This document shows, piece by piece, positions 1-64,000 of a stretch of DNA of 64,000 nt (its first letter is position 1; each line of letters begins with the position of its first letter). Source of the DNA: Armatimonadetes bacterium Uphvl-Ar1 (GTDB lineage: Bacteria; Armatimonadota; Fimbriimonadia; Fimbriimonadales; Fimbriimonadaceae); NCBI GenBank assembly GCA_002162075.1, contig CP021423.1:620001-684000 (forward strand). Direction: 5' to 3'. The position numbers and the translations under genes were made by a program. The notes below the pieces were generated by a model. That model was not told the DNA's origin. It did no database searches and worked only from the letters and a program-made list of their open reading frames with translations.

Positions 1-1
1 C

Positions 2-991
2 GGCGGTGTGATTTGGAGTGGCGGAGGTGATTACCTACCTGGGGTTGACCTTTCGGTTGCAACAACCAAGACGATTCCTGCTCAGGCTCTCTGGGATGAA
101 GTGCAGGTTTATCCCGGTGCTGGGAATGTCTGGGGGCCGGGAACTTACGGCGAAATCACGGAGATTGGAGCGGCAAAACAACTCCGAGGTCAAATGTGGG
201 GATTGGTTTTCGATACCGGGGGGACTTCGCCGACCTCGGGTGCAATCGTGACCCTCAAAACCAATCCGGGCGGAACAACGGTTGGGTCGGGAACAACCGA
301 CGGGATTGGCTTTTACGAAACAGGAGCCCCACACGGTAAGAAATTCAGCCACAAAGGGTTTTCTGGGTCACTTGAATCTCCGGCGTTTACGGTCTACAAC
401 AGGCTTCGCCATCGAAGATGCTGGCTTGTTGATATCGTTTCCTCAGGCGTTGCGATTGCAGTCCGATCTGATTGGTACATCGCTTACGGCCGAATCAACG
501 ACTCCGGAACCGTTTCCCTCCGGTTTGCTTATGCGGGTCAGGCTCCGGGCGATGAGATTGACACCGGACAATCAGCGGTCAACCTCTCGATGGCCTGGGA
601 CAAGGGTCAGCCTGGTCGCCTGGTGATGGCTCTTGAAAATTCGGGCGGGAATATCAACGTTGTGGCGTCACAAGACGAAGGAGAGATTTGGACATTGGCA
701 ACAACCGTCGCATCAGGGCCAGGGAACACATATCCGGCATTGACCATCACTCCGGACGGAGTTCGCCATGTTTATTGGATTAGTGGTGGAGACACGATCA
801 AAGGTCGGCTCTACAATTCGGCGATGACTGCGTTTGGCGCGGCATTCACCGTGAAGACCGGGGTGGATGATTCGGGTCTCGCCGTTGACAATGCGCGGGC
901 GGCCGGCGGCGTGGCAACCATCGAAATGGCGCACATTGAGAGCGGGGCGGTTGTCGTCAGCCGATCAACTGATGGCGAAACGTTTGTTTAA
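2..991 (+). CDS. Phage tail/fibre-type protein with BNR-like repeats (5' partial)
   Basis: The reading frame is open to the window edge, so the true start lies upstream; the first in-window start codon is a GTG at 8. The N-terminal half holds an Ig/carboxypeptidase-regulatory-like stretch ('TTDGIGFYETG'). The C-terminal half contains sialidase/BNR-type repeats, with 'SQDEGEIWT' and 'SRSTDGETF' resembling Asp-boxes, which suggests a beta-propeller. Such proteins are common as virion tail or fibre components that contact cell-surface glycans. No enzymatic residues were identified. It is the first of five consecutive plus-strand genes ending at a tRNA-type attachment site, which supports a phage origin. 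Exact function is not known; a secreted host protein is the alternative. Confidence 0.6.
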   Translation, partial: GGVIWSGGGDYLPGVDLSVATTKTIPAQALWDEVQVYPGAGNVWGPGTYGEITEIGAAKQLRGQMWGLVFDTGGTSPTSGAIVTLKTNPGGTTVGSGTTDGIGFYETGAPHGKKFSHKGFSGSLESPAFTVYNRLRHRRCWLVDIVSSGVAIAVRSDWYIAYGRINDSGTVSLRFAYAGQAPGDEIDTGQSAVNLSMAWDKGQPGRLVMALENSGGNINVVASQDEGEIWTLATTVASGPGNTYPALTITPDGVRHVYWISGGDTIKGRLYNSAMTAFGAAFTVKTGVDDSGLAVDNARAAGGVATIEMAHIESGAVVVSRSTDGETFV

Positions 992-1008
992 CGTCTCAAG
1001 CCAGTACG

Positions 1009-1347
1009 ATGGCAAGGGCAGGGACACCACCACTGGAATTTTATCGGCTTGTTGGTCGATCTGGCACGGCAACAATCACCGGGAACTTCGTTGACTCATA
1101 CGGCAGATTGGTCGGGAGCTACTTGACCTTTGATGTCACGACTTCGGAGTTTCATAGTCTTGCTGACGTGGCTGGTGGTGCGATTCCCGCCAATGCCGTT
1201 GGGTTCATAATTGGCTCAACTTCAGCTGATTTGGTGATCACAACTGCAAAGTCTGACGAAACGGAGGGAACGCTGGCGGACGCGAAGGCTCGTGCCTATT
1301 ATCACACTGCTGGCACTCGTGGAATTGCACTTGGGGCGGTGTCGTAA
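1009..1347 (+). CDS. Small hypothetical phage structural protein
   Basis: A 112-residue protein starting 'MARAGTPPLEFYRLVG', with Ala/Gly/Thr-rich beta-strand-like composition and no signal peptide or membrane segment. I do not recognise the family. It lies 17 bases after the preceding tail-type gene, and its TAA stop shares one base with the ATG of the next gene (TAATG), so it is clearly part of the same translationally coupled cassette. No good Shine-Dalgarno is visible before the ATG, so coupling to the upstream gene is likely. A minor tail or fibre-associated protein is an inference from position only. Confidence 0.6.
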   Translation: MARAGTPPLEFYRLVGRSGTATITGNFVDSYGRLVGSYLTFDVTTSEFHSLADVAGGAIPANAVGFIIGSTSADLVITTAKSDETEGTLADAKARAYYHTAGTRGIALGAVS

Positions 1348-2675
1348 TGGACGGCTTTGCGGCGACGGGGCGGGTGCCGATCTTACAATTAACACAAAAA
1401 CAACGCGCTCTCGACAATGCGGGCAGAGTTCGCACGAAGATGGACTGGGGCCAAGATGTGTGGTTGGCAATACTGGGCACGTCAAACGAATCCAGCTTTA
1501 TTTTCCCGCAATTCTTCACGAACTTACCAGCCAATGTTCGACTACCATTTTATGCGCCTTTGTCGTCAATGGATGGCACAACGAGTAGCGCGTTTCAGGC
1601 GGTGCAGGCGAAGGGTGGGGCAAGAATTGCAGACACCGGAGTGGCTGGGATGGGGCAGACGCAACTTAGTAACATTTTGCAGGAAAAACATCCTTGGGAT
1701 GCGTGCATCGTCCCTGCGCCAGTTAATGATTTGGTCACATCACTTGCAACGGTTAACGCTTTGCTGGCTTCAGTTTATGCGATTTGTGCGGCATTATCTG
1801 CTAACGGGATTATGCCGCTGGTGCTGACCTGGACGGGTACAAGTAGTTCGTCCGTAGCGTTTAAGCGGGCCTACAACCTCGGCCTTTGGATGATGTGTGA
1901 AGATAACGCTTGGATGTGGGTGGATGTTGAACCATGTACGACTGACCACATAGATGGGGAAGAAAACCCTCTCTATGTTGTTGACACCGTGCATCTTAGC
2001 CGACTTGGTTCGTTTCGGCATACGAACGCTATTGCCCGTGCGCTGAGAGGCGAAGCTCCCTGGAGTCATCCGCTACTACCAAAAGCAAGAGCGCACAATA
2101 CGTCGATCACGAATCAGACTTGGATGAATACCAATGGTGGGGTTTTTAATGATGCGGCGGGTGCCGCGTCACTTTCTGGATTTAACACTACGACGGCGGG
2201 GGGAACCGCCACCGTGCGATCAGCAACATCGGACGAGTTGGAGTTTCTTTGCGGTCACGTTTGCGAACTTACCCGCACGGCGAATACGGGAAGCCTTGAA
2301 GTTAAGGCTTTGATGGATGGCTCTAAAACAATGCAACTTGGTGACGAGTTGTTTGTTACATTTAGGATCGGCGGAGATTTAGACACAACAACAAGTGTCC
2401 CGTCCTATTATTTGCAGACATACAACGCGGCTCCTAACGAGTTTTTGGGGCAGGACAACGGTAATCGCGGGATGTTCTCGAACGATTTCCGGACAGGTAT
2501 CCGTGTGATTCCCACTTCGGCTTCGGCAACTGGCCAGTTAATGGCTGTAGGGATATCGCTTTCAACAGTTGGCGGGTCGTTTGACAGTAGTGCAAAACTA
2601 CTTGTGGGACAGGTTGGAGTATTCAACAAAACCGCGTGGAAACGGGCAGGATTTACCTACCCTGGAATGATTTGA
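1347..2675 (+). CDS. SGNH-like hydrolase in phage tail module
   Basis: A 442-residue protein. The N-terminal 240 residues look like an SGNH/GDSL-type esterase: 'ILGTSNESS' as block I (nucleophile Ser), 'PAPVNDL' as the Asn-containing block III, and 'DTVHLSRLGSFRH' with the Asp-x-x-His pair of block V. The C-terminal 200 residues form a beta-rich domain that could bind carbohydrate or mediate trimerisation. Phage tail proteins of this type often deacetylate surface polysaccharide. The ATG overlaps the upstream stop by one base. The SGNH assignment rests on short motifs only, and GDS is replaced by GTS, so activity is uncertain. Confidence 0.55.
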   Translation: MDGFAATGRVPILQLTQKQRALDNAGRVRTKMDWGQDVWLAILGTSNESSFIFPQFFTNLPANVRLPFYAPLSSMDGTTSSAFQAVQAKGGARIADTGVAGMGQTQLSNILQEKHPWDACIVPAPVNDLVTSLATVNALLASVYAICAALSANGIMPLVLTWTGTSSSSVAFKRAYNLGLWMMCEDNAWMWVDVEPCTTDHIDGEENPLYVVDTVHLSRLGSFRHTNAIARALRGEAPWSHPLLPKARAHNTSITNQTWMNTNGGVFNDAAGAASLSGFNTTTAGGTATVRSATSDELEFLCGHVCELTRTANTGSLEVKALMDGSKTMQLGDELFVTFRIGGDLDTTTSVPSYYLQTYNAAPNEFLGQDNGNRGMFSNDFRTGIRVIPTSASATGQLMAVGISLSTVGGSFDSSAKLLVGQVGVFNKTAWKRAGFTYPGMI

Positions 2676-2686
2676 GGATAACAAAG

Positions 2687-3055
2687 ATGGAAACAATTAC
2701 AGAACAAAAAGAACACAAAGCAAACGTTATTGAGTTTGCATTTTACACCGGACAGCTCGTTTATTACGAGGAAGCCGAAACGGGCAAAGTTGTTGAGGGT
2801 CAAATTCAGCAGATGATCTACAACGGCATGGATCGCGTTTACAAACTGTACGATGATAACCCCATCCCCGCCGAGTTGGTTGACGGTGTAGTTGCAGAAT
2901 CCGCGCTATCGGCTGAATCAGGTGAGTTGAGCGAATATGCCAAGGCCAAAAATGCTTTGCGGCTTGAGCGACAGAGGGTCGCAATTGAGGAGGCCGAGGC
3001 AAATCTCGCGGCACAAAAGTTAGAACTCGAAAAGATTGAGGGCCAGGTTGTTTGA
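2687..3055 (+). CDS. Hypothetical phage protein with C-terminal coiled coil
   Basis: Start chosen at ATG 2687 (GAGG at 2674-2677, nine bases ahead) rather than the in-frame upstream codon at 2636, which would overlap the previous gene. The 122-residue product has a small N-terminal beta-rich domain ('FYTGQLVYYEEAETGKVVEG') followed by a charged helix rich in Glu, Ala and Lys (residues about 75-122) likely to form a coiled coil. Family not recognised. Its stop overlaps the next start (TGATG). Position in the tail cassette suggests a tail accessory or chaperone-like role, but this is inference. Confidence 0.6.
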   Translation: METITEQKEHKANVIEFAFYTGQLVYYEEAETGKVVEGQIQQMIYNGMDRVYKLYDDNPIPAELVDGVVAESALSAESGELSEYAKAKNALRLERQRVAIEEAEANLAAQKLELEKIEGQVV

Positions 3056-3696
3056 TGGACGAACTCAAACAAAAGCTCGAAGACGTTGCCGAGTTGATCG
3101 CTGAGGATGTTGCAGATGTTGATAAAAAGGCGGCTGACCTTGAAGCCATCGTCAAATCTCTTCGCGCCGAAGTTGAGGAGTTAAAAAAGGGTAGCCGGGG
3201 CGGTGGGTTAAAATTTGAAAAAGGAACTCCATGGGTGGATAATGGTGTGACCTATACGCCGACGAAAGTTCCCGAACTTGGTATCACCCTGATTCACAGT
3301 TCGGCCTTCCCGACTGCCCCGATCTTCCGTGTGGATTTCGATGGGCGGGTTGGAGCGTGGCATAGCGTGGGGGTCAAATCGGTTGGTCACGTTCATGGCG
3401 TTGTAAAGTGGATTGAGAACGGCCCCGGTGACCCATTTCAGATCAATCACGGTTCGGGAAAGGGCGACGGACTTTGGGATATAGAAGATGCGAATGGAGT
3501 TAAGCGGCGGGTAGAAGTTCACTACATTTTCTCCGGCTCTGCCCCAGACAAATTCCACCCAGACTTCAAGCGCATTGACACCGACAGGGTGGTTTTTCGA
3601 TCGCTGACGGTCATTGTCGTTGACGGCAAACTCAGCGGGGAAAAGATCGAAGGTCACCACGATTGCTTTGCGAAATTGAAGGAGTGGATTAAGTAA
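3055..3696 (+). CDS. Hypothetical phage tail-type protein, N-terminal coiled coil
   Basis: ATG at 3055 overlaps the TGA of the preceding gene; a TTG one codon earlier is also in frame. The 213-residue product begins with about 45 residues of heptad-rich helix ('ELKQKLEDVAELIAEDV'), then a Gly-rich linker and a compact domain with several His and Trp residues ('HSVGVKSVGHVHGVVKWIE', 'EGHHDCFAKLKEW'). Family not recognised. It is the last gene before the attachment-site-like tRNA fragment, so it is the right-most gene of the presumed prophage. Metal binding by the His-rich part is possible but unproven. Confidence 0.6.
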   Translation: MDELKQKLEDVAELIAEDVADVDKKAADLEAIVKSLRAEVEELKKGSRGGGLKFEKGTPWVDNGVTYTPTKVPELGITLIHSSAFPTAPIFRVDFDGRVGAWHSVGVKSVGHVHGVVKWIENGPGDPFQINHGSGKGDGLWDIEDANGVKRRVEVHYIFSGSAPDKFHPDFKRIDTDRVVFRSLTVIVVDGKLSGEKIEGHHDCFAKLKEWIK

Positions 3697-3765
3697 CCAT
3701 ATTCCCAAGATAGCTAAAACGGACATTTGTTTTTGAGATTTTATGTCACTCCGATGTCACCTTAT

Positions 3766-3800
3766 GCCATGGTCTTGGGTGGCCCAACTGAGACCATGGC
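3766..3800. repeat. Strong inverted repeat at prophage right end
   Basis: A perfect 10-base inverted repeat (GCCATGGTCT / AGACCATGGC) encloses a second nested pair (TTGGG / CCCAA). It lies between the last phage-type gene and the tRNA fragment. It could be a terminator for the phage cassette, although no T-run follows, or a protein-binding site near the attachment region. A shorter 13-base palindrome (CAGGTT G AACCTG) lies at 3820-3832. Confidence 0.5.
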
Positions 3801-3837
3801 TAGATTCAAATTCAGAATTCAGGTTGAACCTGGCTTT

Positions 3838-3884
3838 GCCTTGTAAGCGGTAGGTCATCAGTTCGACTCTGTTATCGGGCTCCA
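3838..3884 (+). other. tRNA-Thr 3' fragment: probable prophage attachment site
   Basis: The sequence reads as the 3' half of a tRNA: an anticodon loop CTTGTAA (TGT, Thr), the 3' anticodon strand GCGGT, a T-loop TTCGACT, an acceptor strand ATCGGGC, discriminator T and CCA. No D-arm or 5' acceptor strand precedes it; the bases upstream do not pair. The T-stem has a mismatch. This is the expected structure of a duplicated 3' tRNA end left by a tyrosine integrase, with the intact tRNA-Thr and integrase at the other end of the element, left of this window. Confidence 0.6.
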
Positions 3885-3927
3885 GATAGAATTCTAATTG
3901 TGAAAACTAACACACTATTTAATTATT

Positions 3928-5204
3928 TCAGCTTTGGTTATCGCTGATTACTTGTGGTTCTGTTAGTCGTTTTCGATTGAAGAAGGCAATGATGCTGCCA
4001 AGGAAGACAGCGGTTCCACCGAAAGCGAGGGCGGGAGTGAGGCCGACGAGGTCGCCGAGGCCGCCGATGAGGAGATTGCCAAGGGGGGCGAGGCCCGCGA
4101 TGGCCCAGAGGTGCATGCTAAGAACTCGGCCGCGAAGGGCTTGGGGCTGAGGAGTTGGAAGAGGGTATTGGTGGTGTTGAATTGAGCGATTTGGCAGAAG
4201 CCCGTCACAAAAAAGAGGGGGGCGGCGAAGTAGATGCTTTTGGTGAAGGCGAGGGTGGTGAGGGCGAGTCCAAACGTGAACATCGCGATACCGACGATGC
4301 GGGTTTTGAAGGGACGGTTGGAGATTGTGGCGATGGTGACGAGGCCGGTGAGGGCTCCGATTCCGATGGCGGAGTAGCAGATTCCGAGACCAGCGGGGTC
4401 GAGACCGAGTTGGTCGGCGGCGATTGCGGGCATTTGAAAGATGTAGGGGACGCCGAATAGTGAAAGGGTGCCTTCCATGAGGAACAGGGTGCGGAGGGAT
4501 GAGTCTCGCCAGGTGAAGAGCATTCCTTCGAAGATGAGGTCTTTGATGGGTTGACCGCGCCGGGCACCGGGCGGAACCACGGTTTTGAGAGCGATGGCGG
4601 CATACAGGATGGCGATATAGCTGACGGCATTGACCCAAAAGCAGACGGCAATGCCAAATGCGGCGGTAAGAATTCCCCCGATGGCAGGCCCGATAGTTCG
4701 GGCGAGGTTGAACGTCATCGCTTGGAGAGGAACGGCGGCAGCGAGGTCGTCTTCGCCAACGACTTCGCGGACAATGGTTTGGCGGGAGGTGGGTTCAACG
4801 GTTTGGACGAGTCCGCCGATGAGAGCGATGGCGAGGATTTGGACAAATGTGAGCGTTCCGATCGAGGCGGCGGTGGCGTTGAAGACGGTCGCAATCATGA
4901 GAATGACCGAAGTTGTAATCAGGATTTTTCTTCGGTCGAGCATGTCGACGAGGACGGCAGAGAATGGCCCGAGGATAGTTACGGGGATCATTGAGAAGAA
5001 TGCGACGAGACCGAGAGCGGTTTTTTTCCCGGTGAGGTCATAAACATATGCGCCTTGAGCAACCATCTGGACTTGGGCGCCGGTGAATGAGATGAGGGCA
5101 CCGAACCAGAGGAGGCGAAAATCGCGGTGGCGGAAGACTCGGAATGCGGGCCAGGACTGGATGAATGCGAAAGCTTTCTCCAAAGGGCCTGACATGAAAT
5201 TCAT
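3928..5204 (-). CDS. MFS transporter (frameshifted in this sequence)
   Basis: A 12-segment major facilitator superfamily permease of the MFS_3/enterobactin-exporter-like type, with the early 'FRHRDFRLLWFGALISFTG' segment and loop 2-3 motif 'DMLDRRK'. The first ten segments are read from 5204 down to about 4147. After the run of four G at 4143-4146 the frame changes, and the expected end ('PQALRGRVLSMHLWAIAG' through 'GSIIAFFNRKRL') continues in another frame to 3928. Adding one base to the run restores a single protein of about 425 residues. Substrate unknown. Either a sequencing indel or a fresh pseudogene; the same kind of lesion recurs elsewhere in the window. Confidence 0.8.
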
Positions 5205-5243
5205 GTTAACCTAGTTTGGTGCCGAAGCTTAGGTAGGGATTGG

Positions 5244-5249
5244 TATAAT
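5244..5249 (+). promoter_or_regulatory. Perfect TATAAT -10 box
   Basis: A consensus TATAAT lies 26 bases before the preferred GTG start of the glycosyltransferase gene, in the divergent gap with the MFS gene. No good -35 hexamer is visible at 16-18 bases upstream. Confidence 0.4.
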
Positions 5250-5275
5250 TGCGAGTGGGAAAAAGGGCAATTTCT

Positions 5276-6395
5276 GTGCGTCCAATGAGGATTCTGCAAG
5301 TGATTTCCAGCTCCGCGACTTCGGGGGCTGAAAAGCATTCAGTCGCGCTTGCGCGACGTTTGCAGGCTAATGGTCACCAAGTGGATTTTGCTTGTCCGGA
5401 TGTGTCTTGGGTGAAGGACGATCTGGCGGGGACTGGAGTTCAGGTTCATCAGGTGGATATGCGCGGGGGCTGGGGGGTTCCGGGTTGGCGACACTTGACG
5501 CGGTTAGGCCGCGAGCGAAAATATGATCTCGTTCATGCGCACTTGAGCCGAGCGGCTTATTTGAGTTTGGTGGCGACGGCTTTCACGGGCAATCCACTTG
5601 TGTGCAGCGTTCATGTCAAAACTCATTACTTGGTCTATCGGCTTGCGGCGCGCAAGTCAAACCGTGTGGTTGCGGTGAGTAACTACATTCAGGGTTTGTT
5701 GGAGGGATCCAAAGTTCCAGCGGGCCATATTGATGTTGTTCATAACGGGACGGACTTTCACGATTTCAACTATTCGTCAGACCGGGATGTGAAGGCGGAG
5801 TTCCAGTTGCCAGAGGATCGGCGACTATTTGGTTTGGTGGGTAGGGTTGCGGAAGAGAAGGGACACCAAATTGCGGTGAATGCTTTTCCGGATGTATTGG
5901 ATCGGCATCCTGATGCCCATATGCTCTTTGTTGGGCGGAGCGAGGGTGAGTTTGCGGAGTACATTCAGAAGCAAGTGAAGTCTCGGGAATTAGATCAGCG
6001 GATTACTTTCACGGGGAATCGTCCGGATGTCGCGCGCATGTTGGATGCGATGGAATTTTCAATTTTGCCGAGTTCGGCGGAGGCTTGTCCGTTGGCGGTT
6101 TTGGAAAGCATGGCTCGGAAGCGTCCCGTTGTGGGGCAAGGATTGGGGGGTTGATGAGCTGGTCATTCACGGGGAAACGGGATTGCTCGCGGAGCAGACG
6201 GCCGAGGAGTTTAGTGCGGGAATTAATTACCTGTTGGATCATGAAGATGACCGGTTGAGAATGGGGAGCAATGCTTTGCAATTGATCCATGAGCGGTTTA
6301 CATTTAATCAAATGATGGAGCGGATGGAAGCTGTTTATGAGCGGGCCGTGCGGGGGCCTAGCGAGGCTGATGTCGGGTTGGGGACTGATTTATGA
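5276..6395 (+). CDS. Glycosyltransferase family 4 (frameshifted in this sequence)
   Basis: A GT-B fold glycosyltransferase of the GT4 type, probably transferring a sugar from a nucleotide donor in cell-surface polysaccharide synthesis. The N-terminal acceptor domain has 'SSATSGAEKHSVALA'; the C-terminal donor domain has 'GLVGRVAEEKGHQ' and the E-x7-E region 'SSAEACPLAVLESMA'. GTG at 5276 is preferred because AAAAGGG precedes it at good spacing; ATG 5285 and TTG 5249 are alternatives. At a run of six G (6145-6150) the frame breaks and a stop follows at 6154; one added G gives 'LGGVDELVIHGETGLLAEQ' in the frame that ends at 6395. About 372 residues when repaired. The stop overlaps the antiporter start. 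Confidence 0.82.
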
Positions 6396-8057
6396 CTTGT
6401 TGCTGGCGTTGTCGGCTGCACTTGTCATGGGATTGATTTTTGAAAAGCTCAAGCTCAGTGCGATCACAGGCTATCTGCTTGCGGGTGCTTTGGTTGGGGC
6501 GGGGGATTGGGTTTGTTGCAACGTCCGGACGAAGTGGACGTCATTGCCGAGATTGGGGTTGCTTTGCTTCTGTTTACTATCGGGTTGGAGTTTAGTTTTC
6601 GGAGCTTGATCCGGCTTGGTGCAGGGGTGCTGATGGGCGGGGTGACGATGGTTCTGGCTTGCACGGCGATTCTGACGGGGGTCGGGGTTTCGTTTGGGCT
6701 TGATTGGCGGGCGGCGGTGATTATTGGGGCAGCAGGGAGTTTGAGTTCGACGGCGATTGTGATGCGGGTTCTTCGTCAGCAGAATGAGCTTGATTCGGTT
6801 CACGGTAAGAGTTCGCTTGGGGTTTTGCTGGTGCAGGATATTGCGATGGTTCCACTTGTTTTGGCAGTGAGTTTTTTGGCCAGTGGGAGTGGAGAGATTG
6901 GCAAAGAATTGGGGCGAGCGTTGTGGGGAGTTGCGATTTTGGTGCTGTTGCTAGTTGTTTTTGTTAGCCAGGTTGTGCCGCGTTTGCTTGATGAGAAAAT
7001 CGTGGCACGGAATCGTGAATTGCCGATTATTTTGGCGGTTGTGACTTGTGTGGGAGCGACTTGGGCGGCGCATGAGCTGAAGATTTCTCCAGCTCTGGGG
7101 GCATTTTTTGCGGGAATGCTGCTGGCTGATTCTAAGTTTAGTGAGCAGATGCGGGCGGACGTTTTGCCGTTGCGGACTTTGTTTGTGACGATATTCTTTG
7201 TGAGCGTTGGGTTATTGGCGGATCTGAGCTGGATGGCGGCGAATTTGCCGCTTGTGATTGGCTCAACAATTGTAGTTATTTCGGTGAAGACGGTTGCCAC
7301 TTATCTGGCTATGCGGCCGTTTGTGCGGGGGATTATTGAGGTTTTGGCGGTGGCGATTGCGCTGAGTCAGGTAGGGGAATTTTCGTTTGTGCTGTTGACT
7401 ATTGGTCGGGATGCCGGGGTTTTGGATTCGGACTTGTTTCAGCTTGTGATTTCGACGATTATGCTGACGCTCCTCGTCGCTCCGGTGATGGTTTCCCGGT
7501 CATTGGTGATCGCTCGATTTTTGGCTAAGCGGTTGGTTCCAGCGAGAAAGCTGGCAAGGAGCGAGCGTGAAGCGCATCCGAAATCCATTCGGGGTCATAT
7601 CTTGATTATTGGATATGGGGAAGCGGGTCAAGCGACATGCGAGGCATTGACGGGCGTTGACTGCCCGACGATGGTTATTGAACTTGATCCTAGACTAGTT
7701 CAGCTGGCGGAGTCGAATGGGAACATGGCGGTGATTGGGGATGCGACGAGTACGGAGTTTTTGCACGAGGTGGCACATGTTGACCAGGCAAAAGTGATTT
7801 TGGTGACAGTGAGTGATCACCTGGTTTGTCGCCGGGTTGTCTCGCTGGTGAAGTCGCTGGCACCAAAAGTACCATTGATAACACGGAGTCGGTATCACGT
7901 TTATTCTCTGGAATTAGATATGGTGGGTGCGGACGAAGTGGTGGACGAAGAAATGCTCGTTGGTAAGCAGATGGGGGATCGCGTCCGCTCACTTTTGGGT
8001 GATGAAGGGAAGAAGCAGAAGAAGTTTAAGTGGGACTCCGATGTGCCTTATGCCTGA
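6370..8057 (+). CDS. CPA2/Kef-type cation:proton antiporter (frameshifted in this sequence)
   Basis: A monovalent cation:proton antiporter of the CPA2 (KefB/KefC) family. Residues about 1-390 form the membrane domain, including 'LLFTIGLEFSFRSL' and 'ALGAFFAGMLLADS'. The C-terminal part is an RCK/TrkA-N domain with nucleotide-binding 'ILIIGYGEAGQATCEAL'. The N-terminal 45 residues ('LSAALVMGLIFEKLKLSAITGYLLAG') are in a different frame; a run of five G at 6501-6505 needs six to join them. ATG 6370 overlaps the glycosyltransferase end by 26 bases; the exact start is uncertain. No ancillary KefF/KefG-type gene is next to it. Potassium or sodium efflux gated by NAD(H) is the family expectation. 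Confidence 0.85.
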
Positions 8058-8107
8058 GAGCTTGGGACCGGATTTGAGTTCAAATGATGTAGAATAGGGG
8101 GTTCGTT

Positions 8108-8575
8108 ATGTCCAACGATTCAATGCTATCTCAAGAGGGATTTGACAAGCTGACGAAAGAACTTGAGTTCTTGAAAGGTCCGGAACGTCAGCGGATCGCG
8201 GAGAATATTCGCGAGGCGAAGTCTCACGGCGATTTGAAAGAAAACGCTATGTATCACGAGGCAAAGTTAAATCAAACACGACTTGAATCGCGGATCGCGG
8301 AGCTTGAGCGAGTTTTGATGCATGCTCAGATTATTGATATGGAGCACGAAGAGGGAACGGCTCATTTAGGATCGAAGATTGTTCTGGAAGATTTGGAATG
8401 GGGAGATAAGATGAAGATTGAGCTTGTGGGCGCATTTGAAGCGGACCCGATCAATGATTTGATATCGGTTGCGGCACCGATGGGCGCGGCATTGTTGGGA
8501 AAGCGTGCCGGTGAAGAAATCGAAGTTGAAGCTCCGGCGGGAACTCAAAAATATAAGATTTTGAGCGTGGATTGA
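8108..8575 (+). CDS. greA: Transcription elongation factor GreA
   Basis: GreA enters the secondary channel of RNA polymerase and stimulates cleavage of backtracked RNA. The 155-residue length is typical. The N-terminal coiled coil carries the signature 'EAKSHGDLKENAMYHEAK' with the acidic tip residues (Asp, Glu) needed for cleavage; the C-terminal FKBP-like domain follows from about residue 80 ('LGSKIVLED'), ending in 'GEEIEVEAPAGTQKYKILSV'. A GGGGG precedes the ATG as ribosome binding site. The next gene begins one base after the stop, so they are co-transcribed. Confidence 0.95.
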   Translation: MSNDSMLSQEGFDKLTKELEFLKGPERQRIAENIREAKSHGDLKENAMYHEAKLNQTRLESRIAELERVLMHAQIIDMEHEEGTAHLGSKIVLEDLEWGDKMKIELVGAFEADPINDLISVAAPMGAALLGKRAGEEIEVEAPAGTQKYKILSVD

Positions 8576-8576
8576 A

Positions 8577-9236
8577 ATGCGAACGTGGCAACTTTTGGCG
8601 GGGCTGGTTTTTGGACTGCTGGTTTCGGGTTGCGACGTTTCGGGTTTGGCGATTGATGGCAAGGAAGGGGGAAGTTTGCTCGAGGTTGCCGATGTTACGA
8701 TTGATCGAGATGCTCTGACGAGTAATTTGGCGCTGATGAAGCCGAACACGGCGATTCGGGTGGGTCAGAAGCTGAATACGGCTTTGGTGGGTGACTATCG
8801 CAAGCCGACAAGAGGAGTCACGTTGAAAGAACTACCCCCTGGGCTAAGTGCGGATTTTGAGGGTTTGGGTTGGGAGACACCTGAGCGGTCGGTGAATTTG
8901 GTCGGGTTGGAAGAGGACATTATATTGGCCTTGGATCTCCTCAATAGGGCCTCGTCGGAGGATCGTGATCAGGCGGTCGAGCGGTACAAATTTGTCTATG
9001 GAGATTCTGATGCGATTGTGAAAGGGGAGACGGCGGAATACTGGTTTTGGGAAGACGGCCCTGTTCGGCTGATGGTCTGCGCAGTGAAAGTTTCGGATAG
9101 TCGGTTTCGACTGACTTCGGTTTTGGGTTTGAAACCGGTGATGGATCGGTTGAGAATGGATCAGGATTCGGCTACGCGCGATGTTGCGGCAGCTCGGCAA
9201 ATTGCATTAGAATCTGCGGAATCGGATACGAAATAA
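8577..9236 (+). CDS. Hypothetical lipoprotein downstream of greA
   Basis: A 219-residue protein with a lipoprotein signal: hydrophobic 'LLAGLVFGLLVSGC' with lipobox Leu-Val-Ser-Gly-Cys and acylated Cys about residue 19. The mature part has no recognised domain; it contains a block 'EYWFWEDGPVRLMVCAVK' typical of SmpA/BamE-like small beta proteins, but the match is too weak to name. The ATG lies one base after the greA stop, implying translational coupling. Probably anchored in the outer membrane or inner-membrane outer face. Confidence 0.7.
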   Translation: MRTWQLLAGLVFGLLVSGCDVSGLAIDGKEGGSLLEVADVTIDRDALTSNLALMKPNTAIRVGQKLNTALVGDYRKPTRGVTLKELPPGLSADFEGLGWETPERSVNLVGLEEDIILALDLLNRASSEDRDQAVERYKFVYGDSDAIVKGETAEYWFWEDGPVRLMVCAVKVSDSRFRLTSVLGLKPVMDRLRMDQDSATRDVAAARQIALESAESDTK

Positions 9237-9261
9237 TTGGGCGGGGGAAACTTTATTTGGT

Positions 9262-9465
9262 ATGGGGACGTTATTAGGAGTGTCGGCTCCTTCGGGAGCA
9301 GTCAAATCTACAAACAAAAGGAGGTGGTGCCCAAAAATGGATAACCATAAACAACACTGCCTCGGAGATTCTGGGTTTTAGCGAATCCAGATGACTGATC
9401 TGGTTCGTCATGAACTGGGTCTCCGAGGTCAAAAAAAGTACCCCGGCCTTTGCGGTCGGGGTTTC
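9262..9465 (+). ncRNA. Candidate structured RNA with leader-like ORF
   Basis: The 361-base gap between convergent genes holds an ordered set of elements: a GCTCC-TTCG-GGAGC tetraloop hairpin (about 9285-9299), a very strong AAAAGGAGG (9317-9324), a short ORF (9337-9381), a 9-base stem CCTCGGAGA/TCTCCGAGG (9360-9368 with 9420-9428) closing two alternative inner hairpins built on TCTGG/CCAGA, and a terminator hairpin. It does not match tmRNA, SRP, RNase P, 6S or a riboswitch that I know. Strand choice rests on the Shine-Dalgarno. It may also be only the 3' UTR of the greA transcript. Confidence 0.4.
9337..9381 (+). CDS. Possible 14-codon leader peptide ORF
   Basis: ATG at 9337 opens MDNHKQHCLGDSGF and ends at TAG 9379-9381. 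It follows AAAAGGAGG with 12 bases spacing, stronger than most ribosome binding sites in the window. The last codons overlap the 5' strand of the 9-base stem (9360-9368), so ribosomes would block that stem. There is no downstream plus-strand gene to attenuate, so a regulatory role is unclear. Translation is unproven. Confidence 0.3.
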   Translation: MDNHKQHCLGDSGF

Positions 9466-9467
9466 TT
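9431..9467. terminator. Bidirectional terminator between convergent genes
   Basis: The stem CCCCGGCC (9441-9448) / GGTCGGGG (9454-9461) has a TTTGC loop. On the plus strand it is followed by TTTCTT; on the minus strand by a run of seven T (complement of 9431-9437). It would end both the greA transcript and the minus-strand cytochrome gene transcript. Confidence 0.75.
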
Positions 9468-9549
9468 CATGTAGTAAGACAGTACGCTTAGTAACTAACA
9501 ACATGAAATACACCTTTGTAGAAGATATCTAGCCGATCCACTCAATTAA

Positions 9550-9587
9550 CCCCTCCCTTTATCCCTCCCCATTGCATTGGGGAGGGA
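9550..9587. repeat. Palindromic CCCTCCCC repeat, copy A
   Basis: CCCTCCCCA (9563-9571) and TGGGGAGGG (9578-9586) form an inverted repeat, preceded by an 'ACCCCTCCC' lead-in. It is a member of a dispersed family also seen at about 14.88, 14.96, 18.32, 49.83 and 62.15 kb. This copy is intergenic, just past the stop of the cytochrome gene. Confidence 0.65.
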
Positions 9588-9597
9588 AGTAAATTCC

Positions 9598-10917
9598 TTA
9601 CTCGGGGATGATTGTGAAAGCAGCGACGAGGAGCATCATTTCATCATCGGTTTCTTCGCCCCAACGCACCCATTTGGGCGGATCGTTGGGTTGGAATGGG
9701 TTGTCGGTTGAGTTGTCGTAGACGGCTTCGATTCGGATTTTGGTTCCACCGGGGAGATCGATGGGTTTGACGGGGGTGTAGATGAGTTGCCAGTTGAAGT
9801 CCCAGTCTTTGAGGTCAATGAGGGTTTTCTCGGAGCCGTTGGGAAGGACAGCCGTGGCTTTCATCTCCTTACCCAAGAGGTGCATGTGAGGCATGAGGTT
9901 GTAGAACCGGAAGTTCACTTTTTTGCCACCAACTTGAGCGGGGAGTGGAAGGTTTTGGGTGAATTTCTGGTTGGCCGGGCCGGGTTTGATTGCGATGAGT
10001 GGATTGGGGATAAACGCCAATTCGACGCTGTGTTCGGGTTTTGATTTGTTGGTGTAGACGGCGATTTGAGTCTTATCTTTCTCGGGTTTGCCGGATTTGT
10101 TGTAGTGGAGCTGGATGATGACGTCTGTTCCGGGTTTGAGAAGGAATCCGGCGTCGGAGGGAAGGAGGTGTCCGTGGGCACCGGGTGCCCATCCGCCGAG
10201 GGCACCATCGGGGTTGAATCCGACGCCACCTCCAGATGAGCGGTATCCGAGTTTGCCATCTCCCCGCGGGCCTTGAGCAAGCTTTTTCCCTTGACCTTTT
10301 TCGTCGAGGAAGACGATGACGTGGTGGACAATATTCTTGTTGCCGGGTTGGACGTCGATACCGCTGATCCAGGTCGGCTCGGTGATTTTGGGCGAATAGA
10401 CGAAGTTCCAGTATTCATCGTCGCCTTCTGCGGACAAAGTGTGCTCGTACGGCATTTCCCAGATCATGTCGGGTGTGCCATTCGCCCACCCACTTTGGAA
10501 TTTTGGAGTCGCGGGTTCTTTGCTTGAATCACCGCGCGGGGCACCTGCTTCGGCCCAGTTGGCTAATATTGTGATGGCTTCGTCACTGAGGTGGGCATCG
10601 TCGCGGAATTGGACGTCACCGGGCAGGACTTTCCAGGGAGGCATTCGCTTCTTGCTGGTTGCGAGGGCGATCATGTCGCTGTAGCGTTTCGCATTGGCGT
10701 ATCCTTCGAGGCTAAATGGGGCATTCTCGCCAGCGCGGTGGCATTTGACACAGTTGTTATTGAGGATGGGGGCAACGTGTTCGGCGTAAGTTACTTGTTT
10801 GACTTCAGATTTTATTTTCGGAGTTGATTTTGGGGAAGGAGGTGCCGGGAAGAGGGCGAGGCCAAAGATACCGAGAGCGGGGACGAGAGCGGAGATGAGT
10901 TTTGGGGAGAGATTCAT
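9598..10917 (-). CDS. Cytochrome c / copper type II monooxygenase-like protein
   Basis: A 439-residue exported protein with an N-terminal hydrophobic segment (residues 7-25). Residues 42-130 form a c-type cytochrome domain with haem motif CVKCH at 56-60 and a possible Met ligand in 'KKRMPPW'. Residues 180-437 resemble the PHM/dopamine beta-hydroxylase fold: HH at 198-199, His in 'QLHYN' (271), HMH at 344-346 and Met in 'TDDEMM' (427-428). These correspond to the CuH (three His) and CuM (two His, one Met) ligands of the family. A self-contained electron donor plus oxidase is plausible; the substrate is unknown. Acts outside the cytoplasm. Monocistronic. Confidence 0.75.
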   Translation of the reverse strand: MNLSPKLISALVPALGIFGLALFPAPPSPKSTPKIKSEVKQVTYAEHVAPILNNNCVKCHRAGENAPFSLEGYANAKRYSDMIALATSKKRMPPWKVLPGDVQFRDDAHLSDEAITILANWAEAGAPRGDSSKEPATPKFQSGWANGTPDMIWEMPYEHTLSAEGDDEYWNFVYSPKITEPTWISGIDVQPGNKNIVHHVIVFLDEKGQGKKLAQGPRGDGKLGYRSSGGGVGFNPDGALGGWAPGAHGHLLPSDAGFLLKPGTDVIIQLHYNKSGKPEKDKTQIAVYTNKSKPEHSVELAFIPNPLIAIKPGPANQKFTQNLPLPAQVGGKKVNFRFYNLMPHMHLLGKEMKATAVLPNGSEKTLIDLKDWDFNWQLIYTPVKPIDLPGGTKIRIEAVYDNSTDNPFQPNDPPKWVRWGEETDDEMMLLVAAFTIIPE

Positions 10918-10974
10918 GCGTTCCTCTGAACTAGTTTAGGATATTGACGAGTTAAATTGTGTTAGAGTTTAGGA

Positions 10975-11718
10975 ATGATGAAGAAAAGGGTTCTGGTGAC
11001 GGGATCAAGCCGGGGAATTGGGAAAGCGATTGCGCTGAGATTGGCGACAGATGGCTGGGATGTTGCGGTGCATTTTCACGAGCGGGCTCAGGCGGCGGAA
11101 GAGGTTGTTCAGCTTTTGGGAGATCGCTCGGCGGGGGTTTATGAGGCGAATTTGGGGGACGTCAAGTTGGCGCGGAAGTTGGTGAGCCGAGTGGTGAAGG
11201 ACGGGCCTTTGCATGCGGTAGTGAACAATGCGGGGGTTTATGTGACGATGGACTTTGCGGGTTGTTCGGACGCAAGTTTTGATGCAGCGCTTAGTCGTTG
11301 CATGACGGTAAATTTTGAATCACCAGCTTGGATTGTCCGGGAGGCGTCGCAACACTTTATGAAGAATGGGGGAGGGACGGTTGTGAATGTTTGCAGTCGT
11401 GTGGGGCACAGGGGCGAGCCAGGGGCGGCGTTTTATTCGGCATCCAAGGCGGCCTTGTTGAACTTGACGAAAGCTCTTGCGGTTGAGCAGGCAAAAGAGA
11501 ATGTTCGGCACTTTGCAATTGCTCCGGGCTGGGTGAATACGGCGATGGCACGGGATGGGATGGGTGATCGGGAAGCAGAGATTTTGGCATCCATACCGCT
11601 TGGTCGGATGGCTTCGCCGGAAGACTGCGCGGCGGCGGTTTCATTCTTAGTTCGGGACGATGCGGCTTATATGAGTGGGAATGTAATTGACATCAACGGA
11701 GCGAGTTACCTGCGCTGA
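10975..11718 (+). CDS. Short-chain dehydrogenase/reductase (FabG-like)
   Basis: A classical NAD(P)-dependent SDR of 247 residues with Rossmann cofactor motif 'TGSSRGIG' (residues 9-16), 'NNAG', a Ser in 'VNVCSRVG' and the catalytic 'YSASK'. The Ser-Arg after the first Gly suggests NADPH preference. Annotated homologues are often 3-oxoacyl-ACP reductases, but no fatty acid genes are adjacent, so the substrate is open. AGGA precedes the ATG; a second ATG follows directly. The stop overlaps the start of the M16 peptidase gene (TGATG), making a three-gene operon with the peptidase pair. Confidence 0.85.
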   Translation: MMKKRVLVTGSSRGIGKAIALRLATDGWDVAVHFHERAQAAEEVVQLLGDRSAGVYEANLGDVKLARKLVSRVVKDGPLHAVVNNAGVYVTMDFAGCSDASFDAALSRCMTVNFESPAWIVREASQHFMKNGGGTVVNVCSRVGHRGEPGAAFYSASKAALLNLTKALAVEQAKENVRHFAIAPGWVNTAMARDGMGDREAEILASIPLGRMASPEDCAAAVSFLVRDDAAYMSGNVIDINGASYLR

Positions 11719-12866
11719 TGTTAGGCTTTATTTGTGGCCTTGCTTTGATAGCTCAAGCTGAGGGTTCGGTTGTTCAGAAAGAATTGCCGAATGGGGCGAA
11801 GTTCCGAATTGAAGCAACTCCCGGAACGGGCACTTTGATGGTTGCGCTTTATGCAAGCGAAGCTGGTTTGCCGAACGATGGAGGGGTGCCGGGGACGAGG
11901 CATTTGCTGGAACATTTGATTGCAAAGGGTGGGGATCGCTTGCTCGACACGAAACTGGAATCAGTAGGTTTATCGTTAACAGCTTTTACAGAACGGGATG
12001 GGACGGCGTTCGTGGTGATGGGGTCATCGCGGCAAAGTGTTCTTGCCATTGAGAGCCTTCGGGACTTGCTCGAACCGCTTCGGGTTGATGGCGGTGAGTT
12101 GGAGGTTGAACTCAAGATTTTGGAACAGGAATCGGCGTTGCGAGCAGATTACGAACCATTTTTGGATCGGGCGTGGCTGGAGCTTTTTGAGCCGGGGGTA
12201 GGGAGTGTTTTTGGTGATTTGAAAGGGATGGCCCAATTGACTCCGGATCAGTTGATGGGTGGGGCCGAGGCGTTGATGAATTCCGGTGGGCTGACGGTTT
12301 ATGTACGGGGTGATGTTGATGCGGATGTTACGGCATTGCGGCTGACGGAAGTTTTGAATTCAGCAACTCGAGGTCAGGTGAATTTTGCGCCGCGTGAGGT
12401 TTTGGAGTCGATTGGCCGGAAGGAGACGGTGGCGGGAAAAGGGCGAGCCCGAGCTGTGGTTGCGGCGGGACTGGATCGCCCGATGACTTTGGCAAGACTT
12501 GGCGTTGCCTTGGCGATCATGCGGTTGGAGCCAGGGTTTGAAGTGGTTTATGAGCCAAGTTTTGATCGTGGACCAGTTTTGCTTTATTCTCGATCCGGGG
12601 AAGGATTTGGGGCACTGGAGAAGTACGATCAGGCGGGTCTTTCGAGATTTGCGGCTCTGGCTCGATTACAGGCATTGCGACTGGTGAATGGTTGGAAATT
12701 GGAAGGCCCAAGGTTTGGAGTATTGCGGGCGAAGAAATTGCGTCAAGCGGCTGCATTTAACTTGGATCAGTTGGAAAGTACGGCGCGGGGATTGACGGAT
12801 GATGAGATTTGGTCGGCCCTGCAAGATTGGCGTGGTGGGGCAATGCACTTGGAGGGAACGCGATGA
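11718..12866 (+). CDS. M16 family zinc peptidase, catalytic subunit type
   Basis: A 382-residue pitrilysin/insulinase-family protein. The inverted zinc motif HLLEH (H62, E65, H66) is intact, and the third ligand Glu is expected in 'ELKILEQE' about 70 residues on. The N-terminal 15 residues are hydrophobic and end in 'AQA', suggesting export. Two-subunit bacterial M16 enzymes pair an active member with an inactive partner, and the next gene fits that: its ATG overlaps this stop (ATGA). Substrate unknown; degrading short peptides in the periplasm is the usual role. Confidence 0.82.
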   Translation: MLGFICGLALIAQAEGSVVQKELPNGAKFRIEATPGTGTLMVALYASEAGLPNDGGVPGTRHLLEHLIAKGGDRLLDTKLESVGLSLTAFTERDGTAFVVMGSSRQSVLAIESLRDLLEPLRVDGGELEVELKILEQESALRADYEPFLDRAWLELFEPGVGSVFGDLKGMAQLTPDQLMGGAEALMNSGGLTVYVRGDVDADVTALRLTEVLNSATRGQVNFAPREVLESIGRKETVAGKGRARAVVAAGLDRPMTLARLGVALAIMRLEPGFEVVYEPSFDRGPVLLYSRSGEGFGALEKYDQAGLSRFAALARLQALRLVNGWKLEGPRFGVLRAKKLRQAAAFNLDQLESTARGLTDDEIWSALQDWRGGAMHLEGTR

Positions 12867-14077
12867 TTTCGGCAATTTTGGCGATTGCGATTGGGCAGTA
12901 CCCGATGAAGATCAGCGTTTTGGAGTTACCTGATCCGGGGGCGGAGACGGTGGCGATTCATGCGTATCTTTGGCGGGATCAGAACTTGACTCAAGAGGAG
13001 GATGCTTGGCGTGTGATTTGTGATACTATTGGTATCAATTCTACTACTTATGCGGCGGATGAAGTTTCGTTTTTTGGGGGCACGACAGGGGTGTTACCCC
13101 GGGTGGTTTCGGCTCCGGATTTTCTGCGGCTAGAAGTTGTTTCCACTCCGGAGAAGTGGCGAGAATCAGTTGCGTTGGCGGCGAGTTTGGTTGCGCAACC
13201 GAATTGGCGGTCAAACCAGTGGGAGGAGCGGGAGAAAGTGCTCCGCGGATCGGTGGACGATCCTTGGAAATTTGCATTGTGGCCCAAGCGGCCATGGAGT
13301 TCTGAGGCGTTACAAGTTGATGAACCAAGCAGTGTTCATTCCCGGTTGCTGGACAAAGGTGGCTTGCGGATCGTAGTTTCAGGACCGATTGAGCAGGGAT
13401 TAGTGAAGGAAGAATTGGATCGGGTAACTCGAACTTGGGCGATTCCCGAATACAGAAAGGTCTCGAGATTTGCCGAGGAAACGGCAGCTCCTGAACGACA
13501 GCCGTATGGGGTATCGACTTTTGAGATGACGGGTCGACCGATTAGGATCGGGGAGAATGGCTCGGGGGCACAGTTTTTGGCAGCAATTGCTTTGGGGGTG
13601 GGCAAAGGCGCCTCAATTTGGCAAACAGTTCGGGAACGTGACGGATTGGCTTATCGGGTGGAAGGGGTTTTCTGGCCAAGTCGTTCGGGTTTTGTGCCTC
13701 GGTTTTTGATGCTTCGCAAGTCTGAGGAAGCAGAACTCAAGTTTGGTGGGGATTTGATTGCGGCTTTGAAAGAATCAGCATCTTCATTGGACGTTGTTGA
13801 GTTTTCGCGGGCCAAAGTAATGGCAGAACAGGTTTTGATGCATCCGAATGCTTTTGCTTCAGTCTATGTTGACGGAGAGTCGCCGCTTTTTGGACTGCCG
13901 CATGATGATGTGCGGTGGCGAGGGCTCCTGAACGGAATGGGTTTGCCATCTTTGCCGTTGGCCCGATGGTCGGAAACACTTAACGAAGTCAGCCTGGACG
14001 ATTTCAGGTCAGCGGCGGTTGAGATGGTTGATCGGGCAGAAATCCGGATCACTCGCGGTTATTCGGGACTGGATTAA
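12863..14077 (+). CDS. M16 family peptidase-like partner (non-catalytic)
   Basis: A 404-residue protein related to M16 peptidases but without HxxEH. The C-terminal half keeps the substrate-binding R/Y region in 'WQTVRERDGLAYRVEGVF', which matches the usual 'LRE..GLaY' block of M16 C-terminal domains. The ATG at 12863 overlaps the upstream stop and is preferred over the longer frame from 12809. The N-terminus is hydrophobic ('ISAILAIAIGQ'), consistent with export. Probably heterodimerises with the product of the preceding gene. The stop TAA shares four bases (TTAA) with the stop of kdsB on the other strand. Confidence 0.78.
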   Translation: MISAILAIAIGQYPMKISVLELPDPGAETVAIHAYLWRDQNLTQEEDAWRVICDTIGINSTTYAADEVSFFGGTTGVLPRVVSAPDFLRLEVVSTPEKWRESVALAASLVAQPNWRSNQWEEREKVLRGSVDDPWKFALWPKRPWSSEALQVDEPSSVHSRLLDKGGLRIVVSGPIEQGLVKEELDRVTRTWAIPEYRKVSRFAEETAAPERQPYGVSTFEMTGRPIRIGENGSGAQFLAAIALGVGKGASIWQTVRERDGLAYRVEGVFWPSRSGFVPRFLMLRKSEEAELKFGGDLIAALKESASSLDVVEFSRAKVMAEQVLMHPNAFASVYVDGESPLFGLPHDDVRWRGLLNGMGLPSLPLARWSETLNEVSLDDFRSAAVEMVDRAEIRITRGYSGLD

Positions 14078-14829
14078 GACTCGGTTGCCTGAGCTTTTCG
14101 GAGCAGTTCTCGGACGGCTTCGGCTTGTTCGGGAGTGTCTACGGCGAGGGCTGAGCCGTGCCCGTGAGCCATGCGAATTCTGACTCCGTTCTCCATGAAT
14201 CGAAGTTGTTCGAGCGACTCGGCTTGTTCGAGGGGTGATTGCGGCCAAGTGGCAAAATCCTGGACAACGGAATGGCGGTATGCGTAGAGGCCAATGTGTT
14301 TGAAGACAGGTGATTGACGGGAATTGCGAGGGTACGGGATTGGGTGCCGCGAGAAGTAGAGGGCATTGCTTTGGAGGTCGGTGACCACTTTGACAACGGC
14401 AGGATTATCGATTTCGTTCTCGGGGCACTCGGTCATGAGGGAGGCCATTTGGATTGTGGGATCTGCAAAGAGTGGTGCGGCGCAGGCAATGAGATCTTCG
14501 GTTTGGATGAGAGGCTCGTCGCCTTGGACATTGAGATAGAAGTCGTGGGGCATTTTTTGGGCGACTTCGGCGATCCGGTCGGTTCCGCTGGGGTGGTCGG
14601 GAGAGGTGAGGATCGCCGGGGCATTGAACGCCTTACAGGCGTCTATGATTTCTTGATCGGGGGTGGCGACGACAATGTTGGGGGTGATGTTGGCTTTGAG
14701 TGCGGCTTCGTAGACCCACTGAACCATTGGTTTGCCCAGGAGGTCGGTGAGGGGTTTACCGGGGAATCGAGTTGATCCCATTCGGCTTGGGATGACGATG
14801 AGGCAGGAGGGTTTTTTCAAATTGGTCAC
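14074..14829 (-). CDS. kdsB: 3-deoxy-manno-octulosonate cytidylyltransferase
   Basis: KdsB activates KDO with CTP to give CMP-KDO for lipopolysaccharide inner core synthesis. The 251-residue length is typical. Visible motifs: 'IPSRMGSTRFPGKPL' (CTP binding), 'TSPDHPSGTDRIAEV', 'NVQGDEPLI' (metal-binding Asp) and 'HIGLYAYR'. This indicates an outer membrane with KDO-containing LPS. No other KDO gene (kdsA, kdsC, waaA) is nearby. Converges on the M16-like gene with a four-base overlap. Confidence 0.95.
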   Translation of the reverse strand: MTNLKKPSCLIVIPSRMGSTRFPGKPLTDLLGKPMVQWVYEAALKANITPNIVVATPDQEIIDACKAFNAPAILTSPDHPSGTDRIAEVAQKMPHDFYLNVQGDEPLIQTEDLIACAAPLFADPTIQMASLMTECPENEIDNPAVVKVVTDLQSNALYFSRHPIPYPRNSRQSPVFKHIGLYAYRHSVVQDFATWPQSPLEQAESLEQLRFMENGVRIRMAHGHGSALAVDTPEQAEAVRELLRKAQATES

Positions 14830-15004
14830 TTTTCTCTCTTGTCAACCCCACCCCTGCCTGCCGGATCGAGTCCGGGACAGGCACTCCCCAATCTTGGGGA
14901 GGGGATTTTTACGATGAAGCAGGAGGGTTTATCGATGATTTCCATTTGATTTTCTCCTCAATCCCACCCTTGCCTCTTGAATCTCAAGGGGAGGGGGTTG
15001 GGAT
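14795..15004. repeat. Degenerate tandem duplication with two palindromic repeats (copies B and C)
   Basis: Two related units lie at an offset of 116 bases: ACGATGAGGCAGGAGGGTTT (from 14795, inside the 5' end of kdsB) recurs as ACGATGAAGCAGGAGGGTTT at 14911, followed in both by a TTTTCTC...CAAxCCCACCC segment. Copy B then has a GCCTG..CAGGC hairpin and CTCCCCAA-TC-TTGGGGAG (14884-14901). Copy C has CTTG..CAAGG and GGGGAGGGGG up to about 15000. It fills the gap between kdsB and secDF. Confidence 0.55.
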
Positions 15005-15016
15005 TTCGCTAGGCGA

Positions 15017-17539
15017 TTAATCTTCGTCGTCGACTTTGTGGGACGCTTGTTCTTTGACCGATTGCTTGCGTTTGATCGTGCCGTAGGCACTTGTATCAAT
15101 TTCGGCACCAGCGGTTGGGGCAGCGACGACTTGGGCAGCACGAAGTTTGGATTCGTGCTGAGCTTCGGCGACGAGGCCCTCTTTTTCGCCTTTGCGCTTG
15201 ATGACGGCTTTGTTCCAAAGCCAAAGGATCGGTGAAGCGTTGAAGATAGAGCTGTATGTTCCCACCGCAATGCCAAAGAACATGACGAGCATCATGAACT
15301 TGAGGTCGGGGGTGGGTGAGCCCATGAAGAAGAGAAGAGCCATCGGGAGCATCGCGGTGAACGATGTGTTGATGGATCGAGCGATGGTTTGAGTGACGGA
15401 TCGGTCACAGATTTGGTCGAAGGTGACGGCTCCCCGGGATCGGCGGAGGTTCTCTCGGATACGGTCAAAAATGATGATCGTATCGTGGACGGAGAACCCG
15501 ACGACGGTGAGAAGCGCAGTGATGAACATCGAGCTGACTTCCCAGCCAAGGGCAAATCCGACGAGTCCGGCGAATCCGACGATGAATAAAACGTCGTGAA
15601 GAAGAGCGGCGACGGCACTTAATCCGAATTTGATTCCGTTCTTCATTCCACCAAGGGCGAATCCGAACCGGAGAGCCATGTAGAGGACAATGAGGCTGGC
15701 AGAGATCAAGACACCATAGATGGCGTTGTTGGTGGTTTCCGCTCGGACGGAGGGGCCGACTTCGCTGATTCCGGAATTTTCATCTACCGTGAGCCCAGCG
15801 GCTTCGCCGATCTTGTTGAGGGCAGCGGTTCCGCCTTCGGTGATTCCTGCAGAAGTCGGGACGGTGATATAGACCTGACGGACGTTGTCAACGGCGGCAA
15901 ATTTGATGTTTGCGCCTTCTATGTCGTTCTTTTTCAGGCTATCCGCAATTTGGGCAGAAGTGACATTGGCGTCGACAGCAAAGCTGGCTTCAAATCCACC
16001 TTGGAATTCGACGTTTGGCTTGATGCCTCCCATGAAGACGAAGATGTAGAGGGGAAGGATGATGGCTGCGGAGATCAGGAACCAACGTTTGGCTTTTCCG
16101 ATGATTTGAATCGTTTTCTCTCCGGCACCGGCTTCGAGCTTTTCGCCGAAGAGGCTTCGGTTGAGGGCGTACCACTTGATGTCCGTACCGATACCGATGG
16201 ACGTGAGTCCAATGAGGAGGGATCGGGTTACGGTGACAGCGGTGAAGAAGCTGACGAGAACCCCGATGACGAGGGCAGTGGCAAATCCTTTGACCGCACT
16301 AGTACCCATGATGAACAGGACGGTGCTGGTGATGACGGTACAGGCGTTGGAGTCGAGGATTGAACTGAGCGCACGTTTGAATCCAAGTTCGATAGCGGTC
16401 ATGAGCTTGCGGCCAGCGCGGAGTTCTTCTTTGATCCGTTCGAAGACGAGGATGTTGGCGTCTACGGCCATCCCCGCGCTCAGGATGAATGCAGCGAGGG
16501 AGGCGAGGCTAAACGTGGCTCCTATCGCTTTCATCACGGTGATGGTGAATAGGCAGTAGAGCACCATGGCAATTGCGGCGATGACACCGGGGAAAGCGTA
16601 GTAGCCAATGAGATAAAGGATGATGATTCCCATTGCAACGGCCCCAGCAAAGACCATTTGATCGAATGCTTTTTCGCCGATGGTCGGGGAAATTTTCTCG
16701 GATGCTTCGACGGTGAGGTCAACGGGGAGCGATCCGGATTTGATAATGCTGCTCAGTTCGCGTACGTATGAGGCTTCAAATTCTCCATTGATGAACGCAC
16801 CATCGGAGAGGATGGCTCCATTCTCTTTTGGTGAGATTTGGAGGACGCGGCCTCCCATGACGAAGGCGAGATTTTCTCCTTCGTTGAGGTAGCGTCGTGA
16901 CCATGCGGACATCTTTTTGGAACCTGCATCGCTGAATCGGAAATTGGGCCGGGCTTTCCCAGATGCTAGGGTTTCGGCAAAAGCGTCTACGACTTCATCG
17001 CCTTCGAGGATGGGATCGCCCCATGATTCGATGATCCGCTCATAAGCCGGGTCTTCCGGAGTGATGATGGTGTCGGGAGCGGAGCGGCGGATGAATGTAG
17101 CGTAGGGGGCTCCGGTTTCGTCGATCACCTGATTTTCAGCGACATCGTATGTTTTTGATCGCTTTTGGGTGGTGACGGTTTTGGCGTGGAAGACTTGGAC
17201 TTTGGCGGTGCTGGAGAGGAGGGCTTTTGCTTGTTCGATGTTGGTTGCGCCGGGGAGTTCGATGACGAATTGGCGGTCGCCTTTGGTTGCAACGGTGCCT
17301 TCGTTGACACCTAGACCTTGTCCGACCCGACGTTCGAGGTTGTCTTGGACTTTTGCTTGGACAATGCCGATTTCTTCTTTTTGATCCTCGGTCAGCGACT
17401 CTTCGTCAATTTGCATCGTGAGGCGGATACCGCCGGCGACGTCAAGCCCTTTTTTGAGTTTGGTTTGGGTGAAACCGTAAATGGACGCCGCGGTGAGTGC
17501 GACGACTAGGGCGAGAAACCATACGTTTCGATTCTGCAA
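15017..17539 (-). CDS. secDF: Protein translocase subunit SecDF (fused)
   Basis: An 840-residue fusion of SecD and SecF, the proton-driven membrane component that completes Sec export. The SecD half has the first transmembrane segment, 'LKKGLDVAGGIRLTMQID', the periplasmic P1 region and five further segments including 'AGMAVDANILVFERIKEEL'. The SecF half starts at about residue 480 with 'GKAKRWFLISAAIILPL', then 'VEFQGGFEASF' and 'VGFSVHDTIIIFDRIRENL'. The Asp in 'VDANILVFERI' and in 'SVHDTIIIFDRIRE' are the conserved functional residues. The C-terminal tail is charged and probably cytoplasmic. No yajC is adjacent. Confidence 0.95.
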   Translation of the reverse strand: MQNRNVWFLALVVALTAASIYGFTQTKLKKGLDVAGGIRLTMQIDEESLTEDQKEEIGIVQAKVQDNLERRVGQGLGVNEGTVATKGDRQFVIELPGATNIEQAKALLSSTAKVQVFHAKTVTTQKRSKTYDVAENQVIDETGAPYATFIRRSAPDTIITPEDPAYERIIESWGDPILEGDEVVDAFAETLASGKARPNFRFSDAGSKKMSAWSRRYLNEGENLAFVMGGRVLQISPKENGAILSDGAFINGEFEASYVRELSSIIKSGSLPVDLTVEASEKISPTIGEKAFDQMVFAGAVAMGIIILYLIGYYAFPGVIAAIAMVLYCLFTITVMKAIGATFSLASLAAFILSAGMAVDANILVFERIKEELRAGRKLMTAIELGFKRALSSILDSNACTVITSTVLFIMGTSAVKGFATALVIGVLVSFFTAVTVTRSLLIGLTSIGIGTDIKWYALNRSLFGEKLEAGAGEKTIQIIGKAKRWFLISAAIILPLYIFVFMGGIKPNVEFQGGFEASFAVDANVTSAQIADSLKKNDIEGANIKFAAVDNVRQVYITVPTSAGITEGGTAALNKIGEAAGLTVDENSGISEVGPSVRAETTNNAIYGVLISASLIVLYMALRFGFALGGMKNGIKFGLSAVAALLHDVLFIVGFAGLVGFALGWEVSSMFITALLTVVGFSVHDTIIIFDRIRENLRRSRGAVTFDQICDRSVTQTIARSINTSFTAMLPMALLFFMGSPTPDLKFMMLVMFFGIAVGTYSSIFNASPILWLWNKAVIKRKGEKEGLVAEAQHESKLRAAQVVAAPTAGAEIDTSAYGTIKRKQSVKEQASHKVDDED

Positions 17540-17621
17540 TTGGGAGCCTCTTGGCCTGGGGCCAGAGGCGGATTATACCAGTGTGGTTTGGGTTCGGATT
17601 TGGGCGTGATGGGTCGGAATT

Positions 17622-18391
17622 TTATGGCGTGATTTTGCGGAAAGTGTTTGCATATTTGGAGGGAAAATCGAATTCGGAGATCGGGACGGCGGAATTGATT
17701 TGATCGTTGACGAGGTAACCGAGGATGCGGCTCGTGCGTCCTTTGGTGGTTTTGGTGATCTCAAATTGGCGGAGGATATATGTGCCGGTGTCGAACCACT
17801 GGGTGATTTGGACTTGAGAATCAGAGCCTGGATTGAGAGCTTTGGCGTCGTAGCGTGTGACTTTTTTTCCGTTGAGGGTTTCGGGGACGGCGGGGGCGAC
17901 GACGGGAGCGGGGTTGGTGGCGAAACGCACGCCAAGGTCATCAATGGTGAGGGACATTTGACCTTCAGCGGGGCGGAGCGGTGGAGTGATTGGGGGAGAG
18001 GATATCCTTCTTCGGGAGCGGTGAGTTCGTAGACTTTTTCGGTGAGGTAAGCCGTCCACTTCTGTTTTTTGTTGTAGGCGGATTCGGCGACATCTTGGCC
18101 GTTGACATTGAGCTTGGTGCGTCGTCCGTCGGGGGAAATCACGAGTCCGACTTCTTGGCGGGTTCCGGTGCCTTCTTGGGGGATCGAGACCATGACGTAG
18201 GTGCCTCGGAATCCGGTGAGTTTGTTGATGGCTTCGGTTTTTTGGGTTTCGATTTGTTCAAATGAGGGGGCTTGGGCGAGATTTAGCGATGTTGTGATGA
18301 GGACAGCCCCTCCTTGAATCCCTCCCCAACTTGGGGAGGGTGAGGCGAATGGAACGCCGGCAAGTGCTACTGATGCGAGAAATGGGGTCAT
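17622..18391 (-). CDS. LolA/DUF2092-like exported protein (frameshifted in this sequence; repeat in signal peptide)
   Basis: An exported protein of about 256 residues once repaired. The fold pattern 'INKLTGFRGTYVMVSIPQEG' followed by 'RQEVGLVISPDGRRTKLNV' suggests the LolA/outer-membrane-lipoprotein-sorting superfamily. A run of five G at 17992-17996 needs one more base to join 'APEEGYPLP' to 'PITPPLRPAEGQMSLTIDD'; without it translation continues in the wrong frame to 17573. The signal peptide is interrupted in frame by a palindromic repeat encoding 'SPSPSWGGIQGG'; without it 'MTPFLASVALA...LITTSLNLAQA' reads as an ordinary signal sequence. Lies downstream of the aldehyde dehydrogenase operon. 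Confidence 0.65.
18308..18346. repeat. Palindromic CCCTCCCC repeat, copy D (inside a gene)
   Basis: CCCTCCCCAA (18320-18329), C, TTGGGGAGGG (18331-18340) is a perfect 10-base inverted repeat with flanks CCCCTCCTTGAAT and TGAGG. It lies within codons 17-30 of the LolA-like gene, in frame. Confidence 0.7.
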
Positions 18392-18480
18392 GGCGGTGGC
18401 TACTGGTTTAGACGAATTGGTATGGGTATTGGTTTATGGGGAATGTGAAATTTTGGGCTCGGAGTTGATGCGTCGGCTTT

Positions 18481-20777
18481 TTATGCACCGTAGGGTGTCC
18501 AAATGTTTTTGATTTGGGTTGATCGGCGGAGGAATTCGGGGTGGGGTTTGGTGAAGTCCACGGGGTGCGAGACACACCAGGTTTGTTTGAGGTTTCCGGA
18601 ACTGAGTGACTGGATGGTATGGGCTCCGGATTCGCCGGAGAAATGCCAAACGAGGTCAATGCCGAGATGATCGGCGACAGTTTTTTCGAGGTCGGTGTGG
18701 GGAGCGGTCAGGATATTGAAAACTCCGCCGGGGACATCCGAGGCTTCGAGAATGCGCATGAGTTCGACAGCGGGGAGGGGATTGGTCTCACTGGGGATGG
18801 CGACGACGGTGTTACCCATGCTGATGATTGGAAGGGTTGTCGCGAGGAGTCCGAGGAGGGCTGGTTCGTGAGGGGCGAAGGTTGCGGCAACTCCGATGGG
18901 TTCGTTGCGGGTGTAGATGAGGGCACGCATCGGGGCTTGGTGGACGGCTCCGTCGTACTTATCTGCCCAAGCGGCGTAGCGGAAAATCAGGTCAAGGCTG
19001 GCTTGAAATTCTTCCGGTGAGATGCCAGCATTGGCGAATTGAGATTCGGCTGCTTGAAGATTTTCGGCAATGTAGTAAAGGATTTGGGATTTCAGGAATT
19101 GAGTCGTGCTGGCCCAACTCGGTTGAGCGGCGGTGGCGGCTTCGACGGCGTTGCGGAGATCTTTGCGATTGGCGAGAGCGAATTCGTGCCCCTGGGCAGT
19201 GAACGAGTATCCACCATCTGGTCGAGCTTGTTTACCACCAACGTAGAGTTTGTGGGTGCGATCTATTTCTGGTTTCTGAACTGACTGGGTTGGGAAGTTA
19301 GTGGTTGCTTGGGGGAGGATTGGTTTGAGGTATTCGAACATTCCTTCGCGGCCCCCTTCTCGACCAAATCCTGATTCCCGGTAGCCTCCAAACCCGGCGG
19401 CGGCATCGAATTGGTTTGTGCAGTTTATCCAGATGATGCCGGATTTGACTTGCGCGGCGATGTCGTGGGCGATGTCGAGGTTTTGTGTCCAGATTGACCC
19501 GGCGAGTCCATAGACCGAATTGTTGGCGAGTTGGACGGCTTCGGCGGGGGTTCGGAAAGTCATGGCGACGAGGACAGGGCCGAAGATTTCTTCGATTGCA
19601 ACAGTGGAGGCGGGTTCAACATTGGTGAGGAGGGTGGGGGGGAAATAGTAGCCATCGGTTGGAAGATCGCACGGGGCTTGGAATATTGTTGCGCCTTCTT
19701 CAACCCCTTGGTTGACTAGGTTGTTTATTCGTTCGAGTTGCGAGCGGTCCACGATTGCGCCGAGATCGACGGCTTTGTCGAGAGGGTTGCCGACGCGGAG
19801 GGTTGCCATGCGTTGGCGGATTTTGGCGTAAAGTTTTTCGGAAACGGATTCTTGAACCAAAAGGCGGGACCCGGCGCAGCAGACTTGGCCTTGGTTGAAC
19901 CAGATGGCGTCTACGAGTCCTTCAACGGCACTGTCGAGGTCGGCGTCTTCAAAGACGATGAATGGGGATTTTCCGCCGAGTTCGAGGGAGAGTTTTTTGG
20001 TTGTTTGTGCTGTGGATTGGCGGATGATTCGTCCGACTTCGGTTGAGCCCGTGAAGGCGATTTTTTGGATTCCTGGGTGCTCGACGATAGCGCGTCCGGT
20101 TGACCCGTCGCCGGTGACTATGTTCACGACTCCAGGGGGGAGGCCGATTTGATCACAAATTTCGGCGAAGAGAAGGGCGGTGAGGGACGTAAATTCGGCA
20201 GGTTTGAGGATGACGGTATTGCCAGCAGCGAGAGCGGGGGCGATTTTCCAACTGAGCATGAGGAGGGGGAAATTCCAAGGGATGATTTGTCCGCATACAC
20301 CAACTGGTTGATAGCCGGGGAATTCTTCGGGGGCGAGCTTGGCCCATCCGGCATGGTAGTAAAAATGTCGAGCAACAAGGGGGATGTCGATGTCGCGGGT
20401 TTCGCGGATGGGTTTTCCGTTATCGAGGGTTTCGAGGACAGCGAGGAGGCGAGCGTGTTTTTGGATTTGTCGCGCGATTGCGTAGAGGTATTCGGCGCGG
20501 CGTTGGGGGAGAGGGCTTGCCAGGGGGCGAGGGCGGCTTGGGCGGCTTGAACCGCTTGGTTGACTTGCTCGGGGGAGGCCTGGGAAATTAGAGCGAGTTC
20601 GGTGCCGTCGGCGGGGTTAAGCGTGGGGAACGATTTTTCGGCTTTGACCCATTGGTTGTTGATGAATGAGCCGAAAGAGCGGGCGTGTTGGTCGAGCCAG
20701 GCGTGGGCGGCTTTGGCTTCTTCGGGTGCGGGGCCGTACGGGAGGTCTTGGTGGAGGAGATCAGCAACTTTGCTCAT
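18481..20777 (-). CDS. Two-domain aldehyde dehydrogenase, ALDH16-like (frameshifted in this sequence)
   Basis: About 766 residues when repaired. Residues 1-490 form a complete ALDH domain: 'PWNFPLLMLSWKIAPALAAG', NAD-binding 'FTGSTEVGR', catalytic Glu in 'LELGGKSPFIVFEDADL' and Cys in 'NQGQVCCAGSRLLVQ'. Residues about 510-766 are a second, degenerate ALDH domain ('EPIGVAATFAPHEPALLGLL') with no recognisable active-site pair. This is the ALDH16 architecture. A run of five G at 20505-20509 breaks the frame after 'APWQALSP'; one added base joins it to 'QRRAEYLYAIARQIQKHARLL'. The ATG is five bases after the deoC stop. With DeoC it could oxidise the acetaldehyde released from deoxyribose phosphate. 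Confidence 0.85.
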
Positions 20778-20782
20778 GGTTT

Positions 20783-21685
20783 TTAGCTCATTGGGTGGCG
20801 ATTAAATGCGGAATAGCGTCCGGAGACGTGGTGTTCGAGTTGGCGTTCGATATCGGAGAGGAGGGTGGATGCGCCGATCCGGAAAAGATGGGGGGAGAGC
20901 CAGTCGTTGCCGAGTTCATCTTTCATAAGCATGAGGTATTCGGTGGCTTGTTTGGCGGTGCGGATCCCTCCGGCGGGTTTGAACCCGATTTTGACTCCCG
21001 TGCGCTCGTTGTATTCGCGGATGAGGCGGGTCATGATGAAGGCGAAGGGGAGGGTGGCGTTGACGGGTTCTTTGCCAGTTGACGTTTTGATGAAGTCGGC
21101 TCCGGCCATCATGCAAACAGCGGATGCGCGCGCGACGTTTGTGTAGGTGCCGAGTTCGCCGGTGGCGAGAATTGCTTTGACGTGAGCTGAGCCGCAGGCA
21201 TCTCGGAAGGCGCGCATTTCGTCGTAGAGGGCGGACCAATTTTGATTGAGGGCATGGGCCCGGGTGATAACGATGTCAATTTCGTGGGCGCCATCTTGGA
21301 CGGATTGATGGATTTCTTCGAGACGTTGTTTGAAGGGGCTGAGCCCGGCGGGGAATCCGGTGCTGACGGCTGCGACGGGGATTCCGGAGCCTTGGAGATT
21401 ACGGACGGCGTCGGCGACATAGGCATGGTAGACGCAGACGGCTCCTGTGTGGACGGGCTTAATGCCGAGTCGTGTTTGGAGGTCGGGAGTGATTGGCTGT
21501 CGGGCTTTGGCGCACAGGCGGTGGACGTTGCTGGGGGTGTCATCGCCGCTGAGAGTGGTGAGGTCAATGCATTCGATGGCGCGGATGAGGTAGGCGGCTT
21601 GGTGGTCTTTTTTGACGGTGCGGCGTTTGGTGAAAGTGTCGGCGCGGCGGTCAACGGCGGATCGGTTGATGGTGAGGGATTGCAC
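20783..21685 (-). CDS. deoC: Deoxyribose-phosphate aldolase
   Basis: DeoC splits 2-deoxyribose 5-phosphate into glyceraldehyde 3-phosphate and acetaldehyde in nucleoside catabolism. The 300-residue protein has the class I aldolase residues: 'HVKAILATGEL', the Schiff-base Lys in 'DFIKTSTGK' and 'GFKPAGGIRT'. It carries an extra N-terminal 60 residues before 'LTTLSGDDTPSNV' compared with short DeoC forms, as in the longer eukaryotic-like subgroup. The start codon is GTG at 21685. The dehydrogenase gene follows directly, forming a deoC-aldh operon. Confidence 0.93.
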   Translation of the reverse strand: MQSLTINRSAVDRRADTFTKRRTVKKDHQAAYLIRAIECIDLTTLSGDDTPSNVHRLCAKARQPITPDLQTRLGIKPVHTGAVCVYHAYVADAVRNLQGSGIPVAAVSTGFPAGLSPFKQRLEEIHQSVQDGAHEIDIVITRAHALNQNWSALYDEMRAFRDACGSAHVKAILATGELGTYTNVARASAVCMMAGADFIKTSTGKEPVNATLPFAFIMTRLIREYNERTGVKIGFKPAGGIRTAKQATEYLMLMKDELGNDWLSPHLFRIGASTLLSDIERQLEHHVSGRYSAFNRHPMS

Positions 21686-21821
21686 CCAATCGAGGTCGAG
21701 GGGGTGCCGGGGTTTCGGTCAGCGGGAATGGGCAGGTGGGCGGGGTTTTGGGTGAATTGAGTAGTGATAGTGGGATTGGGGGCGAGGTTTTCGATGGGGG
21801 GAGTATATCAGAGGTCTGGCC

Positions 21822-21854
21822 AATAAAGAGGCCCGCCCTTTTGGGGAGCGGGCC
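21822..21854 (-). terminator. Rho-independent terminator after PEP-CTERM gene
   Basis: GGCCCGC (21830-21836) pairs with GCGGGCC (21848-21854). Read on the minus strand the hairpin is followed by CTCTTTATT. It lies 20 bases past the stop of the PEP-CTERM gene. Confidence 0.7.
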
Positions 21855-21874
21855 GTTGATTGTCTGCTTGCAAG

Positions 21875-23008
21875 TTAGGACGATGTTTTGTTTTGGCGGT
21901 TGGCTTTGCGGTTGCGGAGGAGCGCGAGGGCGGCGAGTCCTGCCATGGTGAATGGTTCGGGCACGGCTTCTGGTGTGAGAAGGTATGCGCGGAGTTCTTG
22001 GTTTGCATTGAAGCCGGTTGCGACGATCCAGCCTTGGTCGTTGACTGCCTCTCCAATACGCAGGAGGACGCCGGAGTCGGGGTTGATGAGGAGTGTGTTG
22101 AGATCGTAGCCGATGCCATTTTCCCAGACGACGGCTCTTGTTTCAATTCCATCGGGGGAACTGTTACCGACGACGATTCCGAGTTCGTTGATATCGTTGG
22201 CAACGGAGCTACTGTTGAACCCGGTTGGGCGAAGGAGTTCAGTCCCGCTACTGCTTGAATTCATCCAGAGGGTTGCTCGGCGGGTATCGACGGTGAGATT
22301 ACTAGAGACTCCGATGATCATTCCGGCGTTATTGAGCCCACGGGCTTCGCCCCGATCAGTTCCACTGAGGAGGGATAAGCGTGAAGCTCCGCCCGAACCG
22401 TTAAAAACGAGAGCTTGGTTTGCGGTATCCCCGTTCAAGCGTCCTACCCCGACAATGAGGTTGCCGTTGTTGATTGCAACGGCCCTGGATGCTTGCCCCG
22501 AGGCGAATCCAACTGTAGCAAGGTTGACTATTCCGCCTGAGTTCCAGAGAACGGCGGTTTCGCTGCCGGAAGCAGTTGAGGTTCGAGATGAGCCGACTAT
22601 TGTGTTGCTGTCGTTGATTCCGAGAGTTGATGTTTGACCGCCTAGGTCGGCGAGTTGGATCGTTGTGTTGGTCGCGCTGTTGAAATATGCGCCTCGGGTT
22701 GTTGCGGCGGTGGTTCCGGTTCTTACCGTTGCGGCGGCGTTACCGAGTGCGTTGAGGGCGGTTCCGGAAGGTTGGCGAGTATTTCCTGGGATTAGCGGAA
22801 TCGTTGTGAAAGTTCCGGTGTTGCCTTCGAGGACGTACGAACCTCCGAAGCCGATCTGGCCATTATTGTTGAGGCCAAAAGTTGATCCTCCAGCGAGGCC
22901 TTGAGCGGGCCCAAGTTCGGTCATCCGGTAGGTGGTTTGGGCTTGGGCGAGAGCACAACAGCACATGGCGGCGATGATGAGATTGGTTCTGCAGTTCTTG
23001 AATTTCAT
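21875..23008 (-). CDS. PEP-CTERM protein with HAF-type repeats
   Basis: A 377-residue secreted protein. The start is ATG 23008, preceded by GAGGAGA, rather than the longer frame from 23101. The signal peptide ends near 'AMCCCALAQAQ'. The body has repeated 'LGINDSNTIVGSS', 'INNGNLIVGVG', 'LNNAGMIIGVSS' and 'INELGIVVGNSS' units spaced by about 45-60 residues, the pattern of the HAF extracellular repeat family. The C-terminus is a PEP-CTERM sorting signal: 'VPEP', a hydrophobic helix 'FTMAGLAALALL' and the basic tail 'RNRKANRQ', the substrate of an exosortase encoded elsewhere. Function unknown; probably cell-surface or matrix. Confidence 0.88.
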   Translation of the reverse strand: MKFKNCRTNLIIAAMCCCALAQAQTTYRMTELGPAQGLAGGSTFGLNNNGQIGFGGSYVLEGNTGTFTTIPLIPGNTRQPSGTALNALGNAAATVRTGTTAATTRGAYFNSATNTTIQLADLGGQTSTLGINDSNTIVGSSRTSTASGSETAVLWNSGGIVNLATVGFASGQASRAVAINNGNLIVGVGRLNGDTANQALVFNGSGGASRLSLLSGTDRGEARGLNNAGMIIGVSSNLTVDTRRATLWMNSSSSGTELLRPTGFNSSSVANDINELGIVVGNSSPDGIETRAVVWENGIGYDLNTLLINPDSGVLLRIGEAVNDQGWIVATGFNANQELRAYLLTPEAVPEPFTMAGLAALALLRNRKANRQNKTSS

Positions 23009-23196
23009 GGTCTTCTCCTCAGTGAGTGAATGGAATGGCACAAGGCAGAGCCGAGTGCGTAGTGAGGATGATATGTAAATTTCAGGCTGAGAGTTGTGCA
23101 TCGTAAAGAGAAGTTTGGGCTAGTTCAGACAGGAAGTTGAGTTTTGGTGAACTTCACAAGGGGAAATTAAGACACACAGGTGTATATACTTGGGGA

Positions 23197-23853
23197 ATGA
23201 CGGGTGATGGTTGGGTAGGGCTGGGGGTGCGGATGCGCGAGATTCGGTTGAGGGCGGGGATTTCGATTCGGGAGGCGAGTGCTCGTTCTGGAGTGGATAA
23301 GAATACGGTGATGCGGTTGGAGCGAGGGCTTCCGGTGCGCGAGGGGAGTCGGGAGAAAATTTGCGCGGCATACGGTGTTTTGAGTATGCGTCCGGCATTT
23401 GAAGATGTGGCGGTTGAGCGCGGCGAGGGTTTTGCGTTGTCGCGTAAGGGCATTGGCCGGTGGTATCGGATGGACTTGGTGAACGATTATGAGCCTAGTT
23501 TGGTTTCGACCTCGGAAGAGGTTCAAGAGGAGCGGGAGCGTCGGCGGTTGGGCGGGTTGGGGTTTGCGAATCAGTTTTTTCGGAGGTTGGGGGCGGAGCT
23601 TCCGGGTGGGGCGTTCCGGGGCGGGGTTGTGGAGGTGTATGGTCGGAGTGGCTATGCCAGTCAGGCGAGCGGGGAGGCTTTTGTTATGTGTCTTCGGGGG
23701 CGTGTGGTTTTTCGTTTTCCTAGTGGGGATGTTGTCTTGGCCGAGGGCGATTCGGTGGTTTTTGATCGGACTTTGATGCGGATGCATGAGCCAGCGGAGG
23801 GGATGGAGAAGGGGGATTTGCCGTGTGTTATTTTGTATTTGCAGATTGACTAG
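23197..23853 (+). CDS. XRE-family regulator with C-terminal cupin domain
   Basis: A 218-residue transcription regulator. Residues 8-62 form a helix-turn-helix ('MREIRLRAGISIREASARSG' region, then 'VDKNTVMRLERG'). Residues about 140-215 form a small cupin ('GGVVEVYGRSGYASQASGEA', 'CLRGRVVFRF', 'VLAEGDSVVFD'), which in such proteins senses a small ligand. ATG 23197 with GGGGA five bases upstream is preferred over the frame start at 23137. The target is unknown; it faces away from the PEP-CTERM gene, and its stop shares CTAG with the marC stop. Confidence 0.82.
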   Translation: MTGDGWVGLGVRMREIRLRAGISIREASARSGVDKNTVMRLERGLPVREGSREKICAAYGVLSMRPAFEDVAVERGEGFALSRKGIGRWYRMDLVNDYEPSLVSTSEEVQEERERRRLGGLGFANQFFRRLGAELPGGAFRGGVVEVYGRSGYASQASGEAFVMCLRGRVVFRFPSGDVVLAEGDSVVFDRTLMRMHEPAEGMEKGDLPCVILYLQID

Positions 23854-24524
23854 CTGAATAGAGTTGGCATTAGGCTTTTGAGAGCGGAGATGACGAATTG
23901 GATTGCAAGGGCGCAGAGGAGGAGGCCCATGAGTCGGGAGAGGATGGCGATTCCGGTGGAGCGGAGGATTTTGACGAGGGCTGATGCGCTGAGGAGGATG
24001 AGGTAGGTGCTCAGGGCACAGGCGAGGCAAGCGGCGGCAACGAGTCCGTAGCCGACGAGGAGATTGGGTTGGGATTTGGCTTGATTGCCGAACAGGATGA
24101 CGGTTGAGATAGATCCTGGTCCGACGAAGAGGGGGGTGCCGATGGGGACGATAAGGTCCCGGAAACGGGCGCGGGCTTCTTGGAATGAACTGAGATTTTC
24201 TTCTTCTTGGGCAACGAATCGGTCGATGAATCGGGTTGTGCCTTGGATCATGGTGAGGCCGGTGCTGAACAGGAGGATGCCGCCAGCGATTTGGAAGGCT
24301 TGGATGGAGATTCCGAAGAACTGGAGGAGAGGATCTCCGATGAGGAGTACGGCGCAGAGGGCGATGACGACGAAGATGCTGATGACGGCGGCCATTGACC
24401 GCTGGACGCTGGATTTAGTTTGTTCGTTGATGGCAAGGAAGATAGGGATGATGCTGAAAGGGTTGAGAACAGCGAAGATCGCAGCGAATGCCGTGAGGGC
24501 GAATTGGAATTGAGCGGCGGTCAT
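23850..24524 (-). CDS. MarC-family integral membrane protein
   Basis: A 224-residue protein with six predicted membrane segments and the MarC/UPF0056 landmarks 'AAIFAVLNPFSIIPIFLAI', 'FFGISIQAFQIAGGILLFSTGL' and 'IVPIGTPLFVGPGSISTVI'. The family has unknown transport function; the name from multiple antibiotic resistance is historical. Convergent with the cupin regulator, sharing a four-base CTAG stop overlap. Confidence 0.9.
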   Translation of the reverse strand: MTAAQFQFALTAFAAIFAVLNPFSIIPIFLAINEQTKSSVQRSMAAVISIFVVIALCAVLLIGDPLLQFFGISIQAFQIAGGILLFSTGLTMIQGTTRFIDRFVAQEEENLSSFQEARARFRDLIVPIGTPLFVGPGSISTVILFGNQAKSQPNLLVGYGLVAAACLACALSTYLILLSASALVKILRSTGIAILSRLMGLLLCALAIQFVISALKSLMPTLFS

Positions 24525-24695
24525 TTCGTTTTCTTCCGTAGATATTGTGAAAGCAAGGTTTATCTGGGATTGGCAAATGGATTAGGTTGGACCTAACAAG
24601 ATTTACTTCGGAAGTGAGGCGGTGACTATTGGACTTCCAACGTGAGGAGAATTGCGGGAGTGAACTTCGTTCGTTCTGTCTCGTTATGAGCATCT

Positions 24696-25631
24696 ATGAT
24701 TCAAGCGGTATTGATGGTGGCGGTGTTGGGGCAGGCGAGTAGTCTGAACTTTGATGGGGCTTGGGAATATGCGAAAGTGCGGGGGAGCGATGCGATGGTG
24801 GTGATGGTGGATGGGAAGGTGGTTCACCGGGCCGGGGATGTGGACGACCGGAACCAGATTTTGGCGAGCGGGACGAAGAGTTTTTGTGCGGTTGCGATGG
24901 CATGCGCAGTGCAAGATGGGAAAGTATCGGGTTGGCATGAGAAGTTGGAGGTGGCTCTGCCGGAATGGAAAGATGATGCGCGGGGAGATATTACTTATCG
25001 TCAGCTTTTGAGCTTGAGCAGCGGGATTGGGGGGGAGAGTCCGGGCGGAAGTTTGGCGGCACCTACGGAGGAGCAGATTTTGGCGGCAAAGCAGGTTTTC
25101 CCGGCGGGGCGACGGTTCCTATATGGGCCGATGCCGTTTAATGTGTTTAGTTTGGCTCTGGAGCGGAAGCTGGGTGGGGAGAAATTGCATGAGTTTTTGG
25201 AGCGGCGGGTTTTTGGGCCATTGGAGATGAAAGTGAGCTATGGTGGTCGCCAAGTTGAGGGCCGAGTGCAGGTTGCGGGGATGGGGCGGTGTTCGCCGAA
25301 CGACTGGGTGAAGCTGGGCGAGTTGATGTGGCGGAACGGAAAGTTGGGAGATAAGCAGATGTGGGATGCGCAGGCTTATTCGGAGAGTCAGAAGCAACAG
25401 GGAGCGGGAACGCAGTACGGATTGACGCATTGGTTGAGCCCTGAAGCAAATCCGCGCACGGGAGGCGGAACGGGTTCGGCAGTGCCGATGTTCTTGGCGG
25501 CGGGGGCGGGGAAGCAGTTGTTGATTGTGATTCCGAGCGAGAAGATGGTGGTTGTTCGAACGGGACGGGATCGGGGATCGGAAGGGGAGTTTAGTGGGAG
25601 TGAGATGTTCAAAATACTCACCAAGGGTTGA
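24696..25631 (+). CDS. Serine hydrolase, beta-lactamase/class C fold
   Basis: A 311-residue exported protein with a short N-terminal hydrophobic segment ending near 'LGQASS'. The SxxK motif is 'SGTK' (S58, K61); the second-motif Tyr is likely in 'RFLYGPMPFNVFSLALERKL', and 'LLSLSSGIG' matches the usual Tyr/Leu-Thr-Ser-Gly block of class C-like hydrolases. Likely a periplasmic esterase, peptidase or carboxypeptidase-like enzyme rather than a true beta-lactamase. Its 3' end overlaps the convergent nucleotidyltransferase gene by 14 bases. Confidence 0.82.
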   Translation: MIQAVLMVAVLGQASSLNFDGAWEYAKVRGSDAMVVMVDGKVVHRAGDVDDRNQILASGTKSFCAVAMACAVQDGKVSGWHEKLEVALPEWKDDARGDITYRQLLSLSSGIGGESPGGSLAAPTEEQILAAKQVFPAGRRFLYGPMPFNVFSLALERKLGGEKLHEFLERRVFGPLEMKVSYGGRQVEGRVQVAGMGRCSPNDWVKLGELMWRNGKLGDKQMWDAQAYSESQKQQGAGTQYGLTHWLSPEANPRTGGGTGSAVPMFLAAGAGKQLLIVIPSEKMVVVRTGRDRGSEGEFSGSEMFKILTKG

Positions 25632-26385
25632 GCCTCAGCGCAGTCGAGCGTAACAGATCCAAAAGAGGTTGGGATTCGGGGACTGTCGTTTGGTTCAAGT
25701 TCAATGTCATGAGCCGCTCAAGTTCGGCGGTAACGTATGAATGGAGGATTGGGTTGACAGGTCCGGATTGGAATTCGTTGGAAGTGGTCTTAATTGAGAG
25801 CAATTCGGCGATTGCTTCATTGATTGTTGCGGGAAGGTCGCTATCTTGGACAAGGTCAGAAAAGAGCATTGGCGGCCAGACTTGATTGCGTTCAATGAAT
25901 TGGCATGCGAGAATTGGGCGAAGGCAGTAGAGGTACTTTTTATAATTGATCACTTCGCCGGTAACGAATTTATGGTAGTTCGTTTTTGCCATAGATCGAT
26001 AGTGGTACAGGCCAGCTGAGAGCGATTGATACTTGGGAATCAGTGACGAAAGCTCTGTGATGAACTGGTTGTTCTGCATATAGATATGTGGGCTGGCGAG
26101 CCATTCGTAGAGCGAAGGATTTGACTTTCGGAATAGAAAAAGTGCCTTTGGGAGATCCCAACCAGCGAGGTCGATGTCGTTCGGTAGAAATTTATCAATG
26201 GTGTCCCGTTGCGGATCAAGGGTGAGATAGTGGAGAGGTGGACGAACATAAATAAAGCGGACATCCCAGTCACTGTCGGGGCTGGCAAACCCCCATGCCC
26301 TTGAGCCGGATTCGGCCGCGAAGAGGACGGTGATTTGTTCTTGGTGCTCAAGAGTACTGAGCTGAGCTTGAATTTCTTGGATCAT
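25618..26385 (-). CDS. Nucleotidyltransferase of the RlaP/YcgL type
   Basis: A 255-residue DNA polymerase beta-superfamily nucleotidyltransferase. The G-S motif is 'GSRAWGFASP' (27-36), followed by 'DSDWDVRFIY' with catalytic D39 and D41; 'NPSLYEWLASP' and 'NYKKYLYCLRPILACQFI' are typical of the family named for association with RNA repair. The target molecule is unknown. No RNA ligase is present in this neighbourhood. Last gene of a five-gene minus-strand operon; its start overlaps the sialidase stop by four bases. Confidence 0.8.
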   Translation of the reverse strand: MIQEIQAQLSTLEHQEQITVLFAAESGSRAWGFASPDSDWDVRFIYVRPPLHYLTLDPQRDTIDKFLPNDIDLAGWDLPKALFLFRKSNPSLYEWLASPHIYMQNNQFITELSSLIPKYQSLSAGLYHYRSMAKTNYHKFVTGEVINYKKYLYCLRPILACQFIERNQVWPPMLFSDLVQDSDLPATINEAIAELLSIKTTSNEFQSGPVNPILHSYVTAELERLMTLNLNQTTVPESQPLLDLLRSTALRLNPW

Positions 26386-27485
26386 TTATGATTTGGAACC
26401 GAATGGGAAGTTTCATGGGAAGCCTGGCTATCCCATGTGATTGATCGAAACACAATCTGGTAGCGGTTGTTGACCACGTGTTCGTAAAGGATGCCGATGG
26501 TTTTGTCGTCGATTTTGGTGAGGGCTGAGTATGCGAAGGATTCGGGTTCGATGAGGAGAGTCTGGGGCCAGGTTTTGCCTTCATCGAAGCTGAGGCGAAG
26601 GGTGCCTTGGGTGCGGGAAGTGGGGGAGGCGGGGTTGGAAAATGCGATGATTCCGGGTTTGGACGGTGAGGGCCATGCTATGCGGAAGATCGAGCCTTGG
26701 CAAGTTGGATCGGGGAGGTTGGGGTCTAGGGTGGCGGGGGTGAAGGTCTTGCCTCCGTCGCGGCTTGTGGCGGTGAGCCGGTTCTTGGCGGATGCTTGAT
26801 TGCGGGCATTGAGAAGAATGTCGCCGCCGGCGAGTTCGACGACTTGGACTTCGTTGGGCTGGAGTTTTGGGTCGGCGGGAACAGGATCGCCGGATTGCCA
26901 GGTTTTGCCTTGGTCGTCGCTGAAGGCCATATTGACGAACCAGCGGTTGCCAATGCGCTGATTGTAGGGAATGACGATGCGGTTTTTGTGTTTGCCTTGA
27001 GTGAGGATGATGCCGTTGCCGGGGCCGCTGGCGAGAGTGTGGGCTTCGGGGTTTTTGATTTGGGTTGTGAGGTTGGTGGGGTCTGACCAGGTGCGTCCGT
27101 CGTTGGTGCTGGTGATTTGATAAGACTGGACAGTTTTGGGGCCGGTGTGTCCGGGGGCGACGTCGTATTCGTGGGTGTTGGCGGGATAGTGCTGGTAGTG
27201 GAGGATGAGGGTGTTGTTGGGGAGTTCGACGATGGTGGGGTTGTTGAAGGAGCCGGATTCGGGTTTGGCGATCGTTTTGAGGATAAACCAGGTTCGACCG
27301 TTGTCGACGGACTGGCTGAGGACGATGTGGTTTCCGGCGGCGTCGGCTTGGGACTGCCGAGCTTCGGCGAAGGCAAGGAGGGTGTTGTGGTTGGTGCGGT
27401 GGAGGGCGGGGATGCGGAAGGTGTCGTAGCCCCAGGCGGGGGATTGGAAGACAACGACGGGTTTGGCGAGGAGGAGGGATAGCAT
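26382..27485 (-). CDS. Exo-alpha-sialidase-like protein (BNR propeller)
   Basis: A 367-residue six-bladed propeller of the GH33 type. The Arg of the FRIP motif is seen in 'GYDTFRIPAL' (23-26), and five Asp-boxes follow: 'SVDNGRTW', 'STNDGRTW', 'SDDQGKTW', 'SRDGGKTF' and 'SFDEGKTW'. The catalytic Tyr/Glu pair may lie in 'PNEVQVVELAGG' and 'ESFAYSALTKI'. Family members cleave terminal sialic acids, though some remote homologues act on other sugars. The N-terminal hydrophobic stretch is short, so export is uncertain. Six bases after the DUF4256 gene. Confidence 0.83.
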   Translation of the reverse strand: MLSLLLAKPVVVFQSPAWGYDTFRIPALHRTNHNTLLAFAEARQSQADAAGNHIVLSQSVDNGRTWFILKTIAKPESGSFNNPTIVELPNNTLILHYQHYPANTHEYDVAPGHTGPKTVQSYQITSTNDGRTWSDPTNLTTQIKNPEAHTLASGPGNGIILTQGKHKNRIVIPYNQRIGNRWFVNMAFSDDQGKTWQSGDPVPADPKLQPNEVQVVELAGGDILLNARNQASAKNRLTATSRDGGKTFTPATLDPNLPDPTCQGSIFRIAWPSPSKPGIIAFSNPASPTSRTQGTLRLSFDEGKTWPQTLLIEPESFAYSALTKIDDKTIGILYEHVVNNRYQIVFRSITWDSQASHETSHSVPNHK

Positions 27486-27491
27486 GGCGAG

Positions 27492-28013
27492 TTAGAGAAT
27501 GATTTTGCCACGGAAGCCGCGTGCGGCGTAATAGGAATCGGCTCCGTTGTGGTAGATGAACACGCGGTTGAATCGGCGGTCGCCAAAGATAGCTCCACCG
27601 AGGGCGCGGACTTCGGGGGGCGTCTGGAGCCAGCTTGAGGTTTTGAGATCGAATTCGCCTAGGGTTTGGAGGTGGTGGTAATCAGCTTCGGTGAGGAGTT
27701 GGATGCCGATTTGAGTGGCGAGGTTTTGGGCGGAATTGGCGGGTTTGTTAGCTTTTCGCTTTTCGAGGGCGGGGTGGTCGTAGCAGAGGCTTCGGCGGCC
27801 AGTAGGGGATTCAGAAGAGCAGTCGGCGAATGTGATCTCGTTGGTTTCGGGGTTGTGGGTGATGAGGTCAGGTTCGCCGCCCGTTTTCTCCATGAGTTGG
27901 AGGGTTGTGAGGGCTTGGGGGGTGAGTTTTTGTTCGACTTGAGGCCAGGTGAGGGTGGGGTGGCGGTAGGGGTTGGCTAGGAATCGGGTTTCGAGGGTTT
28001 GGACGAGGGTCAT
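27492..28013 (-). CDS. DUF4256 family protein
   Basis: A 173-residue protein matching the DUF4256 family from end to end: 'TGGEPDLITHNPETNEITF', 'ALEKRKANKPANSAQNLA', 'MGI/IGIQLLTEADYHHLQ'-type block and the C-terminal 'LGGAIFGDRRFNRVFIYHNG' and 'SYYAARGFRG'. The family has no established function; it is cytosolic with no signal or membrane segment. Its ATG overlaps the stop of the upstream unknown gene (ATGA), so it is translationally coupled. Confidence 0.88.
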   Translation of the reverse strand: MTLVQTLETRFLANPYRHPTLTWPQVEQKLTPQALTTLQLMEKTGGEPDLITHNPETNEITFADCSSESPTGRRSLCYDHPALEKRKANKPANSAQNLATQIGIQLLTEADYHHLQTLGEFDLKTSSWLQTPPEVRALGGAIFGDRRFNRVFIYHNGADSYYAARGFRGKIIL

Positions 28014-28783
28014 GGGTTTTGGAATTTTAGATCATTCCAAGTGAGGCCGTGGATGGGGAGGCGGCGGTTGAAGTAGTCAATGAATCCGCCAGTGTGGACA
28101 GGGTAATCAGAAAATGGTTCTGGAAAGTCAACATGATTAAGGTAATCATTCCAGAGAGGAACGATGTTTGGGCCGAAGAGCTTCTTGAGGGCAGGAAGGC
28201 GTCGGTCAACGGCTTTTGCTCGCGCGCAATCAATGAGGATGAAGATCGGATAGGATAGTTTTCGGCCAACCTTGCCAGAATTCACCTGCGCTACCCACTG
28301 AATTCGACCGCCTTCTTCAAAAAACCAGTCGTACAGAAAGTTCATTTCGAACTGACTAAGACAAGGTTTAAGTGACGCGATGTTGTCGTAAATTAGTTTA
28401 AAATTCGGGTCATATCTCAAGGAAGTAAAGTAAACGGTATCTTCAAAAATGAGATCAACAGGAATCGGAATGTGGGGGCGTTCTATTAATAGGTATTTAC
28501 AAATATCGTAAACAGCAACTTCCGCAGAGATATCATTGATCGATACTGTTACGGTCGACTTACAGCTCGAAATCCCAAGAAACTGAGAATCATGCAGTTT
28601 TGAGCAAAAGTACTTTTTAGATTCTTCGTCAACAGGGCAATAGTGTTCGAGATGACTCCAGAATTTCTGAAGTCGAACAGCTTCCATCTTTTCTTCCTCA
28701 GGGTGAAGAATATCCAACGTTGTTTCCCAAGGTGCGATGTCATTGAGATGAGTGACGTCTTTGAGCCAGGTTCGGTATGACAC
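28010..28783 (-). CDS. Unknown protein coupled to the crystallin-J1-like gene
   Basis: A 257-residue protein I do not recognise. No signal peptide or membrane helix; fairly rich in aromatic residues and Asp/Lys, with two Cys near 'KKYFCSKLHDSQFLGISSCK'. The start is GTG at 28783, immediately after the TAA of the preceding gene, with no gap, which implies obligate coupling. The DNA here is visibly more A+T-rich than the flanking genes, as for the preceding gene. It might be an accessory or immunity-type partner of the small upstream protein, but there is no sequence evidence for that. Confidence 0.65.
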   Translation of the reverse strand: MSYRTWLKDVTHLNDIAPWETTLDILHPEEEKMEAVRLQKFWSHLEHYCPVDEESKKYFCSKLHDSQFLGISSCKSTVTVSINDISAEVAVYDICKYLLIERPHIPIPVDLIFEDTVYFTSLRYDPNFKLIYDNIASLKPCLSQFEMNFLYDWFFEEGGRIQWVAQVNSGKVGRKLSYPIFILIDCARAKAVDRRLPALKKLFGPNIVPLWNDYLNHVDFPEPFSDYPVHTGGFIDYFNRRLPIHGLTWNDLKFQNP

Positions 28784-29137
28784 TTAACTCGTTCCTGAAT
28801 ACGAAGCTACAACTGTGATTCCCCCAACAATGTTATCGTTAAATTCTTCTAACTCCTCAGCGGGAATCCAATATTCCTGATGATCTGAGCCTCCTGCGTT
28901 TTGAACCGGATATTTGCTGAGGTAATTTGATTTAACTTTAAACTCGGTTATGTAGCCGATATATCCTGATGCTGCATCCTTTGTGTTCCAGTCACATGCA
29001 ATTTTTTCGGCATATTCGAATGTCGTGACGGGATAAAAGATTGGCTGGATTGGAAGTCGAGGAGGGAATCTACCTGTTGAGTGAATAAGATTCAACTCTG
29101 CTTGTCCAACTGGTCGGAACAATGTTACGGTCTCCAT
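28784..29137 (-). CDS. Small ADP-ribosylation/crystallin J1-like protein
   Basis: A 117-residue protein with the recurrent block pattern 'LFRPVGQAELNLIHSTG', 'FPPRLPIQPIFYPV', 'YAEKIACDWN', 'YITEFKVKSNYLSKYPVQ' and 'YWIPAEELEEFNDNIVGGI'. Database entries of this type are commonly named 'ADP-ribosylation/crystallin J1', but the fold and activity are not established. No signal peptide. First gene of a five-gene operon and directly downstream of tRNA-Gln in transcription direction. A+T-rich relative to its surroundings, consistent with acquisition near a tRNA gene. Confidence 0.65.
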   Translation of the reverse strand: METVTLFRPVGQAELNLIHSTGRFPPRLPIQPIFYPVTTFEYAEKIACDWNTKDAASGYIGYITEFKVKSNYLSKYPVQNAGGSDHQEYWIPAEELEEFNDNIVGGITVVASYSGTS

Positions 29138-29159
29138 GATTAGTCCTCTATTATAATAA

Positions 29160-29194
29160 ACAAATCCCCCGGTTCTGATGAACCAGGGATTTGT
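29160..29194 (-). terminator. Terminator after tRNA-Gln
   Basis: CAAATCCC..GGTTC and GAACC..GGGATTTG form a nearly perfect hairpin (29161-29192) with a TGAT loop. On the minus strand it is followed by TTTATTATAA. It sits directly after the 3' CCA of tRNA-Gln. Confidence 0.7.
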
Positions 29195-29267
29195 GGCTGC
29201 CGGACTAGGATTCGAACCTAGACTGACGACACCAAAAACCGCTGTCCTACCCTTAGACGATCCGGCA
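29194..29267 (-). tRNA. tRNA-Gln (TTG)
   Basis: A cloverleaf on the minus strand: acceptor TGCCGGA/TCCGGCA, D-arm GTC..GAC, anticodon loop TTTTGGT with anticodon TTG, T-loop TTCGAAT with stem CTAGG/CCTAG, discriminator G and an encoded CCA. The anticodon stem has three G-T pairs, which is unusual but tolerated. Confidence 0.93.
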
Positions 29268-29322
29268 AAGCCGATGAGAATATACCCGATGGTTTTGGGG
29301 GGTTGCCTGGGTCTGGGATGGT

Positions 29323-30123
29323 TTATTTTTTGATGAGGTTGAGGATGGCTTTGCTGGGGACGGCGATCTTGCGCACCATTTGGAGATCGGATGTACGGCG
29401 TTCGCCGGAATAGAGGGAGTTGGTCATGGAGACGACGCCGATGATTTGACCAGTTGAGTCCATGATGGGGCCACCGGATGAGCCGCCAGCATAGTCGGCG
29501 GTGACTTCGACCCAGGGGGTTCCTCGGTCCATCATGAACCGACTCACGGAGCCGCGGGTGAAGCTGAAAAAGTGTCCGCTTGGGTGGCTGAGGACGTAAA
29601 CGGTTTCGCCGGGGTTGGCGGCTTCGCGAACGGGGAAGTAGGGGAGGCTTTTGGCATCAACTCGGACGAGGGCGATGTCGGCGGCTTCGTTTGAGGCAAG
29701 GACTTCGATGACCGGGTAGGTTTTCTTATCTGCGGTCATGATGGCGAATGCGGAGGCGTCTTTGTCGGCGATGACGTGGTGGTTGGTGATGACAAGGCCG
29801 TCGGGGCTGATGATGAACCCGGAGGCGGGGTTGGGGTGGAACTGGTCACAGTTGCCGCAGAGCCCGAAGCTGGAGAAGATGACCGTGGCTTTTCGGGCGG
29901 CGGTGTAGAGGTCGGATTCTTTGGTGGTCAGAGGTTTGGGCGTGGGGAGGGTGACGGATGCAGTTTTGCGCGTGAGTTGGGCTTGGAGTTCGGCGTTGTT
30001 TTGGGGGATTTCTTTGCTCGCGACACGATTCCCGTAGGCGTTGAGGGCGGCTTGGTACTCGGCGTCGTTGATGATCAGGTCTTGAGATTGAAGGATGGCG
30101 AGGGCGGCGATGGTAGGGAGCAT
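29323..30123 (-). CDS. Trypsin-like serine protease (S1C/HtrA-type, no PDZ)
   Basis: A 266-residue protease domain with an N-terminal hydrophobic segment. The triad is intact: His in 'VITNHHVIADK' (116), Asp in 'AADIALVRVD' (149), Ser in 'ADYAGGSSGGPIMDSTG' (216). Two Cys in 'FGLCGNCDQFHPNP' (89, 92) form a CxxC-like pair that may bind metal or form a disulphide. It lacks the C-terminal PDZ domain of DegP/HtrA. Probably a periplasmic quality-control protease. The gene stands alone upstream of tRNA-Gln. Confidence 0.88.
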   Translation of the reverse strand: MLPTIAALAILQSQDLIINDAEYQAALNAYGNRVASKEIPQNNAELQAQLTRKTASVTLPTPKPLTTKESDLYTAARKATVIFSSFGLCGNCDQFHPNPASGFIISPDGLVITNHHVIADKDASAFAIMTADKKTYPVIEVLASNEAADIALVRVDAKSLPYFPVREAANPGETVYVLSHPSGHFFSFTRGSVSRFMMDRGTPWVEVTADYAGGSSGGPIMDSTGQIIGVVSMTNSLYSGERRTSDLQMVRKIAVPSKAILNLIKK

Positions 30124-30171
30124 TGGTTATTTGACGTTACCACCAAGGGAAACGTGTTGGTTCGGGTTGTT

Positions 30172-31208
30172 TCACTTCACAAACTGAGACAACCCGGTGC
30201 TGAGGCTTGAGCCGCAGAGATTGGGGTTAATCTCGGGCCCAGAACATGGGCCAGCTTGTTCGGTGATCACTGCTTCTTTCAGCGTGGAGACGGCTTTGGT
30301 CAGGCCCTCCATGCTCGTCATAAGGCCGTCTTCGTGCTCGATGCTGATGACGTGGTCGTAGCCGACGGTGCGGAGGACGGAGACGAACTCCTTCCACCAT
30401 TCGACGCTGTGACCGTATCCGACGGAGCGGAACACCCAAGATCGGTTGAGAAAATCGCCGTAGGATTTGGTATCGAGGTTGCCGTTGAGCTTGCTGGTTT
30501 CGGGTTCGATGCGGGTGTCTTTGGCGTGGACGTGGAAAAGTGCGCCTTCGATTCCAAGTTGGCGGACGGCGGCGAGGGGGTCAATGCCTTGCCACCAGAG
30601 GTGCGAGGGGTCGAAATTCGCGCCGATGCGGGTGCCGTTGGGGCCGGTGGAGTGGCGGAGTTTGAGGAGGGTGTCGTTGTTATAGACGATGAAACCGGGG
30701 TGCATTTCGATGCAGAAGTTCACGTTGTGTTCGGCGAGGAAATTGGCTTGCTCGGTCCAGTAGGGGATCGCGACTTCGTTCCATTGGTATTCGAGGATGT
30801 CGCGGTATTCGTCGGGCCAAGCGCAGGTGACCCAGTTCGGGTTGACCGCTTGGGCATGATCGCCGGGGCAGCCGCTGAACCCATTGAGGCACGAGATGCC
30901 AAGGGCTGACGCGAGTTGGACGCCTTTGCGGAATGCGGTGTGATGGTCTTCGGCGATTTGTCGGTTGGGGTGGAGGGGTTGCCATGGACGGAGATGGCGG
31001 AGAGGGTGATGTTGCGGCGTCCGAGTTCGGCGAGAAATTCTTCGCGGGCTTTTGGATTTTCGAGGAGGTGATCCACGTCGAGGTGGGGGTTACCAGGATA
31101 GGCACCGGCCCCGAGTTCGACGGCTTGGATGCCGAGGTCTTGGACGATGTCGAGGACTTCGGAGAGGGGTTTGTCGCCAAAGAGGGGGGTGAACAGTCCG
31201 ATTTTCAT
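30172..31208 (-). CDS. Sugar phosphate isomerase/epimerase (frameshifted in this sequence)
   Basis: A TIM-barrel protein of the xylose-isomerase-like AP-endonuclease 2 superfamily, about 346 residues when repaired. 'MKIGLFTPLFGDKPLSEVLD' and 'QAVELGAGAYPGNPHLDVD' are typical of the N-terminus; the C-terminal part has metal-site residues in 'NFCIEMHPGFIVYN', 'ANFDPSHLWWQGIDP', 'FHVHAKDTRI' and 'ISIEHEDGLM'. A run of four G at 30975-30978 needs one more base to join 'SVHGNP' to 'LHPNRQIAEDHHTAF'. Usually involved in inositol or sugar acid catabolism; the substrate is not known here. No other sugar catabolic genes adjoin it. Confidence 0.83.
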
Positions 31209-31248
31209 GTTGGGTGAGGGTTTTTTACCTGGTTTGGTTTGGGCATGA

Positions 31249-31286
31249 AAAAGCCCCGGAGTTCTTGAGTGAATTCCGGGGCTTTT
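31249..31286. terminator. Bidirectional terminator
   Basis: AAAAGCCCCGGA (31249-31260) and TCCGGGGCTTTT (31275-31286) form a 12-base stem whose A and T tracts serve both strands. It ends the minus-strand thioredoxin transcript. Confidence 0.8.
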
Positions 31287-31298
31287 GGTTAGGGAGAA

Positions 31299-31499
31299 TT
31301 AGCCGATGCTGGCTTTTTCTTTCTTGATGGCGTCTTCGATTTCTTTGCGGAAATCGGCCATTTCTGCTTCTTTGGCGTACGGGCCATTGTCGAACGCTTT
31401 AAGGGCTCGTTCGAGAGTGGACAGTGCTTTCTTGTGATCTTTGGTTGTGCTGTAGGCTGGGGCGGCGTAATAGAGGAGGATTGGGTCGTCGTTCTTCAT
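31299..31499 (-). CDS. TPR-like C-terminal piece of thioredoxin protein
   Basis: A 66-residue ORF '[20 protein letters not shown]', then '[18 protein letters not shown]', a helical repeat like one TPR. Its ATG overlaps the stop of the upstream thioredoxin gene (ATATGA). The sequence reads as a natural continuation of that protein's C-terminal helical region. Either a translationally coupled small protein or the displaced end of a single protein; one extra A in the run at 31501-31504 (T on the plus strand) would fuse the two into about 360 residues. Confidence 0.55.
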
Positions 31500-32377
31500 A
31501 TTTTGAGAAGGACGTCGGATGCATAGACCGCGAGGGCCCGGTTTCCTTCCTCTTCGGTGGCGTTTTCGATGCTGAAGAATGCAACGTTGGCTTGGTCGCC
31601 GAATTCGCCTTTGCTCATTTCTTCGAGTAGCGATTTTGCTTTAGGTTCGTCGTCTTTGGCAAAGAGTTTGAGCTTTGCCGATTTGGCCTCTCCGCCCATG
31701 GATTCAGATTCTTTGGCGATTTTGTCGAGGATGGCGATGGCTTCGTCTTTTTTGCCGGAGGTGTAGAGCCTTTGAGCTTCTTCGATATCCGCCATGATTT
31801 TTTGCTGTTGCATGGCATCTTGGACAGATGCCTCTTGGGCTTTGCGTGCGGCTTCGAGATCGTGCTTTTTGTTGATGACGTTCTCGAGGGGTTCGTCAAT
31901 TTCCATGGGGTGACCAATCCAAGCGATTTGGCCTTCTTGGTTGACGATGAATGCGGTGGGGATGCCTTGGCTGTAGCTTTGGGCCATCCAGTTTTTGGTC
32001 ATGTGCAGCTCGTCGTTATCGACGGCGACTCGGTATGACATTTTGTCGCCCATTTTTTTGATGAAGTCTTGGATGCGGGTCTCGCGACCATCTTCATCGT
32101 CCCAGACGTTTACGCCAACGAATTCAGCTTTGCCTTTGTACTTCTTGCTCAGTTCGTTGAGGTGGGGGATGGCGTCGATGCAGGGGCCGCACCAGGTGGC
32201 CCAGAACTCGACGACGTAGACTTTTCCTTTTTCAAACTTGGCAATTTTTTCGCCTTGATAGTATTTGGCGACTTTGAGGTCAGGGGCTTTGTCGCCGGGG
32301 AGAAGAGGTTTGGTTTCTTGGGCTGCGGCGAGGGTAGCGAGGCCCAGGAGGAGTGTGGAAATGAGAGCGGCTTTCAT
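31496..32377 (-). CDS. TlpA-like thioredoxin with helical C-terminus
   Basis: A 293-residue exported thiol-disulphide oxidoreductase. The start is ATG 32377, giving the signal peptide '[20 protein letters not shown]'; the longer frame to 32602 lacks support. The thioredoxin fold has WCGPC at residues 62-66 and the cis-Pro in '[20 protein letters not shown]'. Residues 180-293 are helical and TPR-like ('[20 protein letters not shown]'). Likely periplasmic, in disulphide reduction or cytochrome maturation. See the adjoining 66-residue ORF for a possible frameshift at its end. Confidence 0.85.
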
Positions 32378-32425
32378 GGCTTTTCTTAACCCGATACGAT
32401 ACCTTGACGTGCGATAATTTATGGT

Positions 32426-33175
32426 GTGTTGGCGAGCGTGATTTTGTTGGGTCAAGTGGCTCTGTTGCCTAGTCCGGTTGTGCGGGGGCATTCGCATAAC
32501 GATTACTGGCGGAAGCGGCCTTTGGAGGAGGCGTTGGAAGCGGGGATGTGTTCGTTCGAGGCAGATGTTTTTTTGATTGATGGGAAGTTGAAGGTCGGGC
32601 ACGATTTAGCGGAAGCGAGTGCGGGGAAGACTTTGGAGGAACTTTATCTGGATCCGCTGGCTAGGCGGGAGTTGGTTGATGGGAGGCTTGGAGAGGGGTG
32701 GCCGGAAGTGATTTTGCTCGTTGATGTTAAGGCGGACGGGGAGAAGGTGTTTCCAGTTTTGGAGAAATTAGTTAGGGAACGGAGCCGGGTTTTTAGTACG
32801 GATAAGGAGGTGCGGGCGGTTCGGGTTGTGGTGAGTGGGGATCGTCCGGTGGATTTGATCTTGGGATCGCACGAAGGGTGGTTGGCTTTGGATGGTCGGC
32901 GGAGTGATTTGGGGAAGAAGATTCCGGTGCGGCGGATGCCGATGGTAAGTGAGAGTTGGAGTTATGTGGGCTGGAATAAGAATGTGGATTTGCCGGAAGA
33001 GAATCTGATTCGGGCTTTGAACTTCACGAAGTATGCTTTTGCGGAGGGGAAGAAGAGCCGGTTTTGGGGGGTTCCGGATCGCCCGGATTATTGGGGTTTG
33101 ATGAAACGGTTGGCAGTGGAATGGATTAATACAGATCGGCCGGGTGAGCTTAGGGAGTGGATGATTGAAAAATAA
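32426..33175 (+). CDS. PI-PLC/GDPD-like phosphodiesterase
   Basis: A 249-residue TIM-barrel-like protein. '[20 protein letters not shown]' followed by '[18 protein letters not shown]' is the signature of the family that includes yeast Aim6 and bacterial phosphatidylinositol-specific phospholipase C/GDPD-like proteins: His of 'HSHNDY', Glu-x-Asp of 'EADVF' and His of 'VGHD' are the catalytic or metal residues. The N-terminus '[16 protein letters not shown]' is hydrophobic, suggesting export. The start codon is GTG 32426; no strong ribosome binding site is seen. Confidence 0.78.
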
Positions 33176-33181
33176 GATTGT

Positions 33182-33257
33182 TGGCCCGGCTGGAGGGATT
33201 CGAACCCCCGACACCTGGTTCCGAAGACCAGTGCTCTATCCACTGAGCTACAGCCGG
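33182..33257 (-). tRNA. tRNA-Arg (TCG)
   Basis: A minus-strand cloverleaf: acceptor CCGGCTG/CAGCCGG, D-arm GCTC..GAGC, anticodon stem CTGGT/ACCAG with loop CTTCGGA (anticodon TCG), T-arm GGGGG/CCCTC with TTCGAAT loop, discriminator G and an encoded CCA. It lies between the phosphodiesterase gene and the end of the flagellar operon. Confidence 0.95.
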
Positions 33258-33305
33258 ATTTGAGTTGAGAATGATACCGGGTGAGGCTGAGTTGGGGTTA
33301 GGGCC

Positions 33306-33854
33306 TTAGGAAGATTCTTCGGGGATGATGCTGGCTTGCGACTCGATGAGTTGGCTGAGTTTGGCGGCGCGCTTGGGGTCTTTGATGATGGGGAGGATTT
33401 CAGCGACTTTTTCGGCTTCCATTTTGATAAGGACACGGGCGAGTTCTTCGTCGCGGTAGGCAGCGGAGATACGGACGATGTCCTCGGCGTCCATGTTGTT
33501 CCAGATTCCGGCGAGTTTTTTTGCTCCGAGTTCGGGGTCGGTTTCGGGTTCTTTGATGGCGGGCGGTTCGGGCTCGGCTTCGATCTTGATTTTGGGGGGT
33601 GTGGGTTTGGTTTCCTTGGCGAGTTTTGTTGGTTCGTCTTCGGATTCCGTGTAGTTTTTGGCGACAGATTGGGTTTTCATGCCGGGCAGTTTGAGGCCGG
33701 GGATTTTGAGAAGTCCGGCATATGCGGCCCCCAGGGTTCCTCCGATGGCGAGCAATGGCACGAGGACGGCGATGGTGATGATGAGTCCTTTTTTGCCTTT
33801 CTTCTTTTGAGGTTTAGGTGACTGTTCTTCTACAGATTCAAGTTCTTCGCTCAT
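33306..33854 (-). CDS. MotE/YlxF-like flagellar protein
   Basis: A 182-residue protein with a basic cytoplasmic N-terminus, one membrane helix (residues 24-46, 'LIITIAVLVPLLAIGGTLG'), a Pro/Glu/Lys-rich linker and a C-terminal MgtE-N-like helical domain ('IWNNMDAEDIVRISAAYRDE', 'VLIKMEAEKVAEILPIIKDP'). This layout and its place after fliJ match the MotE/FlbB-type chaperone of the motor. The position as last gene of the flagellar operon supports the call. Sequence identity to any characterised MotE cannot be judged here. Confidence 0.72.
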   Translation of the reverse strand: MSEELESVEEQSPKPQKKKGKKGLIITIAVLVPLLAIGGTLGAAYAGLLKIPGLKLPGMKTQSVAKNYTESEDEPTKLAKETKPTPPKIKIEAEPEPPAIKEPETDPELGAKKLAGIWNNMDAEDIVRISAAYRDEELARVLIKMEAEKVAEILPIIKDPKRAAKLSQLIESQASIIPEESS

Positions 33855-33878
33855 TAGTTACTCCTGGGATGGGTGGGG

Positions 33879-34535
33879 CTATTCTCCGATGTTGCCAAGG
33901 ATTTTCTTGACATAGTTCTGGGTTTCGTTGAAGGGAGGGATTCCGCCATAGCGCTTGACGGCACCGGGGCCAGCGTTGTAAGCGGCGAGGGCGAGGCTCC
34001 GATCGCCATTGAACTGACGGAGCATTTGGGCGAGGTACTTTGCGCCACCCTCAAGGTTTTGGCGGGGATCGAACGGATCGGTCACGCCAAGCGACTGGGC
34101 GGTTTTTGGCATGAGTTGGGTCAGTCCCTGGGCTCCGGCATGGGAAACGGCTTTGGGGTTGAACCCGCTTTCTTGGGTGATCAATGCGTTAAAGAGTTTG
34201 GGATCAAGATTATATTTTTCGGCAACTTCTAACGCGAGTGCGCGCAGGTCGGTTGCGGGGGCTGCACCGGGATTGATGAGTCCAAGAGCCATGGGGTCAA
34301 GGGGGGCATTGCCCAGATTTGATTCGGTGGGTAGGGAAGACAAATTGCCGAGGATGTTTGATTTTGCGGTCGTTCCGGTGCGATGGTTGCCGATGGCTCC
34401 ACCGAGAGTTGACTCAAAGGAGTTCTTCTTGGGATTTGACTTTTCGGCGACTCGGCCTTCGAGTTGGGCAAGCTTTGACTTGATCTCATGGATTCGGCTT
34501 TGGGTTCCCTCAAACCCTCGGATCTGGAAGCTCAT
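33879..34535 (-). CDS. Flagellar-operon lytic transglycosylase (SLT domain)
   Basis: A 218-residue protein. The N-terminal 90 residues are a helical, low-complexity region; residues 95-215 form a Slt/goose-lysozyme-like domain with catalytic Glu in '[20 protein letters not shown]', then '[14 protein letters not shown]' and '[18 protein letters not shown]'. It probably opens peptidoglycan locally for the flagellar rod, a job done by FlgJ in other bacteria. No classical signal peptide is seen, so export by the flagellar type III system is possible. Start overlaps the fliJ stop by four bases. Confidence 0.85.
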
Positions 34536-34957
34536 GCGGCCCTCCCGGTTGCGCCTCTAAGGGTCGCCCATTCATCAAGCTCTGCTTGTTCGCGTCGAGT
34601 TTCATCGAGTTGATATTCTTCGAGGGCTTTTGTGCGGAGTTTTTCGATTGTCTTCACTTCTTTTTTTGCTTCCATCCAAGCAGCGAAGGCTTGGTCTTCT
34701 TCGGCTTCGAGAACACCGATTGTGCTGAGGAGGGCCCGGGATTCATCTTGGAGTCGGTCGGTGTACGCGAGAGAATCGATTCGATCTTGAAAATTGGCTC
34801 GGGATTGCTGTTTGGCTTGAGCAAGAATTCGTTGGACGCCGTCGTGATCGGCTTGGGCGCTTTCGCGCTTGGATTTCGCGAGGACATATTGTCGCTCAGC
34901 TTCATCGAGGGCGATTAATCTGAGATCAAGAACGGTTTGAAGACGGAACTTAAACAT
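34532..34957 (-). CDS. fliJ: Flagellar export protein FliJ
   Basis: A 141-residue all-helical coiled coil ('[20 protein letters not shown]' at the start is typical of FliJ). FliJ forms the stalk of the FliI hexamer, like the gamma subunit of F1-ATPase, and escorts export chaperones. Its ATG lies one base after the fliI stop region in the same operon order found in many bacteria (fliI-fliJ). Confidence 0.85.
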
Positions 34958-34958
34958 T

Positions 34959-36275
34959 TCAATTCACCAAATTGGAGAGGACGAGTTGGACGTCGGCGAG
35001 TGAGCTTTGGTCTGACTTGTCTTGTCGGAGGAGGGCGTTGATGCGATCCCATTTGTCGAGGGCTTCATCGGCGATGGGTTTGGTTCCGGTTTTATAGGCT
35101 CCGACTGAGACGAGATCTTCGATATCAGCGTGGGCGGCGATGAGTTCGCGGAGTTTGTTGGCTTGGCGGACGTGGTCAGGAGAGGTGACCATGGGCATAA
35201 CCCGGCTGAGACTTCCGAGGATCTGGATGGGAGGATAGTGTCCGCGTGACGTGAGCTTCCGGTCGAGAACGACGTGACCGTCGAGAATTGATCGAGCGGC
35301 GTCGGCGATTGGCTCATTTGTATCATCTCCATCCACAAGAACTGTATAGATCGCGGTTATTGCGCCTTGTGGTCCGCATCCCGCCCTTTCCATGAGCTTG
35401 GGGAGCAATGCGAATACGCTTGGGGTGTAGCCTTTGGTCGAGGGTGGCTCGCCGATGGCAAGTCCGATTTCTCGTTGGGCCATGGCAAATCGGGTGACGC
35501 TGTCCATCATGAGAAGGACATTAAGGCCCTGGTCCCGGAAGTACTCGGCGATGGCAGTGGCACTGAGGGCGGCTTTGATGCGCATGAGCGCGGGCTCATC
35601 CGATGTTGCGCAGATGATGATGCTCTTCTTCATCCCCTCGGGTCCGAGGTCGTTTTCAATGAACTCTTTGACCTCTCGGCCCCGTTCGCCAACGAGAGCA
35701 ATGATATTGACATCAGCTTGTCCGTTCCGGGCGATCATGCCGAGGAGGGTTGATTTCCCGACGCCTGATCCGGCGAAGATGCCGACTCTTTGCCCGACTC
35801 CCATCGTGAGGACGGAATCTATCGCTCGGACACCCGTTTCGAACGGATGTTCGATCATTTGGCGCTGCATGGCATTAGGGGGGGCGGCATTGACGGGATA
35901 GTGGTGGTGTGTGTCGAGCTCGCCTAAATCATCAATTGGTCGCCCGAGGGCGTCGAGGCAACGACCAAGGAGGTGATCACCGACGGGGACGCGGAGGCAA
36001 TGTCCGGTCGATTTGACGAGGCAACCGGCTTTTACACCGGAGATGTCGCCGAGAGGCATCATGAGGACTTTTTCACCCCGAAAGCCGACAACTTCACACC
36101 GGATTCCAGGTTCGTTGGGTGCCGTTTCAATGATGCAGAGGTCGCCGATTCGAGCGGATGGTCCAGCAGATTCTATGACAAGGCCAACGACTTGGGTGAC
36201 ACGGCCCATGATTTCGAACCGGTGAACCGATTCAACCGCTCGGAGGGCATTTTTGAAGACCGGTGTTGGGGCCAT
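34959..36275 (-). CDS. fliI: Flagellum-specific ATPase FliI
   Basis: A 438-residue type III export ATPase. The ATG at 36275 is preferred: it follows the fliH stop by one base and starts 'MAPTPVFKNALRAVESVHRF', whereas the longer frame would overlap fliH by 90 bases. Walker A is 'GIFAGSGVGKSTLLGMIAR', and the Walker B region is 'GLNVLLMMDSVTRFAMAQRE'. Also visible are 'LVGERGREVKEFIENDLG' and 'SRGHYPPIQILGSLSRVMP'. It powers or assists protein export through the flagellar gate. Confidence 0.95.
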   Translation of the reverse strand: MAPTPVFKNALRAVESVHRFEIMGRVTQVVGLVIESAGPSARIGDLCIIETAPNEPGIRCEVVGFRGEKVLMMPLGDISGVKAGCLVKSTGHCLRVPVGDHLLGRCLDALGRPIDDLGELDTHHHYPVNAAPPNAMQRQMIEHPFETGVRAIDSVLTMGVGQRVGIFAGSGVGKSTLLGMIARNGQADVNIIALVGERGREVKEFIENDLGPEGMKKSIIICATSDEPALMRIKAALSATAIAEYFRDQGLNVLLMMDSVTRFAMAQREIGLAIGEPPSTKGYTPSVFALLPKLMERAGCGPQGAITAIYTVLVDGDDTNEPIADAARSILDGHVVLDRKLTSRGHYPPIQILGSLSRVMPMVTSPDHVRQANKLRELIAAHADIEDLVSVGAYKTGTKPIADEALDKWDRINALLRQDKSDQSSLADVQLVLSNLVN

Positions 36276-36276
36276 T

Positions 36277-36981
36277 TTAGGCAGCTTCTCCGGTGACTTG
36301 GTCGGTAAGGCGTTGTAGGTAGGTTTCGATGCGGGCATCGATAACGCCGGAGTCGGATTCAACAATGAGACCGTCGGAAATGTTGGGGTCTGCGATTACT
36401 TCGATGTTGCGGAGGTGGGAAATGGACTGCAGGATTTCTTCGCGGCGTGAGTCAAGGATAGCGGTCTGGATTGGGTTCACTCGGAGGCGGACGTGGTTGC
36501 CGGTGGTGACTTCGTTTAAGACTTGCTTGGCGATTTGAAGAACGGCTTCTTGGTTGATAGAGAGTTCCTGGCTGATGGCTCGCTGAGCTATTTCAATTGC
36601 GAGGACTGCAAGCTTTTGCTCGGCATCGGAATACCATTGGTCTACACCTTGCTGAGCGCGTTCGAGGGTTGCATTAAGGTCTTGGGCAAATGCAGCGATT
36701 GCTTCTTGATGAGAAGCTTCTGACTCTTGGCGCACTTGTGAGATTCCGGCTTCGAGTCCAATTTCCAGTCCATTGGCTTCTCCTCGGGCATAGCCTTCGG
36801 CATATCCGAGGTGGGTTCCTGCTTCGTGGGCGAGGCGGTATCGCTCTTCGATCTGACTTCTTGTCCACCGAGCGGCGGGAGTGTTGTCAGCGACAGCGTG
36901 GGTCGTCTTGAGTTGATCAAGAAAGCTACGGGAGGAATTGTACTCCCGCATGATGTTTTTGCTGAAGGCGATATTAGACAA
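36277..36981 (-). CDS. fliH: Flagellar assembly protein FliH
   Basis: A 234-residue protein that binds FliI and tethers it to the C-ring. A GAGGAGGAAG Shine-Dalgarno inside the 3' end of fliG lies six bases before a TTG at 36981, so this start is preferred over ATG 36951; the gene then overlaps fliG by eight bases. Residues 45-120 hold the Gly-x-x-x-Gly-like segment ('GTHLGYAEGYARGEANGLEI') of FliH/YscL proteins, and the C-terminal domain has 'LAIEIAQRAISQELSINQEA' and 'HVRLRVNP'. Confidence 0.85.
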   Translation of the reverse strand: MSNIAFSKNIMREYNSSRSFLDQLKTTHAVADNTPAARWTRSQIEERYRLAHEAGTHLGYAEGYARGEANGLEIGLEAGISQVRQESEASHQEAIAAFAQDLNATLERAQQGVDQWYSDAEQKLAVLAIEIAQRAISQELSINQEAVLQIAKQVLNEVTTGNHVRLRVNPIQTAILDSRREEILQSISHLRNIEVIADPNISDGLIVESDSGVIDARIETYLQRLTDQVTGEAA

Positions 36982-37984
36982 GGACTTCCTCCTCGTCGCG
37001 GCCGATTTCGATTTCGCCCGATTCTTCGAGTCGTCGGATGGAGGCAACAATCTTCTGCTGGGCTTCTTCGACGGTGCGCATTTTGACCGGACCCATGAAT
37101 TCCATGTCTTCTTTGAGCATGTTTACGGCACGTTCGGACATGTTTTTGTAGATCTTGTCTTGGACTTCGGACTTGACGCCTTTAAGGGCGGTTGCGAGGT
37201 CTTTGGAGTCAACTTCTTTGAGAATGGACTGGATGGCTCGGTCGTCGAGTTGAAGAACATCTTCAAAAACGAACATCATGTTCTTGACTTCGTCGGCGAG
37301 TTCGGGATTGTTTTCGCCGAGTTGGTCGAGGATTAAGCGTTCGGTTTGTCGGTCGACGCGGGCGAGGAGGTCAACCAGTGCTTTTGGTCCACCCGCTTTG
37401 GTCATTTCGGTGTTGATGACATTGGAAACTTTCTTTTCGAGGATTGATTCAACGGATCGAATGACCTCTGGTGGGGTTTGATCCATGGCTGCGATTCGCT
37501 CGGCAACTTCGCCTCGGAGATCAGCGGGGAGTTTGCCGATGATGGTGGCGGCTTGAGCTGGCCCCATGTAGGCGAGGATCAGGGCGATGGTTTGCGGGTG
37601 TTCTTCTTGAATGAAGCTGAGGAGTTGTTGGGGATCGGCGCGTTTGAGAAATTCAAACGGGACGACCTGCATTGCGTTGACAATTTTGCCAGTGAGTTCT
37701 TCGGCTCTCTCTTCTCCGAAGGCGGCAATGAGGGCTTTTTTGGCGTTGTCTACACCGCCTTCGGCGATGAATTCCTGGGCTTGGGCCATGTCATGGAATT
37801 CGCCGATGATTTTGGCTTTGAGCTCGGGCGAGACTTTTTCGAGTCGGGCGATCTCCATGGAGATGGCTTCGACTTGTTCGTCGGAGAAGTGCTTGAGGAT
37901 TTCGCCAGCGAATTCCGGCCCCATGACGGCGAGGATGATAGCGGCTTTGCGACGCGCGGTCAGTTCGATATTTTTCTTGCGCAT
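36974..37984 (-). CDS. fliG: Flagellar motor switch protein FliG
   Basis: A 336-residue C-ring protein that binds the MS ring and interacts with the stator. All three domains are visible: N-terminal 'KAAIILAVMGPEFAGEILKH', the middle EHPQT motif ('EEHPQTIALILAYM') and the C-terminal torque helix region 'NMFVFEDVLQLDDRAIQSIL' (as 'MMFVFEDVLQLDD') with charged residues. The ATG overlaps the fliF stop by one base. Confidence 0.96.
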   Translation of the reverse strand: MRKKNIELTARRKAAIILAVMGPEFAGEILKHFSDEQVEAISMEIARLEKVSPELKAKIIGEFHDMAQAQEFIAEGGVDNAKKALIAAFGEERAEELTGKIVNAMQVVPFEFLKRADPQQLLSFIQEEHPQTIALILAYMGPAQAATIIGKLPADLRGEVAERIAAMDQTPPEVIRSVESILEKKVSNVINTEMTKAGGPKALVDLLARVDRQTERLILDQLGENNPELADEVKNMMFVFEDVLQLDDRAIQSILKEVDSKDLATALKGVKSEVQDKIYKNMSERAVNMLKEDMEFMGPVKMRTVEEAQQKIVASIRRLEESGEIEIGRDEEEVLV

Positions 37985-39699
37985 TACTTTGCTTCCTCCA
38001 TCATCCAGCTCTTGAGGAGCATGGCTACGGCTTCTGGGTTATTGCGGGACATCTTTCGGATTTGTTCTAGCGGGACGTCGACTTTTTTCTTGATGGATTC
38101 GATATCTGGATCGTCGTAATCTTCCTCTTCGTACATGTTTTTCTTTTTCTTCTTGCGAGTTGTGACGACGGTGTGACCATCTTCGTCGATTGATTCTTCA
38201 ACGACTTCTTCGTACTCTTCTTCTTCGATGTTGGGGAGTGCGGAGAGAGAGACGGGCCGACTTGCTTCTTCGAGCAAGGCAAGAAGGCGTGGGTCGGAGT
38301 TGACGGGGATTGTGAGTTTGTCGCCGTTGCTGAGGACAAGGGTTTGGTTTTGTGACTTCTTGATGGTGCTACTGAGCGACTTGATTAGAATGAGGGCAAC
38401 ACCAACAAGAACGGCAACCGGAAGAAGGGAGATAATTTGTTGCATCCGGGCAGAACCCGCGGCAGCGGCGGCGGCTTCCTTTTGGGCTTTTGCGATATCG
38501 GTGCTGAATTCAGCCGACGTGACGCTTTGGGTGAACTTTGGATCACCTTCCCACGGGGCGATGTAGGATGCGACCCGGGATTCGAGGGGGGCGACATCGG
38601 TGATGACGGCGGAATTTGCCATGACGGAAACGTTCATGCTGACGATTTCTCCAGCGGCTTTCTCAATGTTGGTGAGGGTGTTGCTTGTGGGGAATTGTCG
38701 TGATTTCTGTTCGTTTTCGTAGTTGGAGGATTTGCCAGTTTGGTCAATCGTTGTGGGCTGTCCGGGGATGTTTGATTCAGCTCCGGCACCTTGGAGGGGT
38801 TCATTGGAGTTGCTCCCCATTTTTTCTTTGGCGGATTCTTCGACGATGGCATCGCCGGTGCGAAGAGTTTCATCTTTGCGAATACTCGTTGTATCCATGT
38901 TGAGCTGGACATCGACCTGGACAATGGTGTTGCCTTTTCCAAAGACTTGATCGAATTCTCTTTGGAGTTCGGCAGCGCGTCTTTTGGATTCAGATGCTTC
39001 GGCTTCCATTTTGCGGTTCGCCAATGCGGAGGTGGAGTTTTGTTCTTCGCCATCGAAGATCATTCGTCCGGAATCGGTGATGACGGTCACACCCTTTGAG
39101 GTCATACCGGTGACGGCGTTTTGCACCAAGCGGGCCATGGCTTTTCCGGCTTCGAGAGAGAGTTCACCTTCGCTGGTTTCGGAAACCCTCACAGCTGCGG
39201 TTGGTGGGGTGGCTTGGTCACCGAATGGGGAATCTTTACCGGGGGCGAGGTGGACAGTTGCGTTTGCGACTCCGGGCATTGTCATGATGGACTGAGCCAA
39301 TTCTTGAGTTTTTGCGGCGATAATCTTTTCTTGTTCTTTCCGCTGAGAATCACCAATTCCGATACTGTTGATCATATCGAGACCGCCACCTGCAGTTTTA
39401 GGAAGTTTATTTTTGGTGGCGAGGTGCATTTTCGCCCGAGCGACATCTTGACTGGGGACAACGATTTCGTTGTTTTCGATGGAGACTGCGAATCCGCCTT
39501 TGGTGAGTTCATCGTAAACGGAAGCCCGGTCGGCCTCGGTTAGTCCGGTGAGGACGGGCTGGAGTTTGGGCTTGCTGGCGAACATGATGGTCATGCCGAG
39601 CATGATCACGAGGAACGCGCCGCCAAATATGGTGACGAGTTTCTGTGTTCGGTCGGCGGTTGCCCACCATTGTCTGATTCGGTCGAGGATGGCACTCAT
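37984..39699 (-). CDS. fliF: Flagellar MS-ring protein FliF
   Basis: A 571-residue double-spanning membrane protein forming the MS ring. The first membrane helix is residues 22-42 ('LVTIFGGAFLVIMLGMTIMF'), the second about 430-452 ('IISLLPVAVLVGVALILI'). The ring-building motif 'ATVHLAPGKDSPFGDQATPP' is visible. The C-terminal cytoplasmic tail ends in 'NPEAVAMLLKSWM', the segment that docks FliG. Directly upstream of and overlapping fliG. Confidence 0.95.
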   Translation of the reverse strand: MSAILDRIRQWWATADRTQKLVTIFGGAFLVIMLGMTIMFASKPKLQPVLTGLTEADRASVYDELTKGGFAVSIENNEIVVPSQDVARAKMHLATKNKLPKTAGGGLDMINSIGIGDSQRKEQEKIIAAKTQELAQSIMTMPGVANATVHLAPGKDSPFGDQATPPTAAVRVSETSEGELSLEAGKAMARLVQNAVTGMTSKGVTVITDSGRMIFDGEEQNSTSALANRKMEAEASESKRRAAELQREFDQVFGKGNTIVQVDVQLNMDTTSIRKDETLRTGDAIVEESAKEKMGSNSNEPLQGAGAESNIPGQPTTIDQTGKSSNYENEQKSRQFPTSNTLTNIEKAAGEIVSMNVSVMANSAVITDVAPLESRVASYIAPWEGDPKFTQSVTSAEFSTDIAKAQKEAAAAAAGSARMQQIISLLPVAVLVGVALILIKSLSSTIKKSQNQTLVLSNGDKLTIPVNSDPRLLALLEEASRPVSLSALPNIEEEEYEEVVEESIDEDGHTVVTTRKKKKKNMYEEEDYDDPDIESIKKKVDVPLEQIRKMSRNNPEAVAMLLKSWMMEEAK

Positions 39700-39761
39700 T
39701 GGTGTTCCGGCGACCGGGGATTAACCTTGTTTATGAAGTTTTGATGGGGTCAAGAGTTGAC

Positions 39762-40055
39762 CTAGACTTGCATCCGGGTGATTTCCTGATAGGCTTCGAG
39801 GGCTTTGTTTCTCACTTGCATTGTGAGTTGCATTGCCGTGCTTGCTCGTTCCATCGCGATCATCAGTTCGTGGGTTTCCACCGGTCGATTCGCCATCAAA
39901 TCTTCTTGGAGTTTTCGGGCATCGCCCTGGGCTCCGTTGACTTCTTTGATGACGTCCATCAACATTTGACCAAAGTCTTCTGACTGCTCAGTTTGTTTGG
40001 TTGACGGTGGCTGCGCGAGATTTGCGAGCGGGTTGGAGTTGACATTAATTTTCAT
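39762..40055 (-). CDS. fliE: Flagellar hook-basal body protein FliE
   Basis: A 97-residue export-apparatus-proximal rod protein. The C-terminal block 'ASTAMQLTMQVRNKALEAYQ' plus 'EITRMQV' is diagnostic. FliE joins the MS ring to the rod. It follows flgC by about 20 bases in the standard flgB-flgC-fliE order. Confidence 0.93.
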   Translation of the reverse strand: MKINVNSNPLANLAQPPSTKQTEQSEDFGQMLMDVIKEVNGAQGDARKLQEDLMANRPVETHELMIAMERASTAMQLTMQVRNKALEAYQEITRMQV

Positions 40056-40075
40056 GGTTTAGTCTTCTCCTGTTG

Positions 40076-40465
40076 TTAAACTCTTCCTATATTGAGGGCG
40101 GATTGCAGCATGGATTTGGTACTGTTGAAGGCTGCGATGTTTGCTTCGTAGGAGCGAGTAGCGGACATCATGTTGACCATTTCCATTACGGGGTTGACGT
40201 TGCTGTAGTAGACGACACCCCGGGCATCAGCCATTGGATTATCGGGTTCGCTCACGCTTCGTAGGGGGGATTCGTCTTCGACGACAGATTCGATTCGTAC
40301 ACCGTTGTCAGTTGCTTCCAAGATGACAAGCTTGCGCCGGTAAGCATCTTGCTCGGGGGTTTGAATACTGTTTGCGTTGGCGATATTGGCGGAGATGACG
40401 TCGAGCCTCATGCGCTCGGCGTGCATTCCGGAACCGCTGGCGCGGAGAGCGGAACCAATAGTCAT
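40076..40465 (-). CDS. flgC: Flagellar basal-body rod protein FlgC
   Basis: A 129-residue proximal rod protein. The N-terminal flagellar rod signature is 'MHAERMRLDVISANIANANS', and the C-terminal helix is 'NPVMEMVNMMSATRSYEANI', both typical of FlgC. Exported by the flagellar type III route without a cleaved signal. Starts five bases after the flgB stop. Confidence 0.94.
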   Translation of the reverse strand: MTIGSALRASGSGMHAERMRLDVISANIANANSIQTPEQDAYRRKLVILEATDNGVRIESVVEDESPLRSVSEPDNPMADARGVVYYSNVNPVMEMVNMMSATRSYEANIAAFNSTKSMLQSALNIGRV

Positions 40466-40469
40466 TTAA

Positions 40470-40844
40470 TTATCTGCCCTCCCGAATGACGCTTTTTAGT
40501 CCGCTGAAATAGCGTGAGGTGATTTCGGACATGAGTTGGTATCGGAGTTCCATTTCGGCCATGGACATGACTTCGGTTTCGACATCGACGCTGTTGCCGT
40601 CGATTCGAATTGAGGCACTTTGATTGAGGCCAAATTTTTGGTTGAGTTCTTTGATGCCGGATCCGGAAGAGTTGCCTTCGTCGTCCATTGGGTCGACAGA
40701 GAAATCAATGTCTTGGCGTTTGTATCCGGGTACGTTCACGTTGGCCAGGTTTTGGGCAATGAGGCCCGACCGGCGACTCGTCAGATTGAGAGCCTGCCCG
40801 AGGTTTTGTGCGTGGTTTCCGAAGATTTTGTTCAGCGATGACAC
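40470..40844 (-). CDS. flgB: Flagellar basal-body rod protein FlgB
   Basis: A 124-residue rod protein with 'LNLTSRRSGLIAQNLANVNV' and 'PGYKRQDIDF' as the N-terminal rod signature and a C-terminal 'MAEMELRYQLMSEITSRYFS' helix. GTG start at 40844 preceded by AAAAGGAAAAG. First gene of a ten-gene flagellar operon running to 33306. The 210-base upstream region holds two hairpins (40895-40913 and 40919-40939) but no recognisable sigma-28 promoter. Confidence 0.93.
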   Translation of the reverse strand: MSSLNKIFGNHAQNLGQALNLTSRRSGLIAQNLANVNVPGYKRQDIDFSVDPMDDEGNSSGSGIKELNQKFGLNQSASIRIDGNSVDVETEVMSMAEMELRYQLMSEITSRYFSGLKSVIREGR

Positions 40845-41000
40845 GTTGATCTTTTCCTTTTGGGTTGATCCGCGCCTTCCTTGTGCAGTTGTTTGGTTCC
40901 GATCCTTGGAGCCGTTTTGTGCGGGGAAGTCCCCGGCACATCATCATGTTCGGTAGAAATACTGGGGGTTTGGAGGGTGAAATTTGAGTTTATTGGTACA

Positions 41001-41036
41001 AAAAGACCCCGGTGCAATTACACCGGGGTTTCTTGT
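41001..41036. terminator. Terminator after porin gene
   Basis: ACCCCGGTG (41007-41015) pairs with CACCGGGGT (41022-41030). A-run before and T-run after make it usable on both strands; on the minus strand TCTTTTTG follows. It separates the porin gene from the flagellar operon. Confidence 0.8.
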
Positions 41037-41054
41037 GGTTTGGGGGCTGATTGA

Positions 41055-41765
41055 TTACAAGCCAAAGTTGACGCCAAATCCGAAAATGAAGTTGTTTCGG
41101 TTTGGTGCGCCATTTAGGTGGTTTTTGTCGAGCAGGGCTGTGTAGCCAAGCTTGACGTATCCAGTGGTGTTTTCGGAAAGGGATCGGCTCCAAGTTGCTT
41201 CGACTCCGAAGTCAGCGAGGCCGCCCTTGTTGTTGCCGTAATAGAAGTTGTTGTGCTTGTCGCTTCCGTAGCCAAACCAGCCGTGGAAGTTGATGTCTCC
41301 TGCGGCAGTGCTGAAATCGGTGCTGCCACCGATTCGGGCGTAGAATCCATCGGCTTCATCGACATCAAAGTTGATGGCGAAGTACGGGGCAAATTCTTGA
41401 TTGAAGTCCACTCGTCCATAGATTTCGCGGGTGTGACCAGGGTTTACACCGGGGAAAGCGTAATCAATGTAGCCGAGATTCCAAGTTCCTTGACCAAAGG
41501 CTCGGCTATAGTTGAGGGTGACGTCGTACTCGTTGAATCGCTTTGCGTTGTCGATGTCGTAATTGCCCCAGAGATTGAGCGACCAGTTTTCGTAGCCGAG
41601 GGTTACGCTGGGTTGGAGGACGGGGTCGTTCACGAGGTTGATTCCTCGCCAAACGTATTTGCTGTAGAACGGCACGTCAACGGAGACGCTGACAGGAAGA
41701 TCGTTTGCTTGTGCGACGATGGGGGCAACGATGAGGGTTGCCGCGGCGATGTGCTTTGCTTTCAT
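41055..41765 (-). CDS. TorF-like outer membrane beta-barrel protein
   Basis: A 236-residue protein with signal peptide 'MKAKHIAAATLIVAPIVAQA' and amphipathic beta strands of alternating aromatic residues to the C-terminus, which ends in 'NNFIFGFGVNFGL' (Phe-x-Phe... terminal strand). The early 'VPFYSKYVWRGINLVNDPVL' block is typical of putative TorF/TIGR02001-type porins. Role in permeability is inferred from the family. Monocistronic with its own terminator. Confidence 0.8.
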   Translation of the reverse strand: MKAKHIAAATLIVAPIVAQANDLPVSVSVDVPFYSKYVWRGINLVNDPVLQPSVTLGYENWSLNLWGNYDIDNAKRFNEYDVTLNYSRAFGQGTWNLGYIDYAFPGVNPGHTREIYGRVDFNQEFAPYFAINFDVDEADGFYARIGGSTDFSTAAGDINFHGWFGYGSDKHNNFYYGNNKGGLADFGVEATWSRSLSENTTGYVKLGYTALLDKNHLNGAPNRNNFIFGFGVNFGL

Positions 41766-41911
41766 GACGTTTTGTTTTCGGGTCGTTGTTGCCCGGTAGA
41801 TTTATCGGAGGTCTTAGGGAGAAAGTTTAGGTTTTTGAAGGATTAGAGTTGGTTTTGAAGTTCCTTGATATTCAGGAATTTTGAGTCTGTCGGGTTGGTA
41901 TTTCAGTGTGT

Positions 41912-41998
41912 CCCTGAGGGGAAACGGACGACCACTCGAAAAAGGTCAAAAGGCTGTCTCCAACAATCCTTGCTCCGTTTTTCCCTCAGGGTTTTTTT
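41912..41998 (+). terminator. Long-stem hairpin with T7 tail
   Basis: CCCTGAGGG (41912-41920) plus AAACGGA pairs with TCCGTTT plus CCCTCAGGG (41974-41991), giving about 16-17 base pairs with one bulge and a 45-base loop. A run of seven T follows on the plus strand. No plus-strand gene ends here; the neighbouring mutL-type gene ends on the minus strand at 42001. It may be a terminator or the 3' end of a small plus-strand RNA. Confidence 0.5.
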
Positions 41999-42000
41999 GT

Positions 42001-43845
42001 TTATTTCGGTAAGGGGAGGCCCATGGCTTCCAGCCACTCTTTGAGTTTGGCGATTCGGGTGGCGTTGTCTTCGGGAAGGACGAGGGGTCGCCCTCGACCG
42101 TCGATGACGATACCGACCGTTCCTCCTTCGAGTTTGGCGGAAACGGGGTTGCCTTTTCCGGCTCCAACATCGAAGTTTTTGGTTGGGGTGATGGTGACAT
42201 CTTTGAACTCATATCGCCCGAGGGGGATGATCTTGATTTGTCCGACGTTGATGGATTCGTTGATGCCATCGCCGGAGATCGTGACCATGGGCTCGCCTTC
42301 TTTTCCGGTACCGATTGGGCTGACACAGTGTCCGCACTTGACGATACAGTCGTAGTCGAAGACTTGCTTAGCGGCTTCAAAGAAATGTTCGGAGAGGACA
42401 CCGAGGTGGGGCATCATGAAGATGCTGTCCACTGTGAGCATGGTGATGCCCTCCGGCTGGTAGGCATCCATCATCATGAGGGCGGATTGGGCGCGCATCG
42501 GGGCGTGGGAGAGAACTCCACCGGAGCCAATGATCATGTCGAGTTTCTTCATCTTGATGAGAGACTCTCCGGACTCGGCTTGGTCGAAAATTTGTCCAAC
42601 GTCGCGTTGTTGCTGAACCCCTTTGAGTGAGCGGGCGAGGGATTTGTGGTGGTCAAAAGCAAGGCGGAGGGCTTCGCGGGAGACAGCTTGTTCGATCAGG
42701 AGGTCTTCGTATGCCTGCGGGATAGTCGTGGGGCGGATCATCTTGTTGCGCAATCGGTTGCGCACTTCAAACGGATCGATCTCGAAGGGGAGCCAGCGGG
42801 CGATGTTCTCGGTTCCAGCTTCTTTGAGAACGTTGCAGATCGAGTAGCTCATTCCGAGGTTGGCAGATACGGTTCGATTATAAATGCCTTCGAAGACTGA
42901 GAAGACGTCAGTGGTTGCTCCGCCGATATCAACACCGAGGATGTTGATTCCTTCTTGATCGGCATAGGCTTTGAGTAGCTTTCCTACGGCGTTGGGGGTT
43001 GCCATGACGTCGTAGCTGGCCCATTCGAGCAACTTGTTGTAACCGGGGGCTTGCTGCATGACGTGCTCAAGGAAGAGTTCGTGGATTTCTTCTCGGGCAG
43101 GGTCAAGATTTTCGTGATCTAGGGTTGGCCGGAGGTTGTCAACGATGTTGAGTTCAATTGACTCACCGAGGACTTCGTTGACTTCTTCGCGGACTTCTTT
43201 ATTCCCCGCATAAATGACGGGGAGTTTCATGTCTCCGAATCGCGGTTTGGGGTCGGCTCGGCGGATGACTTCGGCCATGTCGATGAGGTGGATTTTGGTT
43301 CCTCCATCGGTTCCACCGGACATGAGGATGATGTCGGGTCGGAGTTTGCGGAGTCGTTCAACTTTTTGGAAATCTTTGCGCCCGTCATCTACTGCGAGGG
43401 TGTCCATGAGGATGGCTCCTGCACCGAGAGCGGCTCGTTCGGCGGATTCGGCGGACATTGATTTTACGACGCCCGCGACCATCATTTGAAGGCCACCTCC
43501 AGCGGAGGATGTGGAGACGTAGAGATCAGCTCCGGCAAATTCGTTGGTTCTTTCTTCGCTTCGATTGCCTTCTTTGATCATGCGCCAGACGTGCCCGTCT
43601 TTGAGGAGCTGTCGGCGGGCGGCGGTGAATCCTTCGGGGACTTTGCCTTCGCTGACTTCTTCGAGTTCGTTCATGGCGTTGGTGACGCCGATGGTGACAT
43701 CTTCAAACGGTCGTTCGACGGTGGTGGGGGCTTCTCCTCGGGCGACGAGTCGGTACTGGCCTTCGGCGTTCCGCTCAATCATGATGGCCTTGGTTGTAGT
43801 TGATCCACAGTCGGTGGCAACGATGCGTAAGATGTCTTTGGACAT
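42001..43845 (-). CDS. MutL/GlmL-family protein (glutamate mutase-associated ATPase)
   Basis: A 614-residue ASKHA-fold ATPase. 'IVATDCGSTTTKAIMIERN' is the phosphate-1 motif and 'INILGVDIGGATTDVFSVFE' the second; 'MSGGTDGGTK' and 'IGSGGVLSHAP' are further family blocks. In clostridia GlmL/MutL sits between the two glutamate mutase subunits (glmS, glmE) and is thought to act as its chaperone or reactivase. Here neither subunit gene is adjacent, so the client is unknown. The initial ATG at 43845 has no overlapping gene. Confidence 0.88.
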   Translation of the reverse strand: MSKDILRIVATDCGSTTTKAIMIERNAEGQYRLVARGEAPTTVERPFEDVTIGVTNAMNELEEVSEGKVPEGFTAARRQLLKDGHVWRMIKEGNRSEERTNEFAGADLYVSTSSAGGGLQMMVAGVVKSMSAESAERAALGAGAILMDTLAVDDGRKDFQKVERLRKLRPDIILMSGGTDGGTKIHLIDMAEVIRRADPKPRFGDMKLPVIYAGNKEVREEVNEVLGESIELNIVDNLRPTLDHENLDPAREEIHELFLEHVMQQAPGYNKLLEWASYDVMATPNAVGKLLKAYADQEGINILGVDIGGATTDVFSVFEGIYNRTVSANLGMSYSICNVLKEAGTENIARWLPFEIDPFEVRNRLRNKMIRPTTIPQAYEDLLIEQAVSREALRLAFDHHKSLARSLKGVQQQRDVGQIFDQAESGESLIKMKKLDMIIGSGGVLSHAPMRAQSALMMMDAYQPEGITMLTVDSIFMMPHLGVLSEHFFEAAKQVFDYDCIVKCGHCVSPIGTGKEGEPMVTISGDGINESINVGQIKIIPLGRYEFKDVTITPTKNFDVGAGKGNPVSAKLEGGTVGIVIDGRGRPLVLPEDNATRIAKLKEWLEAMGLPLPK

Positions 43846-43900
43846 TGTCGTTTATTATGCTTTATGGTTGGTTTGGGGTGCCATGATTTTTTGGCAAATG

Positions 43901-43929
43901 AAAAGCCTGGGTGATGGAATCACCCAAGC
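43901..43929 (-). terminator. Terminator after small lipoprotein gene
   Basis: TGGGTGAT (43908-43915) pairs with ATCACCCA (43919-43926). On the minus strand the hairpin is followed by CTTTTCATTTG. Ends the prepilin-lipoprotein transcript. Confidence 0.65.
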
Positions 43930-43951
43930 TGTCTCACAAGTCGGACGGAGT

Positions 43952-44158
43952 TTAGATTCCGCCTTCGGATTTGTCTTCTTCGGGTCTGGAGTCTTGGCTT
44001 TTGATTTTGGCGGCCTCTTCTTCTGGTGTAAGTTTGCCGACCTCTTCCATGGTTTTGACTTCGACTCCTGGCTCTTGAGGAGCTGCAGGTTCAGACTTGG
44101 CGCAACCCACGAATGAGAATGCGCACAGCGCGACAGCAATGGTGAAAATTGATTTCAT
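43952..44158 (-). CDS. Small lipoprotein
   Basis: A 68-residue protein: 'MKSIFTIAVALCAFSFVGC' is a lipoprotein signal (Phe-Val-Gly-Cys), and the mature part is short, acidic and likely disordered ('TPEEEAAKIKSQDSRPEEDK'). No known domain. It starts six bases after the stop of the prepilin-like gene and probably shares its transcript. Confidence 0.7.
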   Translation of the reverse strand: MKSIFTIAVALCAFSFVGCAKSEPAAPQEPGVEVKTMEEVGKLTPEEEAAKIKSQDSRPEEDKSEGGI

Positions 44159-44164
44159 CTTTGC

Positions 44165-45154
44165 TTATGGCTCCACCGTGTCGTTGATGGTGCCAACGGC
44201 TGGTTCTGCTGAGAAGTCGAAGTCCGGTCGGAACATGTATGCATGGCATCCGAATTGGTCAAACCAGCGACCAGCGGCTCGATTTTGAACGTATCCACTG
44301 AACGGTTCATTGCGTGGGCTTGTGTAAGCCGTTGTCGGGACAGTTGTGCCACCCGGAATGTTGTAGTTCCGGAACTTTGCGCTGGAGTCAGCGAAGACAT
44401 AGTTTCCGCCGCGTCCGTAGTTGTCCCACCCGGCTCGGGCCGTGTTTGTGCTGGCAAAGGATCTCGTTCCGTTGTTAGCGATTGAACATGTTGCGGTCGG
44501 GGGAACGTAGTTACACGCTTGGCCCGGAGTATCGCAATACAGGATCGGGGATGCATAGGTGTGTCCGGCGACGGCTCGTTTACCCATTCCGTTCCAGAAC
44601 ATTGGCAACTGAGAGACAGCCGTGATTGAACTGTGGGGATACGAGTTCAAAAGACCGTTGACGGTGTAGCCAAAGTTGAGGATGTTAGTTGGAAGGTTGA
44701 CACCAGCGGCACCCTTGTTCGGGGTCGGGGTCAATGAGAATGCGAATCTTCGGATCACGCTTGAGCTAGGATCAACGAACAACTGGACATTCTTCATGTA
44801 CGGTTGGATAGCGTTGAACGCGAACGTTTGAGCGATTGCGAGACGATCTTGATCAACTGGCGTGTTCGGGTAGTTGAATACGTTGACCGGGGTGGGCACG
44901 AATGCGTCCCAAGCGTATGGATCCGAATAGGCTCCATTTGAACCAGTTGCGGGCGTTGTTTGGAACATCACATCGTCGTAGTCGGCGAGGTAGATGTGGG
45001 CTGAGGTTCCGGTTTGCTTGAGGTTGCTCAGCGATTGGGTTTTCTTAGCCGCAGTTTTTGCTTGGGCAAAGACAGGGAAAAGAATTGCCGCGAGGATTGC
45101 AATGATCGCGATGACGACCAGCAGTTCGATAAGGGTGAATGCTTTAGTTTTCAT
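44165..45154 (-). CDS. Prepilin-like protein with type IV N-terminal methylation motif
   Basis: A 329-residue pseudopilin-type protein. ATG 45154 gives '[20 protein letters not shown]', the type III/IV prepilin leader with cleavage before Phe and Glu at +5. The adjacent '[20 protein letters not shown]' and '[20 protein letters not shown]' are typical of the very expanded prepilin families of Armatimonadota and Planctomycetota (DUF1559-like). The C-terminal domain has four Cys in '[17 protein letters not shown]'. Exact surface role unknown; the assembly machinery is not in this window. Confidence 0.87.
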
Positions 45155-45345
45155 GATTTCAGCGTTGAAAAACGTTGTCGGCCGAAAAAGCTGACAAGGC
45201 GGGCACAATTGCTCCGTTTGGTATTTTACGTCAAGTTTGCCTTAATGGGTTCATTTTTTTTAGGGTTTTGGTTGTGACGCGGTTCACGGCGTCCACCGGT
45301 AAATTGGGGTTAAGAATTTGTTGTATCTGGGTGGGGGAGGTGGGT

Positions 45346-45351
45346 TATACT
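45346..45351 (+). promoter_or_regulatory. Candidate -10 box (TATACT)
   Basis: TATACT lies 47 bases before the preferred TTG start of the ABC ATPase gene. The best upstream hexamer is TTGTAT at 45321 with 19-base spacing, which is weak. Confidence 0.3.
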
Positions 45352-45398
45352 GCGGGAGCCGAGCAACGGGGCTGGGCGACCATCATCGGAGAATCAGT

Positions 45399-46529
45399 TT
45401 GGCAGGCGTTGGATTTAAGAGCATCACGAAGATCTTTGGCAAGGATGTCAAAGCAGTTGACAACCTAGATTTGGACATTCGTGATAAGGAGTTCATGGTT
45501 TTGGTTGGTCCTTCGGGATGTGGCAAGACGACGGCTCTGCGCATGATCGCGGGTTTGGAAGAGGCGACGAGTGGGGATTTGATGATTGGGGATCGGCGGG
45601 TGAATGACGTTCCGCCGAAAGATCGGGACATTGCGATGGTGTTCCAGAACTATGCTTTGTATCCGCACATGTCGGTTTACGACAATATTGCGTTCGGATT
45701 GCGGCTCCGGGAATTGAAAGGGTTTTTGTGGCAGTTGGCGAATTCGGCTGAGGCGAAAAAGATCAAGACCGACATTGATGCGAGGGTGCATGAAGCAGCG
45801 AAGATGCTGGACATTGATCATTTGCTTCATCGAAAGCCGAAGGAGTTGTCGGGTGGTCAGCGTCAGCGCGTGGCTTTGGGCCGGGCGATTGTTCGCAAGC
45901 CGAAAGTCTTTTTGATGGATGAGCCGCTCTCGAACTTGGATGCGAAGTTGCGGATTCAGACTCGGGCGGAATTGATTCGATTGCACCGCGATTTGGGGAT
46001 TACAACGATTTATGTCACTCACGACCAAGTTGAAGCGATGACAATGGGTCAGCGGATTGCGGTGATGAGTGGCGGAGTTTTGCAACAGTGCGATGAACCG
46101 GAGGTAGTGTATAACCAGCCGGCGAATAAATTTGTTGCGGGGTTCATTGGGGCGCCACCGATGAACTTCGTCGATGGGACGATTTCCGGGGGCAGATTTG
46201 TTTCTGATGTCTTGACCGTTCCTTTGCCAACTGGGCACCCAGCGGCAGCAATGGACGGAAAGAAGGTGACATTTGGGATTCGTCCGGAGGATGTGAGCGA
46301 TGCTTCGTTGGTATCTGGAGCGGATGAGGCGTTTTGTTTTACGGCCCGGGTTGATGTTTTGGAAAAGCTCGGGGCGGAGGATACGGCCTACCTGAAGATT
46401 GGGGAGCATTCGATGATTGCTTCACTTGAACCTAAGAATCGGTTGGAAATGGGCAGCGATCACAAGTTTGTGATTGACGGCGCGAAGATTCACATTTTTG
46501 ATGGTGAATCTGAGCGGGCGATTCGCTAG
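45399..46529 (+). CDS. Sugar-type ABC transporter ATPase (UgpC/MsmX-like)
   Basis: A 376-residue ATPase of the CUT1/MalK group. TTG 45399 with GGAGAA upstream is preferred, placing the start at 'LAGVGFKSITKIFGKDVKAV'. Walker A 'GPSGCGKTT', Q-loop 'VFQNYALYPHMS', signature 'LSGGQRQRVALGRA', Walker B 'VFLMDEPLSNLD' and H-loop 'TIYVTHDQVEA' are all present, followed by the C-terminal TOBE/OB domain ('FGIRPEDVSDASL'). No permease or binding protein gene is adjacent, so it likely energises several sugar importers encoded elsewhere, as MsmX does. Confidence 0.93.
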   Translation: MAGVGFKSITKIFGKDVKAVDNLDLDIRDKEFMVLVGPSGCGKTTALRMIAGLEEATSGDLMIGDRRVNDVPPKDRDIAMVFQNYALYPHMSVYDNIAFGLRLRELKGFLWQLANSAEAKKIKTDIDARVHEAAKMLDIDHLLHRKPKELSGGQRQRVALGRAIVRKPKVFLMDEPLSNLDAKLRIQTRAELIRLHRDLGITTIYVTHDQVEAMTMGQRIAVMSGGVLQQCDEPEVVYNQPANKFVAGFIGAPPMNFVDGTISGGRFVSDVLTVPLPTGHPAAAMDGKKVTFGIRPEDVSDASLVSGADEAFCFTARVDVLEKLGAEDTAYLKIGEHSMIASLEPKNRLEMGSDHKFVIDGAKIHIFDGESERAIR

Positions 46530-46576
46530 AAATTGGGATTGTTTTTGGGCTGAGATCGCGCTATGATTGAAGGGTC

Positions 46577-47164
46577 ATGGCGCGGTTTTTTGTTTTGGTT
46601 TTGTTGGGATTGGTGATTGGAGGATGTAGTCAGATTGGAAGTGTGGGTGCGACGGGGGTTGCTCCGGCTGCGGTTCCAGAAGGGTGGTCCAAGCATTCGG
46701 TCGGATCCCAGATGTCGGTGGTTTTGCCGCCTTATTTGAAGAAGGATTCGGTGCCGAAAGACAGCATTTGGTCAATGATTTCGGAGTTGGGGGATTCTTC
46801 GAGTTTGACGAGAGTTTATGAGGGGCCGGACGCCAAGGGCCGGGATTGCATGGTGATGATGACGGCATTTCACGTTCCGGCGGGTTCGAGCAGTCCGGAA
46901 GGTGCGATCAATGAGGCGGTGGATATGATGAGTGGTTTTGGGGCGGAGGGGGTTCATTCGAGCAAGCGCAAGGTTGAGTTGCCGATTGGGCCAGCTTGGC
47001 GGGGGGTTGTGACGTTCAACTTTGGTGGGGAAGCGATGTCAATGATTCGGTATGCGGGGGAGGCGAGCGGTCGTTATTTTGAAGTAAGTTTTATGGAATT
47101 GGGGGCGGGGGACACCGTTTTGGTGGAGGACGAGGCGATTATGGAGACGATACGTTTTGAGTGA
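46577..47164 (+). CDS. Hypothetical lipoprotein
   Basis: A 195-residue protein with lipoprotein signal 'FVLVLLGLVIGGC' (Ile-Gly-Gly-Cys). The mature region has an alternating beta pattern and no family I can name. It follows the ABC ATPase by 47 bases and is in the same direction; a link in function is not evident. Confidence 0.7.
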   Translation: MARFFVLVLLGLVIGGCSQIGSVGATGVAPAAVPEGWSKHSVGSQMSVVLPPYLKKDSVPKDSIWSMISELGDSSSLTRVYEGPDAKGRDCMVMMTAFHVPAGSSSPEGAINEAVDMMSGFGAEGVHSSKRKVELPIGPAWRGVVTFNFGGEAMSMIRYAGEASGRYFEVSFMELGAGDTVLVEDEAIMETIRFE

Positions 47165-47178
47165 GTATGAGTTTCGTA

Positions 47179-48129
47179 CTAGAGGTTTGTAACGGTGACA
47201 GAACGACGAGTTGCATTCATTGTGATTTTGAATTGAGTTGGTCTTGTAGCTTCCTTAGGGTAAAAGTAGTAATCACCAATGATTGACTGACCAGGCAAAA
47301 TTTGCATTCTCCAGTTTTGGTGCTCAGGTGCGGGATAGAAATTTCGATACATCGGAGTGACTTGACCATTGGTATCTACTGTCTCAGCAGTCGCGTATTG
47401 CCATCCCCAGGAGATGGGTTTCACCATGGGATTTGTCAATTTTACACGAACTCGATGGCCATTATCTTCAATCGCCTGGGTGTCAATCACTTTGATTCTC
47501 AGCTCGTCAAAGTCGAATTCTTTTTCTTTAGCGACGGTTGCGGTCGGGCTGTATTCGAGGGGTGTTTTCGCAAAGACTGAACCGGAAGAAGTGATTAACT
47601 TTGTCAAATCATAATGAGGATTTTTGCCGGCGATGAATCGATCGAAATATATTGCCATTTTGAGGTGGGGCATTTTCTGTGGAAATTCAAATACTAGTGT
47701 ACTATCGACTGATTCACCGGACTTAAGTGATTTACTGATTTGATTGAGGCTTCGATCAAATCCACCACGGTAAACGACGTCACCAGGTTTGAGGTTTGCA
47801 TCGAAAAAACGAAGACCAAACAATTCTGAGGTTGAAACATTGATGAGGCCTTTCTCTGGATTCTTGACTGTTGCCTCAAGGATAACGAGCATTTTGCCTT
47901 CTTGAGCAACGATATTTTCAGTTTTTGATCCAAAGGCGATTGCTGTTCGAACAGAGTTGAGGGCAACTCTTCTTTTCTTACCAATTTCAATGATTTCCTT
48001 CGAACCTATGACATACCTCTCTTCACCCAAGAGATAAAATGTTTTGAGCTTGCCATTGTATTGGCGTGGAGCTTGTTGTGGGGATGGGACAATTGTTGTG
48101 AGAGCGAGGAGCGGTATCAATGATGTCAA
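47179..48129 (-). CDS. Hypothetical exported protein with DUF4352/Ig-like domains
   Basis: A 316-residue protein with a short hydrophobic N-terminus ('LIPLLALTTIVPSPQQA') and two beta-sandwich-like domains; 'KMLVILEATVKNPEKGLINV' and 'DVVYRGGFDRSLNQISKSLK' followed by 'LVFEFPQKMPHLKMAIYF' resemble DUF4352/telomeric-repeat-like extracellular domains. Function unknown. Its DNA is more A+T-rich than its neighbours. Confidence 0.65.
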   Translation of the reverse strand: MTSLIPLLALTTIVPSPQQAPRQYNGKLKTFYLLGEERYVIGSKEIIEIGKKRRVALNSVRTAIAFGSKTENIVAQEGKMLVILEATVKNPEKGLINVSTSELFGLRFFDANLKPGDVVYRGGFDRSLNQISKSLKSGESVDSTLVFEFPQKMPHLKMAIYFDRFIAGKNPHYDLTKLITSSGSVFAKTPLEYSPTATVAKEKEFDFDELRIKVIDTQAIEDNGHRVRVKLTNPMVKPISWGWQYATAETVDTNGQVTPMYRNFYPAPEHQNWRMQILPGQSIIGDYYFYPKEATRPTQFKITMNATRRSVTVTNL

Positions 48130-48329
48130 GTTGGTTACTCCAAGTGATGCCTTTACTGGTTAATCTACCAGACAGGGTAGCTAGAATTTTGAACTGAGGG
48201 GATCGGCGCGGATGATGCGTTGCGTTCTATGAGTTTTGATTTTTGAGTTTTCGTATCGAGTTTCGGAGTTTCTTTGCTGCTCATTTTTGTGAGATTTCTG
48301 CTTATGTCATTCCCTTGCTCTTTTCATAG

Positions 48330-48346
48330 ATCCGTGAATCACGGAT
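48330..48346. repeat. Palindrome ATCCGTGA-A-TCACGGAT
   Basis: A perfect 8-base inverted repeat with a single central base, in the 276-base gap between two minus-strand genes. It could be an operator for a dimeric regulator. Just downstream CATTGCACC occurs twice (48371 and 48384 region). Nothing else is seen in this gap. Confidence 0.4.
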
Positions 48347-48405
48347 AGATCTCTTGTTTGAGAAGTTTGCATTGCACCGTTTCCATTGCACCAATCCCCT
48401 CAATT

Positions 48406-48864
48406 TTATTCGGGAATTTCCGGAAGTTGGAGTGTGGTTTTGGCGTTAAATTCGTCGATTTCATCTTGGAGTTCTTCTAATCGTTTGACGATGACCTTTA
48501 GTTCTTCGTTGACAAATGCCCCTTTGAGCTCGGCTTCGTGTTGGGCAATTTCACCTGTGTAGCCAATGTTGGCGGGCCCGTTAGTGGTTGGGAGGCGTTG
48601 GAGGAACACTTTTTGGTTACGTAGTTCCGATAGCTCAAAAATTTTGGTTTGTATGGGTGCGTTGGCGACTTGGATTGCGGCTTTGACCTGGGCGAGGAGG
48701 AGAGCGTGCATTTTGTATGTTTCGTAGGCTTCGGTCACCGAGGCGGCTCGTTCGGAGCCTTCGAGCATGGAGTTATATTTGACGATAAACTCTTGGAGCT
48801 CTTTGAGTCTGCTTGCGAGTCGTGACTTGGTTTTGAGGGCTCGGGCTAGGGTGACGTTGGGCAT
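48406..48864 (-). CDS. Hypothetical coiled-coil protein
   Basis: A 152-residue helical protein starting 'MPNVTLARALKTKSRLASRL', chosen at 48864 because the region upstream is not conserved-looking. The opening block followed by 'AYETYKMHALLLAQVKAAIQ', 'VANAPIQTKIFELSELRNQK' and 'VFLQRLPTTNG' matches a widespread small family of unknown function (DIP1984-like/DUF6847-like by my recollection). No signal or membrane segment. Confidence 0.65.
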   Translation of the reverse strand: MPNVTLARALKTKSRLASRLKELQEFIVKYNSMLEGSERAASVTEAYETYKMHALLLAQVKAAIQVANAPIQTKIFELSELRNQKVFLQRLPTTNGPANIGYTGEIAQHEAELKGAFVNEELKVIVKRLEELQDEIDEFNAKTTLQLPEIPE

Positions 48865-48947
48865 CAGAGAGATTCTAACAGAAGATATTGTTGATTGCAA
48901 TAGGAGTGGCTGCCAGTTGTGGTTGGCCAGCCACTTTTGATTTTCTC

Positions 48948-49697
48948 TTAGTGTCCGCAGTTGATTGTGATTGTGACGGGTTGTTCGCCTGGGGCGCCGA
49001 CGGCTTCACGGGAGCGTGATCGGCTGGCAAATGTTCCGCAATAGGCGGTGAGGAAGCTGTTGGCATCGCGAGTGGACAGGACTTTGTCGGTTGAGGATGA
49101 CCCTTGGAAGTACATGTTGTCCGCGTTTGAGTCGCTGTGGCCCTGCAAGAAGAGGGCGTGTCCGAATTCATGGGTTGCGGTGCCACGAAGTCCGTCAACG
49201 AATTGGGCGGCGGTCATTCCGGGCCAGACATTGATGGTGATCCGGGCGGAGACGATTTGGCCGGTTGACGGGAAAAACGTGACTTGGGTGAAGCCGAGAG
49301 TTCCGCCACCGCCAGGTGCAGCGCCGAGTTGATTGACATTGACGATGATGTCGGCTCCGGTCGTGGAGTTAATGGTGTTGACTTGCATCTCGTTGCCGGA
49401 TGCGGCGACCCAGCGGTTGAGAGCGGCTTGAAATGTATCGGTAGTGGAGTAGGTTGTTCCGCTGAAGGTTCGGGAGTCAGAGGTTTGGTAATAGACGTTG
49501 AGGGGGAATCCGGGCCATGTGAGAATTTGGTTTAATTCATTATCACCGGGATCGGTTGCTTGGGTGTAGTTGGGAGTGAGATAGTTCGGCCCGCAAGCGA
49601 GGGGGGTTGTGTTGCCACCCGTGTCAGAACCGCCTCCGCCGCATCCGATTATGCCGATAAGGACGAGAGTGGCTAGGAGCGGGAGACGGGCTTTCAT
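48948..49697 (-). CDS. Matrixin-type zinc metalloprotease lipoprotein
   Basis: A 249-residue exported protease with lipobox 'IGIIGC' (Cys19) and a Gly/Thr-rich linker. The zinc motif is 'THEFGHALFLQGH' (H176, E177, H180, H187): six residues separate the second and third His, as in the 'HEIGHALGIWGHS' variant of bacterial matrixin-like proteins, and the Met-turn is in 'ADNMYFQ'. Cysteines occur near both ends. Likely acts at the cell surface or periplasm. Confidence 0.82.
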   Translation of the reverse strand: MKARLPLLATLVLIGIIGCGGGGSDTGGNTTPLACGPNYLTPNYTQATDPGDNELNQILTWPGFPLNVYYQTSDSRTFSGTTYSTTDTFQAALNRWVAASGNEMQVNTINSTTGADIIVNVNQLGAAPGGGGTLGFTQVTFFPSTGQIVSARITINVWPGMTAAQFVDGLRGTATHEFGHALFLQGHSDSNADNMYFQGSSSTDKVLSTRDANSFLTAYCGTFASRSRSREAVGAPGEQPVTITINCGH

Positions 49698-49823
49698 GGT
49701 TTATATACTTGGTTTACGTTTGAGTGGTGTTTACTGTTATTTTTTCGGGGGTGTTTTTTTACATACAGCTTGGAGATTGGAGTGTTAGTGGATGACTACT
49801 AAGTGTCAGACTATTTTTTGTTG

Positions 49824-49868
49824 ACCTCACCCCCAACCCCCTCTCCATTGAAACGGAGAGGGGGCATT
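49824..49868. repeat. Palindromic repeat, copy E
   Basis: 'CCTCACCCCCAACCCCCTCTCC' type lead-in with CCCCCTCTCC / GGAGAGGGGG inverted repeat (10 bases, loop ATTGAAAC). A variant of the CCCTCCCC family, intergenic, between the protease gene and the GT-C gene. Confidence 0.6.
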
Positions 49869-49908
49869 TTATTCTTTCTCTTTGACCACATGAGTCTGGG
49901 AATTGACT

Positions 49909-51279
49909 TTAGGGTTGGCGGAGGGGGAAGCCAGAGGTCATGGATTGGATTGCGGCGAGATTGAGCAGCCCGAGAAAGACAGTTGGAACAAGGTAGGCAA
50001 TTTCGGGCTTGGATTTGAGGATTCGGACGGATCCGAAGGCGAAGAGGTAGGCAAAGGAGACAATTGCGGGGAATAGATAGCGGGCTTGGCCCTGGAAATA
50101 TTGAAGGTTAAAGCGGATGAAGAGGATGGTGGTGAAGACGAAGAGTACGAGGTGAAGAATTTGGAATGGAGCGGGGCGAGGAAGGGCCTCGGAGTCGGAT
50201 TGGGATTTGATTTCACGATATCCCAATTGGCCGAGGAGGACGATTCCAGCGGTGATGAGGAAGATTCCGCTGTAAAGGGCGGCGGATTGATCGGAACGCA
50301 TTTTATCAAACAAGAAGATGTCCATATATCCAAATGCGCCGATGAATGAGCGGCTGGTCCACCAAAGAACCATGTTGAGCCAGTAGCCTTGGGGGCCAAA
50401 GATTTCTATGAATGTGTTGGCTTGAGGCGAGCCGGTGAACGCGGCGTTGAACACGGAAACGGCAAGGAAATCGCCATAAAGTTCTTTATTTCGGAGGAGC
50501 CAGGGTAGGGCGATGATGATGGGGAGAACGAGAGCGACGGCCCAAATCGTGAGGTTTGGTTTTGCATCTTCACGATGTTGGAAATGGGTGAGGGCAAGTC
50601 CAGCGAGGAGAACGGGAAAGCAGACAAGGGCGGTCGTTTTGGTCAAGAGTCCAAGTCCGACCAGGGCACCGATGGTGATGGCGAGTTTGAAGTGCCAGCC
50701 TTGCTGGACTCCGCGAATTGTGAGGGCAAAAACCCAGGTGACAATGGCATAGAGGAGGGGGTCGTTACTGACTGCGCCGTGGAGAGCGACATTCATGGGG
50801 AGGAATGCGGCGAAAGCAGTTGCGGCAAGAGCGATCTCTTGACGGCCAAGTCCCCAGATTCCAGCGAAGTAGATGCCGAGCAGGGATGCGAGCCCGATGA
50901 TGGAATTGAGAAATCGGAGGCGGAATCCGGCATTGGGGTCAGTTGGGTCGGCACCGGTCACCGTTGACCAAGCCGTGCCAAGGATGTAAAAGAGGGGTGG
51001 CTGGTGAGCTTGGTAATTTTCGTATGCGTTGGGGTCTCCGGGGACGAGGACGGGGAAGCCTTTGCCGCTTTTGAGGTGCGCGATGTAGTTGGAGTGTTGC
51101 CGCTCATCGGGGGCTCCTACATCGTTGACGGTTTGGGGAATCATTTGCCCGGTGATGGGGTCAGGCATTCGTTGATAGCGGAGGACGCCTGATTCGCGGT
51201 AGGGGGTGACAGAGTTATAGATTCCGCATAGGATGATGAATGTGGCAAGAATGAAGTAGAGCGGGCCGGGGAGCTTCAT
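49909..51279 (-). CDS. GT-C type membrane glycosyltransferase
   Basis: A 456-residue protein with about ten membrane segments and the acidic first-loop motif 'VGAPDERQHSNYIAHLKSGK' typical of GT-C/ArnT-PMT and DUF2142-like transferases, followed by 'ENYQAHQPPLFYILGTAW'. It would transfer a sugar from a polyprenyl-phosphate donor to a periplasmic acceptor. No partner genes adjoin. The start ATG 51279 is near a divergent thioredoxin gene. Confidence 0.78.
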   Translation of the reverse strand: MKLPGPLYFILATFIILCGIYNSVTPYRESGVLRYQRMPDPITGQMIPQTVNDVGAPDERQHSNYIAHLKSGKGFPVLVPGDPNAYENYQAHQPPLFYILGTAWSTVTGADPTDPNAGFRLRFLNSIIGLASLLGIYFAGIWGLGRQEIALAATAFAAFLPMNVALHGAVSNDPLLYAIVTWVFALTIRGVQQGWHFKLAITIGALVGLGLLTKTTALVCFPVLLAGLALTHFQHREDAKPNLTIWAVALVLPIIIALPWLLRNKELYGDFLAVSVFNAAFTGSPQANTFIEIFGPQGYWLNMVLWWTSRSFIGAFGYMDIFLFDKMRSDQSAALYSGIFLITAGIVLLGQLGYREIKSQSDSEALPRPAPFQILHLVLFVFTTILFIRFNLQYFQGQARYLFPAIVSFAYLFAFGSVRILKSKPEIAYLVPTVFLGLLNLAAIQSMTSGFPLRQP

Positions 51280-51410
51280 GCGAAGGCTATTTTATTCTGA
51301 TAGGGGAATGAGATGTGGGCTTATGTCGGTTGATCTTGCAACATTTAGCGGCGAGAATTGGTACACTATGGGGAACGAAGCCGGAAGGTTTTACATTGAG
51401 GACAGAAGGT

Positions 51411-52412
51411 ATGAACGCAAAGCGCATGTTGTTAGCATTGCCGATCGCCGCAATTGCGGTTGGTTCGGTGGCCATGATGTCGTCTTCCAAGTTTGATGCA
51501 TTCAAGAGTGGGCTTTTGAAGGCAGATGGGGTTGAAGCGACAGTTCAGGTAACGGTTCAGAATGGTGGCTCTAGCACCTATTCGTTGATGTTGAAGAAGC
51601 CGAATATGCTTCGATTGGAAACCGACGATCAGTTGGTGATTGCGGACGGAAAAGAGGTTACGACCTTGATGAAGAGCAAGAACCAGTACTTCACGGTTCC
51701 TCAAACCGAGCAGTCACTCGGCGAAATTTTGAGCCCAATGGAGCTTCAAATTTGGTCTCCGTTCTTTAGCGAAACGGCATTCAAGGGTGTTGCCCGTGTT
51801 GAAGATGGTGGCTCTCGCAAAATCAAGGGCGAAGAGCATTCGGTTGTCAACGTAGAAGCTGATGCGAAAGGCGATACCAAGATGGCGTTCTTCATCAGCG
51901 ATAAGACGAAGATGCCAAATCGAGTTTCCATTTCTGCGAAGTCTCTGACTTCGACTACAGACATGGTGTTGTCCACGAGCGAGTTGTCGTTGACGGCGGT
52001 TGGTTCTGATATGTTTGCTTTTTCCGCTCCGGAAGGATCGAAGAAAGTTGACCTGAGCGCGATGAGTGCGGGCAAATGGTATTACAACTTGAACGAAGCT
52101 CTCGACGTGGCAAAGGCAGGCAGCAAGCTGGTTATGATTGACTTCATGGCGGACTGGTGTGGCCCTTGCAAAATGATGGAAGCCCAAGTTTTCAAGACTG
52201 ATGAATTCAAGAAAGCGACGGCCAACATGGTTCTGTTGAAAATTGATGTTGATCGCCAGCAAGCAGAAGCTCAGCGATACGGAATCGAAGCTATGCCGAC
52301 GGTTAAGTTCGTCAACCCGAATGGTGAAGTTGTTCATGAATTCGTTGGTTACGGCGGATTTGGTCAGGTGATGGGCGAAGTCGAAAAAGCAAAGTCTAAG
52401 TTCGGCAACTAA
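51411..52412 (+). CDS. LolA/DUF2092-like domain fused to thioredoxin
   Basis: A 333-residue exported protein. ATG 51411 with AGAAGG upstream gives signal 'MLLALPIAAIAVGSVAMM'. Residues 30-215 resemble LolA/DUF2092 lipoprotein-carrier-like domains ('VTVQNGGSSTYSLMLKKPNM', 'RLETDDQLVIADGKEVTTL'). Residues 228-333 form a thioredoxin domain with 'MADWCGPCKMMEAQVF' (WCGPC 249-253) and cis-Pro in 'GIEAMPTVKFV'. An unusual pairing that might couple a hydrophobic-ligand-binding barrel to thiol chemistry. Followed by its own terminator. Confidence 0.82.
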   Translation: MNAKRMLLALPIAAIAVGSVAMMSSSKFDAFKSGLLKADGVEATVQVTVQNGGSSTYSLMLKKPNMLRLETDDQLVIADGKEVTTLMKSKNQYFTVPQTEQSLGEILSPMELQIWSPFFSETAFKGVARVEDGGSRKIKGEEHSVVNVEADAKGDTKMAFFISDKTKMPNRVSISAKSLTSTTDMVLSTSELSLTAVGSDMFAFSAPEGSKKVDLSAMSAGKWYYNLNEALDVAKAGSKLVMIDFMADWCGPCKMMEAQVFKTDEFKKATANMVLLKIDVDRQQAEAQRYGIEAMPTVKFVNPNGEVVHEFVGYGGFGQVMGEVEKAKSKFGN

Positions 52413-52433
52413 GTCACCACAGTAAAAATACTG

Positions 52434-52471
52434 AAAAAGCCCTGGGGTTGGCACTCGCCCCAGGGTTTTTT
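52434..52471 (+). terminator. Rho-independent terminator
   Basis: CCCTGGGG (52440-52447) pairs with CCCCAGGG (52458-52465), followed by TTTTTT. It lies 22 bases after the thioredoxin fusion stop. Confidence 0.85.
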
Positions 52472-52599
52472 CGTCCGACTATGAAGGTTAGGCCCTTGGG
52501 TTCGTTTTAACTGAGGTGCCAGCTTCTGCACGGTAGAATTCGCCCACTTTCCTCCTGGAATATTGAGTGAAATCCGGGTAGCGAAGGAGAAAACACCTA

Positions 52600-53727
52600 G
52601 TGGCGACAACGACGACGGACACCGACCCAGCCCAAGCCCAGGGCACAGATAGTCCGGTTAGCCGACCGAGCGATCGGCTTACCCATGATGATTACCGGGA
52701 GTTGCTCTTGCAGCTTTACTTGGCCCGGTATTTCGACGTGAGGTTGATTAAAGAAAAGAAGCGGGGTCGCTTGCGAGGGACACTTTATTCGAGTCACAAC
52801 CAAGAAGCAATTTTGGTGGGCTCACTCTACGGTTTGGAACCGATGGACTGGATTTCTCCGATCCACCGGGATATGCCAGCCTTTTTCTTGAAAGATTTCA
52901 AAGCAGGTTGGGAAAATCCGGATCGGATGGGTATGTCGATCGAGGAAGTCTGCTCCCAGGTCTGGGGTAAGGCGACATCTCCGGGCCGCGCTCGGGATAA
53001 CTGGAGCCACATTGGCAGCAAAGCGAAGCGAATTATCCACTCCACTTCAATGCTTGCAGGGACTATCCCGGCGGCGACAGGTGTGACTTTGGCGGATCGG
53101 TTGAATGGGCTCAATACGATCGCTATGACATTTAACGGTGAAGGATCGACCGCACAAGGAGTTTTCCATGAGGCGATTAACTTTGCTGCGGTTGAGAAGC
53201 TCCCGGTGGTGACGATTATTGAAAATAACCAGTGGGCGTACGGCACTCCCACACACTACGAATATGCGCTCGAAGATTTTGCCCGGCGTGCGGATGGTTA
53301 CGGTATTCCGGGATTTGTTGCGGACGGTCAGGATGTCATTGACGTTTTCGACAAGGTCATGATGGCGGTCGAACATGCGCGAAGTGGCAGAGGTCCGAGC
53401 ATTGTTGAATGCAAGACTTTCCGGGCTTATGGACATGGTGATCATGACGACGACCGTGCGGATCGGTATCGACCGGAAGAGGAAGTTACGGAAGGTCGTA
53501 AACGAGATCCGTTGCATGTGTTGAAGGAACGGATGATCAGCATGGGCATCTTGACGCAGGAAGAAGCGGATAAGCATCCAGCGGAAAACAAGGGAGCGGG
53601 CGAAGTGACTGATGCAGACTTCCCGCCGAAAGTCGTTGAGTATTTGACGAAGGGTGTTCAATTTGCGATCAAGGCACCTCTGCCGGACGAGACCGAGGGT
53701 GCAATGTGGGTGTTTAAGGAGGACTAA
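52600..53727 (+). CDS. 2-oxoacid dehydrogenase E1 alpha subunit
   Basis: A 375-residue thiamine-diphosphate enzyme subunit of the pyruvate/acetoin/branched-chain 2-oxoacid dehydrogenase type. GTG start with AAGGAG upstream. The ThDP motif is 'FNGEGSTAQGVFHEAINFAA' ending in 'IIENNQWAYG' (GEG in place of the common GDG), and the phosphorylation-loop-like region is 'KTFRAYGHGDHDDDRADRY'. 'IGSKAKRIIHSTSMLAGTIP' is the usual substrate-loop position. The exact 2-oxoacid is not decided by sequence; pyruvate is likely. The E1 beta gene follows in two bases. Confidence 0.88.
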   Translation: MATTTTDTDPAQAQGTDSPVSRPSDRLTHDDYRELLLQLYLARYFDVRLIKEKKRGRLRGTLYSSHNQEAILVGSLYGLEPMDWISPIHRDMPAFFLKDFKAGWENPDRMGMSIEEVCSQVWGKATSPGRARDNWSHIGSKAKRIIHSTSMLAGTIPAATGVTLADRLNGLNTIAMTFNGEGSTAQGVFHEAINFAAVEKLPVVTIIENNQWAYGTPTHYEYALEDFARRADGYGIPGFVADGQDVIDVFDKVMMAVEHARSGRGPSIVECKTFRAYGHGDHDDDRADRYRPEEEVTEGRKRDPLHVLKERMISMGILTQEEADKHPAENKGAGEVTDADFPPKVVEYLTKGVQFAIKAPLPDETEGAMWVFKED

Positions 53728-53729
53728 TC

Positions 53730-54737
53730 ATGGCGGCAACAGCAATAGGAACTGAAAAGAAGAATTATTTGACCGCTTTGAAAGAAGCGATCGCAGAAGA
53801 GATGGCCCGGAATCCGCACATGATCTGCATGGGCGAGGACATTGGAGCCCTCGGTGGAGCGTTTGGAGTTACCGATGGTTTGATCGCGCAGTACGGTCGG
53901 GAGCGTGTCTATGACATGCCGATCAGCGAAGCCACAATCGTTGGTACCGCTTGTGGACTTTGTTTGAACGGTAAGACGGTCATGGTCGAGATGCAGTTTA
54001 TCGACTTCATCTCTTGTGGATTTGACCAGATTGTCAACATGACAGCGACTTATCACTACCGTACGGCTGGCGATGTGAGTATGCCCATGGTGATTCGCGG
54101 TCCAGCTGGTGCTTATGGTGGTGGTGCGCTTTATCACAGCCAAATGAACGAAGCTTGGTTTGCCAATTCTCCGGGATTGAAGATTGTTTGCCCAAGCACG
54201 GTTTATGATGCGAAAGGGTTGATGAAAGCGGCACTTCGCGATCCGAATCCAGTGATTTTCTATGAGATCAAAGATTTGTATCGTCGGCGCGAGATCGAGG
54301 AAGTGTTGCCCGAAGAGGATTACATTGTTCCGCTAGGGAAGGCACGAGTGGCTCGCGAGGGTGATGCGATTACGATTGTGAGTTACGGGCAGAATGTTTA
54401 TCACTGCTTGAAGGCGGCGGAGAATTTGGAAAGTGAAGGCTATCAGGCAGAGGTGATTGATATTCGATCCATCGTTCCGCTTGATGAAGAAACAATTATT
54501 GAGTCGTTGAAGAAGACGAACCGGCTTTTGGTTGTGAATGAAGCTCCGATGACGTGCGGATTTGCGGGCGAGATTTTGAGCCGGATGACGGAGAAGGCAT
54601 TTGAGTATTTGGATGCTCCGCCGATGCGGATCACCCGCATGGATACGCCCGTGCCGTGGGTGAAGCCGCTTGAACTCTATGTTCTGCCGAGTGTGGACAA
54701 GATTACGGCGGGCGCGCTAAAGCTCATCAAGTATTGA
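53730..54737 (+). CDS. 2-oxoacid dehydrogenase E1 beta subunit
   Basis: A 335-residue E1 beta partner: N-terminal 'ALKEAIAEEMARNPHMICMG' and 'EDIGALGGAFGVTDGL', central 'DFISCGFDQIVNMTATYHYR' and C-terminal transketolase domain ('LVVNEAPMTCGFAGEILSRM'). A GGAGGA Shine-Dalgarno lies in the end of the alpha gene. Together they form the alpha2-beta2 E1 component; E2 and E3 genes are not in this window. Confidence 0.92.
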   Translation: MAATAIGTEKKNYLTALKEAIAEEMARNPHMICMGEDIGALGGAFGVTDGLIAQYGRERVYDMPISEATIVGTACGLCLNGKTVMVEMQFIDFISCGFDQIVNMTATYHYRTAGDVSMPMVIRGPAGAYGGGALYHSQMNEAWFANSPGLKIVCPSTVYDAKGLMKAALRDPNPVIFYEIKDLYRRREIEEVLPEEDYIVPLGKARVAREGDAITIVSYGQNVYHCLKAAENLESEGYQAEVIDIRSIVPLDEETIIESLKKTNRLLVVNEAPMTCGFAGEILSRMTEKAFEYLDAPPMRITRMDTPVPWVKPLELYVLPSVDKITAGALKLIKY

Positions 54738-54780
54738 GCATACAGTGATTTGGAAGCCCGGTGCAGAACACTGCGTCGGG

Positions 54781-55833
54781 CTAATTTTTTGAGACTTTTC
54801 CGAGAATGAGTGGCAGTCTCGTTTTCTTATCCTTGATTTCAAAAGTGAACGTAGTGCTTTGGGCGAATGGATTCGAACCGGATATGGATAAGTGTATTGT
54901 TGCAGAGTGAAACATTTGAGCGACTCCTGCCGGGTCGGCTTGGGGAATGAGATCGATGGACATGTTTCGAAAATCATTGGGGCCAGTGATCAGTTGATCG
55001 GACTTAGCTGCGCGGATGAGCTCGGTGAAATCGACTTTGGAAGTGATCTGTTCATTCTTCATGGGCGTTTGCTGGCTCGAAGTTTTGCCGGAAGAATTAG
55101 CCGAAAACGTGAGGAGGCCATCGGCGGAGTCACCTTGCCAGGTTGTTCCATCTGAATTGGTGGTGGCTTTGAGTTCAAATGATGCCGTAATTTGGGTGAC
55201 GCCGAGATTGATGATGGGATTTTCTCGGGTCAGTCCTGGTTTGCGGGCCACAGTTTGGGGGAGAAATTGGTCGAGCCAGTTTTGGATTGCGTTTTGAGCG
55301 GTGATCCCGGTGCTGCCAAGGCGAACGACATCGGTTCGGATGCGGGCGGCCATTTCTTCGGCGAATGGTGGTTCGACGAGGATGGGCCAGATCATCCAGA
55401 ACGATGAACCGACTTGCGTTGGTGTTTTTTCTTGGGGACTTTTTTCAATGTTCTGGGTTCGGATGAGTCCGTTAAATCCTTGAACCAAGGAGTATTCGTC
55501 GGGGGCATTGGTCTGGAGGACTTGCGCAACTTGATTGTATGTATCGCCTTCTGAGCCGGCGAGGAGAGTCAAAAATGACTGGTAGCCACTTAGGACAGGA
55601 AGGATTTGCGTTTCTTCGGAAGAGAGGAGGTTTATTTTGCAAGAATTGGCGAAATCGCGGTAGTTTTGTTCGAACTCAGCTTGTTCTGTTGGGTCGGCAG
55701 TTCGTTCGACGAGACTGTTTTCACGAGTTGGAATTTTATAGGTCGTGTTGGATCGGCAGGCGGTCAGAGATATGGCACAGAGGAAAGAGATTCCAGCGAA
55801 GGTAGTGATCCGCATGAAGATTAGTTTATTCAT
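54781..55833 (-). CDS. Serpin-like lipoprotein (divergent)
   Basis: A 350-residue protein with a lipoprotein signal ('FAGISFLCAISLTAC'). The body follows serpin landmarks: 'ILPVLSGYQSFLTLLAGSEG' corresponds to the helix B region, 'ITAQNAIQNWLDQFLPQTV' to helix F, and the C-terminus 'FTFEIKDKKTRLPLILGKVS' matches the closing serpin strand signature. The usual reactive-centre hinge (Glu/Gly-Thr-Glu-Ala-Ala) is not evident before it, so inhibitory activity is doubtful. Cell-surface anchored; target unknown. Start could also be the internal ATG 55815. Confidence 0.65.
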   Translation of the reverse strand: MNKLIFMRITTFAGISFLCAISLTACRSNTTYKIPTRENSLVERTADPTEQAEFEQNYRDFANSCKINLLSSEETQILPVLSGYQSFLTLLAGSEGDTYNQVAQVLQTNAPDEYSLVQGFNGLIRTQNIEKSPQEKTPTQVGSSFWMIWPILVEPPFAEEMAARIRTDVVRLGSTGITAQNAIQNWLDQFLPQTVARKPGLTRENPIINLGVTQITASFELKATTNSDGTTWQGDSADGLLTFSANSSGKTSSQQTPMKNEQITSKVDFTELIRAAKSDQLITGPNDFRNMSIDLIPQADPAGVAQMFHSATIHLSISGSNPFAQSTTFTFEIKDKKTRLPLILGKVSKN

Positions 55834-55879
55834 GTTGTTGGGAATGGAATAAGTCGTTGGTTTGTTTTGTTGATTGAGG

Positions 55880-55908
55880 ATGACCTCCGGTGAATTTTCC
55901 TGTATACT
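55880..55908 (+). promoter_or_regulatory. Candidate promoter of liv operon
   Basis: ATGACC (55880) and TATACT (55903-55908) with 17-base spacing form a plausible sigma-70 promoter, leaving a leader of about 70 bases before the binding-protein gene. Confidence 0.45.
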
Positions 55909-55983
55909 CGCCCGTATTCGAGGAGACCTTCTTGGGTGTTCGGCTTGTTTTGGGGCTGATTCACGAGGTCATTTGGATTGATT

Positions 55984-57231
55984 ATGAAAAACGGATTGCT
56001 TCAGATAGCGGCATGTGCGCTGGCAGTGGGCTCGTTGAGCTTCTTTGCGGGCTGCAAAGATCCTTCTGCCAAAGGCGGTGAGGGCGGCACAACTACGGGT
56101 ACATCGGGATCGGGTGGCGGTGCATCTGCCAGTGGAGACACGATCAAGATTGGTTTGGTAGCCAGTTTGAATGGTGAGCAACGACCTTGGGGTGTTGATT
56201 GCGAAGCAGGTGCTCAGCTTGCGGTGAAGCTATTCAATGAAGCGGGCGGAGTTGACGGCAAGATGGTCGAGTTGAAGGTTGAAGACAGCAACTCGAAGCC
56301 AGAAGAAGGAAAGTCAGCCACCGAGAAATTGGTTGGTGACGGAGTCATCGTCGTGATTGGCGAAGTCGCGAGTGGGATTACCCAGCAGATGAAGACCGTT
56401 GCGCTTGAGGCGAAGATTCCTCTGGTGGCGGTTGGGGCAACTAATCCGGACATTACTAAGGACGGACAGGGTTTGATCAGCCGAGTTTGCTATACCGATG
56501 ACCTGCAAGGACCGGTCATGGCGAAGTTTGCTTTTGACAAAGGTTTGCGACGAGTTGCGGTTATGACCGACAAGAAGCTTCCTTATTCGACTGGTTTGAG
56601 CAAGACTTTTGTTGCTCGATTCAAGGAATTGGGTGGTCAGATTGTTGCGGAAGAAAGCTACCAAGCGGGCGAGAGCAACTTTGGTGGTCAATTGACGCGA
56701 GTGAAAGCGACCAACCCAGACGGAATCTTTATGTCCGGCTACTTCAATGAAGTTGGACCGATGGCGCGACAGATTCGACAAGCCGGGATGAATGATGTAG
56801 TTTTGATGGGTGGCGACGGTTGGGATAGTGCCGAACTGATTTCAAACGGTGGCGATGCGATTGTTGGTGGATTCTTCTGCAACCACTACAATGATCAAGA
56901 AGATCGGCCGGAAGTTCAGAAATTCTTGACGGACTTTAAGGCTAACAATAACGGCAACCTTCCGGGAACTACGATGGGTGCTTTGGGCTACGATGCGACG
57001 GCGTTGGTATTGGACGCTCTGAAGCGACTTGCCGCGGCAGATAAGGAAATCAATTCGGCGAATTTGGCGGCAGAAATCATGGCTACTGAAGGGTTCAAGG
57101 CGGTCAGCGGTGACATTACTTTGAAGGGTACGAATGGTGACCCGGCAAAGCGAGCGCTGGTTGTTGAAGTTCGAAAGGATGGCTTTGTTTTCAACAAAGC
57201 GTACGAGCCTTCTGAAGTGCTTGCGAAGTAA
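55984..57231 (+). CDS. Branched-chain amino acid ABC transporter, substrate-binding lipoprotein
   Basis: A 415-residue binding protein of the LivJ/Leu-Ile-Val type. Lipobox 'SFFAGC' (Cys24), a Gly/Ser/Thr-rich tether, then the two-lobed periplasmic domain starting 'IKIGLVASLNGEQRPWGVDC'. 'EAGGVDGKMVELKVEDSNSK' and 'VVIGEVASGITQQMKTVALE' are typical. It captures the amino acid outside the cell and passes it to the LivHM permease encoded next. ATG 55984 rather than the TTG two codons earlier. Confidence 0.92.
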   Translation: MKNGLLQIAACALAVGSLSFFAGCKDPSAKGGEGGTTTGTSGSGGGASASGDTIKIGLVASLNGEQRPWGVDCEAGAQLAVKLFNEAGGVDGKMVELKVEDSNSKPEEGKSATEKLVGDGVIVVIGEVASGITQQMKTVALEAKIPLVAVGATNPDITKDGQGLISRVCYTDDLQGPVMAKFAFDKGLRRVAVMTDKKLPYSTGLSKTFVARFKELGGQIVAEESYQAGESNFGGQLTRVKATNPDGIFMSGYFNEVGPMARQIRQAGMNDVVLMGGDGWDSAELISNGGDAIVGGFFCNHYNDQEDRPEVQKFLTDFKANNNGNLPGTTMGALGYDATALVLDALKRLAAADKEINSANLAAEIMATEGFKAVSGDITLKGTNGDPAKRALVVEVRKDGFVFNKAYEPSEVLAK

Positions 57232-57250
57232 ATTGGGTTCCTAGTAAACG

Positions 57251-58294
57251 ATGAACTCAGTATTGCCTTTGATGGCAGGGATCCAGCTTGACTGGTTCTC
57301 CCTGCCCCAACAGTTGGTCAATGGATTGGTTGTTGGTTCGATCTACGCATTGATTGCTTTGGGCTACACGATGGTCTATGGCGTTCTGCGCTTGATCAAC
57401 TTTGCCCATGGCGAAGTATTCATGTTGGGTGGCTATACTGCTCTTCTCACGTCTTATGCAATGGGTTACTCGCCCGATGCGCTCCGAAAAGCTTTTGCTG
57501 AGGGGCGCGATGTGACGAGTAGCCCGTTAAATTTGGTAATAATGCTCTTGGTCGCGATGGCAGTGTGCGCCATCATCGGGGCAATTATTGAATACTTTGC
57601 TTATCGGCCGATGCGGAACCAATCGAGAATTGCAGCGTTGATAACGGCGATTGGGGTTTCTTTGTTCTTGCAGTATGCGGGTCAGCTCTTCTTGCCTTCA
57701 AATCCTCCTCCGAGTGTTTCTCAGGATGTCAATCCTTACCAGGCGGTTTATACCAAGGTGTTTTCAGAGGCTGTGATCGGGGAGGGTGGAAAAGTAATTC
57801 GCCCGGCGGTTGAAGTCACGATTACTCAAGGGCGGGTGATTATGTTGATCACGGTTGTTGTTTTGATGGCGGTTTTAACTTATCTTGTTATGTACACAAA
57901 GACGGGGCGGGCGATGCGAGCGGCCAGTCACGACTTTGATTCAGCAAGTTTGATGGGTGTGAACGTGAACCGCGTGGTGACAGCGACGTTTATGCTGGGG
58001 TCCGCTTTGGCGGGGGCGGGGGCGATGATGCTCACTACCTTTGAGGGAACAACGCTACAGCCGTTCTTCGGGGTGTTGCCGGGCGTCAAAGCGTTTGTTG
58101 CGGCGGTTCTGGGAGGTATTGGAAATATCCCAGGTGCGGTTCTCGGCGGGCTTGTGATGGGGCTTGCGGAGACGTTGGTGACATGGCTGGGCTACTCGCA
58201 ATATAAGGACGCGGTCGCCTTTGTGATTTTGATTTTAGTTTTGTTGGTTAAACCAGGTGGACTCCTTGGATCGAATAAGGTGGAGAAAGTATGA
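57251..58294 (+). CDS. livH: Branched-chain amino acid ABC permease LivH
   Basis: A 347-residue membrane protein with eight or more helices: 'YALIALGYTMVYGVLRLINF' plus 'AHGEVFMLGGY' is the LivH signature, and 'VLPGVKAFVAAVLGGIGNIP' precedes the ATPase-coupling region. A long loop near residues 75-95 ('SPDALRKAFAEGRDVTSSPL') is an insertion relative to short LivH. Overlaps livM by four bases. Confidence 0.93.
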   Translation: MNSVLPLMAGIQLDWFSLPQQLVNGLVVGSIYALIALGYTMVYGVLRLINFAHGEVFMLGGYTALLTSYAMGYSPDALRKAFAEGRDVTSSPLNLVIMLLVAMAVCAIIGAIIEYFAYRPMRNQSRIAALITAIGVSLFLQYAGQLFLPSNPPPSVSQDVNPYQAVYTKVFSEAVIGEGGKVIRPAVEVTITQGRVIMLITVVVLMAVLTYLVMYTKTGRAMRAASHDFDSASLMGVNVNRVVTATFMLGSALAGAGAMMLTTFEGTTLQPFFGVLPGVKAFVAAVLGGIGNIPGAVLGGLVMGLAETLVTWLGYSQYKDAVAFVILILVLLVKPGGLLGSNKVEKV

Positions 58295-59484
58295 GCTTGG
58301 GCAAGATTTTGGGCAAGCGTGCTCTTTCTATTCTTGCGGCAGTTGGGGTGTGCGTATTGGCTCAGATGGTGTTGACCCAATCGGTGGATGGGTTCATGTT
58401 ACGGCTTTTCTTTTTGGGAGGACTTTATGTCACTTTGGCGGTGAGCTTGAACCTGATCAACGGGATCACGGGGCAGTTTTCGATTGGACACGCCGGGTTT
58501 TATATGGTGGGGGCTTATGCGGCGGGATTGAGTAGCAATTATTTCTTTCCTCGACAGTCGCTCGATATGCCGGCTTACTTGCTTGTTTCAGTGTTGATTG
58601 GTTCAGTTGCGGCGGCGATTGCGGGTCTGATTGTTGGGTTACCTTCTTTGCGTTTGAAGGGAGATTATTTGGCGGTCGTGACGCTTGGATTTGGGGAGAT
58701 TATCCGGATTATCACGTTGAACCAGGAGGCTTGGGGCGGATCTTATGGTTATAACTTGAACCACAAGCATCAGTCTTTGGCTTTGGTGTTCTTGTTGGCA
58801 ATTGTTTGCATTGCGGTCTGCCGAAACCTCTTGAAATCGGCGCACGGATTGGCGTTTTTGGCCGTTCGGGAAGACGAGGTTGCGGCGCAAGCAATGGGGA
58901 TTAATTTGACGAAAACCAAAGTAGTTGCTTTCGTTGTGGGCGCAACGTTTGCGGGGGCGGCAGGGGCGTTGTTCGCCCATGATTCTGGGTTTATCAATCC
59001 GGATTTGTTCAAGATGGAGCTGTCATTCTTGATCTTGACGATGGTGGTTTTGGGTGGAACTGGTTCGATCACGGGTTCGGTTTTGGCGGCGGCCACATTG
59101 TTTTTGATTCCTGAATTGCTCCGGATCGCGAAGTTTGAGGTGAGTCAGGGCGTTCTCCTCGGGGTTTTGGTGGCGGTCGGACTCATGGTCTATGCGATTC
59201 GGCTCGTCGAGCGGACATTCCACGGTGAGAAGACGCAGAAGTCGCTTTTGCTGCTTGGGGCGGTTGTTTTGCCTTATGTGGTGATGTTTGGCCTGGGCAA
59301 GTTGCTAGAAACGTATACGATTTTGGGAGATAAATTTTACAAAGCGAATGATTTGCGTTGGGTAATTTTGGCGATTGTGCTTTTGGTTGTGATGCTGATT
59401 CGACCGAGTGGACTGTTTGGGCATCATGAGTTCAGTTGGGATTGGTTGAAATCGAAAATGAATCGCCGGGCGGTGGAGGCTTAG
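58291..59484 (+). CDS. livM: Branched-chain amino acid ABC permease LivM
   Basis: A 397-residue permease. The LivM blocks 'NLINGITGQFSIGHAGFYMV', 'LRLKGDYLAVVTLGFGEIIR' and 'AVREDEVAAQAMGINLTKTK' are present. It forms the heterodimeric channel with LivH. The C-terminus after 'LFGHHEFSWDW' is followed two bases later by livG. Confidence 0.93.
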   Translation: MSLGKILGKRALSILAAVGVCVLAQMVLTQSVDGFMLRLFFLGGLYVTLAVSLNLINGITGQFSIGHAGFYMVGAYAAGLSSNYFFPRQSLDMPAYLLVSVLIGSVAAAIAGLIVGLPSLRLKGDYLAVVTLGFGEIIRIITLNQEAWGGSYGYNLNHKHQSLALVFLLAIVCIAVCRNLLKSAHGLAFLAVREDEVAAQAMGINLTKTKVVAFVVGATFAGAAGALFAHDSGFINPDLFKMELSFLILTMVVLGGTGSITGSVLAAATLFLIPELLRIAKFEVSQGVLLGVLVAVGLMVYAIRLVERTFHGEKTQKSLLLLGAVVLPYVVMFGLGKLLETYTILGDKFYKANDLRWVILAIVLLVVMLIRPSGLFGHHEFSWDWLKSKMNRRAVEA

Positions 59485-59486
59485 TC

Positions 59487-60251
59487 ATGGCACTGCTGCG
59501 AATGGAAGATGTTACGATCAAGTTTGGTGGATTGACGGCGGTCAATCAGGTGAATTTTGATATTGAGAAGGGGGATTTGTTTGGTTTAATTGGTCCGAAT
59601 GGGGCGGGCAAGACCACTTGCTTCAACATGATTACTGGGGTTTATACGCCGACAAGTGGGAAGGTCATTTTTGAGGGGAACGACATTTCGGGGACTCCGC
59701 CGAACAAGATTGCCCAAGTGGGAATTTGCCGAACGTTTCAAAACATCCGACTGTTCGGGGCGCTTTCGGCTTTGGAAAATGTCATGGTCGGGGCTTATTT
59801 GCGGCATCAGACTTCCTTGTTTAGTGGATTCATGCTGAGCCCAAGGGCGATCCGGGAGACGGCAGAACTCCGGAAGAAGTCTATGGAGCTTTTGAGCGTT
59901 GTAAATTTGGCGGACGAAGCTTCATCTCGTTCAGCGGATATGAGCTATGGGAAACAGCGCCGGCTTGAAATTGCTCGCGCAATGGCAACGGATCCGAAGT
60001 TGATTTTGCTCGACGAACCTGCGGCGGGGATGAACCCTCAAGAAAAAGATGAGCTGCGGGCGGTTGTGCACCGGATTCGGGATGAGTTTGAGAAGACGGT
60101 TTTGCTCATCGAGCATGATATGAAATTCGTGATGAACTTGTGCGAGAAAATCGTCGTGCTGGATCACGGGGAAGAGATTGCGGCGGGCGGACCGGACGAA
60201 ATTCGGAGCAATCCGAAAGTCATTGAAGCCTATTTGGGCGAACCTGTTTAA
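59487..60251 (+). CDS. livG: Branched-chain amino acid ABC ATPase LivG
   Basis: A 254-residue ATPase; ATG 59487 is chosen over the longer overlapping frame. Walker A 'GPNGAGKTTCFNMITG', signature 'MSYGKQRRLEIARAMA', Walker B 'LILLDEPAAGMNPQE' and 'IEHDMKFVMNLCEK' are typical of LivG. The usual partner LivF does not follow; the next gene is on the other strand and overlaps this stop by four bases (TTAA). Confidence 0.93.
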   Translation: MALLRMEDVTIKFGGLTAVNQVNFDIEKGDLFGLIGPNGAGKTTCFNMITGVYTPTSGKVIFEGNDISGTPPNKIAQVGICRTFQNIRLFGALSALENVMVGAYLRHQTSLFSGFMLSPRAIRETAELRKKSMELLSVVNLADEASSRSADMSYGKQRRLEIARAMATDPKLILLDEPAAGMNPQEKDELRAVVHRIRDEFEKTVLLIEHDMKFVMNLCEKIVVLDHGEEIAAGGPDEIRSNPKVIEAYLGEPV

Positions 60252-60652
60252 TTAGAAGCAGATTCAGCCGCATCCATGAGCAGCGCTTGCATGAGGTCGA
60301 TGCGGAGGACAATTCCGATGAGAATTTCTTGATCGACGACGGGGAGGATTGTGAGACCTTGGTTTAGCATGAGGTGGAGGGCATCGCTGATTTCGGTATT
60401 CGGGTGGGCGACGGTGGGTTTTTCGGTAGCAAAGAGGTATGCGCTTTCGTGGCTGAGGGCGGTGATTTTTCCGCTTTTGAGAGTTGCTCGGGCGAGATCG
60501 CCTTCGGTGATTACATGAGTCGGAGATTGATCTTGGTTGACGATCACGAGGGCGGGGAACTGATAGATATCCATCTTATCAACGGCGTCGCGGAGAGTGC
60601 TTGAATGGGTTAAGGAGGGGATGTGGGCGTGGAGCACCTCGCGGAGAATCAT
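60248..60652 (-). CDS. CBS domain-pair protein
   Basis: A 134-residue stand-alone tandem CBS (Bateman) module: 'DAVDKMDIYQFPALVIVNQD' and 'THVITEGDLARATL' in the first repeat, 'DALHLMLNQGLTILPVVDQE' and 'LIGIVLRIDLMQAL' in the second. Such modules bind adenine nucleotides and regulate partner proteins. ATG 60652 is chosen because the upstream extension overlaps the divergent amidohydrolase gene. Confidence 0.82.
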   Translation of the reverse strand: MILREVLHAHIPSLTHSSTLRDAVDKMDIYQFPALVIVNQDQSPTHVITEGDLARATLKSGKITALSHESAYLFATEKPTVAHPNTEISDALHLMLNQGLTILPVVDQEILIGIVLRIDLMQALLMDAAESASN

Positions 60653-60691
60653 TGGACTGATTTTAGCTTGTTGGCGGGATATGATGGAGGG

Positions 60692-62254
60692 ATGTTGATC
60701 GGTGCAGAGATTTGGGGGAGTGGGGCGCGTGGGTTTACGGTTGAGGGGGGGCGGTTTGGGCAGGTGGGCGGTGATATTGATGGGGGGGAGTGGGATGGCT
60801 ATGTGGCGTTGCCGGGGTTTATTGACGCGCATTGTCATGTTTTGCCGAGCGGCCTTGATTTGCTCAAGTTGAATCTTTCGGCGTGTGAAAGTAAGGAAGC
60901 AGTTTTGGCGGCGGTGAGGGAGTGGCTGCCTCAAGTTGGGGAGGGGCAGTGGTTGCATGCGACGCAGTACGATCAGAATCGGTGGGGTGAACATTTGACG
61001 CGGGGGGAGCTCGATGGGATTTCAGATGTGGTGCCGATTTTGCTTCGTCATTCTAATGGTCATGCAAGCGTGGCGAATTCAGCGGCTTTGCGCGCGGCCG
61101 GGGTGACGGAGGAGACCGCCGATCCGGTGGGAGGGGAGTATGAACGCGATGCGCAGGGCGTGATGACGGGGGTTTTGCTGGAGAAAGCGCACGAGATTGT
61201 GACCAGTTCGGCCCCAGAGCCAGGGCTGGATGAGATGGTTGCGGCGATCTTGCGAGCAGGGGAGAGCATGTCGGGATTTGGGATTACGACGGCGACGGAC
61301 ATGATGACGGGCCGCTGGGATCTGGACATGGAATTGCAGGCTTATCACATTGCGAGTGAGCGGGGGTGCAAGGTGAGGTTACGGATGTACATGCAGTGGC
61401 GAGAGGTTTTGGGAGAGCGGGGGATTGATCCGGCTCGATTGGCGGAATTAATTGATGCTATGGATCCGGAGGTCTGTCAGGTTTTGGGGTTGAAGGTTTT
61501 TGCGGACGGAGCGATTGGGAGTGCGACGGCTGCGATCCATGGAAAGTTTGTGACGACGGGTCGGAACGGGAAGTTGATTTATCCGGAGGCGGAATTGGCG
61601 CGGATTTTGGCTTTGATTGATGCTGAGGGGTGGCGGTGCAGTGTGCATACCATTGGGGATCGGAGTACGGATTTGGTGATGGAAGCGTTTGAGAAAACGG
61701 CTGATCCGGGCCGGCACCGGATTGAGCACGCGATGATTTTGTCGGATGAACAGATAGCGCGGTTGGCGCGGCTTGGGAGCCATGTCACTTTGCAGCCAGA
61801 ATTTTTGTATCGGTTTGGGAAGGGGTATCGGGCGCAGTTGGCGGACGGGGTTTGGCAGAAGTTGATTCGGACGCGGAGTTTGATTGATGCGGGGTTGTCG
61901 TTGTCGTTCAATAGTGATCGGCCGATTGTGGTCGGTGATCCATGGGTGGGGATTGGAGCGGCGGTTAGGCGGCCGGAGGGGTTTGATGAGGCGGAGGCTT
62001 GTACGGTTGAGGAGGGGGTGGGGATGTATACGCATGGGGGAGCAGTGGCGAATTTCGATGGGGAGTGGTTGGGCCGGATCGAGTCAGGATTTGGGGCGGA
62101 TTTTCAGATTTATGATCGGGGGGCCTTAGCGGATTTTTGTCGGGCAACCCCACCCGGCTCCAATGGAGCCACCCTCCCCAAACTTGGGGAGGGAAAGACG
62201 AGCGAGTTTCCGAAACCAGTTGCGGTATATCGGGGAGGGGAGCGGGTGGTTTAG
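60692..62254 (+). CDS. Amidohydrolase family 3 (YtcJ-like)
   Basis: A 520-residue metal-dependent hydrolase. ATG 60692 with TGGAGGG upstream. 'LPGFIDAHCHVLPSG' carries the HxH metal motif; 'RHSNGHASVANSAAL', 'KVFADGAIGSATAA', 'CSVHTIGDRSTDLVMEAFE', 'RIEHAMILSDEQIARLA' and 'SFNSDRPIV' match the YtcJ-type order. It probably hydrolyses an N-acyl or amide substrate in the cytosol. Codons for 'RATPPGSNGATLPKLGEGKT' near the C-terminus come from a palindromic repeat inserted in frame. Divergent from the CBS gene with a 39-base gap. Confidence 0.87.
   Translation: MLIGAEIWGSGARGFTVEGGRFGQVGGDIDGGEWDGYVALPGFIDAHCHVLPSGLDLLKLNLSACESKEAVLAAVREWLPQVGEGQWLHATQYDQNRWGEHLTRGELDGISDVVPILLRHSNGHASVANSAALRAAGVTEETADPVGGEYERDAQGVMTGVLLEKAHEIVTSSAPEPGLDEMVAAILRAGESMSGFGITTATDMMTGRWDLDMELQAYHIASERGCKVRLRMYMQWREVLGERGIDPARLAELIDAMDPEVCQVLGLKVFADGAIGSATAAIHGKFVTTGRNGKLIYPEAELARILALIDAEGWRCSVHTIGDRSTDLVMEAFEKTADPGRHRIEHAMILSDEQIARLARLGSHVTLQPEFLYRFGKGYRAQLADGVWQKLIRTRSLIDAGLSLSFNSDRPIVVGDPWVGIGAAVRRPEGFDEAEACTVEEGVGMYTHGGAVANFDGEWLGRIESGFGADFQIYDRGALADFCRATPPGSNGATLPKLGEGKTSEFPKPVAVYRGGERVV
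62140..62198. repeat. Palindromic CCCTCCCC repeat, copy F (inside a gene)
   Basis: Two hairpins: GGCTCCA-A-TGGAGCC (62156-62170) and CCCTCCCCAA-AC-TTGGGGAGGG (62173-62194), preceded by CAACCCCACCC. In frame within the last 40 codons of the amidohydrolase gene. Confidence 0.7.
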
Positions 62255-62309
62255 GATTGAAATGATTTGACTTTGCAACTCATTGGCGAAAGGAGGAGTG
62301 AGAAACCAT

Positions 62310-62690
62310 ATGGAAATTTTTATGATGATTGCCCATCATCTTTACTGGGCACCGGCAGTGGTTGGGAGCATATTGTTTATACGAGGAATGCGTTGTGGTG
62401 ATCTTGTGAAAGAGCATTACATTGTGTTACTAGCCTCGTCTATTGGGGGACTCGGAATATCAGTCCTTTACCTAAGTTGGGCGTTTGTGGTCTTGATACC
62501 GTTTGGCATGCTCATATCAGTGGCGTGTATTCCTCTGACCTTGTTGGGATTAATTTTTTGTTTCTTGCCGGTAAGGATTGAGGAGGCGAAGCGTGTTCGT
62601 TCTAGTTGGAGTTTCTTGGGATTGGGTTGGCTTGCAGCGGGAATCTGCTACCTGATGTTGTATGCGGGCATTGGAGCCGTTGCGAGTTGA
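62310..62690 (+). CDS. Hypothetical four-helix membrane protein
   Basis: A 126-residue protein with about four hydrophobic helices ('VLLASSIGGLGISVLYLSW', 'LIPFGMLISVACIPLTLLG', 'FLGLGWLAAGICYLMLYAG'). AAAGGAGGAG lies at 62289-62298, so GTG 62298 or TTG 62283 could also be used; ATG 62310 is a compromise. Family not recognised. Its stop overlaps the next start (TGATG). Confidence 0.6.
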   Translation: MEIFMMIAHHLYWAPAVVGSILFIRGMRCGDLVKEHYIVLLASSIGGLGISVLYLSWAFVVLIPFGMLISVACIPLTLLGLIFCFLPVRIEEAKRVRSSWSFLGLGWLAAGICYLMLYAGIGAVAS

Positions 62691-63112
62691 TGATTGAATT
62701 TTTGCGCCTAATGCCAGAAATTTTTGGAGCTTGGATGGGTGCTCCAGTTTTGATGGCAATTATATTTTGGATGAACGAGCGACCTTCACTGACCGTTAGT
62801 CGACGGGCTTTCATGAGTTTGCTGGCGGGGATGGCTGTTTCATGCCATGGGTTGCTTCGGTATTTAAGTTGGGCGGTCTTTTCGTCAGTCCGACCGGAAA
62901 GTGAAGGGCTTTACAGGTGGTTTGTGAATGATTCAGATTGGTTTTGGTGCTTGTTGCTCGTGGGGCTTACGATATGGGGTTTGAAAAAACAAGGCGATGA
63001 AAGTAATAGGATATTGATTCTTCCGAGGGATTTGATTGCATTGTCGTTGGCATTTTGGGTAGGAGTTTTTCCGCTGGTGGTGATTGCGGTGTTGGCGACA
63101 TTGGTGAGCTAG
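62690..63112 (+). CDS. Hypothetical membrane protein upstream of rpoB
   Basis: A 140-residue protein with three or four hydrophobic segments ('APVLMAIIFWM', 'FMSLLAGMAVSCHGLLRYLS', 'WFWCLLLVGLTIWGL' and 'LIALSLAFWVGVFPLVVIAV'). Its ATG overlaps the stop of the preceding membrane protein gene, so the two form a coupled pair. Not recognised. A role linked to rpoB is not implied; a separate promoter probably lies in between. Confidence 0.6.
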   Translation: MIEFLRLMPEIFGAWMGAPVLMAIIFWMNERPSLTVSRRAFMSLLAGMAVSCHGLLRYLSWAVFSSVRPESEGLYRWFVNDSDWFWCLLLVGLTIWGLKKQGDESNRILILPRDLIALSLAFWVGVFPLVVIAVLATLVS

Positions 63113-63153
63113 GAGAGGGGTATTTCAAAGGGCCTAGAGAGGGTGGGACAGTC

Positions 63154-63183
63154 TTGGGAATGAGGGGGGTTGACAGGTATAGT
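63154..63183 (+). promoter_or_regulatory. Candidate rpoB promoter
   Basis: TTGGGA (63154-63159) and TATAGT (63178-63183) with 18-base spacing, about 30 bases before the rpoB ATG. A TTGACA at 63170 is also present but has no good -10 partner. Confidence 0.35.
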
Positions 63184-63212
63184 TTTGAGTCCCCGTTTAC
63201 GTTCGGAGCACT

Positions 63213-64000
63213 ATGAGAGTTATTCAACCGTCAGCAAAGCGCATTGGTCGTGCGCTCGACGTCCCCAACCTGATTGAACTTCAGCTGAACAGCTACCGAT
63301 GGTTTTTGGAAGAAGGCTTGCCTGAGCTTTTCCAGACTTTCAGCCCGATTTGGGACTTTACCCAAAGCACGTACATTGAGTTTGTTGATTTTGTTTTGGG
63401 TGAACCGAAGTACGGAATGCAAGATTGTCGCGATCGGGATTTGATTTATGAAGCTCCGATCAAGGCGAAGGTACGGTTTGGTGGGAAAGACCGCGAAGTT
63501 ATTGAATCCGAAGTTTATTTGGGCGATTTGCCTTTGATGACAGACAAGGGAACCTTCATCATCAATGGTCGGGAGCGGGTCATTGTCAGCCAGCTCAGCC
63601 GGTCGCCGGGGATTTATTTTGAAGAAGACGTTGATACGTCAATGCAGATGATCGCGCGGGCACGATGTATTCCGATGGAAGGGCCGTGGCTTGAGGTTGA
63701 GAACGATGCGAACGGGGTTGTCAATACGCAGATTTCCCAAACGAAGAAGTTGCCGATCACGCAGCTGATGAAGGCGTTGCACGGGTTTGACCTTGGTCGA
63801 GCGCGAAACATGCGCAAGCTCGGGGATAGCTTGGGCAAGCGGTTCAGCGAGCCGTGTGCAGATCCGGATACGGGCGAGGTTTTGTTCGATAAGGGTGTGA
63901 TCATTACTCAGTCAGTTTTTGAAGCGATGACCGACGAGCAGAAGCAGCTTGAGTGCTTGATGGAAAGTCCGCTTGGTTCAACGGAGGACATGTATTGGTA
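63213..64000 (+). CDS. rpoB: DNA-directed RNA polymerase subunit beta (3' partial)
   Basis: The first 262 residues of the beta subunit, cut by the window edge. The ATG at 63213 follows GGAG. 'LIELQLNSYRWFLEEGLPEL' is the usual N-terminus; 'VYLGDLPLMTDKGTFIINGR', 'ERVIVSQLSRSPGIYFEEDV' are the conserved beta1/protrusion blocks. No rplL or rplJ precedes it, as would be usual; two membrane protein genes do. rpoC should follow outside the window. Confidence 0.96.
   Translation, partial: MRVIQPSAKRIGRALDVPNLIELQLNSYRWFLEEGLPELFQTFSPIWDFTQSTYIEFVDFVLGEPKYGMQDCRDRDLIYEAPIKAKVRFGGKDREVIESEVYLGDLPLMTDKGTFIINGRERVIVSQLSRSPGIYFEEDVDTSMQMIARARCIPMEGPWLEVENDANGVVNTQISQTKKLPITQLMKALHGFDLGRARNMRKLGDSLGKRFSEPCADPDTGEVLFDKGVIITQSVFEAMTDEQKQLECLMESPLGSTEDMYW

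Follow-up and report, generated by a model that had tools for sequence, protein, structure and literature searches.

The genome of the Armatimonadetes bacterium Uphvl-Ar1 carries a dispersed, three-armed, triplex-type repeat whose copies are polarised with respect to the replichores, and this polarity, in a repeat that also enters genes in frame, is the stronger result of our analysis. Our tentative proposal is that the repeat settles in a single orientation with respect to the replication fork, contrary to base composition, and that it writes in-frame peptides, including one in a signal-peptide region. The window in which the repeat was noticed is a 64-kb stretch, positions 620001-684000 of a one-contig genome of 2,985,450 bases (G000).

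The original prediction had described a palindromic repeat at 18308-18346 of this window; the palindrome is real and its coordinates are 18307-18340. This hairpin-forming repeat, CCCTCCCCAAGTTGGGGAGGGATTCAAGGAGGGG, lies on the minus strand and is read in frame as 12 residues, SPSPSWGGIQGG, within an ORF that begins with an ATG at 18391 and has the N terminus MTPFLASVALAGVPFA-SPSPSWGGIQGG-AVLITTSLNLAQAPSFEQ. Its arms are a pyrimidine arm CCCTCCCC, a loop AAGTT, a purine arm GGGGAGGG, a loop ATTCA and a third arm AGGAGGGG with one mismatch, and it was found by a three-arm search allowing one mismatch. The core CCTCCCCAACTTGGGGAGG has four matches within the window at up to three mismatches, versus 0.03 expected by chance. 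As single-stranded DNA the G-rich strand folds at -10.9 kcal/mol (z -1.95); the fold of this copy alone is only modestly unusual, and the strong evidence is its repetition.

With the repeat and its surroundings (71 bases) as query, BLAST returned 46 matches in the genome, many of them one site found on both strands. A strict three-arm pattern recovered 50 copies genome-wide, against none for backward controls. Family members are 34-48 bp long and consist of a pyrimidine arm, a loop, a purine arm, a second loop or hairpin spacer, and a third purine arm. Eight perfect purine-motif triplets are present in 47 of the 50 strict copies and the other 3 have at least one mismatch; opposite A, the third arm carries A in 27 and T in 20 of the 47 perfect copies. 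The quadruplex pattern G3+N1-7 occurs in 40/50, and the second loop is short in 40/50 and a long spacer, often hairpin-forming, in 10/50. A 118-nt tandem array at 313,988-314,384 of the genome holds four nearly identical repeat copies. Judged by its sequence, the window repeat is a copy of the dispersed class II intrastrand-triplex kind (BoxC/PIT/TM), with the class II arm order and a stem within the class range (6-15 nt, at most one mismatch where the stem has at least 7). Across 101 genomes the three-arm pattern occurs in 30, at 0 to 71 copies per genome, with one match to the backward control (in G071); these counts include nested matches, such as G014 351285 and 351291, and the matches in G092 look like another family. 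The sister genome G006 contains 53 copies.

Table 1. Features in the 64-kb window (window coordinates).
Feature	Coordinates	Strand	Remarks
Host gene, conserved protein, family unassigned	17622..18391	-	Frameshifted near 18000 in the assembly
84-nt block (28 codons)	18275..18358	-	Without counterpart in orthologues except G006
Class II triplex-type repeat	18307..18340	-	Three-arm layout, third arm with one mismatch
Hairpin-spacer variant	62147..62194	-	Antisense to an Amidohydro_3 gene (60614-62251, +), within its C-terminal part; reads ATLPKLGEG
Copy between long ORFs	9549..9586	-	Element at the syntenic place in G006 (C5:178070)
Degenerate copy between long ORFs	49825..49863	-	–

The gene that hosts the repeat lies between an aldehyde dehydrogenase gene and secDF. 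Its frameshift is far downstream of the insert and breaks the ORF, the rest of which is in another frame at 17622-18059; in G006 (PNMZ01000005.1, L057) the gene is intact and encodes 257 residues. Neither the host ORF nor its other-frame continuation matched a Pfam or NCBIfam family, and the intact G006 protein had no Pfam match. An AlphaFold model of the host protein has a mean pLDDT of 39, and is hence unusable for fold comparison, and a PDB sequence search gave marginal matches only, to PDZ-fibronectin fusions (E 0.02 and 0.039). The name 'LolA-like', under which the gene had been introduced, is unproven. The adjacent aldehyde dehydrogenase gene (window 18481-20777, minus strand) likewise carries a frameshift, which divides it into two parts (18481-20259 and 20124-20777), and is a single intact ORF of 765 residues in the sister locus; given this difference, the Uphvl-Ar1 assembly may contain indel errors.

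We searched the 101 genomes with the first 130 residues of the host protein. Fourteen matched, 13 besides the source genome, and N termini were read in 10 of these 13, with the weak matches L052-L056 (including G053, G068 and G070) left out. Among the 10 N termini read, the palindrome residues are present in G006, as SPSPTWGGIQGG, and absent in G004, G007, G005, G003, G002, G001, G008, G047 and G022. The nearest uninterrupted N termini read MTTVLAAILLTQAPSFAQLE (G007) and MTLALVPLLLGQAPTFEQLE (G004), and the start-codon context CCACCGCCATGAC is identical in G000, G006 and G007. The comparison bears out the proposal that the palindrome was inserted in frame at the start of the gene: it is common to the source genome and G006 and lacking from the nine other N termini, and no distant orthologue with the same residues was found among the ten.

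With the conserved start codon and QAPSF motif kept in register, the insertion would be the 84-nt block of Table 1, equivalent to about 28 residues, of which 12 are palindrome and 16 are not repeat-derived. Automatic pairwise alignment instead opened the gap at the extreme N terminus; on these alignments the exact boundary of the extra block is uncertain and its presence certain. The repeat would have entered the 5' end of the host gene in the common ancestor of the source species and G006, as part of this in-frame insertion. The insert is probably still translated, as suggested by its open frame and by the mostly synonymous differences between the two genomes (4 of the 12 insert codons differ, 3 of the 4 synonymously). 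The flanks of the element resemble each other no better than shuffles do (1230 of 2000 reached the observed similarity). The motif CCTCA on both sides of the element was considered as a target duplication and rejected: the distance is frame-breaking, and empty orthologues give no support.

We give almost no credence to the alternative that the segment is ancestral coding sequence that merely looks palindromic. Such a reading would account for residues shared with G006 and changed mostly synonymously, but 9 of the 10 genomes with N termini read lack the residues, and the same DNA is found elsewhere in three reading frames.

The halves on either side of the palindrome had been taken to form, together, a normal signal sequence. 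The insertion implied by this description stands; the description itself fits less well, because the block is about 28 residues long instead of 12, and the N terminus of the orthologues has only about 13, forming a short uncharged hydrophobic stretch. In hydropathy profiles computed with Kyte-Doolittle values, the empty orthologues scored show one short hydrophobic stretch with no charged residue before position 14, and the filled form shows two hydrophobic stretches with a less hydrophobic linker between them. The extra 12 residues would act as a Pro/Gly/Ser linker separating the two stretches, and the one beside the presumed cleavage site (AQA-PSF) would be retained. Because the stretch adjoining this site is retained, export of the host protein is probably tolerated, not abolished. 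The orthologues at L043-L051 and a neighbouring protease-like gene (L058:3529-4329) have very short uncharged hydrophobic N termini, for example MTTVLAAILLTQA and MTTLLAAFAIAQS, and from these short signal peptides may be usual in the family.

Orthologues show in-frame insertions in three genes: the host gene, an APH-like kinase and a metallophosphoesterase. The kinase (Pfam APH_6_hur) has the insert IPSPSMGRVREGL in G000 and TPSPSMGRVREGL in G006, and none in G007, G004, G005, G003 or G001. The metallophosphoesterase (Pfam Metallophos) has the insert VPSPSLGRAREGL in G000 and an expanded repeat set in G006; the repeat is absent in G007, G005, G004, G002, G014, G017 and G011. The extra block exceeds the length of the repeat in each of the three genes compared with orthologues. 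The G006 metallophosphoesterase (L273, C2 near 256,600-256,800) contains several repeat units and duplicated flanking residues in one open frame. A further in-frame case, in an FHA-like gene at 1,421,354, was read by eye only.

Copies in genes are exceptional. A codon-usage test found coding-like frames at 7 of 77 copies versus 212 of 600 random positions, and because of this difference we conclude that copies are mostly excluded from genes; two of the seven, at 892980 and 2305820, are degenerate and may be chance. Three intergenic sites shared with G006 (in G000 near 202,500, 2,304,000 and 45,100) are heavily rearranged with scrambled flanks, and comparison of shared intergenic copies with G006 recovered no clean insertion boundary or target site.

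We then turn to the orientation of the copies. All 24 strict copies on the minus strand lie within the arc from 2,728,194 through 0 to 961,066, and all 26 on the plus strand within 1,264,499 to 2,589,125; with neighbours less than 5 kb apart joined, they form 37 clusters. GC skew changes sign at two places, from minus to plus near 2.702 Mb and from plus to minus near 1.13 Mb. Skew is extreme in both G000 and G006, at about 0.2-0.4 absolute at most sampled loci and fading towards the switch points, with AT skew opposite to GC skew. The window has genes on both strands, and therefore the skew is not due to gene orientation. At sampled loci the G-rich strand of the element lies on the locally C-rich strand in 43/43 matches in G000, a number that counts two copies twice from overlapping loci, and in 34/34 in G006, a sample of 34 of its 53 copies. 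Further, orientation of the 53 G006 copies is uniform within each contig, with the exception of contig 2, where the switch coincides with the skew change.

This polarity runs against base composition. A relaxed search of 592,792 bases of G000 put the element G-strand on the C-rich strand 77:6, and 5 of the 6 opposing matches overlap true copies, by coordinates read by eye. Background GGGNGGGG runs outside elements favour the G-rich strand, 152:21. Because the two ratios point in opposite directions, the polarity of the repeat is opposite to strand composition, and likewise to the pattern that C-to-T loss would produce. One could suppose that polarity is a by-product of composition, with G-rich motifs following GC skew or surviving C-to-T decay, and it is indeed most pronounced in the two most strongly skewed genomes. 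The sign is nevertheless wrong, and the orientation that is kept has more C on the strand losing C; a compositional cause is thus contradicted by the opposite sign, and we regard it as highly improbable.

Two markers argue for an origin on the 2.70-Mb side: paired parS sites at 2.6276 Mb and, at 2.912 Mb, the gene for DnaA. The position would be approximate, because the skew flip is 210 kb away from dnaA and 75 kb from parS. The two switch regions, scanned for the dnaA motif, the DnaA box and dif, yielded one DnaA box and, at the settings used, no match for dnaA or dif. An origin near 1.13 Mb, hinted at by dnaB, obg and rimM there, was rejected since the positions of parS and dnaA favour 2.70 Mb.

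Weakly skewed genomes show partial polarity in the same direction: 20:11 in G003 (31 of 41 copies sampled), 27:14 in G014 (41 of 63 sampled) and 30:14 in G017 (44 matches counted versus 49 by pattern search), or 77:39 in total. At absolute skew above 0.05 the ratio in these three genomes is 35:7, or 18 loci to 4 (p 0.004). The triplex motifs of E. coli MG1655 divide 13:10 with respect to the replichores, as counted from Table 1 of PMC4666352 and the positions of origin and terminus. In the accessible portions of the open-access literature searched we found neither polarity nor in-gene copies of such triplex motifs.

Complete polarity with respect to the replichores, opposite to composition, means that the process placing or removing copies distinguishes the two template strands. 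We think it fairly probable that this is a three-armed repeat with an ancestral in-frame insertion, still translated, whose persistence is tied to the replication fork. If leading and lagging strands are assigned from GC skew, parS and dnaA, with the G-rich strand taken as leading, the G-rich strand of the repeat, on paper capable of forming a triplex or G-quadruplex, would in G000 and G006 always serve as leading-strand template, with the C-rich strand as template of the lagging strand. The observed polarity would follow if a single-stranded form inserts into the lagging-strand template, and this is the step we favour, if tentatively, with selective loss next. If it holds, the orientation of the repeat records single-strand insertion coupled to the fork. 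Several observations sit poorly with the overall explanation. Genomes with weak skew are only partly polarised, and the E. coli motifs are without polarity at 13:10; neither a clean target site nor a duplication was recovered, more than half of the extra residues (16 of 28) do not come from the repeat, and the insert-bearing gene has a reading frame broken further down in the assembly.

The insertion could be the work of an IS200/IS605-like (Y1/HuH) transposase that places single-stranded copies into the lagging-strand template, as with IS608, a possibility that we put somewhat short of an even chance. IS608 and ISDra2 are reported to target that template (PMC6006769). G000 has two Y1_Tnp genes, at 447,815-448,150 and 959,031-959,282, both on the minus strand, and each has a strict minus-strand copy about 1.75-1.9 kb upstream, a proximity noticed post hoc. 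Across genomes, Y1_Tnp occurs in 25/30 of those with any strict copy versus 43/71 of those without (p 0.036), but the association fades to 13/15 versus 55/86 (p 0.13) when genomes with at least 5 copies are compared with the rest. Further, no copies lie within 1.5 kb of either gene, G006 has no Y1_Tnp at E 1e-4 despite its 53 copies, and no GTAG-type tag was seen by eye in 18 aligned copies. A Y1 transposase is not clearly required for the repeat. Alternatively, copies may insert both ways, and those with the G-rich strand as lagging-strand template form a triplex or G-quadruplex and are then deleted or selected against. Triplex formation by class II motifs is reported in vitro, and in E. coli the motifs have been linked with local instability (PMC4666352); no copy in G000 or G006 has its G-rich strand on the lagging-strand template; E. 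coli copies are unpolarised, however, and three related genomes hold many copies in both orientations, so that we think such removal rather unlikely. It is less likely still that selection maintains the repeats as a polar signal of the KOPS or Chi type, read by a translocase or recombinase: orientation relative to the replichores is perfect here, but relatives show weak polarity and carry anywhere from 0 to 71 copies, and we found no link here between the motif and any protein. Single-strand insertion into the lagging-strand template remains the favoured step.

The repeat invites comparison with several known systems. Like REP/RAYT and IS200-IS605 elements, it is a short dispersed palindrome, and a fork-linked single-strand mechanism of their kind would explain its polarity. 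The tags of such elements, at the foot of the stem, go by the names GTAG and CGTC (PMC3733652). The present repeat differs in that no GTAG-like tag was seen in the aligned copies and that it flanks no transposase directly, and the sister genome G006 has its copies without a Y1_Tnp match at the threshold given above. A direct RAYT association is weak at best, the nearest strict copies being 1.75-1.9 kb from Y1_Tnp genes. The quadruplex/triplex repeats of Methanomicrobiaceae are also dispersed, and their G-rich and C-rich tracts can give a quadruplex, hairpin or antiparallel triplex; they differ in that the C-tract is on the other side, and all are reported as intergenic, with no regularity relative to the origin (PMC8044849).

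The closest likeness is to the TMECO/BoxC/PIT motifs of E. coli, which share the arm order (pyrimidine, purine, reverse-Hoogsteen purine), a similar length and loops, dispersed copies, and a third arm that places A or T opposite A (PMC4666352). The same paper gives class II motifs in E. coli as 34-37 nt, always intergenic and without strand bias in MG1655, whereas the source genome also has copies in frame within genes, and its copies are fully polarised. The class II rule, as stated there, allows a second loop of 1-6 nt, and 10/50 strict copies here have a long spacer instead. The heavy rearrangement of shared intergenic sites relative to G006 parallels what is reported for E. coli triplex motifs (PMC4666352).

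The original prediction had likened the repeat to the RPEs of Rickettsia, and in one respect the likeness is apt: both are palindromic repeats that sit in frame within protein-coding genes and seem to be tolerated there. RPEs are described as long stem-loops of 105-146 bp, with no triplex third arm mentioned in the passages of PMC2229807 consulted, whereas the repeat here is a three-armed triplex motif of 34-48 bp. We therefore reject identity with RPEs on length and architecture; the parallel is one of behaviour, not kind. The in-frame copies mean that such repeats can build new protein segments outside Rickettsiales, in Fimbriimonadaceae.
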